From assembly GCA_944371905.1 (NCBI GenBank), contig CALVYA010000009.1, forward strand, positions 1 through 53,427: DNA of 53,427 bases. Direction: 5' to 3'. Positions 1 to 53,427 of the stretch are shown one piece after another (position 1 is the first letter of the stretch; each line of letters opens with the position of its first letter). The notes beneath the pieces are model-generated. The model saw only the letters and a list, made by a program, of their open reading frames with translations, was not told where the DNA came from and did not search any database. Origin of the DNA: an uncultured Bacilli bacterium (GTDB lineage Bacteria > Bacillota_I > Bacilli_A > RF39 > UBA660). The position numbers and the translations under genes are program-made.

Positions 1-45
1 CAAATGGGAGCTGCCAGTAATATCACCTTATAGGTGTTTAAGTAA

Positions 46-77
46 AACCACTAGTTGAACTAGTGGATTTTTATTTT
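46..77 (+). terminator. Intrinsic terminator of an upstream unit
   Basis: CCACTAGT (48-55) pairs perfectly with ACTAGTGG (59-66) around a TGA loop and is followed by a T-rich tract. It ends a transcription unit that begins before the window; bases 1-45 are too short to identify. Confidence 0.75.
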
Positions 78-139
78 AGCAATTTTTTACTTATATTTAT
101 ATCCTATTTAGGTATCAACTAGACAAAAAGTAACTTGTT

Positions 140-160
140 TAGTAGTTAAATTAACTACTA
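140..160. repeat. 21-bp perfect palindrome
   Basis: TAGTAGTTAA (140-149) and TTAACTACTA (151-160) are perfect inverted arms around a single A. There is no T tract, so a terminator is unlikely. It lies 30 bp before a decayed phosphoesterase gene and could be an old operator for it; no regulator can be named. Confidence 0.4.
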
Positions 161-192
161 AAGGTACAATTATTACTAACTAAAAAAGGGGG

Positions 193-468
193 ATGAAAAT
201 ATTTGTAATCGTTTACAGCCATTTTAGCCATGAAACCATGATTAAATATTGTGATAGACCATTTAAAAATGTACATGAAGTGAACAAAGTGATAATTAAA
301 AATTGGAATGAAGTAGTTGAAAAAGACGATATCGCTTATTGTCTTGGAAATTCTGATTTTTGAATTAAGAAAAAATTACAAGAAATATTTTTTAGACTAA
401 ATGGTAAAAAATATTTAATTATGAAAAATCATGCTCTTAGAGTAGGAAAAACTATTATCTCGCTTTAG
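193..468 (+). pseudogene. Decayed metallophosphoesterase fragment
   Basis: The frame from ATG 193 reads like the N-terminus of a small calcineurin-like phosphoesterase: a strand, a DxH-type site, then a long helix ending in NWNEVV and a GD-type site. All metal-binding motifs are damaged: the expected DTHF is YSHF, the expected GD is GN, and the expected GNHD is KNHA. A TGA at 361-363 interrupts the frame, which continues readably (LNGKKYLIM) to TAG at 468. Loss of ligands together with a stop codon indicates a dead gene rather than sequencing error. The family assignment rests on pattern memory. Confidence 0.6.
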
Positions 469-1012
469 GATTATATATATTTATAAAAAGATGTGAATTA
501 GATACGTATATATTTCTTATAGACAAATAGAAGCACCAGAAGATAAAATAAATGTATGTAGACGTATTTATAATAAAACTGTAGATCAAAAATTTGATGA
601 TAGAAACGATATTCGTGTACGTCTTGATAAAACACATTTTAAATTAATGTTATTAACGGAAGTTAATGATGTAAGAGATAATTGAATAATATAATAAAAT
701 GCGAAAAAATGTGGAGATATTATAGAGTCAAAAGATGGTTGAGATTTTTAATATTGTAGTTGTAAGTCAGTCGCAGTAGATGAGGGTCATTAATATTTAA
801 GAAGAATTGGTGATCCAAATGATTATGAAGAAATGTTCTTTGCAAGAAAATTAATGAATATTAATATAATTGGTTTTAAAACTGTTAAAACAAGTTTAAA
901 TCAAAATAAAGTTTTATCTAAAAAATATTGCCATTTTTTGTAATATAATGTTTTCTTAAAGTGTAAAATAAAAATTGCTTTTTTTGTAAAATTGCAGTAT
1001 AATTAATTCAAA
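469..1012. other. Decayed coding sequence, no intact gene
   Basis: Readable stretches on the plus strand, for example about 515-684 and 795-940, look protein-like but are broken by multiple TAA/TGA codons and frame changes. I cannot name the source gene. The last 70 bases carry the AT-rich upstream region of the ATPase gene at 1030. Confidence 0.5.
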
Positions 1013-1029
1013 TAAAAAGGAGGGATACT

Positions 1030-2289
1030 ATGAAGTATTTGCCAAGAGTTGTTGATTCAGAAATAGATGAATTGATGGAAATTATGGGAGGAGTACTTAT
1101 TGAAGGCTGTAAATGGTGCGGAAAATCAACTACAGGATCATATCATGCCAAGAGTATTATTGAGTTTCAAAATCCAGATAGAAAGCAAGAATATGATGAA
1201 ATAAGAAATACTAAACCTTCATTATTCTTAAATGGTGAAAAACCTAGAATGTTTGATGAATGGCAAATGTATCCAGTGGTTTGGGATTCAATTAGAACTG
1301 ATATTGATCATTCAGGTAAAAAAGGGCAATATATTTTAACTGGTTCTGCAAGGCCAAGCGAAGGAGAAACAATGCATACTGGGACTGGCAGAATATCAAG
1401 GGTGTTAATGCGACCAATGAGTTTATATGAATCTGGCGAGTCAACTGGTGAAGTTTCATTTAATGATATTTTAGAAGGTAAAGATATTTCTGGTGTTTCA
1501 AAATTATCATTAGAAGTTATAGCAAACATTATCGTAAGAGGTGGATGGCCTGCATCAATTAAGGTTAAAAGTGATGCTAAATATAGATTTGCAAAAGAAT
1601 ATGTCAAATCCTTAGTTCATGAGGAAGTTAAAAAAGTAGATGGTGTAGAAAGAAATCCAGAAAAGATGCAAAATGTATTAAGAAGTCTTGCAAGAAACAT
1701 TTCAACACCTGTTTCTAATTCAACTATTGAATGTGATGTTAAAAATAATTTTGATGATGATATTTCTAGACCAACTTTAACAGATTATTTAAATACATTA
1801 GAAAAATTATTTGTAATTGAAGACGTTAATGCTACTAATTTAAATTTTAGAAGTAAATATGCACTTAGAACAAAACCAAAAAAATATTTTGTTGATCCTT
1901 CTATTGCAACAGCAATACTTGAAATGAAGCCGAATGATTTAATTAAAGACCTAAATACTTTTGGATTTATGTTTGAATCGCTTTGCATGAGAGATTTAAA
2001 AATATATACTCAAAGCTATGGAGGAGATATTACGTTCTATCGTGATGAAAAAGACTTTGAGGTAGATGCAATACTTCGAACAAGTAGTGGAAAATGGGGA
2101 GCAATAGAAATAAAACTTGGTGCTGGATATATAGATGAAGCAGCTGGCAATCTTTTAAAATTTAAAGATCGTGTAGATATTGCAAAATGTGGAGAACCAT
2201 CATTCTTAGCTGTTTTAACAGGGGCAGATTATTCTTATAAAAGAGATGATGGTGTTTATGTAGTGTCTATTGGAACTTTAAAAAATTAA
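1030..2289 (+). CDS. AAA_14/DUF4143-family ATPase
   Basis: This 419-residue protein has the layout of the AAA_14 plus DUF4143 family. A Walker A-like loop (EGCKWCGKSTT) lies near residues 25-35, a FDEWQ Walker B motif around 75-80, and a TGSARPS sensor near 110-116. The C-terminal half contains DFEVDAIL and AIEIKLG, the degenerate PD-(D/E)xK-like fold usual in DUF4143. Members are cytoplasmic ATPases of poorly defined role, often in accessory or defence regions. The start is well supported by AAGGAGGG ending 6 bases before ATG. It lies 23 bp before the Shedu-like gene with no terminator between them, so the two are probably co-transcribed. Family assignment is firm; a joint defence role is inferred. 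Confidence 0.85.
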   Translation: MKYLPRVVDSEIDELMEIMGGVLIEGCKWCGKSTTGSYHAKSIIEFQNPDRKQEYDEIRNTKPSLFLNGEKPRMFDEWQMYPVVWDSIRTDIDHSGKKGQYILTGSARPSEGETMHTGTGRISRVLMRPMSLYESGESTGEVSFNDILEGKDISGVSKLSLEVIANIIVRGGWPASIKVKSDAKYRFAKEYVKSLVHEEVKKVDGVERNPEKMQNVLRSLARNISTPVSNSTIECDVKNNFDDDISRPTLTDYLNTLEKLFVIEDVNATNLNFRSKYALRTKPKKYFVDPSIATAILEMKPNDLIKDLNTFGFMFESLCMRDLKIYTQSYGGDITFYRDEKDFEVDAILRTSSGKWGAIEIKLGAGYIDEAAGNLLKFKDRVDIAKCGEPSFLAVLTGADYSYKRDDGVYVVSIGTLKN

Positions 2290-2312
2290 TTGCTTTAGGA
2301 GGTTTGGGTAAT

Positions 2313-3674
2313 ATGGAATATCTAGGGTTTAAATTTGATGAAAAATTATATTCATTGATTGATAATAATATAGTTGCATCAATAACAGATGATGATGGTA
2401 ATAAAAAAAGCAGAGAAATTTTACTAAAAAAAGGAAAAAAGTATTATTATATTCCAACGTATATTGATAAGGATAATAATATAAGATATTATAAAAGATT
2501 TTTAGATTTTGAAATAGAAATTAATGAATCTTCCATTAATTATTTTTCTGACAAAATATGCGGGAAATCATTAAATGAAAGTCAAACTTTAGAATCTATA
2601 TGTAATATTGTTAAACGTTTTCTAAATAAGACTAAGATAATAATTGATATAAATAAAAAATACTCTTTAAATAGTAATTCTGTTACAATAAATGAAAAAT
2701 TTATAAATGATATTAAGGGATTAGATAGAGAAATAAGAAACCTTGATAATGTTTTTAATAGTATGAAATTTTCTAAATCAAATCAATATTTATGTGGCAA
2801 GAAATATATTAAGACGTTAAAGTCTCATAAAGCGTTGTACCAATCAAACATATTATCTGATGTATTAAATTCAACAGTTTTAGCATATTCTGATGATACT
2901 ATAATAAATAAATTATCTGATAACGATATTGAAACTATGAAAAAAACTATTAGTAAACTATCATCTGTTTTGGATTTTAGATTTATTAAAAATGTTCAAG
3001 AAAAAGAGTTATTAAAGGAAGCAATTTGTGTGGGGGAAAAGATTTTATCTATAAAAAATGAAACCTCATCTAAGAAGTCTATAATAAATATTTATGAAAC
3101 TCATTTAAAGCAAAGACAGTTTGATAAATTTTTTAAACCAGTTGGAAAAATTCATTTGGAAAAATTGTGGGAAGCCTATATAACCAAATATTCAAGCTTG
3201 ATTTTTGATGTAGATCGTTCAAATATTAATAATCAATTTGAAATTAAAAGGACAAATAGAAAATATATTCCAGATTTTGTTATGTCTGACTTATATGGAA
3301 CAAAGACTATAATAGAAATCAAGACGCACATTCCTCAAGTAGTTAATTATGATAATTCACATGATTGTTTGTATTTCTCTTCTCCATGCAATAAGGCTAT
3401 TGGGCAATTACAAAGTTATATTAAGAAAAGCGTTTTATCCGAAAATGATGACAAAGAATATTTTTCTTCAGCAAAAGGAATAATAATTATTGGTAACAGA
3501 CATGTAGATCAGCAAAAAAACATTAAAGATTTAAATATTCCTAAAAATGAAGAACCAATAGATTACTATTACAAAAGTCTGAGAGATTTAAATTCGGTTT
3601 TGATTAATATTGAAATCATTTATTTTGATGATCTAATAGAATCTATGAAAAAAAGGTTAAATCGTTTTATTTAA
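2313..3674 (+). CDS. Shedu-like (DUF4263) anti-phage nuclease, SduA type
   Basis: This 453-residue protein has a C-terminal third with the Shedu/DUF4263 pattern: IPDF near residues 316-319, IEIK near 333-336 (the PD-(D/E)xK catalytic Asp, Glu and Lys), the serine-rich AIGQLQSY element, GIIIIGNR near 388, and a final strand-helix IEIIYFDDLIESM. Known SduA proteins are single-gene anti-phage nucleases whose N-terminal regions vary and act in sensing. The N-terminal 270 residues here match nothing I recognise. ATG 2313 is chosen over the in-frame TTG at 2304 because AGGAGG (2297-2302) is 10 bases from ATG and only one base from TTG. It follows the DUF4143 ATPase in a probable operon, and a broken paralogous fragment lies just downstream. 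Confidence 0.78.
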   Translation: MEYLGFKFDEKLYSLIDNNIVASITDDDGNKKSREILLKKGKKYYYIPTYIDKDNNIRYYKRFLDFEIEINESSINYFSDKICGKSLNESQTLESICNIVKRFLNKTKIIIDINKKYSLNSNSVTINEKFINDIKGLDREIRNLDNVFNSMKFSKSNQYLCGKKYIKTLKSHKALYQSNILSDVLNSTVLAYSDDTIINKLSDNDIETMKKTISKLSSVLDFRFIKNVQEKELLKEAICVGEKILSIKNETSSKKSIINIYETHLKQRQFDKFFKPVGKIHLEKLWEAYITKYSSLIFDVDRSNINNQFEIKRTNRKYIPDFVMSDLYGTKTIIEIKTHIPQVVNYDNSHDCLYFSSPCNKAIGQLQSYIKKSVLSENDDKEYFSSAKGIIIIGNRHVDQQKNIKDLNIPKNEEPIDYYYKSLRDLNSVLINIEIIYFDDLIESMKKRLNRFI

Positions 3675-3727
3675 ATAACTAGGGAACCCTTAGTTCGGCG
3701 TGTTAACAAAGTTCAATACTCTGAATT

Positions 3728-3781
3728 TTCAAAGTACAAAAATTGTACTTTGAAATTGCTTTTTGCATGAAAATGCAAAAA
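3728..3781. repeat. Two tandem perfect hairpins behind the Shedu-like gene
   Basis: TTCAAAGTACAA (3728-3739) pairs with TTGTACTTTGAA (3743-3754) around AAA. TTTTTGCAT (3760-3768) pairs with ATGCAAAAA (3773-3781) around a GAAA tetraloop. Neither has a clean run of T, so they are weak terminators at best. They sit between the intact Shedu-like gene and the broken copy and may mark a rearrangement point or stabilise the mRNA 3' end. Confidence 0.5.
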
Positions 3782-3850
3782 TATTATCATATTCCAAGAT
3801 ATATCGATAAAGACAATGATATAAATATTATAAAAGATTTTAAGATTTTC
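3779..3850 (+). pseudogene. Broken second copy of a Shedu-like gene (fragment)
   Basis: About 70 bases are clearly similar to 2439-2507 inside the intact Shedu-like gene. Translation gives YYHIPRYIDKDNDI, against YYYIPTYIDKDNNI in the intact protein, after which a deleted base shifts the frame. Several silent and conservative changes show an old divergence, so this is a paralogue remnant or old tandem duplication. Confidence 0.65.
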
Positions 3851-4600
3851 GTTATAGTTACTACTGCAACTTTTTATCACTATTATTATTTTTTAACATT
3901 AAAGCTAAAAAACAATTGATGATGATTTAAATGTAAAATTACATCAGTGGATGCTGAGGATGAAATAAATATTGCTAAATGGTATTTGTCTTAAAAAGAC
4001 ATTAATTATTCAATATGAAATATTACTAATAGTGAAGATGTTGTAACACAGTATGGGTGATGTATGGTGAAGAAAATGCTCTATACATTAAAATTCATTT
4101 ATCAACTGTTGAAAAAATTTAGATATTACTATTTGATCTTCAACACAAACGCTAAATAGTAGTGATGCTTTTATTTTAACTGACGAAACTAATATCTATG
4201 CAACAAGAATTATTGGTGGATAATTAGGATTATTAGTTATTGATGATTCTACGGTTATTAACAACTTTATATTATTAAATGGTTAATATTTGATTCGATT
4301 TGGTAGACATTACATGACTTCGAAAGATGCGCAAATACATATATTGATTTGGAATAAATTAACACTCATAATACAGATGATAGTTCTGTTGTTAACTATC
4401 AAATTGAAGAAAATCAATTAGAAAGACATGTAGTAACAATGTACGAAGTGAATGTTACGTCTAATAATGACAAAGTGTTTATGTTGTGAATGGATACAGT
4501 GCTTTCATAGGTATAATTAGTATGACTGTTTGCTTACATAAAAGTAGAGATATAGCTTAATAATATATTCTAAATATATAGATCAATATTAGAGTGTTGC
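3851..4600. other. Gene-free rubble between defence patch and copper operon
   Basis: Plus-strand frames contain short protein-like runs (about 4050-4130, 4190-4260 and 4370-4480) separated by TAA, TAG and TGA codons and frame changes. No family could be recognised. The end (4591-4609) has AGAG-TGTTG-CTCT followed by seven T, a weak hairpin that could terminate upstream transcription. Confidence 0.45.
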
Positions 4601-4622
4601 TCTTTTTTTGTTTGTATTAAAA

Positions 4623-4631
4623 TGATATAAT
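4623..4631 (+). promoter_or_regulatory. Extended -10 promoter of copZ-copA
   Basis: TGATATAAT gives an extended -10 (TG, one base, TATAAT at 4626-4631). No good -35 hexamer lies 16-18 bases upstream. The leader is about 30 bases to the TTG start. No clear CsoR operator is visible. Confidence 0.55.
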
Positions 4632-4670
4632 TGTAATAAATAATAATATAAATTAAAAGGAGGAACCGTT

Positions 4671-4877
4671 TTGAAAAATATAGTTATTAAAGTTAGTGGA
4701 ATGCATTGTAGTGGATGTGAAAATAGAATTAAAAATGTTTTATCAGATATCGAAGGAGTAGAAGAAGTAAAAGCTAATTATCAAGATGGCGTTGTAACTG
4801 TTAACGCTAATGAAAGTATTGATGTATCTACTTTGAATGAGAAAATAGAAGATTTAGGTTTTGAGGTAGAGGAATAA
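4671..4877 (+). CDS. copZ: CopZ-like copper chaperone (HMA domain)
   Basis: This 68-residue soluble protein is a single heavy-metal-associated domain. It has the copper-binding loop GMHCSGC (Cys13, Cys16), the usual length, and the ferredoxin-like pattern ending in GFEVEE. The family carries Cu(I) in the cytoplasm and hands it to the N-terminal HMA domain of a P1B ATPase, here encoded 3 bp downstream. The start is TTG at 4671, fixed by AGGAGG at 4658-4663 with a 7-base spacer; no ATG gives a full domain. A CsoR-family gene that could regulate this pair lies about 44 kb away. Confidence 0.9.
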   Translation: MKNIVIKVSGMHCSGCENRIKNVLSDIEGVEEVKANYQDGVVTVNANESIDVSTLNEKIEDLGFEVEE

Positions 4878-4880
4878 GTA

Positions 4881-7091
4881 ATGAAAAAAATTATTTTATC
4901 TATTGATGGAATGACTTGTAGTGCTTGCTCCAATGGATTAGAAAAATATTTAAATAAGCAAAAGGGTATTACTAATGCATCGGTTAATTTAGTTATGAAA
5001 AATGCAACTATAGAATATGATGAAAAGTTGTTAAATATAGATGATATTGAAAAATTTGTCAAAGAGTCTGGTTTTAAAAGTTTAGGATTATACGATATCA
5101 AAAAAGAAAAAAAGAATAATAATCAAAATAAATTTACTTTTCTATTCTTTTTAATATTAGCTATCATTTTGATGTATATTTCTATGGGTCATATGGTAGG
5201 ATTACCTATAGTAGATGCTTTAAATATGCAAATAAGCCCAATTAATTATACTGTAACACTATTTATTTTATCTTTATTATTTATTGGTTATGGATTAGAT
5301 ATTATTATAAGTGGTATAAAGAATTTACTTCATAAAACTCCTAATATGGATACTTTAGTATCTATTGGAGTTATTAGTAGTATGCTTTATAGTATATATA
5401 GCATGTACATGGTTTTTAATGGTAATCATAGTTATGTAGAACAATTATATTTTGAGTCAGCTGCTATTGTTATTTTCTTTATAAAATTAGGGAGATATAT
5501 AGATAGTATTAGCAAAGATAAAACAAAAGAAGCTATACAACAACTTGTTCAAATAACTCCTAATGATGCTATTATAAAAGTTAAAGGGAAAGAAAAGAAA
5601 GTTACACTGGATGAAATAAAAAAAGGCGATATAGTAATCAGTAGACCAGGAGATAAAATTGCAGTAGATGGTGAAATTGTATCTGGAAAAAGTCATGTAG
5701 ATGAATCTTTTATCACAGGAGAAAGTAGGCCAGTTGCTAAAACAATAGGTAATAAAGTAATTGCTGGTAGTATAAATTATGATGGATATTTAGAGTATAA
5801 AGCTGTAAAAATTGGTAAGGAATCAACCATATCTGAGATAGTTAGATTGGTAATTGAAGCAACTAATACAAAAGCACCCATTGCTAAGATAGTGGACAAG
5901 GTAAGTGGGTATTTTGTATCCATAGTAATTTTAATTGCTATTGTAACTTTCTTAATATATGTGATACTAGGATATAATGTTGGTAACTCCATTAATGTGT
6001 TTGTAACTATTTTAGTTGTTGCTTGTCCTTGTAGCTTAGGTTTAGCAACACCACTAGCTATCATAGTTAGTGAAGGAATATGTGCTACTAATGGAATATT
6101 AGTAAAAAAGAGTGAAGTGTTGGAAAATGCTAGTAAGACTAATGTAGTTGTCTTTGATAAGACAGGAACCCTAACTTATGGAAGTTTACAAATATCTAAA
6201 ATAATTAATTACAGCAAGATGAAGGATGAAAATATATTACAAATTGTTGGAAGTTTCGAAAGTAAATCTACTCATCCTGTTGCAAAACCATTTATAGAGT
6301 ATTTGAATGATCACAAAATAAAAGTATTAGAGGTAGATGAATTCAAAAATATTAGTGGTTATGGAATCGTGGGTAAAATAGAGAATAAAGATATTATTTT
6401 AGGTAATGAAAAAATACTTACTAAATATAAGATCAAGAATGATTACAAAGATGATGAAGAAAAAATATCTTCAATGGGTAATAGTATTGTTTATGTAGTT
6501 ATTAATAAAAAAATAGTTGCTATTATTGGTATTAATGATATTATAAAAGACAATGCAAAAGATGTAATAACTAATTTAAATAAAAGAGGTATTAAAACTA
6601 TTATGTTAACAGGTGATAATAGTAAAACCGCTACTCAAATAGCTAATAATTTAGGTATTAAGGAAGTAAAAGCTAATATGTTACCTAAGGATAAAGCTAA
6701 TTTTATAAAGGATTTAAAACAAAACCATAATATAGTTATAATGTGTGGAGATGGCATTAATGATAGTGTTGCTTTAGCCAATAGCGATATAGGTATTAGT
6801 GTCAATAGTGGAACTGATATAGCGATGGACTCTTCTTCCGTTATTTTAACTAATAATAATTTGAATAGTATTATTAATTTAATAAATATTAGTACTAAGA
6901 CAATAAAAAATATCAAACAAAATTTATTTTGGGCATTTTTCTATAATAGTTTAATGATTCCTATTGCGATTGGATTATTTGCACCATTGGGTATTACTAT
7001 TAATCCAATGATTGCTAGTTTTGCAATGGTAATTAGTAGTTTTACTGTTATTCTTAATGCTTTAAGATTAAGAAGGATAAAGATATCTTAA
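4881..7091 (+). CDS. copA: Copper-exporting P1B-type ATPase
   Basis: This 736-residue membrane ATPase exports Cu(I). It shows one N-terminal HMA domain (GMTCSAC, Cys13/Cys16), transmembrane helices from about residue 85, the phosphatase-loop TGES, the ion-site CPC (Cys382, Cys384) of copper and silver pumps, the phosphorylated Asp426 in DKTGTLT, the STHPVAKP nucleotide motif and the hinge GDGINDS. One rather than two HMA domains is common in Firmicutes. It starts 3 bp after copZ stops and shares its mRNA; its SD lies inside the copZ stop region. A weak AT-rich hairpin ends the unit. Copper is preferred over silver because of the chaperone. Confidence 0.93.
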   Translation: MKKIILSIDGMTCSACSNGLEKYLNKQKGITNASVNLVMKNATIEYDEKLLNIDDIEKFVKESGFKSLGLYDIKKEKKNNNQNKFTFLFFLILAIILMYISMGHMVGLPIVDALNMQISPINYTVTLFILSLLFIGYGLDIIISGIKNLLHKTPNMDTLVSIGVISSMLYSIYSMYMVFNGNHSYVEQLYFESAAIVIFFIKLGRYIDSISKDKTKEAIQQLVQITPNDAIIKVKGKEKKVTLDEIKKGDIVISRPGDKIAVDGEIVSGKSHVDESFITGESRPVAKTIGNKVIAGSINYDGYLEYKAVKIGKESTISEIVRLVIEATNTKAPIAKIVDKVSGYFVSIVILIAIVTFLIYVILGYNVGNSINVFVTILVVACPCSLGLATPLAIIVSEGICATNGILVKKSEVLENASKTNVVVFDKTGTLTYGSLQISKIINYSKMKDENILQIVGSFESKSTHPVAKPFIEYLNDHKIKVLEVDEFKNISGYGIVGKIENKDIILGNEKILTKYKIKNDYKDDEEKISSMGNSIVYVVINKKIVAIIGINDIIKDNAKDVITNLNKRGIKTIMLTGDNSKTATQIANNLGIKEVKANMLPKDKANFIKDLKQNHNIVIMCGDGINDSVALANSDIGISVNSGTDIAMDSSSVILTNNNLNSIINLINISTKTIKNIKQNLFWAFFYNSLMIPIAIGLFAPLGITINPMIASFAMVISSFTVILNALRLRRIKIS

Positions 7092-7103
7092 AATATCTTT
7101 TTT
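7079..7103 (+). terminator. Weak terminator after copA
   Basis: AAAGATAT (7079-7086) pairs with ATATCTTT (7093-7100) and continues into a T run. The stem overlaps the copA stop codon and has few G-C pairs, so termination may be partial. Confidence 0.5.
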
Positions 7104-7159
7104 CTTTTTGTTTTCTTATATTAATGTTATACTAAATATGAGATAAAGTCGGTGATAAA

Positions 7160-8401
7160 ATGAATAGAAAGATGCCAATATTTACTTTTATTATTATTTT
7201 TTTATTAACTGTATTTTTAAGATTAGTGAATATTTTTCAAAATGAAAATGGCTTGGGACATCCTTTAGTTATGATATTTATTACTACGATAGTATCTATA
7301 TTTGTGGTTTTTATAGAATATAGAATAGATAAGAATTATAATGATAATAAATTAAATTATGATAATATTGACTTTTTTAGATATATTTTTTCTATTATTA
7401 TAATCATTTTACATATGAGACCATTTTTAGGAACTTCTGATCAATTAGATTTAACTTTTAATAACATTATAAGTAGAATTTGTGTGCCTTTCTTTTTTGT
7501 TGTTACGGGATATTTTGTTGCAAAAAAAGAAAAAGATAATCCACTTTATATAAGAAAGTATATTAAATCTATGATTCCTTTGTACTTAACTTGGTGTTTA
7601 ATTTATTTGCCTATTATTTTAATTAGTGCATATAGTTATTTGCCACAGATATCTTCCTATATTAGTATGATTAAGATTCCGGTATATTTATTAGTACCGC
7701 TTAGTATTATTCTTATTCCCATAGCTCTTATTATAGTTCTTTTATATACGGGGACTTATTATCATTTATGGTATTTTCCGGCGATTATGTTATCTTTATT
7801 TGTATTAAGTAAGTGGAAAAAAAGATGGAAAATAAAATATTTATTCGTTGTTTCATTTGTTTTATTATTATTTGGTGCTACTGAAACTTATTATGGTTTT
7901 TTACCATCTAGTATAAAGGATTGGTTATCTTATTATTATAATTTATTTTTTACTACTAGAAATTTCTTGTTTTTTGGTCTTTTCTATGTTGTGATGGGGT
8001 ATTGGATTGGTAATAGAAAGAAGTTGTACTCTAATCATTCATTTTTAAAATTGATTGTATGTGTGTTTTTATTAATTGCAGAAGCGTTAATTTTACAAGG
8101 AACCGAAAGATTAAATAGTAATATTTTATTATCTTGTGTTCCACTTGTCTATTATTTATTTTTATCTATTATTTATATGGATACTATTTTTGCTTTTCCT
8201 TTTAAGAAAAAACTTCGAATATTATCAAAATATTATTATTTAATTCATCCTCTCATTATTTTTATCTTTCAATTTATTTTTATAAATAATATTAATTTAA
8301 TGTGGAATTTTTTAAATATTATAGCAGTAGTTTTTGTTACTCATTTTATATCTGTTGTTATTATAAAGTTGAAAGCAAAACATCCTAATATATGTGTATA
8401 A
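7160..8401 (+). CDS. Acyltransferase 3 family membrane protein
   Basis: This 413-residue protein has about ten hydrophobic helices. The early DFFRYIFSII segment followed by LHMRPF (His and Arg) and GYFVAKKEK fits the acyltransferase_3 (OafA/WecH-like) family, which transfers acyl groups to cell-surface sugars, teichoic acids or lipids. Substrate cannot be deduced. The ATG is preceded by GGTGAT, a weak SD seen before many genes here. It stands alone between the copper operon and the ABC pair and probably has its own promoter. Confidence 0.75.
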   Translation: MNRKMPIFTFIIIFLLTVFLRLVNIFQNENGLGHPLVMIFITTIVSIFVVFIEYRIDKNYNDNKLNYDNIDFFRYIFSIIIIILHMRPFLGTSDQLDLTFNNIISRICVPFFFVVTGYFVAKKEKDNPLYIRKYIKSMIPLYLTWCLIYLPIILISAYSYLPQISSYISMIKIPVYLLVPLSIILIPIALIIVLLYTGTYYHLWYFPAIMLSLFVLSKWKKRWKIKYLFVVSFVLLLFGATETYYGFLPSSIKDWLSYYYNLFFTTRNFLFFGLFYVVMGYWIGNRKKLYSNHSFLKLIVCVFLLIAEALILQGTERLNSNILLSCVPLVYYLFLSIIYMDTIFAFPFKKKLRILSKYYYLIHPLIIFIFQFIFINNINLMWNFLNIIAVVFVTHFISVVIIKLKAKHPNICV

Positions 8402-8504
8402 AAAGTAATATTTGCAACGAATAATTAACAAAAAGCAACTAATAGTAGGTATTATTTGGTTTTGATATGTAGTAAAATAGTAACATAAATGTAAAGGAGA
8501 TAAT

Positions 8505-10727
8505 ATGATCGAATTAAAAAATGTATCTAAGTTTTATTATAATAAAGGCGTCATAGCTAGCGGGTTTACTAAAGTTAATTTGAAACTTACTATGGGAGAA
8601 TTTGTAGCGATCACGGGAGAATCAGGAAGTGGTAAATCTACATTATTAAATGTTATTAGTGGACTTGATTCTTACGAAGAAGGGGAAATGTATGTTAATG
8701 GCAAAGAAACAAGTCATTATACTGAAAAGGATTTTGAAGATTATCGTAGAAAGTATATAGGTAATATTTTTCAAAATTTTAATTTAGTTAATAGTTATAC
8801 CGTTTATCAAAATATTGAATTAGTATTATTGCTGAATGGTGCTAATAAAAAAGATATAAAAGCTAGAGTTTTGAATTTAATAAAACAAGTAGATTTGTAT
8901 AGATTTAGAAATACAAAGGTATCTAAATTATCAGGAGGTCAAAAACAACGTGTAGCAATAGCTAGAGCACTAGCTAAAAATACTCCCATTATTATTGCAG
9001 ATGAACCAACTGGTAATTTAGACTCTAAATCTGCTCGTTCTATCATAAAGTTATTAAGTGAAATAGCTAAAGATAAATTAGTAATTATTGTTACTCATAA
9101 TTATGAACAAGTGGAAGATTATGTTACTAGAAAAATAAAAATGCATGACGGAAAAATTTTAGAAGATAAGAAAATAAAGAAAGTAGAGAAAGAAATTGAT
9201 TCTAGTAATTATGCCATTAGTTACAAAAATATAACCTTTTTAAATAAAATCCGTTTAGGACTTAGAAATACCTTTAATATCTTACCAAAATTTCTTTTAT
9301 TATTAGCTGTATATTTATTTGTGGTAGTAGCACTAATGAGTGAGTATTCTTCTTTTAAAAAAGAAGAATTTGAATCTAGTACTCAAGGAAGTAATTATGT
9401 GTTTAATGATACATCAATTAATAGAATTGTCATTAATAAAAAAGATAAATCTATTTTTAATAGTTCTGATTATGAAGCAATTAATAAATTAGATAATATT
9501 GAAAGAATAGAAAAGTATGATTTATTGTTAGAAAATAATGTGGAATTAAATAATCAAGATTATCTTTATTTTTATGGTTCTGTTCATTCCGTTGATACTT
9601 TGAATGATAAAGTGGATATAGGAAGGATGCCAGAAACTGATAATGAAATTGTAATAGAAGGTAATAAAAATGATTATTATTTAGGAAGTTTAAGTGAAGA
9701 AGTGGTACAGGATGACTTTTATTTATCAAATATACCAGCGGGTAATTTAGAAAATAAAAAGTTAAAAGTTGTTGGAATCCGTTATTTTGATGACAACGAT
9801 AATTATACTATGAATTTTTATATGAATGGGAATTTATTACAAGAGATAAACACTTGGTTTACTATTGTACAAAGTGATATCAAGGTGTTATTTATGAATA
9901 ATTATTATGATGTTGATTATTACAATAATAATTTTAGAGTGATTCCAAGTAATTATGTAGCAAAGGGTAACGTTTATATTAGTGAAGATTTAAGTGGTTA
10001 TTGCGAATATGGTAATTGTTTGAATAAACAATTAAAAGTGAAAATAGAGAATTTATATATTAAAGAAAATGCTAATTTTAATGTTTCAAACATGTATAAT
10101 GCTCGTAATATGAATAGTTTATTGGGAATAAATAATTATGAAGAGTATAATGGTAGTATTTTTATAAATACAGAAGATTATGATAATTTGTTTAATAAAG
10201 GATCATATCAGAGCAGTGTGTTTGTAAAAGATCCTACAAAAGTTGATTCTGTAACTGAGAGTCTTGAAGAGATGGGATATCATCCTTTAGCTATTAAAGA
10301 TACTTTAGTAGATAATAATTTTAGTCAAGTGCTTAGAATTATGAAAACCGTAGTAACTTTGATTTTAGTAGCAACTTTATTATTTATATCTTACTTTGTT
10401 ATTAAAATCATTTTAAAATCGCGTAATGTTTATTTTTCAACTATCAGAATGTTGGGTGGATCAAAAAAGGTTTCTAAACAATTATTAATCATTGAATTAT
10501 TTGCTGTTGCTAATATAGCTTATTTCCTATTTGTTTTATTTATTATTTTAAATGCTCAAGGATTGATATCATTTTCTTTTGTTTCTACTATTATTTCTTA
10601 TTTGAATTTAAAAGATTATGTTCTTTTATATCTTATTGTTGTATTTATGTCTTATATAATAAGTTTAAAATATGCTAAAAAATTATTTAAAAATAGTGTT
10701 ATTAAAACACTAACAGAGGAGGTATAA
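8505..10727 (+). CDS. ABC half-transporter, ATPase fused to FtsX/MacB-type permease
   Basis: This 740-residue protein has an N-terminal ABC ATPase (about 1-225) with Walker A GESGSGKS, signature LSGGQKQR, Walker B IIIADEPTGNLD and the switch His in VTHNYE. One helix follows near 255-275, then an extracytoplasmic region of about 330 residues, then three helices near 615-735 with the FtsX-like pattern around RMLGGSKK. This is MacB topology, used by Gram-positive export or antimicrobial-peptide-response systems rather than importers. AAAGGAGA precedes the ATG. The next gene, with the same architecture, starts 3 bp downstream with its SD inside this gene, so the two are probably a heterodimer. 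The substrate is unknown. Confidence 0.85.
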   Translation: MIELKNVSKFYYNKGVIASGFTKVNLKLTMGEFVAITGESGSGKSTLLNVISGLDSYEEGEMYVNGKETSHYTEKDFEDYRRKYIGNIFQNFNLVNSYTVYQNIELVLLLNGANKKDIKARVLNLIKQVDLYRFRNTKVSKLSGGQKQRVAIARALAKNTPIIIADEPTGNLDSKSARSIIKLLSEIAKDKLVIIVTHNYEQVEDYVTRKIKMHDGKILEDKKIKKVEKEIDSSNYAISYKNITFLNKIRLGLRNTFNILPKFLLLLAVYLFVVVALMSEYSSFKKEEFESSTQGSNYVFNDTSINRIVINKKDKSIFNSSDYEAINKLDNIERIEKYDLLLENNVELNNQDYLYFYGSVHSVDTLNDKVDIGRMPETDNEIVIEGNKNDYYLGSLSEEVVQDDFYLSNIPAGNLENKKLKVVGIRYFDDNDNYTMNFYMNGNLLQEINTWFTIVQSDIKVLFMNNYYDVDYYNNNFRVIPSNYVAKGNVYISEDLSGYCEYGNCLNKQLKVKIENLYIKENANFNVSNMYNARNMNSLLGINNYEEYNGSIFINTEDYDNLFNKGSYQSSVFVKDPTKVDSVTESLEEMGYHPLAIKDTLVDNNFSQVLRIMKTVVTLILVATLLFISYFVIKIILKSRNVYFSTIRMLGGSKKVSKQLLIIELFAVANIAYFLFVLFIILNAQGLISFSFVSTIISYLNLKDYVLLYLIVVFMSYIISLKYAKKLFKNSVIKTLTEEV

Positions 10728-10730
10728 GAC

Positions 10731-13172
10731 ATGATAGAGATAAAAAATTTAAATAAATATTTTAATAAAGGGAAAAAGAATGAGATTCATGTGATTAATA
10801 ATGTTACATTAGAATTGGATAATCATGGTTTAGTAGCGTTATTAGGACCTAGTGGAAGTGGTAAAACAACTCTTCTTAATACTATTGGTGGATTAGATGA
10901 TGTTAAGAGTGGAAGTATTTATGTAAATGGAGAAAAGATAACTTCTAAGTTGATTAGTAAAAGAGATAGGATAAGAAATTTAAATATTGGTTATATTTTT
11001 CAAGATTATAAGTTAATAGATAAACTAAGTGTTTTTGATAATGTTGCTTTAGTTCTTAAAATGATTGGAATTAAAGATAAAAAAGAAATCAAAATAAGAG
11101 TTAATTATGTTTTAGAAAAATTAGGAATGTATCGTTATCGTAATAGACCTGCTGGAATGTTATCGGGTGGAGAAAGACAAAGAGTTGGTATTGCAAGAGC
11201 AATTGTAAAAGATCCTGATATTATTATTGCAGATGAACCAACAGGAAACTTGGATAGTAAAAATTCATTAGAAATAATGAATATTATAAAAGCAATTTCT
11301 AAAGATAGATTAGTTATTTTAGTAACTCACGAAAATAATCTAGCTAAATTTTATGCATCTCGTATTATTGAGATAGAAGATGGAACAATTATCAAAGACT
11401 ATGACAATGCACATTCTAATGTATTGGATTATCAAATTGAAAATAGATTTTATTTACAAGATTTTCAAAATAAGGAATCCATTAAGAAAAAAGCTATTGA
11501 TGTGGATGTGTATTCAGATGGAGATGCTAAATTAAAATTAGATATTATTTTAAAAAATGGCAATATTTATATTAAAAGTAATACTCAAGAAAAAATAGAA
11601 GTGATAGATGATAATTCTAGTATCGAATTGATAGATGATCATTACAAAGAAATTGATCAGGAAACAATAGATAAATACGAATTTAATTTTGGAGATGTTA
11701 TTAATAAAAATATTAATAAAAAATATAGTTCTATTTTTAGTATTTTTACTTTTATTGTAAATGGATTTAAAAAGGTATTTGATTTTCCAATATTGAAAAA
11801 AATATTATTGATAGGTTTCTTTTTATCTGGGATCTTTATTATGGCTTCGATTAGTACTATTGTCGCTAATTTAAAAATTGAGGATAAAGACTTTATTACT
11901 TATAATAAAAATTATTTAATGATCGAATCTAATAATATAGATATTAATGATTATTTAAACTATGAAAAAATGGATAATGTTGATTATTTGTTACCAACAG
12001 ATTCAACAATTCAATTCAATTTAAAAATAGATGATTATTATCAAACGAATTATTATTTTTATCAATTGAAAGGATCTTTAGCCAGTGTAGACATGATAGA
12101 TACAACTGATCTTATACAAGGAAGAATGATTGAAAAAGATTCTGAAATTATTGTAGATAAAATGGTTATTGATAACTTACTTAATAGCGAACAACAACAA
12201 ATAAAAATGTCAGGAATTAATAAAGTGGAAGATATCATCAATAGGAAGTTTACTCTTAATAATATGGAGTCATTTACTATTGTTGGAATAACAGATTTAG
12301 ATAGTCCATCTATTTATGCTAGAAAAAATATGCTTATTAATATGCTGAATAATTCTAAAATGGATATTGAGACAGGAATGTATGATAGTACAGATACAAG
12401 CGTCTCTGGATTTGATGATTATCGATTATTTAAGAATAATATAAAACTATTAAAAGGCCGAATGCCAGAAAATGATTATGAAGTAATTGTAAATATCATT
12501 CATGAAAATGAAATGCCAATGAATAAAAAAATTAGTACAAAAATAAGTGATCAAAATCTTACTGTAGTAGGATACTATGATAGTAGTAATAGTATGGATA
12601 AATATTTAGTTAATGAAAATACAGTTAAATATGCTTTGGTTTGTATGACTAATAATATTGTAGTATATTCAGAAAAAAAAGAAAGTACTTTAAAAGATTT
12701 TAGAAATTTAAAATTAAATATAAATGATACTTATGAATATAGTAAAAATAATTATATAAGTGCTCAAAAGGATATGATTGTTGATAATTTAATAGTATCA
12801 GGTGTTATTTTGGTTATTTCATTAGTTGAAATATTATTTATGATTAGAGCATCATTTTTATCCCGTATTAAAGAGATAGGAATATTAAGGGCTATAGGTG
12901 TTAAACGAATCGATATTTATAAGATGTTTATGGGCGAGATAATTGCCATTACAACGATTGCTAGTGTTCCTGGAATATTATTTATGGCGTATATATTCAG
13001 TGTATTATCTACTATCCCAATGCTTGCTAATAGTTTTGTTATTAATTGGATAGTCATATTATTTGCTATGTTATTAGTTTACTTATTTAATTTGTTAGTA
13101 GGATTGATTCCTGTATTTAATACAGTAAGAAAAACTCCTGCTCAAATATTGAGTCGCCATGATTTAGATTAG
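10731..13172 (+). CDS. ABC half-transporter, ATPase fused to FtsX/MacB-type permease (partner)
   Basis: This 813-residue protein has the ATPase in its first 225 residues (Walker A GPSGSGKT, signature LSGGERQR, IIIADEPTGNLD). A hydrophilic cytoplasmic insert of about 130 residues precedes the first helix near 355-380. A long outer domain and a C-terminal three-helix FtsX core with GILRAIGVKRIDIYKMF complete it. The insert is absent from its partner and could be a regulatory domain. It is translationally coupled to the preceding half-transporter and ends at a strong terminator. No histidine kinase or response regulator lies nearby, unlike many bacitracin-type exporters, so peptide resistance is only one possibility. 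Confidence 0.85.
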   Translation: MIEIKNLNKYFNKGKKNEIHVINNVTLELDNHGLVALLGPSGSGKTTLLNTIGGLDDVKSGSIYVNGEKITSKLISKRDRIRNLNIGYIFQDYKLIDKLSVFDNVALVLKMIGIKDKKEIKIRVNYVLEKLGMYRYRNRPAGMLSGGERQRVGIARAIVKDPDIIIADEPTGNLDSKNSLEIMNIIKAISKDRLVILVTHENNLAKFYASRIIEIEDGTIIKDYDNAHSNVLDYQIENRFYLQDFQNKESIKKKAIDVDVYSDGDAKLKLDIILKNGNIYIKSNTQEKIEVIDDNSSIELIDDHYKEIDQETIDKYEFNFGDVINKNINKKYSSIFSIFTFIVNGFKKVFDFPILKKILLIGFFLSGIFIMASISTIVANLKIEDKDFITYNKNYLMIESNNIDINDYLNYEKMDNVDYLLPTDSTIQFNLKIDDYYQTNYYFYQLKGSLASVDMIDTTDLIQGRMIEKDSEIIVDKMVIDNLLNSEQQQIKMSGINKVEDIINRKFTLNNMESFTIVGITDLDSPSIYARKNMLINMLNNSKMDIETGMYDSTDTSVSGFDDYRLFKNNIKLLKGRMPENDYEVIVNIIHENEMPMNKKISTKISDQNLTVVGYYDSSNSMDKYLVNENTVKYALVCMTNNIVVYSEKKESTLKDFRNLKLNINDTYEYSKNNYISAQKDMIVDNLIVSGVILVISLVEILFMIRASFLSRIKEIGILRAIGVKRIDIYKMFMGEIIAITTIASVPGILFMAYIFSVLSTIPMLANSFVINWIVILFAMLLVYLFNLLVGLIPVFNTVRKTPAQILSRHDLD

Positions 13173-13178
13173 AAGGGA

Positions 13179-13209
13179 TGTACAAAAGTTAACTTTTGTG
13201 CATTTTTTT
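13179..13209 (+). terminator. Terminator of the ABC pair
   Basis: TGTACAAAAG (13179-13188) pairs with CTTTTGTGCA (13193-13202), with one G-U pair, around TTAA and followed by seven T. Confidence 0.85.
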
Positions 13210-13221
13210 CATGAAAAGATA

Positions 13222-13250
13222 TTCATTAGATAAAAGATTCGTGGTATACT
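13222..13250 (+). promoter_or_regulatory. Promoter of the single-AAA gene
   Basis: A TTCATT -35 (13222-13227), a 17-base spacer and TATACT (13245-13250) preceded by TGG (extended -10). Confidence 0.6.
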
Positions 13251-13280
13251 AATAGTACAATCAAAGGAGGCTATATAAAT

Positions 13281-14465
13281 ATGAATGAACAACCAAAAAT
13301 TAGTATTTTAGAAAGATACGGAGAAAATTATACTGATAAAGAATATATAACTAATCCGGCTATAGGTAGGGATGTTCAAATAAGAGAATTAATAATGATT
13401 TTATTAACTCCTGAGAAATCAGCGATATTGGTCGGTAAACCTGGTATTGGTAAAACAGCTATTGTAGAAGGCCTTGCTTATGCAATTCAACAAGGAAATG
13501 TTCCAGATGCTTTAAAAGGATATACAGTCATCAATATAAAAACAGCTTCTTTGCTTGGAACGATGCCTAATGGAGAAAGCAGAGTTCAAGTTATGATTGA
13601 TGAATTAAAAGAAAAAGAAAAAATAATTTTATTTATAGATGAGATTCATATGTTAATAGGAGCGACTGATGAATCAGCTTTAGACTTTGCTAATATTTTT
13701 AAGGAAGGACTAGGACGTGGTAGTATTAAGGTTGTAGGGGCTACTACTACAGAAGAATATGAACGTTATATTTTGCGTGATAAAGCCTTTACTAGACGTT
13801 TTCAAAAAGTAGAAGTTCCAGAACCCACTAGAGAAGAAACGATTAGTATTATGATGGGAACTTTGCCTAAAATAGAAAAAACAACAGGAGCAACTTTAAA
13901 ATATACAGATTGGCTTCAACAGCAAATCATGGGATTTATTGTTGATCTGACTAGTGAGTATAAAAGAGTATATGAAATAGGTTCTCGATATCCAGACATT
14001 TCACTAACCTTATTAAAACAGGCATTTTCTCATGCTATTTTTGAAAATCGAAAAGAAGTAAATATTTTTGATATAGAATATGCTATTTTAAATACTAAAA
14101 ATGTTTATCCGGATGTTATAAAAAAGGATATGCCTACATTCTATAAAATGTTTAAAGATATTATTGATGAAGAAAAGGGACAAACTGCTATACCAGATGC
14201 AAAACCAGTATGGAATACTGATCCAAATAGGACAATAACTACTCCTGTTTATGAAAACTCAAAAGAAAAAGTGGTGGAAGAAGAAACAAGTGTTTCTGCT
14301 GAGAATATTGAGCCATCTAACATAGGCGAAATTATGGAACCAAGTTCGGTAGAACGCAATACATTATTTGCACCAGACAAAAAAGATTATAGTACAGTAG
14401 TTAATAATTCAGCTATTTCTACAGGTCCTAACAATGTTAATAGTGATGATATAGAAATTTTATAG
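13281..14465 (+). CDS. Single-domain Clp/Hsp100-type AAA ATPase with altered pore loop
   Basis: This 394-residue protein equals one ClpA/ClpB D1 module plus a tail. It has an ILERYG linker, IGRD, Walker A GKPGIGKT, Walker B LFIDEIHM, sensor GATTTEEY and arginine finger TRRFQKVEVPEPT. The D1 pore loop, GAKYRGEFE in the ClpB of this window, is replaced by GTMPNGESR, so the aromatic substrate-gripping residue is missing. There is no M-domain, second AAA domain or N-domain. The last 110 residues are Glu/Ser/Thr/Asn-rich and probably disordered. SD AAAGGAGG precedes the ATG. It has its own promoter and terminator. I infer a regulatory or scaffolding AAA protein rather than an unfoldase. Confidence 0.75.
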   Translation: MNEQPKISILERYGENYTDKEYITNPAIGRDVQIRELIMILLTPEKSAILVGKPGIGKTAIVEGLAYAIQQGNVPDALKGYTVINIKTASLLGTMPNGESRVQVMIDELKEKEKIILFIDEIHMLIGATDESALDFANIFKEGLGRGSIKVVGATTTEEYERYILRDKAFTRRFQKVEVPEPTREETISIMMGTLPKIEKTTGATLKYTDWLQQQIMGFIVDLTSEYKRVYEIGSRYPDISLTLLKQAFSHAIFENRKEVNIFDIEYAILNTKNVYPDVIKKDMPTFYKMFKDIIDEEKGQTAIPDAKPVWNTDPNRTITTPVYENSKEKVVEEETSVSAENIEPSNIGEIMEPSSVERNTLFAPDKKDYSTVVNNSAISTGPNNVNSDDIEIL

Positions 14466-14468
14466 AGT

Positions 14469-14497
14469 AAAAGATTGTAAAGTACAATCTTTTTTAT
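14469..14497 (+). terminator. Terminator after the single-AAA gene
   Basis: AAAGATTGTA (14470-14479) pairs perfectly with TACAATCTTT (14483-14492) around AAG and continues into T residues. Confidence 0.85.
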
Positions 14498-14526
14498 TGA
14501 ACAAATAATTATGAATCGGATATACT
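14497..14526 (+). promoter_or_regulatory. Promoter of glmS
   Basis: TTGAAC (14497-14502), an 18-base spacer and TATACT (14521-14526). Transcription would begin near 14533 and run about 190 bases through the ribozyme before the glmS start. Confidence 0.7.
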
Positions 14527-14569
14527 ATTATTAGATATATTGAATATATGGAGGATATTTAAATATTAA

Positions 14570-14702
14570 GCGCCAGATCTTTAAGGTTGACGAGGTTGAT
14601 AGTTATCGAAAATTCGGCGGGTGCTATCACGGAGTGGTGTATCGTTAGGTATATTACAAAAAATAAAATCAAAATTATAACAAAAGATATACCTTCACTA
14701 AC
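14570..14702 (+). promoter_or_regulatory. glmS ribozyme: glmS ribozyme (glucosamine-6-phosphate-activated, self-cleaving)
   Basis: The leader holds the conserved core in order: AGCGCCAGA at the cleavage site, TTGACGAGG, ATCGAAAATTCGGCGGG, and a peripheral helix closed by GTTAG (14644-14648) and CTAAC (14698-14702). Cleavage is expected between A14569 and G14570. Known members cleave their mRNA when glucosamine-6-phosphate binds, which triggers decay and lowers GlmS synthesis. It lies directly upstream of glmS as expected. Because it is open in the same frame as glmS, an automatic gene caller could mistake it for an N-terminal extension. Confidence 0.95.
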
Positions 14703-14724
14703 AATTTTTGTAGTGGAGGATTTT

Positions 14725-16539
14725 ATGTGTGGAATAGTTGGTTATATAGGTAAAAAGTGTAATCTAAAAAAAGTTTTGATTGATGATTTAAAAACATTAG
14801 AGTATCGTGGATATGATTCTTCAGGAATTGCTATTTTTGATGGGAATATGAAGATTATAAAAGCGAAAGGTAAAATAAAAAATTTAGAGGAAAGTTTAAA
14901 GAAAATTGATATAAAAAATAGTGAGTTAGGAATTGCACATACTAGGTGGGCAACTCATGGAGAAGCTAATGATATTAACTCACATCCACATCGAGTAGGA
15001 TGTGTTACATTAGTACATAATGGTATTATTGAAAATTACGTGGAGTTGAAAGATGATTTAATAAAAAAAGGATATCATTTTGTATCTGATACGGATACTG
15101 AAGTAGTAAGTGCTTTACTGGATGATATTAAGAAGAAGGAAAAAGATAATATTAAGGCGATTAATAAATTAACATTAGTATTGGAAGGTTCTTATGCTTT
15201 AGGGATTATATTTGATGATGATTATGAACATTTATATGCGATTAAAAAAGATAGTCCATTAATTGTTGGAATATGTGATGATTGTAATTTAATTGCTTCG
15301 GATGTTACTGCTATTATTGAACATACTAAAAATTATATGTTAATGAATGATTACGAAATAGTGAGATTATCTAAAGATAAAGTAGAAGTTTTTGACAAAA
15401 ACTTAAAAATAATTCAAAAGGAAATATTAGAAGTATCTTGGGATATTAATCAAGCTAAAAAAAATGGATTTAGTCATTTTATGTTAAAGGAAATTCATGA
15501 TGAACCTACAGTATTAAAAAATACTATTTCTGAATATATTAAAGATGTTCATACTTTAGTTAACAAAATGCCTAATTTTTCTAAATATAATAAAATTCAT
15601 ATTGTAGCATGTGGAAGTGCTATGCATGCTGGATTAGTAGGAAAAAGTATTGTTGAAGAATATGCAAATATTCCTGTTACAGTAGAATTAGCAAGTGAAT
15701 ATCGTTATAAGAAAAATTTCTATGATAAGAAGACATTAGTTATTTTTATATCTCAGTCAGGGGAAACAGCAGATACTATAGCAGCATTGCGAAATGTAAA
15801 AGCAGATAAGATTGATACTTTAGCTATTGTTAATGTTGTAGGATCAACGATAGCAAGAGAAGCAGATCAAGTTTTATATATAAGAGCAGGAGTAGAAATT
15901 GCGGTTGCTACTACTAAGGCTTATATGTTACAAGTAGCTATGTTAATTTTAGTTGCTCTTAATATCGCTTATGTTAATAAAAGTATGGATGTAGAAGAGA
16001 TAAATAAAATCCTGAAGGAGTTTAAAAAACTACCTAAATTTGTTGATGAAATTATTGCAAGAGAAAAAGAATGTTTTAAAGTTGCTAAAGAAATATCCAA
16101 TCAAGAAGATGTATTTTTCTTAGGTCGCGGTGTTGATTATGCACTTAGCATGGAAGGAAGTTTGAAACTAAAAGAGATTTCTTATATTCATAGTGAAGCA
16201 TATCCAGCGGGAGAATTAAAACATGGAACTATCTCCTTGATAGAGAATGGTACGATTGTGGTAGGAATAATGTCAAATGATAAATTAGCTCCTAAACTAT
16301 TAAGTAATATTAAAGAAACAGTAGCCAGAGGAGCAAAAATATTAATTATTACTACAGATAACTTGAATATGGAATTTGATTTTGATTGTCATAAATTTGT
16401 CATAAATAAGGTTCATAATATTTTACAACCAATATTAATTGTAGTACCGTTACAATTAATTGCATTTGAAGTGGCTAGACAACGAGGATGTGACATAGAT
16501 AAACCAAGAAATCTAGCTAAATCGGTAACAGTAGAATAG
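14725..16539 (+). CDS. glmS: Glutamine-fructose-6-phosphate aminotransferase
   Basis: This 604-residue enzyme makes glucosamine-6-phosphate from fructose-6-phosphate and glutamine, the first step to UDP-GlcNAc for cell-wall synthesis. It starts MCGIVGYIG, where Cys2 is the nucleophile freed when Met is removed, so ATG 14725 must be the start and not the upstream in-frame TTG at 14587 inside the ribozyme. GGAGG (14715-14719) is 5 bases upstream. The N-terminal glutaminase (RWATHGE, HNGIIENY) is followed by two SIS domains (SQSGETADT, VATTKAY, PAGELKHG) and the C-terminal KSVTVE. The length is normal. Expression is controlled by the ribozyme. Confidence 0.97.
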   Translation: MCGIVGYIGKKCNLKKVLIDDLKTLEYRGYDSSGIAIFDGNMKIIKAKGKIKNLEESLKKIDIKNSELGIAHTRWATHGEANDINSHPHRVGCVTLVHNGIIENYVELKDDLIKKGYHFVSDTDTEVVSALLDDIKKKEKDNIKAINKLTLVLEGSYALGIIFDDDYEHLYAIKKDSPLIVGICDDCNLIASDVTAIIEHTKNYMLMNDYEIVRLSKDKVEVFDKNLKIIQKEILEVSWDINQAKKNGFSHFMLKEIHDEPTVLKNTISEYIKDVHTLVNKMPNFSKYNKIHIVACGSAMHAGLVGKSIVEEYANIPVTVELASEYRYKKNFYDKKTLVIFISQSGETADTIAALRNVKADKIDTLAIVNVVGSTIAREADQVLYIRAGVEIAVATTKAYMLQVAMLILVALNIAYVNKSMDVEEINKILKEFKKLPKFVDEIIAREKECFKVAKEISNQEDVFFLGRGVDYALSMEGSLKLKEISYIHSEAYPAGELKHGTISLIENGTIVVGIMSNDKLAPKLLSNIKETVARGAKILIITTDNLNMEFDFDCHKFVINKVHNILQPILIVVPLQLIAFEVARQRGCDIDKPRNLAKSVTVE

Positions 16540-16546
16540 AGATCAA

Positions 16547-16579
16547 AAAAAGAGGAATTATTTGTTTAATTCCTCTTTT
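16547..16579. terminator. Bidirectional terminator between glmS and clpB
   Basis: AAAAGAGGAATT (16547-16559, within a longer A run) pairs with AATTCCTCTTTT (16568-16579). A and T tracts on either side serve both convergent genes. The clpB stop codon lies in the stem. Confidence 0.85.
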
Positions 16580-18684
16580 AAAGTTAGCTTATTGTTCTCT
16601 ATATCTACAGTTACTGTACTATTGTATTTTATTTTATCATTAATAATATCATTTGCAATTAGAGTTTCAAGGTTTCTACTAACAAACCTTTTAATAGGTC
16701 TAGCACCATATTTTTCATCGTATGATTCATTGATAATAAAATCTTTAGCTTGCTTAGTGACAATAATGTTTATTCTTTTATCCTTTAATCTAAGTTCTAG
16801 ATCTTGTATTATTTTATCTAATATTTCATATACTACATTTTTAGATAATGAATTAAATATGATAATTTCATCAATTCGATTAATAAACTCAGGTTTAAAA
16901 GTATGTTTTAATTCAGTCATTACTAAATTATCAGCATTTTCTTTATTTTCTAGGATGTATTCACTACCTAAATTAGACGTCATGATAATAATAGTATTTT
17001 TAAAATCAACAGTTCTTCCTTGTGAATCTGTAATTCTTCCATCATCTAGTATTTGTAATAAAATATTAAAGACATCCTTATGAGCTTTCTCAATTTCATC
17101 AAATAAGACAATACTATATGGATTTCTTCTTACAGCTTCAGTCAATTGTCCACCATCATCATATCCTACATATCCTGGAGGTGATCCAATTAATCTAGCA
17201 ACTGAATGGGGTTCCATATATTCACTCATATCAATTCGAATCATATGTTTTTCATCATCAAATAATTCGTAGGCTAATGTTCTTGCTACTTCCGTTTTAC
17301 CTACACCTGTAGGACCTAGAAATATAAATGATCCAATTGGTCTATTAGGATCTTTTATTCCGGCTCTAGCACGAATGATAGCATCACTAACTAGTTTTAT
17401 AGCTTTATCTTGACCTTTAACACGTTTTTTCATGTTGTTTTCTAGATTTAATAATTTATCTTTTTCACTACCAACTAACTTGCTAATAGGAATATTAGTC
17501 CATTTAGATATAATAGCAGCAATAGATTCATCATCAACAGTATCGCTAAGCACTTTAGAACTAGCTTTTTGTCTTAATTCATCTAGTTCTTTTTCTAAAG
17601 TAGGCATTACTCCATGGCGAAGTCTAGCAGCAGTCTCTAAATCATAATTATCTTCAGCTGCTTCCAAATTACGACGTGTTTTTTCAATTTCTTCTTTTTT
17701 ACGGTTGATTTTATCATTAATGTTTTTTTCTTCTTCCCAATCATGACGAAGTTTGTTTTCATCTTGCTTTAAATTGTAAATTTTATCATCTAATTCTTGC
17801 AATCTTTTTTTTGAAATATCATCTTTTTCTTTTTTTAATGCTTCTTTTTCTATTTGCAATTGCATTATTTTCCTTGTTAATGTATCAAGTTCTACTGGAA
17901 CAGATTCCATTTGTACTTTAATAGTAGCACATGCTTCATCAACTAAATCGATAGCTTTGTCAGGAAGAAACCTACTGGTAATATAACGATCTGACAAAGT
18001 AGCAGCTGCAACTAATGCTTTATCTTTAATATTTACTCCGTGATATACTTCAAATCTTGGCTTTAAACCACGAAGAATTGTAATGGTATCTAAAACGGTA
18101 GGTTCATTAACTTGAACTTTTTGAAATCTTCGTTCTAGAGCCCCGTCTTTTTCTATATATTTTCGATATTCATTTAATGTTGTCGCACCAATACAATGGA
18201 CTTCACCACGGGCTAACATGGGTTTTAACATATTACCAGCATCCATTGCACCTTCTAGAGCACCAGCTCCTACAATCATATGAATCTCATCTATAAACAT
18301 TATGATTTCTCCATCAGATTCTTTTACTTTTTTTAAGACAGCTTTTAATCTTTCCTCGAATTCACCACGATATTTAGCTCCGGCTATTAAAGAACCCATA
18401 TCTAATTCCCAAATAGTTTTGTTTTTTAGTGAATTAGGTACATCGCCTTTAACAATACGCCATGCTAGACCTTCTACAATAGCTGTTTTCCCTACACCAG
18501 GTTCACCAATTAATACAGGGTTGTTTTTTGTTTTTCTGGATAAAATTCTAGTTAAACTACGTATCTCATCATCTCTACCAATAACCGGATCAATTTTTCC
18601 ATCTTTAACACTTTGTACAATATCACGACCGTATTTTTCGAGAACATTTTCTAAATTTTCTTGATAAGGATTGTTTCCATTCAT
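16558..18684 (-). CDS. clpB: ClpB disaggregase lacking the N-domain
   Basis: This 708-residue Hsp100 ATPase rescues aggregated proteins with DnaK. D1 has Walker A GEPGVGKT, pore loop [16 protein letters not shown] and an ERRFQKV arginine finger. A coiled-coil M-domain (about 240-370) identifies ClpB rather than ClpC. D2 has GPTGVGKT, pore loop [20 protein letters not shown] and the GARPIKR sensor 2. Typical ClpB is about 860 residues; the N-terminal Clp_N repeats are absent and the protein begins at the pre-D1 linker. The ATG has TCCTCC on the plus strand (18692-18697) as SD and a promoter and CIRCE immediately upstream, so the short form is genuine. Confidence 0.93.
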
Positions 18685-18710
18685 ATAATATTCCTCCTAT
18701 TCCGAAGTAT

Positions 18711-18738
18711 ATTATATCACTATTTTAGCACTTGTCAA
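18711..18738 (-). promoter_or_regulatory. clpB promoter
   Basis: On the minus strand TTGACA (18733-18738) is separated by 16 bases from TATAAT (18711-18716), which has a TG extension. The -35 lies inside the CIRCE element, so HrcA would block polymerase directly. Confidence 0.8.
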
Positions 18739-18751
18739 TAAAGAGTGCTAA
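18725..18751. promoter_or_regulatory. CIRCE operator (HrcA site) of clpB
   Basis: TTAGCACTT, nine bases, GAGTGCTAA: one mismatch from the CIRCE consensus TTAGCACTC-N9-GAGTGCTAA. This predicts HrcA repression relieved by heat. ClpB is usually CtsR-controlled in Bacillus, so HrcA control here is notable. Confidence 0.92.
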
Positions 18752-18828
18752 TTTCGACAAAAAATTTATTTATTATTATTTAAATCATTTATATTGTTAT
18801 TATACATAATATTAATTGGAGGTAACTG

Positions 18829-19044
18829 ATGTATAGTATAGAAGATATTTTGGAAGCATCTAGATTATTGAAAGTTAATTTTGATAAATTTAGTTTAGAT
18901 GATTTAGTAACAGGAGTTAATATTGAAGTAGAAAAAGAAAAAAGAGTAACTAGTACCCTTTTTCTAGTGAGATTTAATTTTTTTAATACCATAACCAATA
19001 ATTTTAAAAAAACATCTCAATCTATTATTACATTTTTTATGTAA
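18829..19044 (+). pseudogene. Truncated DUF5661-like gene
   Basis: A good SD (TTGGAGG, 18816-18822) precedes ATG 18829. The first 45 residues (MYSIEDILEASRLLKVNFDK and LDDLVTGVNIEVE) resemble the start of small DUF5661-type proteins. After EVE the reading becomes unrelated low-complexity sequence and stops at residue 71, where the family would continue with a His-rich loop and a conserved NEFPDYY segment. Downstream (about 19050-19118) a frame reading MERIEKKSNNF may be the remnant of the usual C-terminus. I read this as a gene broken by internal deletion or replacement; the family call is from memory. Confidence 0.45.
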
Positions 19045-19240
19045 TAAACATAATGGAGCGTATAGAGAAGAAGTCGAATAACTTTTCCCATACCAATAAA
19101 TTAGGTAGTAATAACTACTAACTAATAAAATTATATCACAACATTTACATTTTGAAACAAAAAATGTATAAATTCATATCAAATTTATGATTTATCTAAA
19201 AAATGTGATATAATTGTTATTGAAATGGAGGTTATTTATT

Positions 19241-19639
19241 GTGAATGATGAAATGGAAAAAATAACTAGTTCTAAACTACCAATTGATGCTTATAATGAA
19301 ATTAGTTTAGATAGTATTCCTGAAACTGATAATCTAACAAGAACAGAAAAAATAAGAAGACAAAAATTAAAAGAGGAAGAAGAAAGATTAAAATCAGAGA
19401 TTGCTAGAATAGCAAGACAAGCTGAAGATATGGAAGCAGTACTACACGCTGCTGCAAATAAAGTTAAGGCTGACGAAATGCAACAAGGAAGAAAAATTGA
19501 TCCTGAAGAAAGAGATGTAGTAATAATGAGAGAGGCTCTAGTATTTATAGCAAAAGCTGGTACAAGTCGAAGCGATCAAGATAGAATAAGTATAGATAGA
19601 GGAGAATTAGATTCTCACATTAGAGGTGGTAGAAGGTAA
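19241..19639 (+). CDS. Small hydrophilic helical protein, unknown
   Basis: This 132-residue protein has no membrane segment. Residues 30-75 are charged and strongly helical (RTEKIRRQKLKEEEERLK), a likely coiled coil, and the tail is basic (HIRGGRR). GTG 19241 is chosen because GGAGG (19227-19231) sits 9 bases upstream; the alternative TTG at 19214 would precede that SD and overlap the -10 (TATAAT 19209-19214). It lies between a broken gene and the far end of the mobilizable element, so it may be host or cargo. I do not recognise the family. Confidence 0.65.
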   Translation: MNDEMEKITSSKLPIDAYNEISLDSIPETDNLTRTEKIRRQKLKEEEERLKSEIARIARQAEDMEAVLHAAANKVKADEMQQGRKIDPEERDVVIMREALVFIAKAGTSRSDQDRISIDRGELDSHIRGGRR

Positions 19640-19651
19640 TTTCAATTCAAA

Positions 19652-19698
19652 AAAACATAATTGTTGGAGAACGATAGGTTCTTGCTTAATTATGTTTT
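19652..19698. terminator. Long interrupted hairpin at the element's distal end
   Basis: AAAACATAATT (19652-19662) and AATTATGTTTT (19688-19698) are perfect 11-base arms, with an inner AGAAC/GTTCT stem. It begins 13 bases after the 132-residue gene and probably ends that transcript, and perhaps the opposing mob operon. It could also belong to the element end. Confidence 0.55.
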
Positions 19699-19725
19699 AG
19701 GGTTTCAAAAGGAAAAATTCCCTTT

Positions 19726-19774
19726 GCACACACCTATTGGCTCTGCCAATAGAGAAGTGTGTTTTATCTATTGG
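19726..19774 (+). other. oriT: Candidate oriT, MobV/pMV158 type
   Basis: GCACACAC (19726-19733) is followed by CTATTGGC (19734-19741), TCT, GCCAATAG (19745-19752), AGTGTG (19756-19761), TT and a third copy CTATTGG (19768-19774). The pMV158 oriT has the same plan: GCACACAC, two inverted arms, AGTGTG, nick, TT, then a third arm that can pair alternatively. By analogy the relaxase would nick between G19761 and T19762. It lies 36 bp past the 3' end of the mob gene, whereas in pMV158 it is upstream of mobM. Confidence 0.8.
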
Positions 19775-19809
19775 AAATAGATATTACTTGACTAGCAATG
19801 CTCGTCTTT

Positions 19810-22954
<3,145 letters not shown>

Positions 22955-22962
22955 TCATCGGC

Positions 22963-23238
22963 TTAAAAATGGCTTTTAATGTGGTTTTCAAAGTCTTTAA
23001 ACTTTATTTTTTCATCATAACCATTAACAAATATGTCATCACATTCATCAAACATTAAATAATCAATATTATTAACTTTAATGATATGAGGTTTTACATA
23101 AGCAATATTTGTTCCTTTAATACTTTTGATATTTCCATTTGTAATAGTAGGTTTAACACAAGCAAATTTACATATCATCTCAACTTTCTTTAATAAGTCT
23201 TTACTTATCTCTAATTCTTTAGTTTCTATTGTTAACAT
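22963..23238 (-). CDS. Small element-encoded protein, candidate recombination directionality factor
   Basis: This 91-residue protein is not recognised from any named family. It is clearly homologous to the 88-residue product at 51647: both contain the PTI-NG-I-K-N-Y--PH-I--NNI pattern over about 70 residues. In both places the gene lies between a tRNA and a large serine recombinase, in the same direction. Small genes beside serine integrases often encode directionality factors that turn integration into excision; that role is inferred here. It could instead be a regulator or an antirestriction protein. The gap to the recombinase is 47 bp. Confidence 0.7.
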   Translation of the reverse strand: MLTIETKELEISKDLLKKVEMICKFACVKPTITNGNIKSIKGTNIAYVKPHIIKVNNIDYLMFDECDDIFVNGYDEKIKFKDFENHIKSHF

Positions 23239-23263
23239 ATTACCACTCTCACTTTCTTAAATA

Positions 23264-23291
23264 ACAAAAAAACTAACCATTTCTAGTTAGT
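23264..23291 (-). terminator. Terminator in the tRNA-proximal end of the His element
   Basis: Read on the minus strand, ACTAAC and GTTAGT flank the loop TAGAAATG and run into seven T. The same loop occurs in the terminator at 51573 after tRNA-Gly, marking a shared module. Confidence 0.8.
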
Positions 23292-23301
23292 ATTTATTAC
23301 T

Positions 23302-23322
23302 CTCGAAATATAAAAGTTCGAG
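23302..23322. repeat. CTCGAA/TTCGAG inverted repeat next to tRNA-His
   Basis: CTCGAA (23302-23307) and TTCGAG (23317-23322) lie 14 bases beyond the tRNA CCA. The element at tRNA-Gly has the same arms (51547-51561). It could be part of the attachment site or a conserved RNA hairpin. Confidence 0.6.
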
Positions 23323-23335
23323 TTTCATATCATAT

Positions 23336-23412
23336 TGGGGCGAATAGTGGGGATCGAACCCACGCATACCAGAGCCACAATCTGGCGTGTTAACCACTTC
23401 ACCATATTCGCC
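23336..23412 (-). tRNA. tRNA-His (anticodon GTG), CCA encoded
   Basis: A 77-base cloverleaf read on the minus strand. The acceptor GCGAATA/TATTCGC is extended by the G-1:C73 pair that is diagnostic for tRNA-His. The GTG anticodon lies in the loop ATTGTGGC, the T-arm is GTGGG-TTCGATC-CCCAC, and CCA is encoded. It has its own promoter and is followed by the integrated element. Confidence 0.97.
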
Positions 23413-23431
23413 ATTTCTAATTGACTACTAT

Positions 23432-23460
23432 ATTTTAACAATAAAACTTATATATGGCAA
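23432..23460 (-). promoter_or_regulatory. tRNA-His promoter
   Basis: On the minus strand TTGCCA (23455-23460), a 17-base spacer and TAAAAT (23432-23437), 20 bases before the tRNA. Confidence 0.6.
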
Positions 23461-23509
23461 GTATTTTTTATAAAAAAGATATTAGTCGTAGCTAATATCC
23501 ATTGGTATA

Positions 23510-24070
23510 TTATTTTATTCCTATAGATTTATAATAATCACATAATTCTTTAAATCTATTAAAATGTACTACTTCACGTTGTCTTAGCCATAATAATGGC
23601 CCAATAACGTCAGGATCATCTGTCATAGTAATTAGATTTTCATATACTGCTCTTGCTTTTTGTTCAGCAGCCATATCTTCATATAAATCGGCTATAGGGT
23701 TTCCTGTTGCTGCAAAATAAGTTACAGTAAATGGTACACCATTAGCATCTGTAGGATATAAAGCGCTGTCATGACCCGCATAATGGCCTCCCATACCGAT
23801 TGCTTTTAATTCTTCTACTGTTGCATCTTTAGTTAGTTGATAAATCATAGTACATATCATTTCAATGTGTGCTAATTCTTCAGTTCCTATATCTGTAAGT
23901 AGAGCCTTACCTCTTTCATCAGGCATAGTATATCTTTGATTTAAATAACGAAGAGCTGCAGCCATTTCCCCGTTAGATCCACCATATTGTTCGACTAAAT
24001 ATTTAGCCATTTGTAAATCCTTTTTCTTAATATTTATTGGATATTGTAATCTTTTTTCATATTTCCACAT
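23510..24070 (-). CDS. cotJC: CotJC spore-coat protein, manganese-catalase fold
   Basis: This 186-residue protein starts MWKYEKRLQYP like other CotJC proteins. It carries the ferritin-like di-metal pattern of manganese catalases: Glu in GGSNGEMAA, EELAHIEM, and EVVHFNRF (Glu and His). In Bacillus CotJC sits in the inner coat layers made in the mother cell. ATG 24070 is chosen over the longer in-frame start at 24097, which would overlap cotJB by 28 bases; the chosen ATG overlaps the cotJB stop (TAATG) and has AGGAGG at 24079-24084. It is evidence that this lineage forms, or recently formed, endospores. Confidence 0.92.
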   Translation of the reverse strand: MWKYEKRLQYPINIKKKDLQMAKYLVEQYGGSNGEMAAALRYLNQRYTMPDERGKALLTDIGTEELAHIEMICTMIYQLTKDATVEELKAIGMGGHYAGHDSALYPTDANGVPFTVTYFAATGNPIADLYEDMAAEQKARAVYENLITMTDDPDVIGPLLWLRQREVVHFNRFKELCDYYKSIGIK

Positions 24071-24579
24071 TAGAAATTCCTCCTGTCCCAAGGCCAACTA
24101 TCTTTTGTCCATGTAAATGGGCTTTCTGTCATATATGAGTTGTTAATAGAAATAGGCCCATATTTTGATTGATAATTATTTAGCATTTCATCATATGCCT
24201 TTCTAAATTCATTAAATTTATTAATCATATTTTGGTCATCTGGGAAATTATCTAAATATAAATTTATCTCGTGCATAGCAAATGCTGTTTGATCTAGATT
24301 TAATAATGCCTCTTCTTGAGCATTTTTGGGTGTTATTTGGATAGGGCGATAATTTCTGAATGGATCATAAAGATTTTTGAACATGTTTCCTTTCATAAAT
24401 CCTTCATAGGGTCCATAAAGATTATTATTTAAATTATGGTTCATATCATTATTTGGTTTTTTATTATGATTATTAAATAAAGGCATTTTATTGTTATTAG
24501 AATTCATACCTTGTAAAAACATATCATTAATTACATCAGATGTTCCGTTTAAAAACATTTGATAATCAAAATTATTCAT
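24070..24579 (-). CDS. cotJB: CotJB spore-coat protein with CotJA-like N-terminus
   Basis: This 169-residue protein has a last ~85 residues that are CotJB: LDQTAFAMHEINLYLDNFPDDQ, then a YGPI turn and an aromatic tail WTKDSWPWDRR. The N-terminal half is Asn- and Met-rich and contains GPYEGFMKGNMFKNLYDP, which recalls CotJA. The protein therefore looks like a CotJA-CotJB fusion where Bacillus has two genes. The stop overlaps the cotJC start, so they form one operon. GAGGAGG precedes the ATG. A sporulation sigma-factor promoter is expected upstream but I could not identify one with confidence. Confidence 0.82.
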   Translation of the reverse strand: MNNFDYQMFLNGTSDVINDMFLQGMNSNNNKMPLFNNHNKKPNNDMNHNLNNNLYGPYEGFMKGNMFKNLYDPFRNYRPIQITPKNAQEEALLNLDQTAFAMHEINLYLDNFPDDQNMINKFNEFRKAYDEMLNNYQSKYGPISINNSYMTESPFTWTKDSWPWDRRNF

Positions 24580-24701
24580 ATTTTCCTCCTCAGTTTAATT
24601 TATGTAATTTTTTATAACAAGTATGGGGATTCGTCTATTTCTAATAAAATAATATTTAATCAATATATAAAAAGTATTATAATATATACGGAGGGTATTA
24701 T

Positions 24702-26090
24702 ATGTATGATGTAGTAATTGTTGGGGCAGGGCCTGCGGGATTATTTTCTGCTTATGAATTGTCTAAAGATAAGAGATTAAAAGTATTGTTACTAGATGCT
24801 GGAAAATTTGCTAAAGATCGAGTGTGTCCTATGAATAAAAATAAAAAAGCATGTATTAATTGTATTCCATGTAATATCATGTCTGGTTTTGGTGGTGCAG
24901 GAACCTTTTCTGATGGTAAACTTAATTTTATTCCTAAGTTAGGTAAATCTGATCTTTTTAAATATATGAAGGAACAGGAAGCTTATGATTTAATTGATGA
25001 TACGGAAAAAATATTTAACGAATTTGGTATGGATAGTGATGTTTATCCTAGTAATATGGTGGAAGCGAATGAAATAAAAAAGAAAGTTGCGTTATCTGGA
25101 GCTAGATTAATGCTTATTAAGCAAAAACATTTAGGTAGTGATCATCTGCCCAATTATATTCAAAAATTTACTGATTATTTAGTAAAAAATAATACAGAAG
25201 TTTTAGATAATAGTGAAGTAATAGATATTAATAGTCTTAAGAAAGATCTTCATGAAATTATTTATCAAAGGCATAATAAAATTGTAAAAATAAAAGCGAA
25301 GAAAGTGATCGTTGCACCTGGGAGAACAGGAGCTAAATGGGTTCAAGAATTAGCGGATAAATATAGTATTTCTTATATATCACAAAGTATTGAAATTGGA
25401 GTAAGAGTAGAAGTTAGAAAAGAAATATTAGAAGATTTATGTAATGTTATATATGATCCAACTATTTTTATAAAGACAGATACTTATCAAGACGAAATAA
25501 GAACTTTTTGTACTAATCCGGGAGGATTTGTAGCTAAAGAAAATTATTATGGTTATATTTGTGTGAATGGACATGCTTTGAAAGATATAAAATCGAATAA
25601 TTCTAATTTTGCTTTTATTAGTAAAGTAAATTTGACAGAACCAGTAACAAATACTAGACAATATGGGGAATCGATTGCTAGAATTGCAAATGTTTTAGGT
25701 GATGGGAAACCAATTATTCAAACATTAAAAGATTTGAAAAGTGGAAGGCGTAGTAATTGGTCTAGAATTAATAAAGGTTTTATTAGTCCGACATTAACTG
25801 ATTGTGTGGCAGGTGATTTAGCTCTTGTATTGCCTCATAGAATTATTACTAACATATTAGAGGGGTTGGAAAAGTTAGATAAGATCATTCCGGGAGTTAA
25901 TAATGATGAAACTTTACTTTATGGACCAGAAATTAAATTTTTTAGTAACGAAATCACTACCAATAATAAGTTTAAATTAAGAGATTATGATATATATTTT
26001 ATTGGTGATGGTGCAGGTAAAGCTGGAAATATTGTGACTGCTGCAGCAACTGGATTAGTAGCCGCTAGAGATATTCTAAAAAATAATTAG
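24702..26090 (+). CDS. FAD-dependent dehydrogenase (COG2509-like)
   Basis: This 462-residue flavoprotein starts with the dinucleotide motif VGAGPAGLFSAYEL (residues 6-19) and has a second FAD contact at the C-terminus (YFIGDGAGKAGNIVTAAATG). A Cys cluster (CPMNKNKKACINCIPC) near 42-57 precedes GFGGAGTFSDGKL, a combination typical of the uncharacterised FAD-dependent dehydrogenases of COG2509. The substrate is unknown; the Cys cluster could bind an iron-sulfur cluster. GGAGG lies before ATG. It is divergent from the cotJ operon and ends at its own terminator. Confidence 0.85.
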   Translation: MYDVVIVGAGPAGLFSAYELSKDKRLKVLLLDAGKFAKDRVCPMNKNKKACINCIPCNIMSGFGGAGTFSDGKLNFIPKLGKSDLFKYMKEQEAYDLIDDTEKIFNEFGMDSDVYPSNMVEANEIKKKVALSGARLMLIKQKHLGSDHLPNYIQKFTDYLVKNNTEVLDNSEVIDINSLKKDLHEIIYQRHNKIVKIKAKKVIVAPGRTGAKWVQELADKYSISYISQSIEIGVRVEVRKEILEDLCNVIYDPTIFIKTDTYQDEIRTFCTNPGGFVAKENYYGYICVNGHALKDIKSNNSNFAFISKVNLTEPVTNTRQYGESIARIANVLGDGKPIIQTLKDLKSGRRSNWSRINKGFISPTLTDCVAGDLALVLPHRIITNILEGLEKLDKIIPGVNNDETLLYGPEIKFFSNEITTNNKFKLRDYDIYFIGDGAGKAGNIVTAAATGLVAARDILKNN

Positions 26091-26119
26091 CAACTATATA
26101 TATATTTAAGTTGCTTTTT
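26089..26119 (+). terminator. Terminator after the FAD dehydrogenase
   Basis: AGCAACT (26089-26095) pairs with AGTTGCT (26109-26115) around an AT-rich loop and is followed by TTTTATTTT. Confidence 0.8.
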
Positions 26120-26180
26120 ATTTTGTTGATAAAATGTATTATTTTTTGTATAATATCTTGAGATATAAAAGGTGATGTTT

Positions 26181-26897
26181 ATGAGTAAAACTAATAGAAA
26201 AGTAGTATTAGTAACAGGTGCTAGTAGTGATATTGGACAAGAAATAGCAACTTTATTTGCTAAAAATAATTATGATGTTGTGATTCATTATTATAAAAAT
26301 ATAAATAAAGCGTTAGAACTGCAAAAAAATATCCACAAGAGTGGTGGAAAAAGTTTAGTTATACAAGCAGATATTTCAAATACCAAGGACGTTATAGATA
26401 TGTTTTATCAAATAAATGATACATTTGGTAGAATCGATGTGGTAGTTAATAATGCTGGTATTGCTTTAGACAATGATATATACGATAAAACAAAAGAAGA
26501 ATTTATGAGAGTATTAGAAGTCAATTTAATAGGTACGTTTTTAGTCATAAAAGAAGCTACTAAATATATGAAAAAAGGTATTATAATCAATATATCTTCT
26601 ACTGATGGAATAGATACTTATAACCCATTTAGTATAGATTATTCTGTTTCAAAAGCAGGGATTAATCTATTAACTAAGATATTAACGGATCGCTTCCCTA
26701 ATTTGAATTTTTATACTATTGCCCCTAATTGGGTAAGAACAGAATCTGTTTTAGGAATGAGCCCTATTTTCTTACAAGAAGAATTAAAACGAATTGGTCA
26801 AAAAAAATTGATTGAACCAATAAAAGTAGCTAAGGAAGTATATGAATTAACTACTAGTAAGATACCTAGTGGAAGTATAATTAGGATAGATGAATAA
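26181..26897 (+). CDS. Short-chain dehydrogenase/reductase, FabG-like
   Basis: This 238-residue NAD(P)-dependent oxidoreductase has VTGASSDIGQEIA (cofactor loop), VVNNAGIA, and the catalytic triad Ser in INISST, then YSVSK (Tyr and Lys). ATG 26181 is used; the in-frame GTG at 26172 would sit inside the GGTGAT SD. It is followed 18 bp downstream by the PLP enzyme gene, so the two are likely one operon. The end (GSIIRIDE) is slightly shorter than in typical FabG, which ends with a GG motif. The substrate is unknown. Confidence 0.85.
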   Translation: MSKTNRKVVLVTGASSDIGQEIATLFAKNNYDVVIHYYKNINKALELQKNIHKSGGKSLVIQADISNTKDVIDMFYQINDTFGRIDVVVNNAGIALDNDIYDKTKEEFMRVLEVNLIGTFLVIKEATKYMKKGIIINISSTDGIDTYNPFSIDYSVSKAGINLLTKILTDRFPNLNFYTIAPNWVRTESVLGMSPIFLQEELKRIGQKKLIEPIKVAKEVYELTTSKIPSGSIIRIDE

Positions 26898-26915
26898 GAT
26901 TTAAAGGAGAATATT

Positions 26916-28160
26916 ATGGAAAATATTTTTAATTTTAAAAATGAAATAATAGATTTATGCAAGGAAGCAGAAGTAAATTGTGCAGCTGAATTTACAAAAA
27001 TAGATAAAATTTGCCAATTAAATAGTTTGAAAGTTTTAACTGCTTTTCATGAAAATAGAGTATCAGAAATACATTTTAATTCTACTACGGGATATGGATA
27101 CAATGATATGGGAAGAGATGTAATTGAGAAGGTTTTTGTTAAAGTTTTAGGATGCGAAGATGCCTTGGTAAGAAGTCAATTTATATCGGGAACACATGCT
27201 TTAACGATAGCACTTTTTGCTTTTCTTCGTCCCGGAGATATCATGCTTAGTATTACCGGTAAACCTTATGATACATTAGACGAAGTTATTGGTATTAGAG
27301 AAAATTCCAGTTCTTTAAAATCTTACGGGATAGAGTATGAACAAGTAGATCTTATGAATAATGAATTTGACTATGAGAGCATTAAGAAAATATTAATTAG
27401 TAAAAAGATTAAATTAATAGAAATTCAACGTTCTAAAGGTTATTCTACTAGAAAAAGCATTACGCTTGATCAATTAGAAACAATAATTAAATTTATTCGT
27501 AGTATTGATAAAGAAGTAATTATTATGATCGATAATTGTTATTGTGAATTTGTAGATATGAAAGAGCCTTGCGAAGTAGGTGCTGATGTTGTTGTGGGTT
27601 CATTAATAAAAAATTTAGGTGGTGGAATTGCGCCTAATGGAGCTTACATTGCAGGGCGACATGATTTGGTAGAATTAGCTGCTGAAAGATTAACTGTTCC
27701 TGGAGAGGGCAGGGAAGTAGGACCTACTCTTGGTATGAATAAAATGCTATTACAAGGATTATTTTTCGCACCTCAGGTAGTAGCTAGCAGTCTTAAGACC
27801 GCTATTTTATCAAGTTATATGCTAGAAAGATTAGGATATTTAGTTGAACCACGTTATGATGAAAAACGTGCTGATATTGTTCAAAATATTATTTTTAATA
27901 ATGAAGAGAAATTAATTAAATATTGTCAAGGGATTCAAGAAGCTTCTCCTATTGATTCTTTTGTTACACCCGATCCTTCTGAAATGCCTGGGTATGAAGA
28001 TAAGGTTATTATGGCTTCTGGGAGTTTTACTCAAGGTTCTTCGATTGAATTAAGTTGTGATGGTCCGTTAAGAAGCCCATATATTGCTTATCAGCAAGGG
28101 TCTTTAAGTTATGAGTATGGTAAATTAGGAGTGATGAATGCCATTAATAAATTGCTATAG
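26916..28160 (+). CDS. PLP enzyme of the 'aluminium resistance'/methionine gamma-lyase-like family
   Basis: This 414-residue protein is the YnbB/COG4100 type. GYGYNDMGRD lies near 65-75, SQFISGTHA near 89-97 holds the cofactor phosphate site, IDNCYCEF near 205 provides the pyridine-contacting Asp, and SLIKNLGGGIAPNGAYIAG near 230-248 holds the Schiff-base Lys. The family is annotated as aluminium resistance or as cystathionine/methionine lyase; the true reaction is unsettled. AAAGGAGA precedes ATG. It probably shares a transcript with the SDR gene. Confidence 0.88.
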   Translation: MENIFNFKNEIIDLCKEAEVNCAAEFTKIDKICQLNSLKVLTAFHENRVSEIHFNSTTGYGYNDMGRDVIEKVFVKVLGCEDALVRSQFISGTHALTIALFAFLRPGDIMLSITGKPYDTLDEVIGIRENSSSLKSYGIEYEQVDLMNNEFDYESIKKILISKKIKLIEIQRSKGYSTRKSITLDQLETIIKFIRSIDKEVIIMIDNCYCEFVDMKEPCEVGADVVVGSLIKNLGGGIAPNGAYIAGRHDLVELAAERLTVPGEGREVGPTLGMNKMLLQGLFFAPQVVASSLKTAILSSYMLERLGYLVEPRYDEKRADIVQNIIFNNEEKLIKYCQGIQEASPIDSFVTPDPSEMPGYEDKVIMASGSFTQGSSIELSCDGPLRSPYIAYQQGSLSYEYGKLGVMNAINKLL

Positions 28161-28162
28161 AT

Positions 28163-28191
28163 TTGACTAATTTGATAAAATTTGCTATATT
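28163..28191 (+). promoter_or_regulatory. Promoter of the glucosaminidase gene
   Basis: TTGACT (28163-28168), a 17-base spacer and TATATT (28186-28191). The short leader contains TCGC/GCGA arms just before the SD. Confidence 0.65.
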
Positions 28192-28225
28192 GGTTAAGTC
28201 GCGCGTTTAAAAGCGATAAGGTGAA

Positions 28226-28873
28226 ATGATGAAAGGTAAAAAAGTTAGTCGATCGAAAAGACAAACTACTTTATTGTTTATAGTTATTATTTTTATAATT
28301 ATTAGTAGTATAGTGTTTTTTATTAAAGATGAATTAAAAAATAAGAGTGTTATTGTAGTAACAACGGAAGTAGCAAAAAAACAGGCTCCTATTATTTTAA
28401 AAAAGGAAGAACCCAAAGAAGAGGTTAAAGTAGAATCAATGAAAGAAGAAGTAAAAATAGTTTATGATAACATGACTATGGAACAACTCGCTAATAAATT
28501 AAATAAATCTATGTATGGAATATTGGCTGGAAAAGGTAGTGTGTTTGCCAATTATTCTATTCAATATGGAGTGGATCCTTATTTAAGTTTAGCAATAGTA
28601 TTACAGGAAACAGGATGTAAATGGAATTGTAGTTATTTAGCTAGAGTGTGTAATAATATAGGTGGTCAAGTAGGAATTCCTAGTTGTGGTGGAGGAAGCT
28701 ATAGATCCTTTTCTACTTTAGATGAAGGAATAAAAGCTTTCTTTGAAAATTTATCTTATAACTATTATCAACAAGGATTAACAGATGTGTATAGTATTCA
28801 TAAAAAATACGCTCAAGATCCTTCTTGGCCTACCTATATTAATAATTATATAAATGAAATTAAAGCAAAATAG
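28226..28873 (+). CDS. Membrane-anchored glucosaminidase-domain protein
   Basis: This 215-residue protein has a basic N-terminus, one helix (about 17-34), a Lys/Glu-rich linker (about 55-85) and an outward-facing C-terminal domain. The QYGVDPYLSLAIVLQETG segment (catalytic-type Glu), the NNIGGQVG turn and STLDEGIKAFFENL match the glucosaminidase/lysozyme-like fold of peptidoglycan hydrolases. Four Cys (WNCSY, RVCNN, SCGGG and TGCK) might form disulfides. ATG 28226 and 28229 are both possible; 28229 fits the AAGGTGA SD slightly better. I infer a cell-wall remodelling enzyme. Confidence 0.78.
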   Translation: MMKGKKVSRSKRQTTLLFIVIIFIIISSIVFFIKDELKNKSVIVVTTEVAKKQAPIILKKEEPKEEVKVESMKEEVKIVYDNMTMEQLANKLNKSMYGILAGKGSVFANYSIQYGVDPYLSLAIVLQETGCKWNCSYLARVCNNIGGQVGIPSCGGGSYRSFSTLDEGIKAFFENLSYNYYQQGLTDVYSIHKKYAQDPSWPTYINNYINEIKAK

Positions 28874-28896
28874 TTAATGATTTTAAAGAGGTAATT

Positions 28897-29781
28897 ATGA
28901 AAAGAATTTTTATTGTTAATCCAGTTTCGGGAAGTGGTAAATCAATAGAAATTGCTAACGAAATTAAAGAAGTACTAGATAGAGATAATGAAGATTATGA
29001 AATGTATTATACGACTTCTCCAAAAGAAGCTACTAATATTGCATCAAGGTTTAATAATGTAGATTCTCATATTATTTATAGTGTTGGAGGAGACGGGACT
29101 TTATTTGAAGTAGTAAATGGAATTAGTGATAGTAATAATGTTTTAGGTATTATTCCTTCAGGAACTGGTAATGATTTTATAAAAAGTCTTGATAGTAACG
29201 AAGAGATTACTTATGTTGATTTAGGTAAAATGAATGAATATCACTTTATAAATATTGCATCGGTTAGGATAGATTGTGAAATTGCAAATAATCAGAACCA
29301 AATGAAAAAATTTTTAATACCTAAGTCATTACGTTATAAGGCTAGTATTTTATATACATTATTTCATTTTAAACCTCCGTGTATAAAAGCAAGTATTAAT
29401 GAGCAAGAAATGAATCAAAAAATAACTATTTTAGCTATCTGTAATGGTAAATATTATGGTGGTGGTTTTGCTATTGCACCTAATGCCAAATATGACGATG
29501 GAAAATTTGATATATACTTAGCAGATGATGTTGAAAAATGTAAAATTCCAGGACTTCTTTTAAAATTAGTTAGAGGGAAGCACGAAGAATCTCCATATGT
29601 TCATAAGTTTTACAGTAACGAAGTAGTAATTCATTCTGATTATAATTTAAATTGTAATTTAGACGGTGAAATTTTTTCTCTTAAAGATATGGAATTTTCT
29701 CTGGAGAATAAACAAATGCCTTTATATACTGCTAATGATAAAATTAAAAAACTATGTAAAAAAAGAGGGCTATATAAATAG
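28897..29781 (+). CDS. Diacylglycerol/lipid kinase family protein (DagK/YegS-like)
   Basis: This 294-residue cytoplasmic lipid kinase has NPVSGSGKS at the N-terminus, the ATP-site GGDGTLFEVVNG (near 66-77), PSGTGNDFIKSL (near 87-98), and the C-terminal GGGFAIAPNAKYDDGKFD pattern and NLDGE. Such enzymes recycle diacylglycerol or phosphorylate other lipids for lipoteichoic-acid turnover. AAAGAGG precedes ATG. It lies 23 bp after the glucosaminidase gene and is probably in its operon, ending in a terminator that overlaps the stop codon. Confidence 0.9.
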   Translation: MKRIFIVNPVSGSGKSIEIANEIKEVLDRDNEDYEMYYTTSPKEATNIASRFNNVDSHIIYSVGGDGTLFEVVNGISDSNNVLGIIPSGTGNDFIKSLDSNEEITYVDLGKMNEYHFINIASVRIDCEIANNQNQMKKFLIPKSLRYKASILYTLFHFKPPCIKASINEQEMNQKITILAICNGKYYGGGFAIAPNAKYDDGKFDIYLADDVEKCKIPGLLLKLVRGKHEESPYVHKFYSNEVVIHSDYNLNCNLDGEIFSLKDMEFSLENKQMPLYTANDKIKKLCKKRGLYK

Positions 29782-29789
29782 TCCTTTTT
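29764..29789 (+). terminator. Terminator after the lipid kinase
   Basis: AGGGCTAT (29766-29773) pairs with ATAGTCCT (29778-29785), with one G-U pair, around ATAA, followed by a T run. The convergent DUF262 gene ends 8 bp beyond. Confidence 0.8.
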
Positions 29790-29796
29790 ATATTAG

Positions 29797-32127
29797 TTAC
29801 TTGTATTTATTATATTTATTAATGGTGTCTAATGTAAATTTTATAAAATCGTCCACTTGTTTTCCTTCTGGTATTTTTTTCATATATTTATAAATGTCAG
29901 ATATATCGTTAATAATATCTTGTTTATAGGCTAATAAAAAGTGTTTGTTAAATTCTTTTAATATTAAATATAGTAAGTAAAAATCTTTTGCTCCTCCTTT
30001 TCGAGGCTTATCAATATAAGGATTTAATATTTTTATAAGTTTATTAGGATCATTATCAAATAAGGTATTGATTTTTTCTAAAAATATTTCTATTTCTTTA
30101 ACTGAATTAATAAATTTTTCTTTTTCATGTGAATCAAATTCGATTTTTTCTAATAATATAGTAATAGCAAATTTTTTATCAAAGCTGACTTTTAATTCAT
30201 TATCTTTATTATACATATATATTCTAAGAACATTGTTAATATTATGTATATTATATTCTTTAAAATCAAAGTAAGCTAAAGTTATAATTAGTTCTTCATT
30301 TTTCATTTTTTTATTATTTTGTTTAAGAAAAGGACTATATTTTTTAGCTATTTGTTTTGTTAGAGATAATATATCTACACAATCAAACGAATTCCACATT
30401 TCAAAAGAGTTATATAAAATGGGGTAAGGTTTAGAATTTAATCTTAGGAACATATCTACTGGTTTAAATTCAGTATTATTATTTTCAGTAATTTCTAAAC
30501 AATCTATTTCATAATTTAATATTTGCTCTAAAAGATGAGATTCAATTTCGTCACATGTTTTGTTGTTTAAAAATTCCGATCCTCTTAAATTAGTTAATTT
30601 AAATTTAAATTTTTTAGGTCTTGCTAATTCTCCTTCAGCATTGGTGATTAATTCTCCTAAAAATGATAAGATACTGATAATTCTTTGTTGCCCATCGATC
30701 ACTTCATATATTGGTACACCGTCATTCCCTTTCCTAGAATAGACGTAAATAGGGGGTAATTTAATTCCTAAAATAATACTTTCAATAATTTTAGAAGCAA
30801 TATTCTTATTACTAATTTCTTCTCTTTGATAAAAAGGGCGTACAAAAAATCTACCTTTTACAATTTTATCAATAATGTCTTTTATTTTAAAACTAGTTTC
30901 TCTACTAATTACACTATGAATTGTAGCTAGTTTAGTATATATTTCGTTTTTCTTAATCATTTTTTTAGGTCTTCTTTTTAGTGCTTCTTTTGCTTCTTTC
31001 AAATCATTTAAATAATTAGCGATAGATATATTTAATTCGTTCTCTAAATATTTTTTCATAAAATTATGGCGTTCTATAATGCTATTAGAAGTCATATTTT
31101 TATAATTATCAAAGAAATCTTTGGTTGATGGATTTTCTTCAATGAAATTACAGAATTTATTGATGCTAAAATTATAATAATCTTCTGGAAAATAATCATA
31201 TAGAATAGATAACATCCAGTACACAGCTTTGAAAAATAAAATATTATCTAAAACAGGATTATTAAATGAAGCTAATTTTTCTTTGATGAGAATTGTCTTT
31301 TTTATTATAGTTTCAAATTTTTGAATAATCTCATCATAATCTTTGGCTAATACATATCGATTGTAATATTCATCTATAATATCAGCAGAAAAATTTACAT
31401 TTTTGGATTCAATAATAGATATATAAGGGATAGTTAATAATTCTCTGATGTTTACTAACATTAAATTAATTAATTCCCTTTTTTCAATGTTTCTTTTTGA
31501 TTTAGGAATAAAAACATTGATAAAATTTACATATGGCTCTTCGTTATTTTTAATTTTGCTTTCAAATAATTGACTTAACTTATCATAAGCATAACTTGCT
31601 CTTGCTACTTCATTTTTAGATAAGGAAGACATGCCACTATTATAACGTCTAAATAAATCTCTTTTTAATAATTCTTCACATTCAATTGGATAATCAACTC
31701 CAAATTTAAAACTATATACAATTAATCTTAATTTGAAACTTTGTAGTATTTCTTTAGCATTTTCAGGTAAACTTGTATAAGTACATCCTTCTAATTCAGG
31801 AAGTTTGTTTAAACCTGATTTTTTTAATCTAAATTTATTTTCACAGAATTTTTTGATGCTTTCGTATCTTTGCCTTCCATCAATGATTTCTATTACATTA
31901 TTAATCCTAGTAACAGTTAAAGGAGGAATTTCTCCATTTAAAATAATTGTTTCAATTAATTTAGTAGCTTTTTCTATAGACCATACATAATATCTTTGGT
32001 AACTAGGACTATAATTTACTACTTCATTATTTTCTTCAAAAAATAATTCTTTTATAGTAGGATTTTCAGGATTTCTATCTACATATTGATATAATTTTCT
32101 TAAATCTTTATTTATAGTACTACTCAT
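29797..32127 (-). CDS. Tandem DUF262 (ParB-like) protein
   Basis: This 776-residue protein carries two DUF262 modules. The first has PSYQRYYVW near residue 42 and DGRQRYES near 85. The second has RPFYQREE near 429 and DGQQR near 479. DUF262 is the ParB/Srx-like domain of GmrS-type modification-dependent restriction enzymes and of several phage-defence proteins; its DGQQR motif is needed for NTP use. The usual DUF1524 HNH nuclease partner is not visible. Start ATG 32127 is chosen because GGAGAGGAG lies 8-10 bases upstream; the longer frame to 32202 has no SD. A TATACT -10 precedes it. It is divergent from a UvrD-like helicase. A defence role is inferred. Confidence 0.82.
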   Translation of the reverse strand: MSSTINKDLRKLYQYVDRNPENPTIKELFFEENNEVVNYSPSYQRYYVWSIEKATKLIETIILNGEIPPLTVTRINNVIEIIDGRQRYESIKKFCENKFRLKKSGLNKLPELEGCTYTSLPENAKEILQSFKLRLIVYSFKFGVDYPIECEELLKRDLFRRYNSGMSSLSKNEVARASYAYDKLSQLFESKIKNNEEPYVNFINVFIPKSKRNIEKRELINLMLVNIRELLTIPYISIIESKNVNFSADIIDEYYNRYVLAKDYDEIIQKFETIIKKTILIKEKLASFNNPVLDNILFFKAVYWMLSILYDYFPEDYYNFSINKFCNFIEENPSTKDFFDNYKNMTSNSIIERHNFMKKYLENELNISIANYLNDLKEAKEALKRRPKKMIKKNEIYTKLATIHSVISRETSFKIKDIIDKIVKGRFFVRPFYQREEISNKNIASKIIESIILGIKLPPIYVYSRKGNDGVPIYEVIDGQQRIISILSFLGELITNAEGELARPKKFKFKLTNLRGSEFLNNKTCDEIESHLLEQILNYEIDCLEITENNNTEFKPVDMFLRLNSKPYPILYNSFEMWNSFDCVDILSLTKQIAKKYSPFLKQNNKKMKNEELIITLAYFDFKEYNIHNINNVLRIYMYNKDNELKVSFDKKFAITILLEKIEFDSHEKEKFINSVKEIEIFLEKINTLFDNDPNKLIKILNPYIDKPRKGGAKDFYLLYLILKEFNKHFLLAYKQDIINDISDIYKYMKKIPEGKQVDDFIKFTLDTINKYNKYK

Positions 32128-32267
32128 TAAATATACTCCTCTCCTGAATAAGTATAACATTATTTCTTCTTTTGTCGATATTTTTTTGCCTAAATTTACC
32201 AATGAAATTTAAAATTTAATGATTTGTATTTTGATAAGATTATATAGATAATGAACTAGGTGATTTT

Positions 32268-33809
32268 ATGGATGACAAAATTAGTGGTTATGATTTAGAT
32301 AGTAATCAACGACAAATAGTGATGGATGAAAGTCAGAATTTATTAGTAGTAGCAGGTGCAGGTAGTGGGAAAACTTTAACTATTTTAGGAAAAATTAATT
32401 ATTTGATTAAATATAAGAATATTTTACCTAGTGAAATATTATGCATATCTTTTACTAGAGCATCTGCTAATAGTTTAAAAGATAAAATATTAAAAGAATT
32501 TGGTTGTAATATGAATGTATATACCTTTCATAAATTATCTCTAGAGATATTAAAAGAACATAATATGAATCATTATGAAATTGCGGATGATAATACTTTA
32601 GAAAATATAATTCATGAATTTTTTTGTATCGATATTTATGATTATCCAATTTATTTAAGAAAGTTTTTCACTTATTTCAAATTAGATTCTACTCCTAATT
32701 TAAAGAAGGAATATAAAAAATTTTATTATCATAATTATGAAAAGATAATTGCTTTTGAAAAATTATTATCAACTTTTTTAAGATTGTTTAAATGTAACAA
32801 TTATTCAATTGAAACATTTCCGGTATTTTTGAAGAAAGCTAGAAAAACAATATTTTATTTTAAATATCAGAAAGAAAAAATATTTTTAAGTTTTGCACTT
32901 AATTTATATTTAATGTATCAAAATTACTTAAAAGAAAATAATGAAATAGATTTTGATGATATGATTATTAATGCTACTAAGATAGTTGATAAATTAGGTA
33001 TAAAGAATAATTATAAATATGTAATTATAGATGAATATCAAGATACTTCTATTGTTAGATTTAACTTAATAAAAAGTATTTTAGAGAAGACGAAAGCTAA
33101 ATTTATGGTAGTTGGAGATGATTTTCAATCCATATATCGATTTACTGGATGTGAATTATCATTATTTGTTAATTTTGCTCATTTTTTTGATTATACTAAA
33201 ATTATGAAAATAGAAAATACTTATCGTAACAGTCAGGAATTAATTAATATTGCAGGTAAGTTTGTTATGAAAAATAAGTCGCAAATGAATAAAAATTTAA
33301 GATCTAATAAGCATTTGGATTATCCCATTGAAATAATTTATTATAATAATATACATCAAACATTTTATGACTTGATTTTAAGAATGATTCATATTAGTAA
33401 TAATTCTATTATGATTTTAGGACGTAATAATAATGATGTGAATTTAATATTAAATGATAAATTTAAGTTACAGGAAGAAGGAAGAATTATATTTGAAGAG
33501 AACAAAAACATAAAATTATATTTTTTAACAGTACACAAATCTAAAGGCTTGGAAGAAGATAATGTAATTATTATCAATTTAGAAAATAAATTATTAGGAT
33601 TTCCTAATCAAATAATTGATGAAAAGGTTTTAAGATTAGTTTCTAACGATTTTGAAAAGTATCCATATAGCGAAGAACGAAGGTTGTTTTATGTAGCGCT
33701 TACTAGGACTAAAAATAAAGTGTATTTACTAGTTCCGAAAAAAGCTCCTTCTATTTTTGTACAGGAACTAGTTACAAGATATAAGAAAAATTTAAAGATA
33801 TATAATTAA
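32268..33809 (+). CDS. Short UvrD/Rep-type superfamily 1 helicase
   Basis: This 513-residue DNA helicase has Q-motif DLDSNQRQIV, Walker A VVAGAGSGKT, motif II VIIDEYQDTS, motif III GDDFQSIYRF, motif IV-like YRNSQELI, motif V TVHKSKGLE and motif VI EERRLFYVALTRTK. Housekeeping PcrA/UvrD has about 720 residues, so the accessory subdomains are shortened, resembling the helicase-only proteins of accessory and defence loci. SD AGGTGAT precedes ATG; TTGTAT (32224) and GATAAT (32247) form a promoter with a 17-base spacer. It is divergent from the tandem-DUF262 gene with a 140-bp shared regulatory gap. Confidence 0.85.
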   Translation: MDDKISGYDLDSNQRQIVMDESQNLLVVAGAGSGKTLTILGKINYLIKYKNILPSEILCISFTRASANSLKDKILKEFGCNMNVYTFHKLSLEILKEHNMNHYEIADDNTLENIIHEFFCIDIYDYPIYLRKFFTYFKLDSTPNLKKEYKKFYYHNYEKIIAFEKLLSTFLRLFKCNNYSIETFPVFLKKARKTIFYFKYQKEKIFLSFALNLYLMYQNYLKENNEIDFDDMIINATKIVDKLGIKNNYKYVIIDEYQDTSIVRFNLIKSILEKTKAKFMVVGDDFQSIYRFTGCELSLFVNFAHFFDYTKIMKIENTYRNSQELINIAGKFVMKNKSQMNKNLRSNKHLDYPIEIIYYNNIHQTFYDLILRMIHISNNSIMILGRNNNDVNLILNDKFKLQEEGRIIFEENKNIKLYFLTVHKSKGLEEDNVIIINLENKLLGFPNQIIDEKVLRLVSNDFEKYPYSEERRLFYVALTRTKNKVYLLVPKKAPSIFVQELVTRYKKNLKIYN

Positions 33810-33842
33810 TGATCTATAGTAATAATTATGCTATAATTAGTT

Positions 33843-34468
33843 GGAAGGGTTTAGTGTGGTTAGAAATAATAATGTGTTTTTAAAAGAAAATAGTTAAATA
33901 TATTTGAATAGTAATTTAGTTGAAAATCAAGTGGATATTCTATTGCAAAAAAAATGATGATCCCCATGATTTAACTCATATTTGTACTATTCCTAATAGA
34001 AGAGATGGATCAAGATTATATAAATTTGAGAATAGTTTTTGAGTATATAGATAAAACACTAATAATTTTCATTATAAAGTATGAGAATTAATGTAAAATA
34101 GGGGTATATCTATGATAATTCAGTGCGTAGAATATTAGAGTATATTTATATTAAAGTCTTGGTAAAAATCCTTATTTATATACTACCTAGGATTAAAAAA
34201 TTGATTTAGGCAGTTATGATTTTCCATAGTTTAAAGAAAACAATTCTGATAATTAGGAGTTCAATTTAATTTAGGTGGTATTGATATCATTCATACTTTT
34301 GTTAAAATACCTAACAAGTCATATAAAGAATTTAAAATATATAGATATTTTTCTAATTTTTTTACTAATAGCGAGGTATCTAGTCAGATAATGCAGCAAT
34401 ATGAATTAAAGAATAGAGAGCAGAAAAACCTTAATAAAAGATTAGTGAAATCTTTAGATAATAAATAA
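33843..34468 (+). pseudogene. Decayed gene of unknown family
   Basis: Fragments in several frames are protein-like: DPHDLTHICTIPNRRDG (about 33960-34015) and, in another frame, a final open stretch GGIDIIHTFVKIPNKSYKEF to KSLDNK ending in TAA at 34468. Multiple TGA, TAA and TAG codons separate them. The final stretch is immediately followed by the SD of the intact gene at 34482, so the two once formed an operon. The family is not recognised. Confidence 0.5.
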
Positions 34469-34481
34469 AGGAGGTAGAGAA

Positions 34482-34757
34482 GTGATTATCAATGGCATTG
34501 AAACAACGGTTGCTAAGGCTATAGAATTATCTAATATTAAACAAGATTTTTTAAAAAGAAGAGAAAATGGTCTTTTACTTAGTGACTATCAAGTAAATCT
34601 GTTAAATCAAAATGGTATTAATTATAAAAGGTATAATAATCTTTCTTCTTTATTATTTGACCTTGAGGAAATATTAAATGAAGAAGAAAATATAGAGCTT
34701 GAAGAAATTAGTAAACAATTATCAGAAATACATTATTATAATGAAGTGAATAAATAA
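34482..34757 (+). CDS. Small unknown protein, orphan of a decayed operon
   Basis: This 91-residue soluble, acidic protein ends in a Glu-rich helix (LEEILNEEENIELEEISKQL). The start is GTG 34482 with AAGGAGG (34468-34474) 7 bases upstream. LLLSDYQVNLLNQNGINY in the middle suggests a helical interaction domain, but I recognise no family. The gene upstream is dead while this one is intact with a good SD, so it may still be useful alone, for example as an immunity or antitoxin-like partner (speculative). Confidence 0.6.
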   Translation: MIINGIETTVAKAIELSNIKQDFLKRRENGLLLSDYQVNLLNQNGINYKRYNNLSSLLFDLEEILNEEENIELEEISKQLSEIHYYNEVNK

Positions 34758-34767
34758 AAAAAGATTA

Positions 34768-35724
34768 TTATTGCTCGATTAACTCTTTCAATAATAATTC
34801 TTTTTCATGTTCATTTATAAAGGACGCATTAATTGCGTTTTGATTCATTTTTATAAAATCTTCTTTGGTAAAGTGAAAAGTATCTCGTAGTATTTGATAC
34901 GTATCATTTAAAGTTGTATTAGATACAGTTCTATTATCAGTACTAATAGTTATATTTATATTTTCATCATATAATTTTTTTATTGGATGAGAAGAAATAT
35001 CATTATATATTTTAGTATTTAGATTACTAATAGGACATATTTCTAGAGTAATATTATTTTGTTTTATATGTTCTATAGTTGAATTGTTTTCTATTGCTTT
35101 TACTCCATGTCCTATTCTTGTTGCTCCTAAATTTATTGCATTATCAACGCTTAGATAGGTATCTGCTTCTCCTGCATGTATAGTAAAAGGAATTTTTTTG
35201 TCTTTAGCTATTTCAAATAATTCTTTAAAATTATTAACAGGATAATTTTTTTCATCTCCAGCTAAATCGATACCAACAACTCCTTTATTGCGAAATTGAT
35301 ATGCAGCTTCTATAACCTTATAATTATCTTCGTAATTACTACCTCGCATCATACATAAAATAAGGTTAATTTTAATTGGTACTTGTTTTAATCCGTCTAA
35401 AATTGCAGTAATTACTTCTTCGATCGTTAGTCCTTGTTTAGTATGAAATAATGGAGCAAATCTGATTTCAGCATAAATGACGTTATCTTTTTTTAAATCC
35501 AAGGCTAATTCATAACTGATTCTAGTTAAGTTTTCTTTTGTTTGCATGATAGAAATAGGAAGTTTAAATTTGCTTAAGTAATCTTCTAAGTTTTTCGTAT
35601 TATGATCAACACATATTTTTTCTTTTACTTTTTGCTCTTTTATATTTAATATAGATGCTATAGTAGAAGGCCTTACGCTACCATCTAAATGTAAATGTAA
35701 TTCAACCTTTTTTAAATTTTCCAT
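34768..35724 (-). CDS. add: Adenosine deaminase
   Basis: This 318-residue zinc enzyme converts adenosine to inosine for purine salvage. It has the metal-binding HLHLDGS (residues 9-15), GIDLAGDE, HAGE (His of the metal site and catalytic Glu), and ISTDNRTVS with the zinc-binding Asp; the second Asp of the common DD pair is Asn here, as in some bacterial homologues. ICPISNLNT is also typical. SD GGTGAT lies 3 bases from ATG and TATAAT about 20 bases upstream. It is convergent with the small gene at 34482, 10 bp away. Confidence 0.93.
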   Translation of the reverse strand: MENLKKVELHLHLDGSVRPSTIASILNIKEQKVKEKICVDHNTKNLEDYLSKFKLPISIMQTKENLTRISYELALDLKKDNVIYAEIRFAPLFHTKQGLTIEEVITAILDGLKQVPIKINLILCMMRGSNYEDNYKVIEAAYQFRNKGVVGIDLAGDEKNYPVNNFKELFEIAKDKKIPFTIHAGEADTYLSVDNAINLGATRIGHGVKAIENNSTIEHIKQNNITLEICPISNLNTKIYNDISSHPIKKLYDENINITISTDNRTVSNTTLNDTYQILRDTFHFTKEDFIKMNQNAINASFINEHEKELLLKELIEQ

Positions 35725-35816
35725 ACTATCACCAAATATATTATATCATGTTTAAACAAAGAATAAATGAATTTTAAAATTTATCAATCAATGTTATAAT
35801 ATTAGTGGAGGATGTT

Positions 35817-36971
35817 ATGGATAATATTGAATATCTTTTTTATGATGAGATAATTAAAGAGGCTGCTACAGGTTATGTGGATTGCGGATTCTTTGTTCCT
35901 ATTTGTTTTTCCACTAAAGAATTAATCGACGGTAAAATATGTGAAATCACTAAAGCTAAAGATTTTAATAATACAATGATACCTAGTCTTTTAATTAAAA
36001 ATAGAGAAAACTTAACCAATAGTATTCTTTCTTATTTAGAAGTAGCAGAAGAATTCTATAAAGATGATCCTAGAGTTAGCGACAGCAGTAATAAAAGTAA
36101 ATATATTATTGCTAGTTTACTTGCTAATACTTTAGTTACGGATTTTAATGATTTAAACGAGTTGTTTGTAAGAGGAAAAAACTTTATTTTAGATAATTCA
36201 TTAAATAATTTTATTGAAAGTAAAAATATAGGCTATTCTAATTTATTAAAGTCTAACATTATAGTTACTTTGGAAAAACAAAGTATTGTGGAAGAAACAC
36301 CTTATGGTATTAATATTAAATTAGAAGACGATTTTAATAACACAATTTACGAATTTCCAACTATCAGATATGGTGTTAGTGATAACAAAGCATATATTTA
36401 TGCTATTCAAGGAAGAAATAAAGTTAATAATGATAAAAAGGTGGAAAGGATTTTGAGAAAAGTAGGAGAAGGTTTCGATGAGCAGGGAACTTTAAGAGAT
36501 CCTATTACTCATCCAGAGAATTTATATTCTATTAGTCCATGGTCATTAGTTGCACTATCTATAGTTATTCCACTAATAAAAAATTATAGTCATGTGGATG
36601 AATTTATTGCTCCTTATTTTTTAGTTAATCGATGGAATGCAGTAGAATTATCCTACGAAATTTTAAAAGAAAAATATAAAGGTGAAATGTCTAATCCTAA
36701 AGTAGCAAGTGTGATAGTGCGAAAAGCTAATCAAGTGGAGGAGCACGATCCTATTCAAAGAAATATTACGGACAAGTTTATTAGAAGTTTTAGAAGATTA
36801 GCTCATCATTTTTCTAATATTAGTATAGATAGTTTCCCTTTAGAAATGGATTCTGCATTACATTTTACAGTTGGAGACGATTATCATTGTAACAATACTT
36901 TACTTAACGAAGTTTATAGTTTATCTAACTCTTATATCAATAATTCAAAGTCTTATGGTAATCATAATTAA
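35817..36971 (+). CDS. Unknown 384-residue cytoplasmic protein
   Basis: I do not recognise this family. The protein lacks membrane helices and signal peptide. It has mixed alpha/beta character, a central glycine-rich segment (LRKVGEGFDEQGTLRDP), SISPWSLVALSIVIPLI near residue 240, and a His-rich C-terminal region (LAHHFSNIS, ALHFTVGDDYHC). ATG 35817 follows GGAGG (35807-35811) by 5 bases; the in-frame GTG at 35805 lies inside that SD. TATAAT at 35795-35800 with TGT upstream is a likely promoter. It is followed 12 bp downstream by the alpha/beta hydrolase, so it may be the first gene of that operon. Confidence 0.75.
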   Translation: MDNIEYLFYDEIIKEAATGYVDCGFFVPICFSTKELIDGKICEITKAKDFNNTMIPSLLIKNRENLTNSILSYLEVAEEFYKDDPRVSDSSNKSKYIIASLLANTLVTDFNDLNELFVRGKNFILDNSLNNFIESKNIGYSNLLKSNIIVTLEKQSIVEETPYGINIKLEDDFNNTIYEFPTIRYGVSDNKAYIYAIQGRNKVNNDKKVERILRKVGEGFDEQGTLRDPITHPENLYSISPWSLVALSIVIPLIKNYSHVDEFIAPYFLVNRWNAVELSYEILKEKYKGEMSNPKVASVIVRKANQVEEHDPIQRNITDKFIRSFRRLAHHFSNISIDSFPLEMDSALHFTVGDDYHCNNTLLNEVYSLSNSYINNSKSYGNHN

Positions 36972-36983
36972 ATGAGGTGTTTT

Positions 36984-37901
36984 ATGAAAAGAATAATGTC
37001 CAAAGTAATAAAAACAGTATCAAATAAAGATATTAGCATTAAGAAAAATTATAAATTATTTAGAGTATTACAGAAAATAATTAATTCTAAGATTGTCAAT
37101 AAACAAGAATATGAGGATATTATTTTTTATTTAGGCGATAGAAATATAAAAGCTAGAGTTTTTAATTATGAACATAGTATTCATAAAGCTATTATTTTTA
37201 TTCATGGTGGTGGATGGGTAATAGGATCAGTTGAGTCTTATACTAATACTTGCATGGAATTATCTAAGAAAACAAAAAGAACGGTAATAGCTATTGATTA
37301 TAGATTAGCACCAGAATTTCCTTATCCTAATGGATTTAATGATTGTTATGATGTGATAAAATTAATAATGGATAATTTGGATACTTTAGGATGGAAAGAA
37401 GAGGATATTTGTTTAATGGGGGATTCAGCAGGTGGAAATTTAGTGGCTGCTATTTCCTTAAAAGCTAGGTGTAATAAGGATTTTAAAATATATAAACAAA
37501 TATTGTTATATCCTGCTTTACAAAGTGATTATTCTACTCATACTAAATTTAAATCTGTAATTGAAAATGGAAAAGACTATATTTTAACACAAAAACAACT
37601 ACAAGAATATATGACTTTATACATATCAGATCCTAAAGATTTAGATAGTCCCTATGTGTCTCCTTTAAAAGCTAGAACTTTATTTTTTCAACCGGATACT
37701 TTAATAATAACATCTGATTTGGATCCATTGAGGGATGAAGGAAAGTACTATGCAAAAAGGTTAAAAAGATATTTTAATTATGTAGAATATTATAATTTTG
37801 AAGAAGCAATGCACGGATTTTTATCACAACCAATTCAAAAAAAGCATACAATGAAGGCGTATAATAAAATAATAAATTTTTTAGGTGATGTAAATGACTA
37901 G
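36984..37901 (+). CDS. Alpha/beta hydrolase (HSL-like esterase)
   Basis: This 305-residue esterase of the hormone-sensitive-lipase type has HGGGWVIGS (oxyanion hole, near residue 70), GDSAGGN with the nucleophile Ser near 148, SDLDPLRDEG with the acid Asp, and AMHGF with the catalytic His. ATG 36984 is used because GAGGTG overlaps the first in-frame ATG (36972). The next gene, an AATase/condensation-like acyltransferase, overlaps it by 8 bases, and a DUF6320 gene overlaps that one. The trio probably works on a lipid or acyl ester, one enzyme making and one cleaving it; this role is inferred. Confidence 0.9.
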   Translation: MKRIMSKVIKTVSNKDISIKKNYKLFRVLQKIINSKIVNKQEYEDIIFYLGDRNIKARVFNYEHSIHKAIIFIHGGGWVIGSVESYTNTCMELSKKTKRTVIAIDYRLAPEFPYPNGFNDCYDVIKLIMDNLDTLGWKEEDICLMGDSAGGNLVAAISLKARCNKDFKIYKQILLYPALQSDYSTHTKFKSVIENGKDYILTQKQLQEYMTLYISDPKDLDSPYVSPLKARTLFFQPDTLIITSDLDPLRDEGKYYAKRLKRYFNYVEYYNFEEAMHGFLSQPIQKKHTMKAYNKIINFLGDVND

Positions 37902-39156
37902 AAAGGATAAAAAGTGGTATAGATTAGATAATGCAGGTAAAATTTTTCCCCCTACTTCTAATAGAAGAGATCCAAAGGTGTTTAGATTTGCTTGTGAACT
38001 ATATGAAGAAATTGATGAAAAAGTTTTGCAAGAAGCGTTAGATAAAACATTAGAAGAATATCCTTTATTTTTGTCTAGTCTAAAAAAAGGACTATTTTGG
38101 TATTACTTAGAATCTTCTAATATATATCCGAAAGTTACAAAAGAAGAGAATATTATTTGTGATAAAATGGATACAGAATTATTGTTTAGAGTTTCTTATT
38201 ATCGAAAAAGAATTAATTTAGAGGTATATCATGCTTTAACTGATGGGACTGGGACGCTTTATTTTTTACGTTCTTTAGTAGTCAATTATTTAATAATTAA
38301 ATATAAGATTAAAAAACCAATACTGGTGGATACTACTTCTGTTTACGAGAAGGAAATGGATAGTTTTGAGAAATATTATAAAAATTCTAAAAAGATCAAA
38401 ATACCTAGAAATAGTAGAGCATATAATTTAAGTGGGAATAAATATTCAGAAGATAGGCTTAAAGTCATTGAGGGAATAGTATCTACTAAAGAAGTAATAA
38501 AATTAGCTAAGAAATTTAATACAACAGTTACTGTATATTTATCAAGCGTTTTGATTAAGAGTATTGGATCTACTATGAGTATCAAAGATAAAAGAAGACC
38601 AGTTGTTGTTACTATACCGGTAAATTTACGAAAATATTTTAAATCGAATACTGCTAGAAATTTTTTTAATACTATTACTGTTAAATATAAATTTAATGAT
38701 AATAATGATAATTTAGAGGATATTATTAAAAATATTAGTGATCAATTTAAAAGTAATTTAACGAAAGAACAACTAGATTCTCAGATGAATTCGTTAGCTG
38801 TTTTGGAAAACGTATTTATCATTAGGCTTGTTCCGGTTTTTATTAAAGATCTAGTTTTAAAATATTTCCATGAAAGATCAAGAAAAGAACAAACGATTGC
38901 TTTATCAAATATAGGAATAGTAGAAATCCCAGAAGAATTACAATCCTATATAAAATTATTTGACGTTTTTGCTAGTACGGATAGTATGCAAATATGTATG
39001 TGTTCTTATTTAGATAATATGATGCTATCATTTACTTCCCATTTTACTAATACAGAAATTCAAAAAAACTTTTTTAAAGAACTAGTCAACAATAATATAG
39101 AAGTTACTATTAATACTAATATAGTGGAGGATAATAGTTATGAAGAGGTGCTATAA
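37894..39156 (+). CDS. AATase/condensation-domain-like acyltransferase
   Basis: This 420-residue protein has HALTDGTG near residues 110-117, the HxxxDG motif of alcohol acetyltransferases, chloramphenicol-acetyltransferase-fold enzymes and peptide-synthetase condensation domains. The first strand-helix (FACELYEEIDEKVLQEALDK) is also typical. Acyl acceptor and donor cannot be deduced. It overlaps the hydrolase upstream by 8 bases and the DUF6320 gene downstream by 17, so all three are translationally coupled. Confidence 0.82.
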   Translation: MTRKDKKWYRLDNAGKIFPPTSNRRDPKVFRFACELYEEIDEKVLQEALDKTLEEYPLFLSSLKKGLFWYYLESSNIYPKVTKEENIICDKMDTELLFRVSYYRKRINLEVYHALTDGTGTLYFLRSLVVNYLIIKYKIKKPILVDTTSVYEKEMDSFEKYYKNSKKIKIPRNSRAYNLSGNKYSEDRLKVIEGIVSTKEVIKLAKKFNTTVTVYLSSVLIKSIGSTMSIKDKRRPVVVTIPVNLRKYFKSNTARNFFNTITVKYKFNDNNDNLEDIIKNISDQFKSNLTKEQLDSQMNSLAVLENVFIIRLVPVFIKDLVLKYFHERSRKEQTIALSNIGIVEIPEELQSYIKLFDVFASTDSMQICMCSYLDNMMLSFTSHFTNTEIQKNFFKELVNNNIEVTINTNIVEDNSYEEVL

Positions 39157-39802
39157 ATGTAATGTTTTAATTAATTCTAATATTGCTAAATGTCCTTTAT
39201 GTAAAAGTAATATAGAAGATGACTATAAGGATGAAAGTGTTTTTCCAACGATTCCTAATATGTATGCTAAACATACTTTAATTTTAAAATTACTTCTTTT
39301 CATATCTATATTTGGTTCTATTGTTTGTTTAATTTTAAATTATATAATTAATGATAAAATAGGATGGTCTTGGTTCGTGGTTGCAGGTATTTTCTCTTTT
39401 TGGGTCACTTTCATAACTGGTATTAAAAGAAGACATCATTTTATGAGATTATTATTTGCAGAAGTTATATTAATTTTAATAGCATCTATATTATGGGACT
39501 ATTTTACAGGATGGCATTTTTGGAGTATTACTTATGTTTTACCGTTCTTGTGTATTTCGTATGTAACAATATTATTTTTCCTAAGAATTTTTCTTAAAAA
39601 CATTTTTAGAGATTATGTAATATATATTTATATTAATTCATTAATTGGGTTAGTGCCATTTTATTTTATTTTGCGAGATTTGTTAGCTGTTAGATGGCCT
39701 TCTATTATATGCGTTATATTTAGTATTTTTTCTATTTTAGCTTTAGCAATTTTTAATCATCGTCAAATGAAAAATGAATTAGAACGAAGACTACATATTT
39801 AG
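39140..39802 (+). CDS. Zinc-ribbon membrane protein, DUF6320-like
   Basis: This 220-residue protein begins with a four-cysteine ribbon (CYKC near residue 4, CPLC near 18), then about six hydrophobic helices from residue 48 to 208, ending in a charged NHRQMKNELERRL tail. This layout and the position after an esterase and an AATase-like gene fit DUF6320. The start is inside the preceding gene with TGGAGG nearby. It is probably the membrane partner or anchor of the two enzymes. Confidence 0.75.
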   Translation: MKRCYKCNVLINSNIAKCPLCKSNIEDDYKDESVFPTIPNMYAKHTLILKLLLFISIFGSIVCLILNYIINDKIGWSWFVVAGIFSFWVTFITGIKRRHHFMRLLFAEVILILIASILWDYFTGWHFWSITYVLPFLCISYVTILFFLRIFLKNIFRDYVIYIYINSLIGLVPFYFILRDLLAVRWPSIICVIFSIFSILALAIFNHRQMKNELERRLHI

Positions 39803-39827
39803 TTATTGGGTATTTATGAAATGGATA

Positions 39828-39856
39828 TTGATAATAGTACAATAATTTGATAAAAT
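39828..39856 (+). promoter_or_regulatory. Promoter of the DUF4234 gene
   Basis: TTGATA (39828-39833), a 17-base spacer and TAAAAT (39851-39856), preceded by TGA. Confidence 0.7.
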
Positions 39857-39884
39857 TTAAATATAGAGAAAGGGAGGAACTTAT

Positions 39885-40256
39885 ATGAGTCCAATTAAAG
39901 AAAGAAACATAGCGGTATGTGTAATTTTATCAATCGTTACTTGTGGGATTTATGGTATTGTTTGGTTTATTCTTATGACTGATGATATGAGATATGCAAG
40001 TGGGGATCAGACTTTATCTGGAGGAATGGCTTTTGTATTAACTTTAGTAACTTGTGGAATTTATGGAATTTATTGGGCATATAAAATGGGTAAAGCTAGT
40101 GCTATGGCAAAAGCTAATCGTGGTATGCCAGCCGAAGATAATTCCGTATTGTATTTAATTTTACAATTATTAGGTTTAGGTATAGTTAACTACTGCTTAA
40201 TTCAAAATGATTTAAATAAAATGAGTAATACAACACAAGTATCTACAGGAGTATAA
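39885..40256 (+). CDS. DUF4234 membrane protein
   Basis: This 123-residue protein has an internal repeat: VTCGIYGIVWFILM near residue 19 and VTCGIYGIYWAYKMG near 55, each part of a hydrophobic helix pair, followed by a third hydrophobic segment. The repeated TCGIYGI-W pattern is the DUF4234 signature. Function unknown. It has its own promoter, SD GGGAGG and a terminator. Confidence 0.85.
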   Translation: MSPIKERNIAVCVILSIVTCGIYGIVWFILMTDDMRYASGDQTLSGGMAFVLTLVTCGIYGIYWAYKMGKASAMAKANRGMPAEDNSVLYLILQLLGLGIVNYCLIQNDLNKMSNTTQVSTGV

Positions 40257-40280
40257 AAAAGAATTTATATTCTTTTTTAT
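40255..40280 (+). terminator. Terminator after the DUF4234 gene
   Basis: AAAAAGAAT and ATTCTTTTT arms around TTAT, followed by a T run. It ends only 5 bases before the next start codon. Confidence 0.7.
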
Positions 40281-40285
40281 TTATT

Positions 40286-40708
40286 ATGAAAAATAAAGAG
40301 TTTAAAAAAAGATTCGTTAAATTATTATTAGTTATTGCTATTCTTTTGATTTCGGTTTTCCTATATTATTTTTTGTTTCTTAATTATAACATTGTAATTC
40401 CTTGTTTCTTTCATAAAATTACAGGGTGGTATTGTCCTGGATGTGGTATAACTAGAATGATTTCTTCTCTTGCTCAATTTGATTTTTACCAGGCTTTTAG
40501 ATATAATCCATTATTATTTATCTCTTTACCTTTTATTTTTGCTTGTATTATAGATATCACAGTTAATTGGTTATTAAATAGAGATACTTGGTTTTTTTAT
40601 AGATTAAATAATAAATTTTGGTTAATTTTATTGGTAGTAGTATTAATGTATGGCGTAGTAAGAAATATTCCTTATTTTGATTATTTAATACCTACAGTGA
40701 TAAATTAA
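40286..40708 (+). CDS. DUF2752 membrane protein
   Basis: This 140-residue protein has GWYCPGCGITRMISSL near residue 48 followed by QAFRYNPLLF, the DUF2752 signature, and three to four hydrophobic helices. No SD precedes ATG 40286, which lies directly behind a terminator; an unusual leader or readthrough from the DUF4234 gene may be used. The next gene begins 19 bp downstream with a proper SD. Function unknown. Confidence 0.8.
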   Translation: MKNKEFKKRFVKLLLVIAILLISVFLYYFLFLNYNIVIPCFFHKITGWYCPGCGITRMISSLAQFDFYQAFRYNPLLFISLPFIFACIIDITVNWLLNRDTWFFYRLNNKFWLILLVVVLMYGVVRNIPYFDYLIPTVIN

Positions 40709-40726
40709 ATGATCATGGAGGATGTT

Positions 40727-41380
40727 ATGAATATTTATTTGTATTTTTTATTATTTTTAATTTATTCGTTTATTGGATGGTTAGTAGAAATAGTCAATGT
40801 ATCGTGGATTGAAAAAAGATTTGTGAATAGAGGTTTTTTATTAGGTCCATATTGTCCTATTTATGGAGTAGGTGGATTATTATGTTATTTGCTATTAAGA
40901 AAATATTTAAATGATCCCTTAGCTCTTTTTATGATGGCTATTTTAATTTTTTCTCTTCTTGAATATGTAACTAGTTATTTAATGGAAAAATTATTCAAAG
41001 CTAGATGGTGGGATTATAGTGATAAAAAATATAACATTAATGGTAGAATTTGTTTAGAGACTATGATTCCTTTTGGCCTTTTAGGTTGCTTTGCTATGTA
41101 TATTTTAAATCCTTTGCTTATTAATATGCTGAAGCATGTTCCTAATACTTTTGGTATGGTTTTATCTAGTATTTTGTTTGTAGGATTTGTTGCTGATGTT
41201 TGTATTTCTTTTAAAGTTATAATTAATTTTAAAAATTTGGCTTTTTCGATTAGAAAAGATAGTACAGAGGAAATTACTAAGAGAGTAAGAGAAGTGTTAT
41301 CTAAAAAATCAGTTTTAAGTAGGCGTTTAATTAATGCTTTTTCTAATTTGAAAATAATAAAAAACGCTAAGAAAAAGTAA
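40727..41380 (+). CDS. Putative ABC-transporter type IV (CmpB-like) membrane protein
   Basis: This 217-residue protein has about five helices. It begins YSFIGWLVEIV, contains RGFLLGPYCPIYGVGG and NGRICLETMIPFGLLG, all hallmarks of the PF06541-type membrane proteins labelled putative ABC-transporter type IV. Its role is not known. ATG 40727 is used with GGAGG 5 bases upstream rather than 40709, which would precede the SD. Confidence 0.85.
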   Translation: MNIYLYFLLFLIYSFIGWLVEIVNVSWIEKRFVNRGFLLGPYCPIYGVGGLLCYLLLRKYLNDPLALFMMAILIFSLLEYVTSYLMEKLFKARWWDYSDKKYNINGRICLETMIPFGLLGCFAMYILNPLLINMLKHVPNTFGMVLSSILFVGFVADVCISFKVIINFKNLAFSIRKDSTEEITKRVREVLSKKSVLSRRLINAFSNLKIIKNAKKK

Positions 41381-41393
41381 TGAGGGAGTTAAA

Positions 41394-42071
41394 ATGAATA
41401 AAAAAGATAAATTAGATATTATTTATGAAGATAAAGACTTAATTGTAATAAATAAACCATGTGGACTTTTAACAGTTTCTACTGATAAAGAAAAAGAAAA
41501 TACGTTATTTCACAAAGTATATATGTATTTAAAAAGAAAAAATAAAAGCAATAAAATATTTATCGTACATCGTTTAGATAGAGATACTTCAGGAATAGTA
41601 CTTTTTGCTAAAGATGAAAAATTAAAATTCTTACTTCAAAATAATTGGGATAAAATAGTAAAAAATAGAAATTATATTGCTGTAGTTCATGGTAAGGTAG
41701 AAAAAGAAAGCGATATTATTATTTCTTGGCTTAAAGAAACCAAAACTCTTCTTACTTATTCTAGTGTCAATGAAAAAGAGGGGAAAAAAGCCATTACTAG
41801 CTACCGCCTGATATGTAAAAATAATAAGTATTCTTTTCTTGATATTTCATTGAAGACAGGTAGAAAGAATCAAATTAGAGTACATATGAAAGATATACAT
41901 CATCCTATTCTTGGAGATAAGAAGTATGGAAAAAAAGACGGATTTCACCACATGTATTTACATGCCTATAAATTATCATTAATTCATCCAATAACAGGGA
42001 ATTTATTAGAGTTTGAAACTGATATTCCAAATTATTTTACTAAATTATTAAAAGATGAATTTAATGAATAA
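41394..42071 (+). CDS. RluA-family pseudouridine synthase
   Basis: This 225-residue RNA-modifying enzyme has the catalytic HRLDRDTSGIVLFAK (Asp near residue 61), the N-terminal EDKDLIVINKPCGLL and the C-terminal LKTGRKNQIRVHM. No S4 domain is present, as in the shorter RluA/RluC relatives, so it could act on 23S rRNA or tRNA. GAGGGAG lies before ATG, 13 bp after the preceding stop, so it is probably co-transcribed with the upstream membrane genes. Confidence 0.9.
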   Translation: MNKKDKLDIIYEDKDLIVINKPCGLLTVSTDKEKENTLFHKVYMYLKRKNKSNKIFIVHRLDRDTSGIVLFAKDEKLKFLLQNNWDKIVKNRNYIAVVHGKVEKESDIIISWLKETKTLLTYSSVNEKEGKKAITSYRLICKNNKYSFLDISLKTGRKNQIRVHMKDIHHPILGDKKYGKKDGFHHMYLHAYKLSLIHPITGNLLEFETDIPNYFTKLLKDEFNE

Positions 42072-42118
42072 TTTTACTTATTAGGTTACATAATAGAAAT
42101 GTGAAAGTTTTATGAAAA

Positions 42119-42145
42119 TTAGCAAACTGTGTTGACAAGTGCTAA
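42119..42145. promoter_or_regulatory. CIRCE-like operator of hsp20
   Basis: TTAGCAAAC, nine bases, AAGTGCTAA. It differs from CIRCE at three positions but shares TTGACAAGTGCTAA with the clpB operator in the same position relative to the promoter, so HrcA control is likely, perhaps weaker. Confidence 0.75.
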
Positions 42146-42160
42146 TTATAGTGGTATAAC
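42132..42160 (+). promoter_or_regulatory. hsp20 promoter
   Basis: TTGACA (42132-42137), a 17-base spacer and TATAAC (42155-42160) with TGG extension. The -35 lies inside the CIRCE-like site. Transcription should start near 42167. Confidence 0.85.
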
Positions 42161-42184
42161 GTAATTATGAAAGGAAGGGTGGAT

Positions 42185-42577
42185 ATGAATATAATCCCAA
42201 GAAGATATTATTTAGATGATTTTTTTGATAGTTTCTTAGCTTCAACTGATGAAAAGAATGCTATGAAATGTGACATTTATGAAAAAGGTGGCGATTATCA
42301 TATCGAAATGGATATTCCTGGATTTGATAAAAAGGATATTAGTATCGAAACTGATAATGGATACTTGACAATAACAGCAGAGAAGAAAGATGAAGTAAAT
42401 GAAGAAGAGAAAAATTATATAAGACGTGAAAGAAACTATGGTAAATATCAGAGATCTTTCTATCTAGGTGATCTTGAATCAGATAATATTAAAGCTGAAT
42501 TTAAGGATGGTATGTTAAAACTTACTGTACCTAAAAAAGAAGTTGTTGAAACTAAAAAAACTATTGAAATCGAATAA
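42185..42577 (+). CDS. Small heat-shock protein, Hsp20/alpha-crystallin family
   Basis: This 130-residue holdase chaperone has the alpha-crystallin beta-sandwich from about residue 30 (CDIYEKGGDYHIEMDIPGF) to the conserved FKDGMLKLTVPK near 113-122. ATG 42185 is chosen because transcription should begin near 42167, which is the position of the longer in-frame ATG, and AAGGAAGGGTGG lies between. It stands alone with its own promoter, CIRCE-like operator and terminator. Confidence 0.92.
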   Translation: MNIIPRRYYLDDFFDSFLASTDEKNAMKCDIYEKGGDYHIEMDIPGFDKKDISIETDNGYLTITAEKKDEVNEEEKNYIRRERNYGKYQRSFYLGDLESDNIKAEFKDGMLKLTVPKKEVVETKKTIEIE

Positions 42578-42584
42578 TAAACTA

Positions 42585-42606
42585 AAGGAGCATATATGCT
42601 CTTTTT
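42585..42606 (+). terminator. Terminator after hsp20
   Basis: GAGCATA and TATGCTC form a tight stem flanked by A and T runs (AAAG and CTTTTTC). Confidence 0.8.
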
Positions 42607-42610
42607 CTTT

Positions 42611-43059
42611 TACAAAATAAAAATGTTCGACAAATTTTGTATATAAACATAATGTTAATAAGTAGTAAAGAAAACATGCTTTTTGACATTGTGCTTTTTT
42701 TATGTATTTTTAATAAAGAAACTAGAAAAATCAAGGTTATTTATATAGATAAAAAAACAAAAAAATTCAAAAAATGAAAATATTTAAAAATTAAAAAAGT
42801 GTATTTTTGCCGCAAAAAAATAATTTTAAAATATTATAAAAAATAATTTACTATTATAGATTTTGCTTGAAATATCAAGGAATAAGTGGATTTTTGATGT
42901 TGGATTTATTTAAAAAGAAATAAAAATAAAATAAGCAAAAAATAACAAAATTGGAAAGTGTAAAGTTTTAAAAAATTAATTTTTTGAATAAAAAGCTTAT
43001 ATTATAAGGGAAAAATTAAAATATAGAACAAATGTACATAAAAATTATTTAAAAAACAG
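42611..43059. other. Long AT-rich leader/intergenic region before nrdD
   Basis: About 450 bases without a credible gene, with many A and T homopolymer runs. Isolated features are ACATTGTGC near 42686 and GCCGC near 42810. No convincing NrdR-box pair, riboswitch or conserved hairpin was found. Runs of A suggest bent DNA. Confidence 0.5.
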
Positions 43060-43087
43060 TTGACTTTAAGTATAGTTGTATTAAAAT
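43060..43087 (+). promoter_or_regulatory. Promoter of the nrdD operon
   Basis: TTGACT (43060-43065), a 16-base spacer and TAAAAT (43082-43087), about 30 bases before the start codon. Confidence 0.6.
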
Positions 43088-43123
43088 TTAATTATAGAGA
43101 GAGGAAATATTGGAGGTAGTAAA

Positions 43124-45442
43124 ATGGTAGGAACTGATGAATTATTAGAAAACTTAAAAGTCGTAAAAAGAAATGGTAAAAAAGTGGAATTTAACGGTGC
43201 TAAAATAGCTATTGCTATAAAAAAAGGCTTTGATAATTTAGAACGAGTGGAATATGCCGAATTAAATGAAGGTAACAATTATACTGAAAAAGATATTCAG
43301 AAAGTGTATCAAGCAGTAATCAAAAGAATTGAAAAAGATTATAAAAACGAAGAAAAGATAAAAATTGAAGATATTCAAGATATAATAGAAGCTGAACTGC
43401 AGAAACAAGGTTATATAGATGTATATAAATCCTTTTCTGATTATCGTGAACGCAGAAATCAATCTCGCGAAATGTTTTTTGACGATAAGAAAAAACATAA
43501 GTTCTTAAAAACTTTAGAAGGATTAGGACTTAAATCTGCTCATGAGGACGATACAAAAAGAGAAAATGCAAATGTCGATGGCGATACCGCTATGGGAACT
43601 ATGTTGCAATATGGTTCTACAGTATCTAAAGAATTTGCTAAGGCTTATTTAATGAAGAAAAAATATGCAGATGCTCATGATGATGGTGATATTCATATTC
43701 ATGATATGGACTTTTTACCAATGGGTACTACGACATGTATGCAAATAGATTTGGACAAATTATTTAAAAATGGTTTTTCAACGGGTCATGGTCATTTAAG
43801 AGAACCAAATGATATTATGAGTTATTCAGCTCTTGCTGCTATTGCTATTCAATCTAATCAAAATGATCAACATGGTGGACAAAGCATTCCAGCTTTTGAT
43901 TATTATTTAGCACCTGGTGTGTTAAAAACATTTAAAAAACAATTTAAGCAAACATTAGCTGATTTATTAGATTATAGTGAATTTGGTTTATTTATTAATT
44001 TTAATACAGTGGTAAAAGAAATTGATAAATTAGAAAGTATAGAGATAGATTTAAGTATATTTGACAGATTCATAAAAGGTTCACAAGAGTTAAAAAGATT
44101 ATTTGAATTATCTTATAATAAAGCTTTGAAGAAAACAGATCGTATTACTTATCAAGCAATGGAAGCTTTTGTTCACAATTTAAATACTATGCATTCAAGA
44201 GCAGGTGCTCAAGTACCTTTTTCGTCAATAAATTTTGGTACTGATACTTCTCGTGAAGGTAGAATGGTTACTGAAAATTATCTAAAAGCAGTAGATGCAG
44301 GATTAGGGCATAGTGAAACTCCAATTTTCCCTATTTCCATATTTAAAGTAAAAGAAGGAGTAAACTTTAATCCGGGAGATCCTAACTATGATTTATTTCA
44401 GTTATCATGTAAGGTGTCTGCTAAAAGATTATTTCCAAACTTCTCTTTTATAGATGCTCCATTTAATTTGGAATATTATAAAGAAGGGGATTATACAACA
44501 GAAGTTGGTTATATGGGATGTAGGACTAGAGTTTTAGGAAATCATGTAGATCCTGATAGATCTATCACTCCAGGAAGAGGTAATTTATCATTTACTTCTA
44601 TTAACTTACCTAGGTTAGGTATTAAACATGGAATTGTATCAGGAAGAGAAAAAGCAGATTTAGATGGATTCTTCGAGGAATTGGGTGATTTGATAGAGCT
44701 TGTTAAAGATCAATTATTGGAACGCTTTGAAATTCAATGTAATAGACATGTTTACAATTTTCCATTCTTATTAGGACAAGGTGTATGGTTGGATTCTGAA
44801 AAACTAAAACCAGGGGATAGACTAAGAAGAGTATTAAAACATGGAACTCTTAGTATTGGATTTATTGGGTTAGCGGAATGCTTGAAAGCTTTGATAGGTA
44901 AACATCATGGTGAAAGTGAAGAGGCTCAAGAATTAGGATTAAAAATTATTGGTTTTATTAGAAATAAATGTGATGAGTATAGTGATAAATATAATTTGAA
45001 TTTTACATGTTTAGCAACTCCGGCGGAAGGATTATCAGGAAGATTTACTAATATAGATAAAGCAATATATGGAAAAATAAAAGGAGTAACGGATAGAGAG
45101 TATTATACAAATTCGTTCCATATTCCAGTTTATTATAATATAACTATTGCTGATAAAATTCATAAAGAAGCACCATATCATGCATTAACTAATGCAGGAC
45201 ATATTTCTTATATAGAATTAGATGGCGATCCTACAGAGAATTTAGATGCATTTGAAAGTATTATTAGAATAATGAAAAAAGAAGGGATCGGTTATGGAGC
45301 GATTAACCATCCTGTAGATAGAGATCCAGTTTGTGGATATGTAGGTATTATTCATGATGTATGTCCAAAATGTGGACGCCGTGAAGGTGAATCAGTAAGT
45401 ATGGAAAAGATCACAAGTCTAAATTGTGATTGTAATAGATAG
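43124..45442 (+). CDS. nrdD: Anaerobic ribonucleotide reductase, catalytic part without glycyl-radical domain
   Basis: This 772-residue class III ribonucleoside-triphosphate reductase makes dNTPs without oxygen. It has an N-terminal ATP-cone (KVVKRNGKKVEFNGAKIAIA), TTCMQIDLDKLF, HGGQSIPAFDY, NTMHSRAGAQVPFSSINFG, GCRTRV with the active-site Cys, and RGNLSFTSINLPR. The C-terminus reaches the Zn-site CPKCG and NCDC and then stops at TAG, just before the place where NrdD normally continues into its glycyl-radical RRxTGYL loop. That loop is in the next ORF, in the same frame 15 bases downstream. SD GGAGG precedes ATG 43124. The holoenzyme must combine both polypeptides or use TAG readthrough. Confidence 0.95.
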   Translation: MVGTDELLENLKVVKRNGKKVEFNGAKIAIAIKKGFDNLERVEYAELNEGNNYTEKDIQKVYQAVIKRIEKDYKNEEKIKIEDIQDIIEAELQKQGYIDVYKSFSDYRERRNQSREMFFDDKKKHKFLKTLEGLGLKSAHEDDTKRENANVDGDTAMGTMLQYGSTVSKEFAKAYLMKKKYADAHDDGDIHIHDMDFLPMGTTTCMQIDLDKLFKNGFSTGHGHLREPNDIMSYSALAAIAIQSNQNDQHGGQSIPAFDYYLAPGVLKTFKKQFKQTLADLLDYSEFGLFINFNTVVKEIDKLESIEIDLSIFDRFIKGSQELKRLFELSYNKALKKTDRITYQAMEAFVHNLNTMHSRAGAQVPFSSINFGTDTSREGRMVTENYLKAVDAGLGHSETPIFPISIFKVKEGVNFNPGDPNYDLFQLSCKVSAKRLFPNFSFIDAPFNLEYYKEGDYTTEVGYMGCRTRVLGNHVDPDRSITPGRGNLSFTSINLPRLGIKHGIVSGREKADLDGFFEELGDLIELVKDQLLERFEIQCNRHVYNFPFLLGQGVWLDSEKLKPGDRLRRVLKHGTLSIGFIGLAECLKALIGKHHGESEEAQELGLKIIGFIRNKCDEYSDKYNLNFTCLATPAEGLSGRFTNIDKAIYGKIKGVTDREYYTNSFHIPVYYNITIADKIHKEAPYHALTNAGHISYIELDGDPTENLDAFESIIRIMKKEGIGYGAINHPVDRDPVCGYVGIIHDVCPKCGRREGESVSMEKITSLNCDCNR

Positions 45443-45457
45443 AAGGGAGAGGAAAAA

Positions 45458-45643
45458 ATGGAAAGAGTAGAATTAAAGAAAGAGAATGGAAAACAAGTAG
45501 GAGAAGGTGTAGGATTCGAAAGAATTCGTAGAATTACGGGGTATCTTGTTGGTACAGTAGACAGATTTAATAATGGTAAACGCGCTGAAGAACATGATCG
45601 TGTAAAACACGATGCTACTGGTATCTGTTCTTGCACTAAATAA
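45458..45643 (+). CDS. Detached glycyl-radical domain of NrdD
   Basis: This 61-residue protein contains FERIRRITGYLVGT followed by DRFNNGKRAEEHDRVKH, the C-terminal glycyl-radical loop of NrdD; Gly28 is the predicted radical site. It is in the same frame as nrdD, separated by TAG (45440-45442) and four codons, and has its own SD (GGGAGAGG, 45445-45452) 5 bases from ATG. This favours a separate subunit, comparable in idea to GrcA/YfiD, over a sequencing error. The extra C-terminal ICSC may complete the zinc site. nrdG begins one base after its stop, so the three genes are tightly coupled. Confidence 0.88.
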   Translation: MERVELKKENGKQVGEGVGFERIRRITGYLVGTVDRFNNGKRAEEHDRVKHDATGICSCTK

Positions 45644-45644
45644 A

Positions 45645-46199
45645 ATGCAAGTAAGATTGGCTGGCAATGTTCAACCCGACAGTATTGTTGATGGTGAGGG
45701 AATAAGAGTAGTAGTATGGATGCAAGGGTGTTCCCATAACTGCCAAGGCTGTCACAATCCTAATACACATTCCTTTGATGGAGGGTTTCTTTCAGATACA
45801 GAGGAAGTAAAGAAAGAAATTTCTAAATTGAAATCTATAACTGGTGTGACCTTGTCTGGAGGGGATCCTATGTTTCAAATAGAAGCCTCTTTAGATATTG
45901 CAAAATTTGCTCATCAAATAGGATTAAATGTTTGGTGCTATACTGGATATACTTTTGAACAACTATTAGCTATTGCTAGAATCAATTCTAAAATGTTAGA
46001 ATTATTAAAAGAACTAGATGTAGTAGTAGATGGTAAATTTATTTTAGAAGAAAAAAGTGCGGATGTTAAATTTAGAGGTTCTAAAAATCAAAGAATTATT
46101 GATGTACCAAAGAGTTTAAAAGAAAATAAAGCAATAAATGTAGAAAAATATGATATTAAGGAAAGTGGTTTTGTAAAGGAGGAACCTTTATATATATAA
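45645..46199 (+). CDS. nrdG: Anaerobic ribonucleotide reductase activase (radical SAM)
   Basis: This 184-residue enzyme uses a [4Fe-4S] cluster and SAM to make the glycyl radical. CSHNCQGC gives the CxxxCxxC cluster (Cys29, 33, 36); DGEGIR and LSGGDPMFQ (SAM-binding GGDP) follow. ATG 45645 begins MQVRLAGN like other NrdG proteins; the longer frame to 45612 would overlap the glycyl-radical ORF. No SD is visible and only one base separates it from the upstream stop, so translation is probably by coupling. Confidence 0.94.
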   Translation: MQVRLAGNVQPDSIVDGEGIRVVVWMQGCSHNCQGCHNPNTHSFDGGFLSDTEEVKKEISKLKSITGVTLSGGDPMFQIEASLDIAKFAHQIGLNVWCYTGYTFEQLLAIARINSKMLELLKELDVVVDGKFILEEKSADVKFRGSKNQRIIDVPKSLKENKAINVEKYDIKESGFVKEEPLYI

Positions 46200-46354
46200 C
46201 TACTTTTCTTTTTTTGACAATTTTTTTAAGAATATTTTTATAAATAGATTATTAAAAATGTTGTTATTAAACAGAAAATATTATGAATGATAATCTAGGT
46301 TTACTTTAGATGTTAATTATGATACGATCTAACTATAGTCGGGAGGGACTTAAT

Positions 46355-48163
46355 GTGAATAAAGATAATAAGGTAATGGAAATTATTTTAAGTTTAGAAA
46401 AAAATCATGGAAATTTAAATTATAAGGATATTAAAGAATTATTAATTAAATTTAATGAAAGTAATGAAAAAAATCTTGAGTCATTAATATTAGAAGAATT
46501 TGAAAAAAGAAAAGATGAGGAAAGAAAAAAACAGGAAGAAATAAAAAAATATAATATGGAGCATCATTATGTGAATCCTTTTGCTGATAAAGGAATTTAT
46601 ACTATTAATGATCTATATAAATATATGAATGATAATTTTGAATATGGGGGAGTTTTAGAAATAGATGGCAAACGTTGGAAGTTACCATTTGGTCCAGTTA
46701 ATGGGGTTGTAAAAGATAATAAAATAATTACTTATTATAATGAAGATATATTTAATTTTATTATAGACTTTTATTCTAAATTAAAACCTAATGATGCAAT
46801 GATTTCTCGTGTTAAGAATCAGTATAAGAAAAAAGAAATTGATATATGTAAAGAAAAAGAATATCAAACAATAATTAATACAGTTAGTGGGTATGTCCAA
46901 ACTAAACTTTGGAAACAAAGGAATGTTAGTGAAATTTTAAATGATCAAGTATCTAACTGTTATGAATCTTCATATTTAGTAGGGGAATTTTTAAAGTTGA
47001 ATGACATTAAATATCAAAAATATTTGGTTGGTAGATATGATAATATTTATTTAGCACATATGTTTATTACATATCATATAAAGGATAAATGGTATTATTT
47101 TGAGCATGCGTTAAGGGACTTTAAAGGTCTTTATGAATATGATACCAAAAGTGAAATGGAACAAGATATTTTTGTTAAATTTATTTATAATGATAATTAT
47201 AAAAGAGAGGAACATTTTAAGTTCGATAATTATTTTTTAAAGCCAATTAAAGATTTGGATCCGTTAGGAACTTTTAGTGATTACTTTAAATATTTTTCAA
47301 CTATCGATAGTATTAAATTGAAAATTAAAAATTATGATATTTTACTTAAATTAACTAATGCTATAGCACATGAAATAATAAAACCAGGATTAATACATAT
47401 GAATGGAGAAAGTATTTTTTATAGTATATTAGAGTTACCCAAAAAAGAAGATTATTGTGATGTTGAACTATGGAATAAAAAAGTGTTTCATATTTTGAGA
47501 AAAAATATTATTAATTTGTGCTTTTATTATCCAGAAGATTTAGGATCTATTTATACTTTGTCTACGCAAGGAGGCTTCTATAAATATAATAATATTGTTG
47601 TAATTGATAATGAAAAGACAAGATTTCAAGTTTTATATAGTAAATTATTGGTTTCTAATCTTTATAATATTAATTTATTAAAGAAAAAGTTAGAAAATAA
47701 AGATAATAATGATATAAAAGAAATATTAATGTTTTCAATGTTTCTCAATAATAAATCTGATTTGTATGAATATGCTTGTTATTTTGCTACAGAACTTGGA
47801 AAACAACTATTAAAAGAAAATAATACTGATAAAATTAATGAAATTGTTTTAAATGATATCGATTTAAATGCAAATATTGATAATGTTAATTTTAAATTAG
47901 ATAAAGACCATTTCCTTAAGCAAATTGTTGTGATAGCAAAAGCAATGGAAATACTAAAAGACTGTATAAAATTAGTAATTAACAAAGATTATCAAAAAGA
48001 TTTAATCAATTGTTTTGTAGATTATTTAGTTTATATGATAGATGTGAAAAAGTATGATATTCAGAATATTTATAATAATGAAAGTGATAATAGTCCATTT
48101 GTAAATGAATTAGTTACAAAATTATTGAGCAAATTATTAGAAAAAATGGATGCTCAGGAATAA
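46355..48163 (+). CDS. Unknown protein with a transglutaminase-like central domain
   Basis: This 602-residue soluble protein has an N-terminal charged helix (EEFEKRKDEERKKQEEIKKY), a central domain with SNCYESSYLVGEFLK (Cys), LAHMFITYHIKDKWYYFEHALRDF (His and Asp/Glu), and a long helical C-terminal region. Cys in a helix followed by a strand with His and a WYYFE strand is the transglutaminase/papain-like core seen in small bacterial cysteine-peptidase-like proteins. The full-length protein is not recognised. GTG 46355 is used because GGGAGGG (46341-46347) is 7 bases upstream. It follows nrdG but has a gap of 155 bp and its own terminator. Confidence 0.65.
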   Translation: MNKDNKVMEIILSLEKNHGNLNYKDIKELLIKFNESNEKNLESLILEEFEKRKDEERKKQEEIKKYNMEHHYVNPFADKGIYTINDLYKYMNDNFEYGGVLEIDGKRWKLPFGPVNGVVKDNKIITYYNEDIFNFIIDFYSKLKPNDAMISRVKNQYKKKEIDICKEKEYQTIINTVSGYVQTKLWKQRNVSEILNDQVSNCYESSYLVGEFLKLNDIKYQKYLVGRYDNIYLAHMFITYHIKDKWYYFEHALRDFKGLYEYDTKSEMEQDIFVKFIYNDNYKREEHFKFDNYFLKPIKDLDPLGTFSDYFKYFSTIDSIKLKIKNYDILLKLTNAIAHEIIKPGLIHMNGESIFYSILELPKKEDYCDVELWNKKVFHILRKNIINLCFYYPEDLGSIYTLSTQGGFYKYNNIVVIDNEKTRFQVLYSKLLVSNLYNINLLKKKLENKDNNDIKEILMFSMFLNNKSDLYEYACYFATELGKQLLKENNTDKINEIVLNDIDLNANIDNVNFKLDKDHFLKQIVVIAKAMEILKDCIKLVINKDYQKDLINCFVDYLVYMIDVKKYDIQNIYNNESDNSPFVNELVTKLLSKLLEKMDAQE

Positions 48164-48189
48164 AAAGCACACGGCTTTTTATTTTTTTT
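48162..48189 (+). terminator. Terminator after the transglutaminase-like gene
   Basis: AAAAAGC (48162-48168) pairs with GCTTTTT (48174-48180) around ACACG, followed by ATTTTTTTT. Confidence 0.85.
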
Positions 48190-48296
48190 GGATAGCAAAA
48201 ATAATTAATATATAAAGCTATGAAATATTATTGTTTACACTGTTGCGCTATGGAAATAATTGTCAAACTTTACCATTTTAAAAAAAATACAATTGT

Positions 48297-48326
48297 TTGA
48301 CTTGAACTTGATTTAAGGTATATACT
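48297..48326 (+). promoter_or_regulatory. Promoter of the csoR-like gene
   Basis: TTGACT (48297-48302), an 18-base spacer and TATACT (48321-48326). No obvious CsoR operator palindrome is seen. Confidence 0.65.
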
Positions 48327-48348
48327 ATAGTTATTAGGAGGAATTTGT

Positions 48349-48621
48349 ATGACAAAAGTAGATGATGGTCAAAAAAAGCAAGAAATGATAATAAGACTAA
48401 GTCGAATTGAAGGTCAAGTAAGAGGCGTAAAACAAATGGTTAGTGATGACAGATACTGTGACGATATTTTAATTCAAGTTTCAGCTATTATCAATTCTTT
48501 AAAGAGTTTTAGTAACACTATCTTAAAAGATCATTTGTCAACCAAAGTTGTTGATGATTTGAAAAACGGCAAACTAGAGACCGTCGATGAAGTAATTACT
48601 TTGTTTAGCCGTATTAATTAA
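48349..48621 (+). CDS. CsoR/FrmR-family metal-sensing repressor, one ligand missing
   Basis: This 90-residue all-helical DNA-binding protein has RLSRIEGQVRGVKQMV (family signature), Cys37 in RYCDD and His62 in KDHL. The Cys-to-His spacing of 25 matches B. subtilis CsoR (Cys45, His70), but the third copper ligand, expected four residues after His, is Lys66. It may therefore sense copper poorly, sense another metal or species, or have lost its sensing. It is the only candidate regulator in the window for copZ-copA, about 44 kb away. SD AGGAGG precedes ATG; promoter and terminator are its own. Confidence 0.85.
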   Translation: MTKVDDGQKKQEMIIRLSRIEGQVRGVKQMVSDDRYCDDILIQVSAIINSLKSFSNTILKDHLSTKVVDDLKNGKLETVDEVITLFSRIN

Positions 48622-48637
48622 GATAAAAATTCCTATT

Positions 48638-48667
48638 AAAAACTATCATTTTGTGATAGTTTTTTTG
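48638..48667 (+). terminator. Terminator after the csoR-like gene
   Basis: AAAAACTATCA (48638-48648) pairs with TGATAGTTTTT around TTTTG and ends in a T run. Confidence 0.9.
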
Positions 48668-48706
48668 TTAAATATGTTATAATTTATGATATAAAATGGT
48701 GATAAT

Positions 48707-49192
48707 ATGAATAATAAAATTAGAGTAGATATAGATAATAAAGAAGATATTTTTAATAAATTTAATAATCAACAGATATCAGAAGAATTAGGAGATTACA
48801 TCTATAATTGTGCAAAAATGTTTCCTACGAATAAAAAAATAACAATTTATATAAATAATAGTGTGATTTTTTCTAAAGAAGAAAAACAACAATTAGTAGA
48901 TGGGATAAGAGAATATTATGGACTATTAGTTAAGAAAAAAATGTTTTATACTAAATTTAATAAGTTAAAGAGAATTATTTTGTTTTTGATAGGAATATTA
49001 TTAATTATTTTATCGGATAGTTTTAGCCATATTATTAAGTTTTTACTTCCAGAATTATTTCTTATTGCTGGATGGGTAGCTATTTGGGAGGCAGTATATA
49101 GTGTTTTGTTTGTTGATAATAAAATAAAATTAGAAATAAAAAAAGCTAGGCAATTATCTAATTGTGAAATAAGGTTTAAAGATTATAAATAA
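48707..49192 (+). CDS. Small membrane protein with two helices, unknown
   Basis: This 161-residue protein has a hydrophilic N-terminal half (about 1-85), two hydrophobic helices (about 90-128) containing PELFLIAGWVAIWEA, and a basic cytoplasmic tail. The WVAIWEA segment recurs in small hypothetical membrane proteins of Firmicutes, but no function is known. GGTGAT precedes ATG. It lies 39 bp before the DUF1538 gene and may share its transcript. Confidence 0.7.
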   Translation: MNNKIRVDIDNKEDIFNKFNNQQISEELGDYIYNCAKMFPTNKKITIYINNSVIFSKEEKQQLVDGIREYYGLLVKKKMFYTKFNKLKRIILFLIGILLIILSDSFSHIIKFLLPELFLIAGWVAIWEAVYSVLFVDNKIKLEIKKARQLSNCEIRFKDYK

Positions 49193-49231
49193 TAAATATA
49201 AGATTAATAATAATAGAAGGAGGTACTTTAC

Positions 49232-50734
49232 ATGTTAAAGCATATTCGAAATAATTTGAAAGAGGCTCTTGTAAGTATTATGCCTATAGTTATTATTGTT
49301 ATGTTATTAAGTTTGTTAATTCCTATGGATCCAACTTTGATGATATCCTTTTTACTGAGTTCTATTATTTTAATCGTTGGTACAACATTATTTACTTTTG
49401 GTGCTGATATTTCTATGCTATTAATTGGAGAAAAAATAGGTAATCAGTTAGTTCGAAGCAAGAAAATATTATTGATCCTTTTGGTTAGTTTAGTAATAGG
49501 AATAGCTACTACTATTGCTGAACCTGATTTAAGAGTATTAGCGGATCAATTGACCTCTATTCCTAGTAATTTGTTAATTCTTATTATAAGTGTAGGCGTA
49601 GGAATTTATATGGTATTGTCTTCTTTGAGATCTTTATATAATTTAGATCTTAATACAATGCTATTTGTTAGTTTTATTATTATTTTCGGACTCATGTTAT
49701 TTGTTCCTAGTGATTTTATTCCGATTGCATTTGATTCAGGTGGAGTTACTACAGGAACTATTAGTATACCTTTTATTATGACTTTAGGAGTTGGATTAAC
49801 AGCTAGTAGAACTGATAAAAAAGCTAAAGAATCTAGTTTTGGTTTAGTTGCTCTTTGTTCAACGGGCCCCATTTTAATGGTTATGTTAATGGGAGTATTT
49901 TTTAATAATGTTAGCGATGTTAATTTAAGTGAGTTAGTTAATACTAGTTTTGATTATAATACTTACTTGAATCAGTTTATTATCAGTTTAAAAGATGTTC
50001 TTTTTTCAATATCACCAATTATTGTTATATTAATTATTTATCAATTAATAACAAAAGAAATAGGTAAATTAGAAATGAGAAAAATTATTTTAGGAATTAT
50101 TATTATAATCATCGGATTAACTTTATTTTTGATGGCAGCGAACGTTGGTTTTATGGATATGGGATATTTTATTGGAGAATATATGGTTGATACTAATTAC
50201 AGTTATTTATTGATACCAATAGTCATGTTATTAGCTTTTTTTATAGCAGTGGCAGAACCAGCAGTTAAAATATTAGTGGATAAAATTGAGGAGATTACGG
50301 AAGGAAGCATTTCTAAAAAGTCCATGAAATTGGGCTTATCTTTAGGAGTTAGTTTAGCAGCAGGAATGGCAATGATTCGAGCTTTTACTGGAATATCATT
50401 TTTATATTTTGTTATACCTGGTTATGTACTTTGTTTAATACTTATGTTTTTGGTACCCAAAACCTTTACAGCTATTGCCTTTGATTCTGGAGGAGCAACA
50501 GGTGGAACGCTAACTACTACATTTTTATTACCTATTGCTATAGGGGTTTGTTTAGCTAATGATGGTAATATCTTAGTAGATGCTTTTGGACTAGCAGCTT
50601 TAGTATCTTTAATACCGATTATAATGATTCAATTAATTGGAATATTATATAAAGTAAAAAATAGAAATACTATTAGTGTTGAAGAATTTGATGAAACTAT
50701 TGTTGATTATAATTGGGAGGTGACGAATGGTTAA
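49232..50734 (+). CDS. DUF1538 membrane protein
   Basis: This 500-residue protein has about 12-14 helices in two similar halves. Each contains a TIAEPDLRVLAD or VAEPAVKILVDKI motif and an AFDSGGVTTG or AFDSGGATGG motif, the signature of DUF1538. The duplicated plan and acidic residues within helices resemble a transporter or channel; the substrate is unknown. SD GGAGG precedes ATG. The P-II-like gene overlaps its end by 8 bases, so the P-II protein probably senses a small molecule and controls this membrane protein, as GlnK does for AmtB (inference). Confidence 0.85.
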   Translation: MLKHIRNNLKEALVSIMPIVIIVMLLSLLIPMDPTLMISFLLSSIILIVGTTLFTFGADISMLLIGEKIGNQLVRSKKILLILLVSLVIGIATTIAEPDLRVLADQLTSIPSNLLILIISVGVGIYMVLSSLRSLYNLDLNTMLFVSFIIIFGLMLFVPSDFIPIAFDSGGVTTGTISIPFIMTLGVGLTASRTDKKAKESSFGLVALCSTGPILMVMLMGVFFNNVSDVNLSELVNTSFDYNTYLNQFIISLKDVLFSISPIIVILIIYQLITKEIGKLEMRKIILGIIIIIIGLTLFLMAANVGFMDMGYFIGEYMVDTNYSYLLIPIVMLLAFFIAVAEPAVKILVDKIEEITEGSISKKSMKLGLSLGVSLAAGMAMIRAFTGISFLYFVIPGYVLCLILMFLVPKTFTAIAFDSGGATGGTLTTTFLLPIAIGVCLANDGNILVDAFGLAALVSLIPIIMIQLIGILYKVKNRNTISVEEFDETIVDYNWEVTNG

Positions 50735-51389
50735 CATAAAATTGTTATTTGTTATTTTGGATGATGGAAATGATTATAAAATAAAAGATATATTTAACAA
50801 AAATAATATTAAAGTTAAGATAGCTACTCATTGTAATGGTACAGCGTCACCTAGTGTATTAGATTATTTTGGACTTGTGGAAACTAGAAAAAATGTATAT
50901 TTAGGAATTATTCCAGAGTATGTAGAGGATAAAATATTAGGACAGTTAAATAAAGCTTTTTCTATTGAAAGTCCTGGTACAGGAATAGCTTTTACCATTC
51001 CTATTTCAAGTTCTAATAAATATTTATCAGAATCATTTGAAAAGGGTGTAATAAAAAAGGAGAAATTATCTATGGATGAAAAAAGATTAAAATATCATTT
51101 AATCATTACTATTGTGCTAGAAGGCCATTTGGAACAAGTTATGAATGCTGCTAAAAGAATGGGGGCAACGGGGGGAACGGTTATTAGAGGTAGAGGATTA
51201 GGAAATAATGAAATGGTAAAGTTATTTGGCTTTGAAATAGAGCCTGGAAGAGAATTAGTGTTTAATATTGTAGAAGAAAGCATTAAGCATAAAGTTATGG
51301 AAGAGATAACTAAAGAAGTAGGAATAAAAACTCCTGGGAAAGGAATATGTATATCATTACCAGTAGATTCTGCTATAGGCTTTAAATAA
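50727..51389 (+). CDS. Double-domain P-II-like signalling protein
   Basis: This 220-residue protein consists of two P-II-like halves. The second is clearest: AAKRMGATGGTVIRGRGLG (P-II core) and TPGKGICISLPV at the end. The first half is more diverged but ends similarly (SPGTGIAFTIPI). A conventional P-II has about 112 residues and forms a trimer; a duplicated chain is typical of the P-II partners of DUF1538. No GlnB-type uridylylation Tyr loop is visible. It is translationally coupled to the DUF1538 gene (8-base overlap, SD GGGAGGTG). Confidence 0.82.
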   Translation: MVNIKLLFVILDDGNDYKIKDIFNKNNIKVKIATHCNGTASPSVLDYFGLVETRKNVYLGIIPEYVEDKILGQLNKAFSIESPGTGIAFTIPISSSNKYLSESFEKGVIKKEKLSMDEKRLKYHLIITIVLEGHLEQVMNAAKRMGATGGTVIRGRGLGNNEMVKLFGFEIEPGRELVFNIVEESIKHKVMEEITKEVGIKTPGKGICISLPVDSAIGFK

Positions 51390-51413
51390 AATAAATATTT
51401 TTTAAATTAAGTA

Positions 51414-51441
51414 TTGACATTAGTAATTATTATGATATAAT
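51414..51441 (+). promoter_or_regulatory. tRNA-Gly promoter
   Basis: TTGACA (51414-51419), a 16-base spacer and TATAAT (51436-51441) with TGA extension: a strong consensus promoter 19 bases before the tRNA. Confidence 0.85.
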
Positions 51442-51460
51442 TTTAGATGTCTACTTAATT

Positions 51461-51534
51461 GCGGACGTAGTTTAATGGTAGAACCTCAGCCTTCCAAGCT
51501 GACTACGTGGGTCCGATTCCCATCGTCCGCTCCA
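51461..51534 (+). tRNA. tRNA-Gly (anticodon TCC), CCA encoded
   Basis: A 74-base cloverleaf: acceptor GCGGACG/CGTCCGC, D-arm GTAGTTTAATGGTAGAAC, anticodon loop CTTCCAA, T-arm GTGGG-TCCGATT-CCCAT (with one mismatch), discriminator T and encoded CCA. The second integrative element begins immediately after it. Confidence 0.97.
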
Positions 51535-51546
51535 TAGTGAAATCTG

Positions 51547-51602
51547 CTCGAACTTTTCGAGTCTTGATAAATAACTAATCTAGAAATGGATTAGTTTTTT
51601 TT
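51547..51602 (+). terminator. Shared tRNA-proximal hairpin and terminator
   Basis: CTCGAA (51547-51552) pairs with TTCGAG (51556-51561). AACTAATC (51573-51580) pairs with GATTAGTT (51589-51596) around TAGAAATG and runs into T residues. Both parts recur after tRNA-His. Confidence 0.85.
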
Positions 51603-51646
51603 GTGTTTTAGAAAACTACCCTACTTTAAAAAGAAAGGATGGAACT

Positions 51647-51913
51647 ATGGTAAATATTATTAAAGAAGAAATTTCATTAGAAGAGTCACTAAAAAAGAAA
51701 ATTGAATTTATATGTGAATTTGCTAAAGTACAACCAACTATTATTAATGGTAGTATTAGAAAAATTGACAAGACGAACTTAACTTATATTGAGCCACATA
51801 GAATTATTATTAATAATATTACTTTTCTTGCTTTTAACTATTCTAATGAAATATTTATAGAAAATTTATCAAATAAGATTAAATTATCTGAATTAGAAAA
51901 TTATATAAAATAA
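51647..51913 (+). CDS. Small element-encoded protein, paralogue of the His-element gene
   Basis: This 88-residue protein shares with the 91-residue product at 22963 the core FICEFA-VQPTI-NGSI and YIEPHRIIINNI and a similar C-terminal LENYIK helix. Its position between tRNA and recombinase is the same. It is not recognised from any named family; a recombination directionality factor is the favoured guess. AAAGGA lies before ATG; the terminator just upstream separates it from the tRNA transcript. Confidence 0.7.
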   Translation: MVNIIKEEISLEESLKKKIEFICEFAKVQPTIINGSIRKIDKTNLTYIEPHRIIINNITFLAFNYSNEIFIENLSNKIKLSELENYIK

Positions 51914-51933
51914 ATTAATACCTATTGATAGGA

Positions 51934-51962
51934 TTGACAAATCAAATTTAAAAGTATATTAT
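51934..51962 (+). promoter_or_regulatory. Promoter of the recombinase leader
   Basis: TTGACA (51934-51939), a 17-base spacer and TATTAT (51957-51962). Transcription would start near 51969, giving a leader of about 165 bases before the recombinase start. Confidence 0.7.
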
Positions 51963-52019
51963 ATAAAACCAATAAATGACAAGCAGTATCCGTCTTTTAT
52001 TAGAAAGCGAGGTACATCT

Positions 52020-52091
52020 ATGGTCAAGTGCACAATTAATAAAAAATATAATATGAAATTAAGTGGAGTCAAAGGTATTAGTTTGAACTAG
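52020..52091 (+). CDS. Possible leader peptide (23 residues)
   Basis: ATG 52020 has GAGG (52009-52012) 7 bases upstream and encodes MVKCTINKKYN, MKLSGVKGISLN, then TAG at 52089-52091. The stop codon lies in the 3' arm of the long hairpin that ends in a T run, so ribosomes translating this ORF would disrupt the hairpin. That is the arrangement of translational attenuators. It may instead be a chance ORF. Confidence 0.4.
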   Translation: MVKCTINKKYNMKLSGVKGISLN

Positions 52092-52111
52092 TATTTTTGA
52101 CTCCCTTTTTT
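52065..52111 (+). terminator. Attenuator-like terminator before the recombinase
   Basis: GGAGTCAAA (52065-52073) pairs with TTTGACTCC (52096-52104). The inner bases 52074-52083 also pair with 52086-52095, giving an almost unbroken 19-20 bp stem, followed by CTTTTTT. Only 25 bases separate it from the recombinase start, so it would stop the recombinase transcript unless overridden. Confidence 0.8.
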
Positions 52112-52132
52112 GTTGATAAAAGGAGTTGATAA

Positions 52133-53427
<1,295 letters not shown>

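What the first reader, a model, noticed from the sequence alone, without database searches (positions are those of the whole stretch)
2313..3674. Shedu-like nuclease behind a DUF4143 ATPase: possible two-gene defence unit
Seen: DUF4263-type catalytic motifs (IPDF, IEIK, GNR and the terminal IIYFDDL) and a 23-bp gap to an AAA/DUF4143 ATPase with no terminator. Known: SduA usually acts alone against phage; the N-terminal domain is the sensor and varies. Inference: the ATPase may be an extra regulator or sensor, and the novel N-terminus a new sensor type.
Basis: partly seen in the sequence, partly recalled or inferred. Interest (0 to 1): 0.6.

Follow-up and report, generated by a model that had tools for sequence, protein, structure and literature searches.

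The report
Solo Shedu nuclease beside unrelated ATPase
A gut-type bacterium carries an anti-phage Shedu nuclease gene with an unfamiliar front half, and the ATPase gene 23 bases before it is a common stand-alone gene that is never next to a Shedu gene in the related genomes examined, so this is most likely two independent genes side by side and not a new two-gene system.

Summary
ORF 2313-3674 is a Shedu-type nuclease: Pfam SduA_C 44.1 bits against a cut-off of 27, with the catalytic D, E-x-K and Q intact and a fold match to B. cereus and E. coli SduA. A 419-aa AAA/DUF4143 ATPase (1030-2289) lies 23 bp upstream with no terminator between them. The two-gene interpretation is not supported. The ATPase is PADLOC's single-gene candidate PDC-S01. 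Its 88%-identical copy in the same genus keeps the same promoter region but has no nuclease, and DNA similarity stops 2 bp after the ATPase stop codon. That ATPase lineage is under purifying selection (dN/dS 0.06). No Shedu gene was found beside any of 47 other fetched ATPase loci, and no DUF4143 ATPase beside any of about 50 other Shedu loci. The pair sits in a gene-turnover site bounded by an IS200 end, decayed genes and the conserved copZA locus; four same-genus genomes lack the pair there. The nuclease's first ~260 residues match no Pfam, PADLOC or PHROGs family, including SduA_N, so an unclassified sensor half remains possible, but variable N-termini are already the known rule for Shedu. 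Verdict: a new member of a known kind, low interest.

The parts
1..77 (.). end of an IS200-type (Y1 transposase) element; multicopy repeat at which the contig breaks
   Evidence: 5 copies in the genome, 4 at or near other contig ends; homologous repeat beside a Y1_Tnp gene in G002 and an IS200-like ORF in G003
948..1029 (+). promoter region of the ATPase, conserved with the solitary copy in the same genus; TTGCTT-N-TATAAT-like and AGGAGG
   Evidence: 82.6% DNA identity over 948-2291 with G004 and alignment of the 5' side
1030..2289 (+). AAA_14 / DUF4143 ATPase, PDC-S01 type; Walker A GCKWCGKS, DEWQ, C-terminal E..D..EIK
   Evidence: Pfam and PADLOC hits; 88% identical solitary ortholog
2290..2312 (+). 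23-bp gap with ribosome-binding site, no terminator
   Evidence: sequence, terminator scan
2313..3674 (+). Shedu-type nuclease, 453 aa; residues 1-~260 unclassified, ~263-453 SduA_C PD-(D/E)xK nuclease
   Evidence: Pfam SduA_C 283-442; PADLOC SduA; fold match Z 10-11 over residues ~250-453
3727..3755 (+). terminator-like hairpin (13 pairs) followed by T-rich tail, downstream of the nuclease
   Evidence: 0.8 expected in shuffles, so weak on its own
3770..3893 (+). decayed partial duplicate of the nuclease N-terminal coding region (2429-2547), 82 bp of it at 85% identity
   Evidence: local score 101, shuffle maximum 50
4529..7091 (+). start of the conserved copZ-copA block; right border of the variable site
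   Evidence: 94% DNA identity with G001 from 4529 on; copA found in four same-genus genomes

Best explanation
The nuclease is a single-gene Shedu defence protein with an unclassified N-terminal half. By analogy with the solved Shedu proteins it would assemble through its C-terminal nuclease domain, stay inactive until its N-terminal half recognises a feature of invading DNA (DNA ends in E. coli SduA), and then nick or cut that DNA. The ATPase just upstream is a separate solitary PDC-S01-type candidate. The nuclease gene landed behind it in a gene-turnover site and is probably read from the ATPase's promoter, since no terminator separates them, but the two proteins are not a conserved functional unit. 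Shown here: family, catalytic residues, fold match and lack of conserved pairing. Inferred: shared transcript, assembly, DNA sensing, anti-phage effect.
For: SduA_C and PADLOC SduA matches; a profile from 8 Shedu-type sequences finds only Shedu entries 8ti8, 8ti9/8tia, 8ps4/8ps5 strongly in the PDB; D321, E335-I-K337 and Q365 invariant; alignment-based model matches Shedu chains at Z 10.4-11.3 over 148-189 residues, above the next row, FokI, at 8.2 (Foldseek 1.6e-4). Against pairing: 88% ortholog in G004 with other neighbours, similarity ending at 2291, dN/dS 0.057; 0 of 47 ATPase loci with a Shedu, 0 of about 50 Shedu loci with a DUF4143 ATPase, window pair recovered as positive control; DUF4143 common in the family (111 of 192 genomes), Shedu rare (5 of 192 over cut-off); five plasmid copies also solitary. 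Variable site: IS200 end, decayed flanks, other content in same-genus genomes.
Against: The 23-bp same-strand gap and absence of a terminator are what a co-expressed pair looks like. No close relative of this nuclease was found, so its own lineage cannot be checked for pairing. No second genome of this species was examined.
Confidence: 0.8

Rival explanations
1. The two genes form a genuine ATPase-plus-nuclease defence unit, with the AAA/DUF4143 protein sensing infection or licensing the Shedu nuclease.
For: Same strand, 23-bp gap with ribosome-binding site, no terminator between the genes and a terminator-like hairpin after the second. Both are defence-type genes. VcSduA needs a fused GHKL ATPase domain (PMC12137116), so ATP-dependent control of a Shedu nuclease is not absurd.
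Against: No other instance of the pair. The 88% ortholog of the ATPase lives without the nuclease under strong purifying selection. In V. cholerae a GmrSD-like pair and SduA that sit side by side were shown to be independent (PMC12137116).
Confidence: 0.06
2. The nuclease is a recent, non-functional arrival in a decaying region and neither gene product matters here.
For: Genes on both sides are decayed, a fragment duplicate of the nuclease lies downstream, and no homolog is available to measure selection.
Against: 453-codon frame intact in a region where its neighbours are full of stops; all catalytic residues kept; GC3 0.163 like the intact genes (0.143-0.156) and unlike the decayed flanks (0.24-0.26).
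Confidence: 0.1
3. The protein is a PD-(D/E)xK nuclease of another kind (for example Card1/Can2-like or restriction-like) and not a Shedu.
For: Card1, Can2, McrC and FokI cleavage domains appear further down the fold list at Z 5.9-8.2.
Against: Only Shedu models pass the sequence cut-off; Shedu structures rank first by Foldseek and VIA-align.
Confidence: 0.03

Closest known systems
Shedu (SduA, DUF4263 / SduA_C PF14082), e.g. Bacillus cereus 8ti8 and Escherichia coli 8ps4
   Same: C-terminal nuclease domain by profile, catalytic residues and predicted fold; single-protein gene of usual length; own N-terminal half
   Different: N-terminal ~260 residues match neither SduA_N (PF21407) nor anything else in Pfam, PADLOC or PHROGs; overall identity to other Shedu proteins only about 12-22%
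PDC-S01 (PADLOC single-gene phage-defence candidate; ATPase fused to a PD-(D/E)xK-like domain)
   Same: The upstream gene matches PDC-S01 over its full length at 188 bits and is solitary elsewhere; reported as the fourth most common defence system across prokaryotes (PMC12988326)
   Different: Here it happens to precede a Shedu gene by 23 bp
VcSduA, type I-D Shedu of Vibrio cholerae with fused GHKL ATPase
   Same: A Shedu nuclease domain associated with ATPase function (PMC12137116)
   Different: There the ATPase is an N-terminal domain of the same protein and of the GHKL fold; here it is a separate AAA_14/DUF4143 protein without conserved linkage

Membership tests
Shedu (SduA) | C-terminal SduA_C/DUF4263 domain above curated cut-off | tested here: met
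   PF14082 44.1 bits vs 27; PADLOC SduA
Shedu (SduA) | PD-(D/E)xK catalytic residues D, E-x-K and the conserved Q | tested here: met
   D321, E335, K337, Q365 invariant in a 29-sequence alignment
Shedu (SduA) | nuclease-domain fold of solved Shedu proteins | tested here: met
   Z 10.4-11.3 to 8ti9, 8ps4, 8ps5, 8ti8; pLDDT only 49-87 in most of that domain, and the alignment used contained Shedu relatives
Shedu (SduA) | SduA_N (PF21407) N-terminal domain (B. cereus type; not required of all Shedu) | tested here: not met
   no match at E up to 10, whereas the Shedu of G124 matches at 1.5e-21 in the same scan
Shedu (SduA) | homo-oligomeric assembly and anti-phage activity | not testable with these tools
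   needs experiment
PDC-S01 | full-length AAA plus DUF4143 ATPase matching the PADLOC models | tested here: met
   PDLC04790 E 4e-56 over residues 1-414; AAA_14 and DUF4143
PDC-S01 | occurs as a single-gene system | tested here: met
   no Shedu or other constant partner next to homologs
   0 of 47 ATPase loci and 0 of about 50 Shedu loci outside this genome; four same-genus genomes lack the pair at this site

The most novel reading that the evidence does not exclude
In this lineage only, the PDC-S01 ATPase has been recruited as a partner of a Shedu nuclease whose new N-terminal half docks on it, giving a recently assembled two-protein version of Shedu.
Probability: 0.05. Interest if true: 0.5.

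Novelty: new member of a known kind. Interest (0 to 1): 0.17.

Why it matters
It adds one divergent Shedu, with a front half unlike any library family, to a family already known for variable sensor domains. It is also an example of how adjacency of two defence-type genes in a turnover site can be mistaken for a system. If the N-terminal half proves to be a distinct sensor, it would extend the list of Shedu triggers.

Tried and rejected
Search for close homologs of the nuclease: none in 392 phylum and 385 order genomes beyond a 37% C-terminal match, none in plasmids, viral contigs or genome contigs. An apparent N-terminal match at a contig end in G267 (E 7e-4 for one genome, with stop codons) was set aside: it is not significant over the several hundred genomes searched. 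Single-sequence structure prediction failed (pLDDT 33); the alignment-based model is usable only for the C-terminal domain. A weak DUF4143-like hit beside a Treponema Shedu is a shikimate kinase. Weak Pfam hits in the N-terminus (Rsd_AlgQ 0.01, PH_8 0.11) are far below cut-off. No fold is claimed for the N-terminal half; structural rows that touch it (residues 123-270) are generic helical matches at Z 5-7.

Full report
What is there. Pfam gives one family, SduA_C (the former DUF4263), at 44.1 bits against a curated cut-off of 27, and PADLOC gives SduA. A profile made from eight Shedu-type sequences of this phylum, the window protein first, finds the solved Shedu proteins 8ti8, 8ti9/8tia and 8ps4/8ps5 in the PDB and nothing else of note. 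In an alignment with 28 Shedu proteins from other organisms D321, E335, K337 and Q365 are invariant, so the PD-(D/E)xK active site is intact. A model built on that alignment is moderate for the C-terminal domain (block pLDDT 49-87) and poor before residue ~190. It matches Shedu chains best, both by Foldseek (1.6e-4) and by VIA-align (Z 10.4-11.3 over 148-189 residues, with FokI next at 8.2). The alignment contained Shedu relatives, so the fold match is supportive and not independent of the sequence match.

The upstream gene. ORF 1030-2289 is an AAA_14 plus DUF4143 protein with Walker A GCKWCGKS, a DEWQ Walker-B-like motif and a C-terminal E..D..EIK set, as read from the sequence. PADLOC files it under PDC-S01 at 188 bits over its whole length. 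PDC-S01 is described as a single-gene candidate with an ATPase fused to a PD-(D/E)xK-superfamily domain, the fourth most common defence system across prokaryotes, with experimental proof pending for most such candidates (PMC12988326). It is also the most frequent single locus in a rumen survey (PMC13356809).

Is it a pair? Within this genome the arrangement looks like a small operon: 23-bp gap, AGGAGG in it, no terminator between the genes, and a terminator-like hairpin at 3727-3755 after the nuclease (0.8 such sites expected by chance). Across genomes it is not a unit. The ATPase has an 88%-identical ortholog in a same-genus genome (G004) and further relatives of 38-63% identity; none has a Shedu gene beside it. 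The DNA similarity to G004 covers exactly the promoter region and the ATPase gene (948-2291, 82.6%) and stops two bases after the ATPase stop codon. Between these two copies dN/dS is 0.057, so the gene is maintained, and in G004 it is maintained without the nuclease.

A two-way survey by local HMMs over six-frame translations gave no Shedu beside 47 fetched ATPase loci (at least one gene is present there twice) and no DUF4143 ATPase beside about 50 distinct Shedu loci from many phyla and three viral contigs, while the window pair was recovered as positive control. The one weak hit is a shikimate kinase. Flanks were mostly 1.5 kb for ATPase loci and up to 6 kb for Shedu loci. DUF4143 genes are very common in this bacterial family (111 of 192 genomes, up to 17 per genome) and Shedu genes are rare (5 of 192 above cut-off), so an occasional chance neighbour is expected. 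Copies of the ATPase family on plasmids of Bacteroides, Collinsella and Lentilactobacillus are solitary too.

Where it sits. The window is a whole contig. Its first 77 bases are the end of an IS200-type element, present at five places of the genome; homologous repeats flank a Y1 transposase gene in G002 and an IS200-like ORF in G003. Between it and the ATPase, and between the nuclease and the copper genes, lie reading frames broken by many stops, among them a partial duplicate of the nuclease's own N-terminal coding region at 3770-3893 (82 bp at 85% identity). From 4529 on, the copZ-copA block is 94% identical to G001, where the upstream DNA instead holds a phage-type integrase and an unknown gene. 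G002, G003 and G004 have copA with yet other neighbours (G004's contig begins there) and without the pair. This is a gene-turnover site, which explains how two unrelated defence-type genes can end up adjacent.

How it most likely works. By analogy with solved Shedu proteins, the nuclease domain forms the oligomeric core and the N-terminal half keeps it in check until it meets its trigger. For E. coli SduA a tetramer with an N-terminal clamp binds DNA ends and nicks at a fixed distance (Loeff et al. 2025, as reviewed in PMC12904381). [quoted passage not shown] 2025, cited in PMC12137116). What the N-terminal half of this protein recognises is unknown. It matches neither SduA_N (PF21407), which does match another Shedu of the same family, nor any other library entry. 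A transcript shared with the ATPase is likely but unproven. In V. cholerae a GmrSD-like pair and VcSduA are adjacent and were shown genetically to be independent (PMC12137116), a useful precedent.

Verdict. Main limits: no close homolog of the nuclease was found anywhere, so the pairing test rests on the ATPase lineage and on other Shedu proteins, and the N-terminal half could not be modelled.

Noticed in passing
window 1-77: End of an IS200-type element, five copies in the genome, four at or near other contig ends, so the assembly breaks at it.
   Followed up: yes
window 3770-3893: Decayed partial duplicate of the nuclease's N-terminal coding region (2429-2547), 82 bp of it at 85% identity; hints at a former second copy.
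   Followed up: partly
window 29797-32202 (-) and 32268-33809 (+): GmrSD_N/DUF262 protein of 801 aa (PADLOC NsnA, REase_II and PD-T4-2_A partial matches) divergent from a 513-aa UvrD-like helicase; possible further defence genes.
   Followed up: no
window 19810-22915 (-): Mob_Pre relaxase next to a large serine recombinase: a small mobilisable element.
   Followed up: no
L132 (G001) 2029-4863: Integrase plus a 339-aa protein without Pfam match inserted upstream of copZA in a same-genus genome.
   Followed up: partly
GTDB family of the window's genome: DUF4143 ATPases are strongly expanded: up to 17 copies per 1.3-Mb genome.
   Followed up: no
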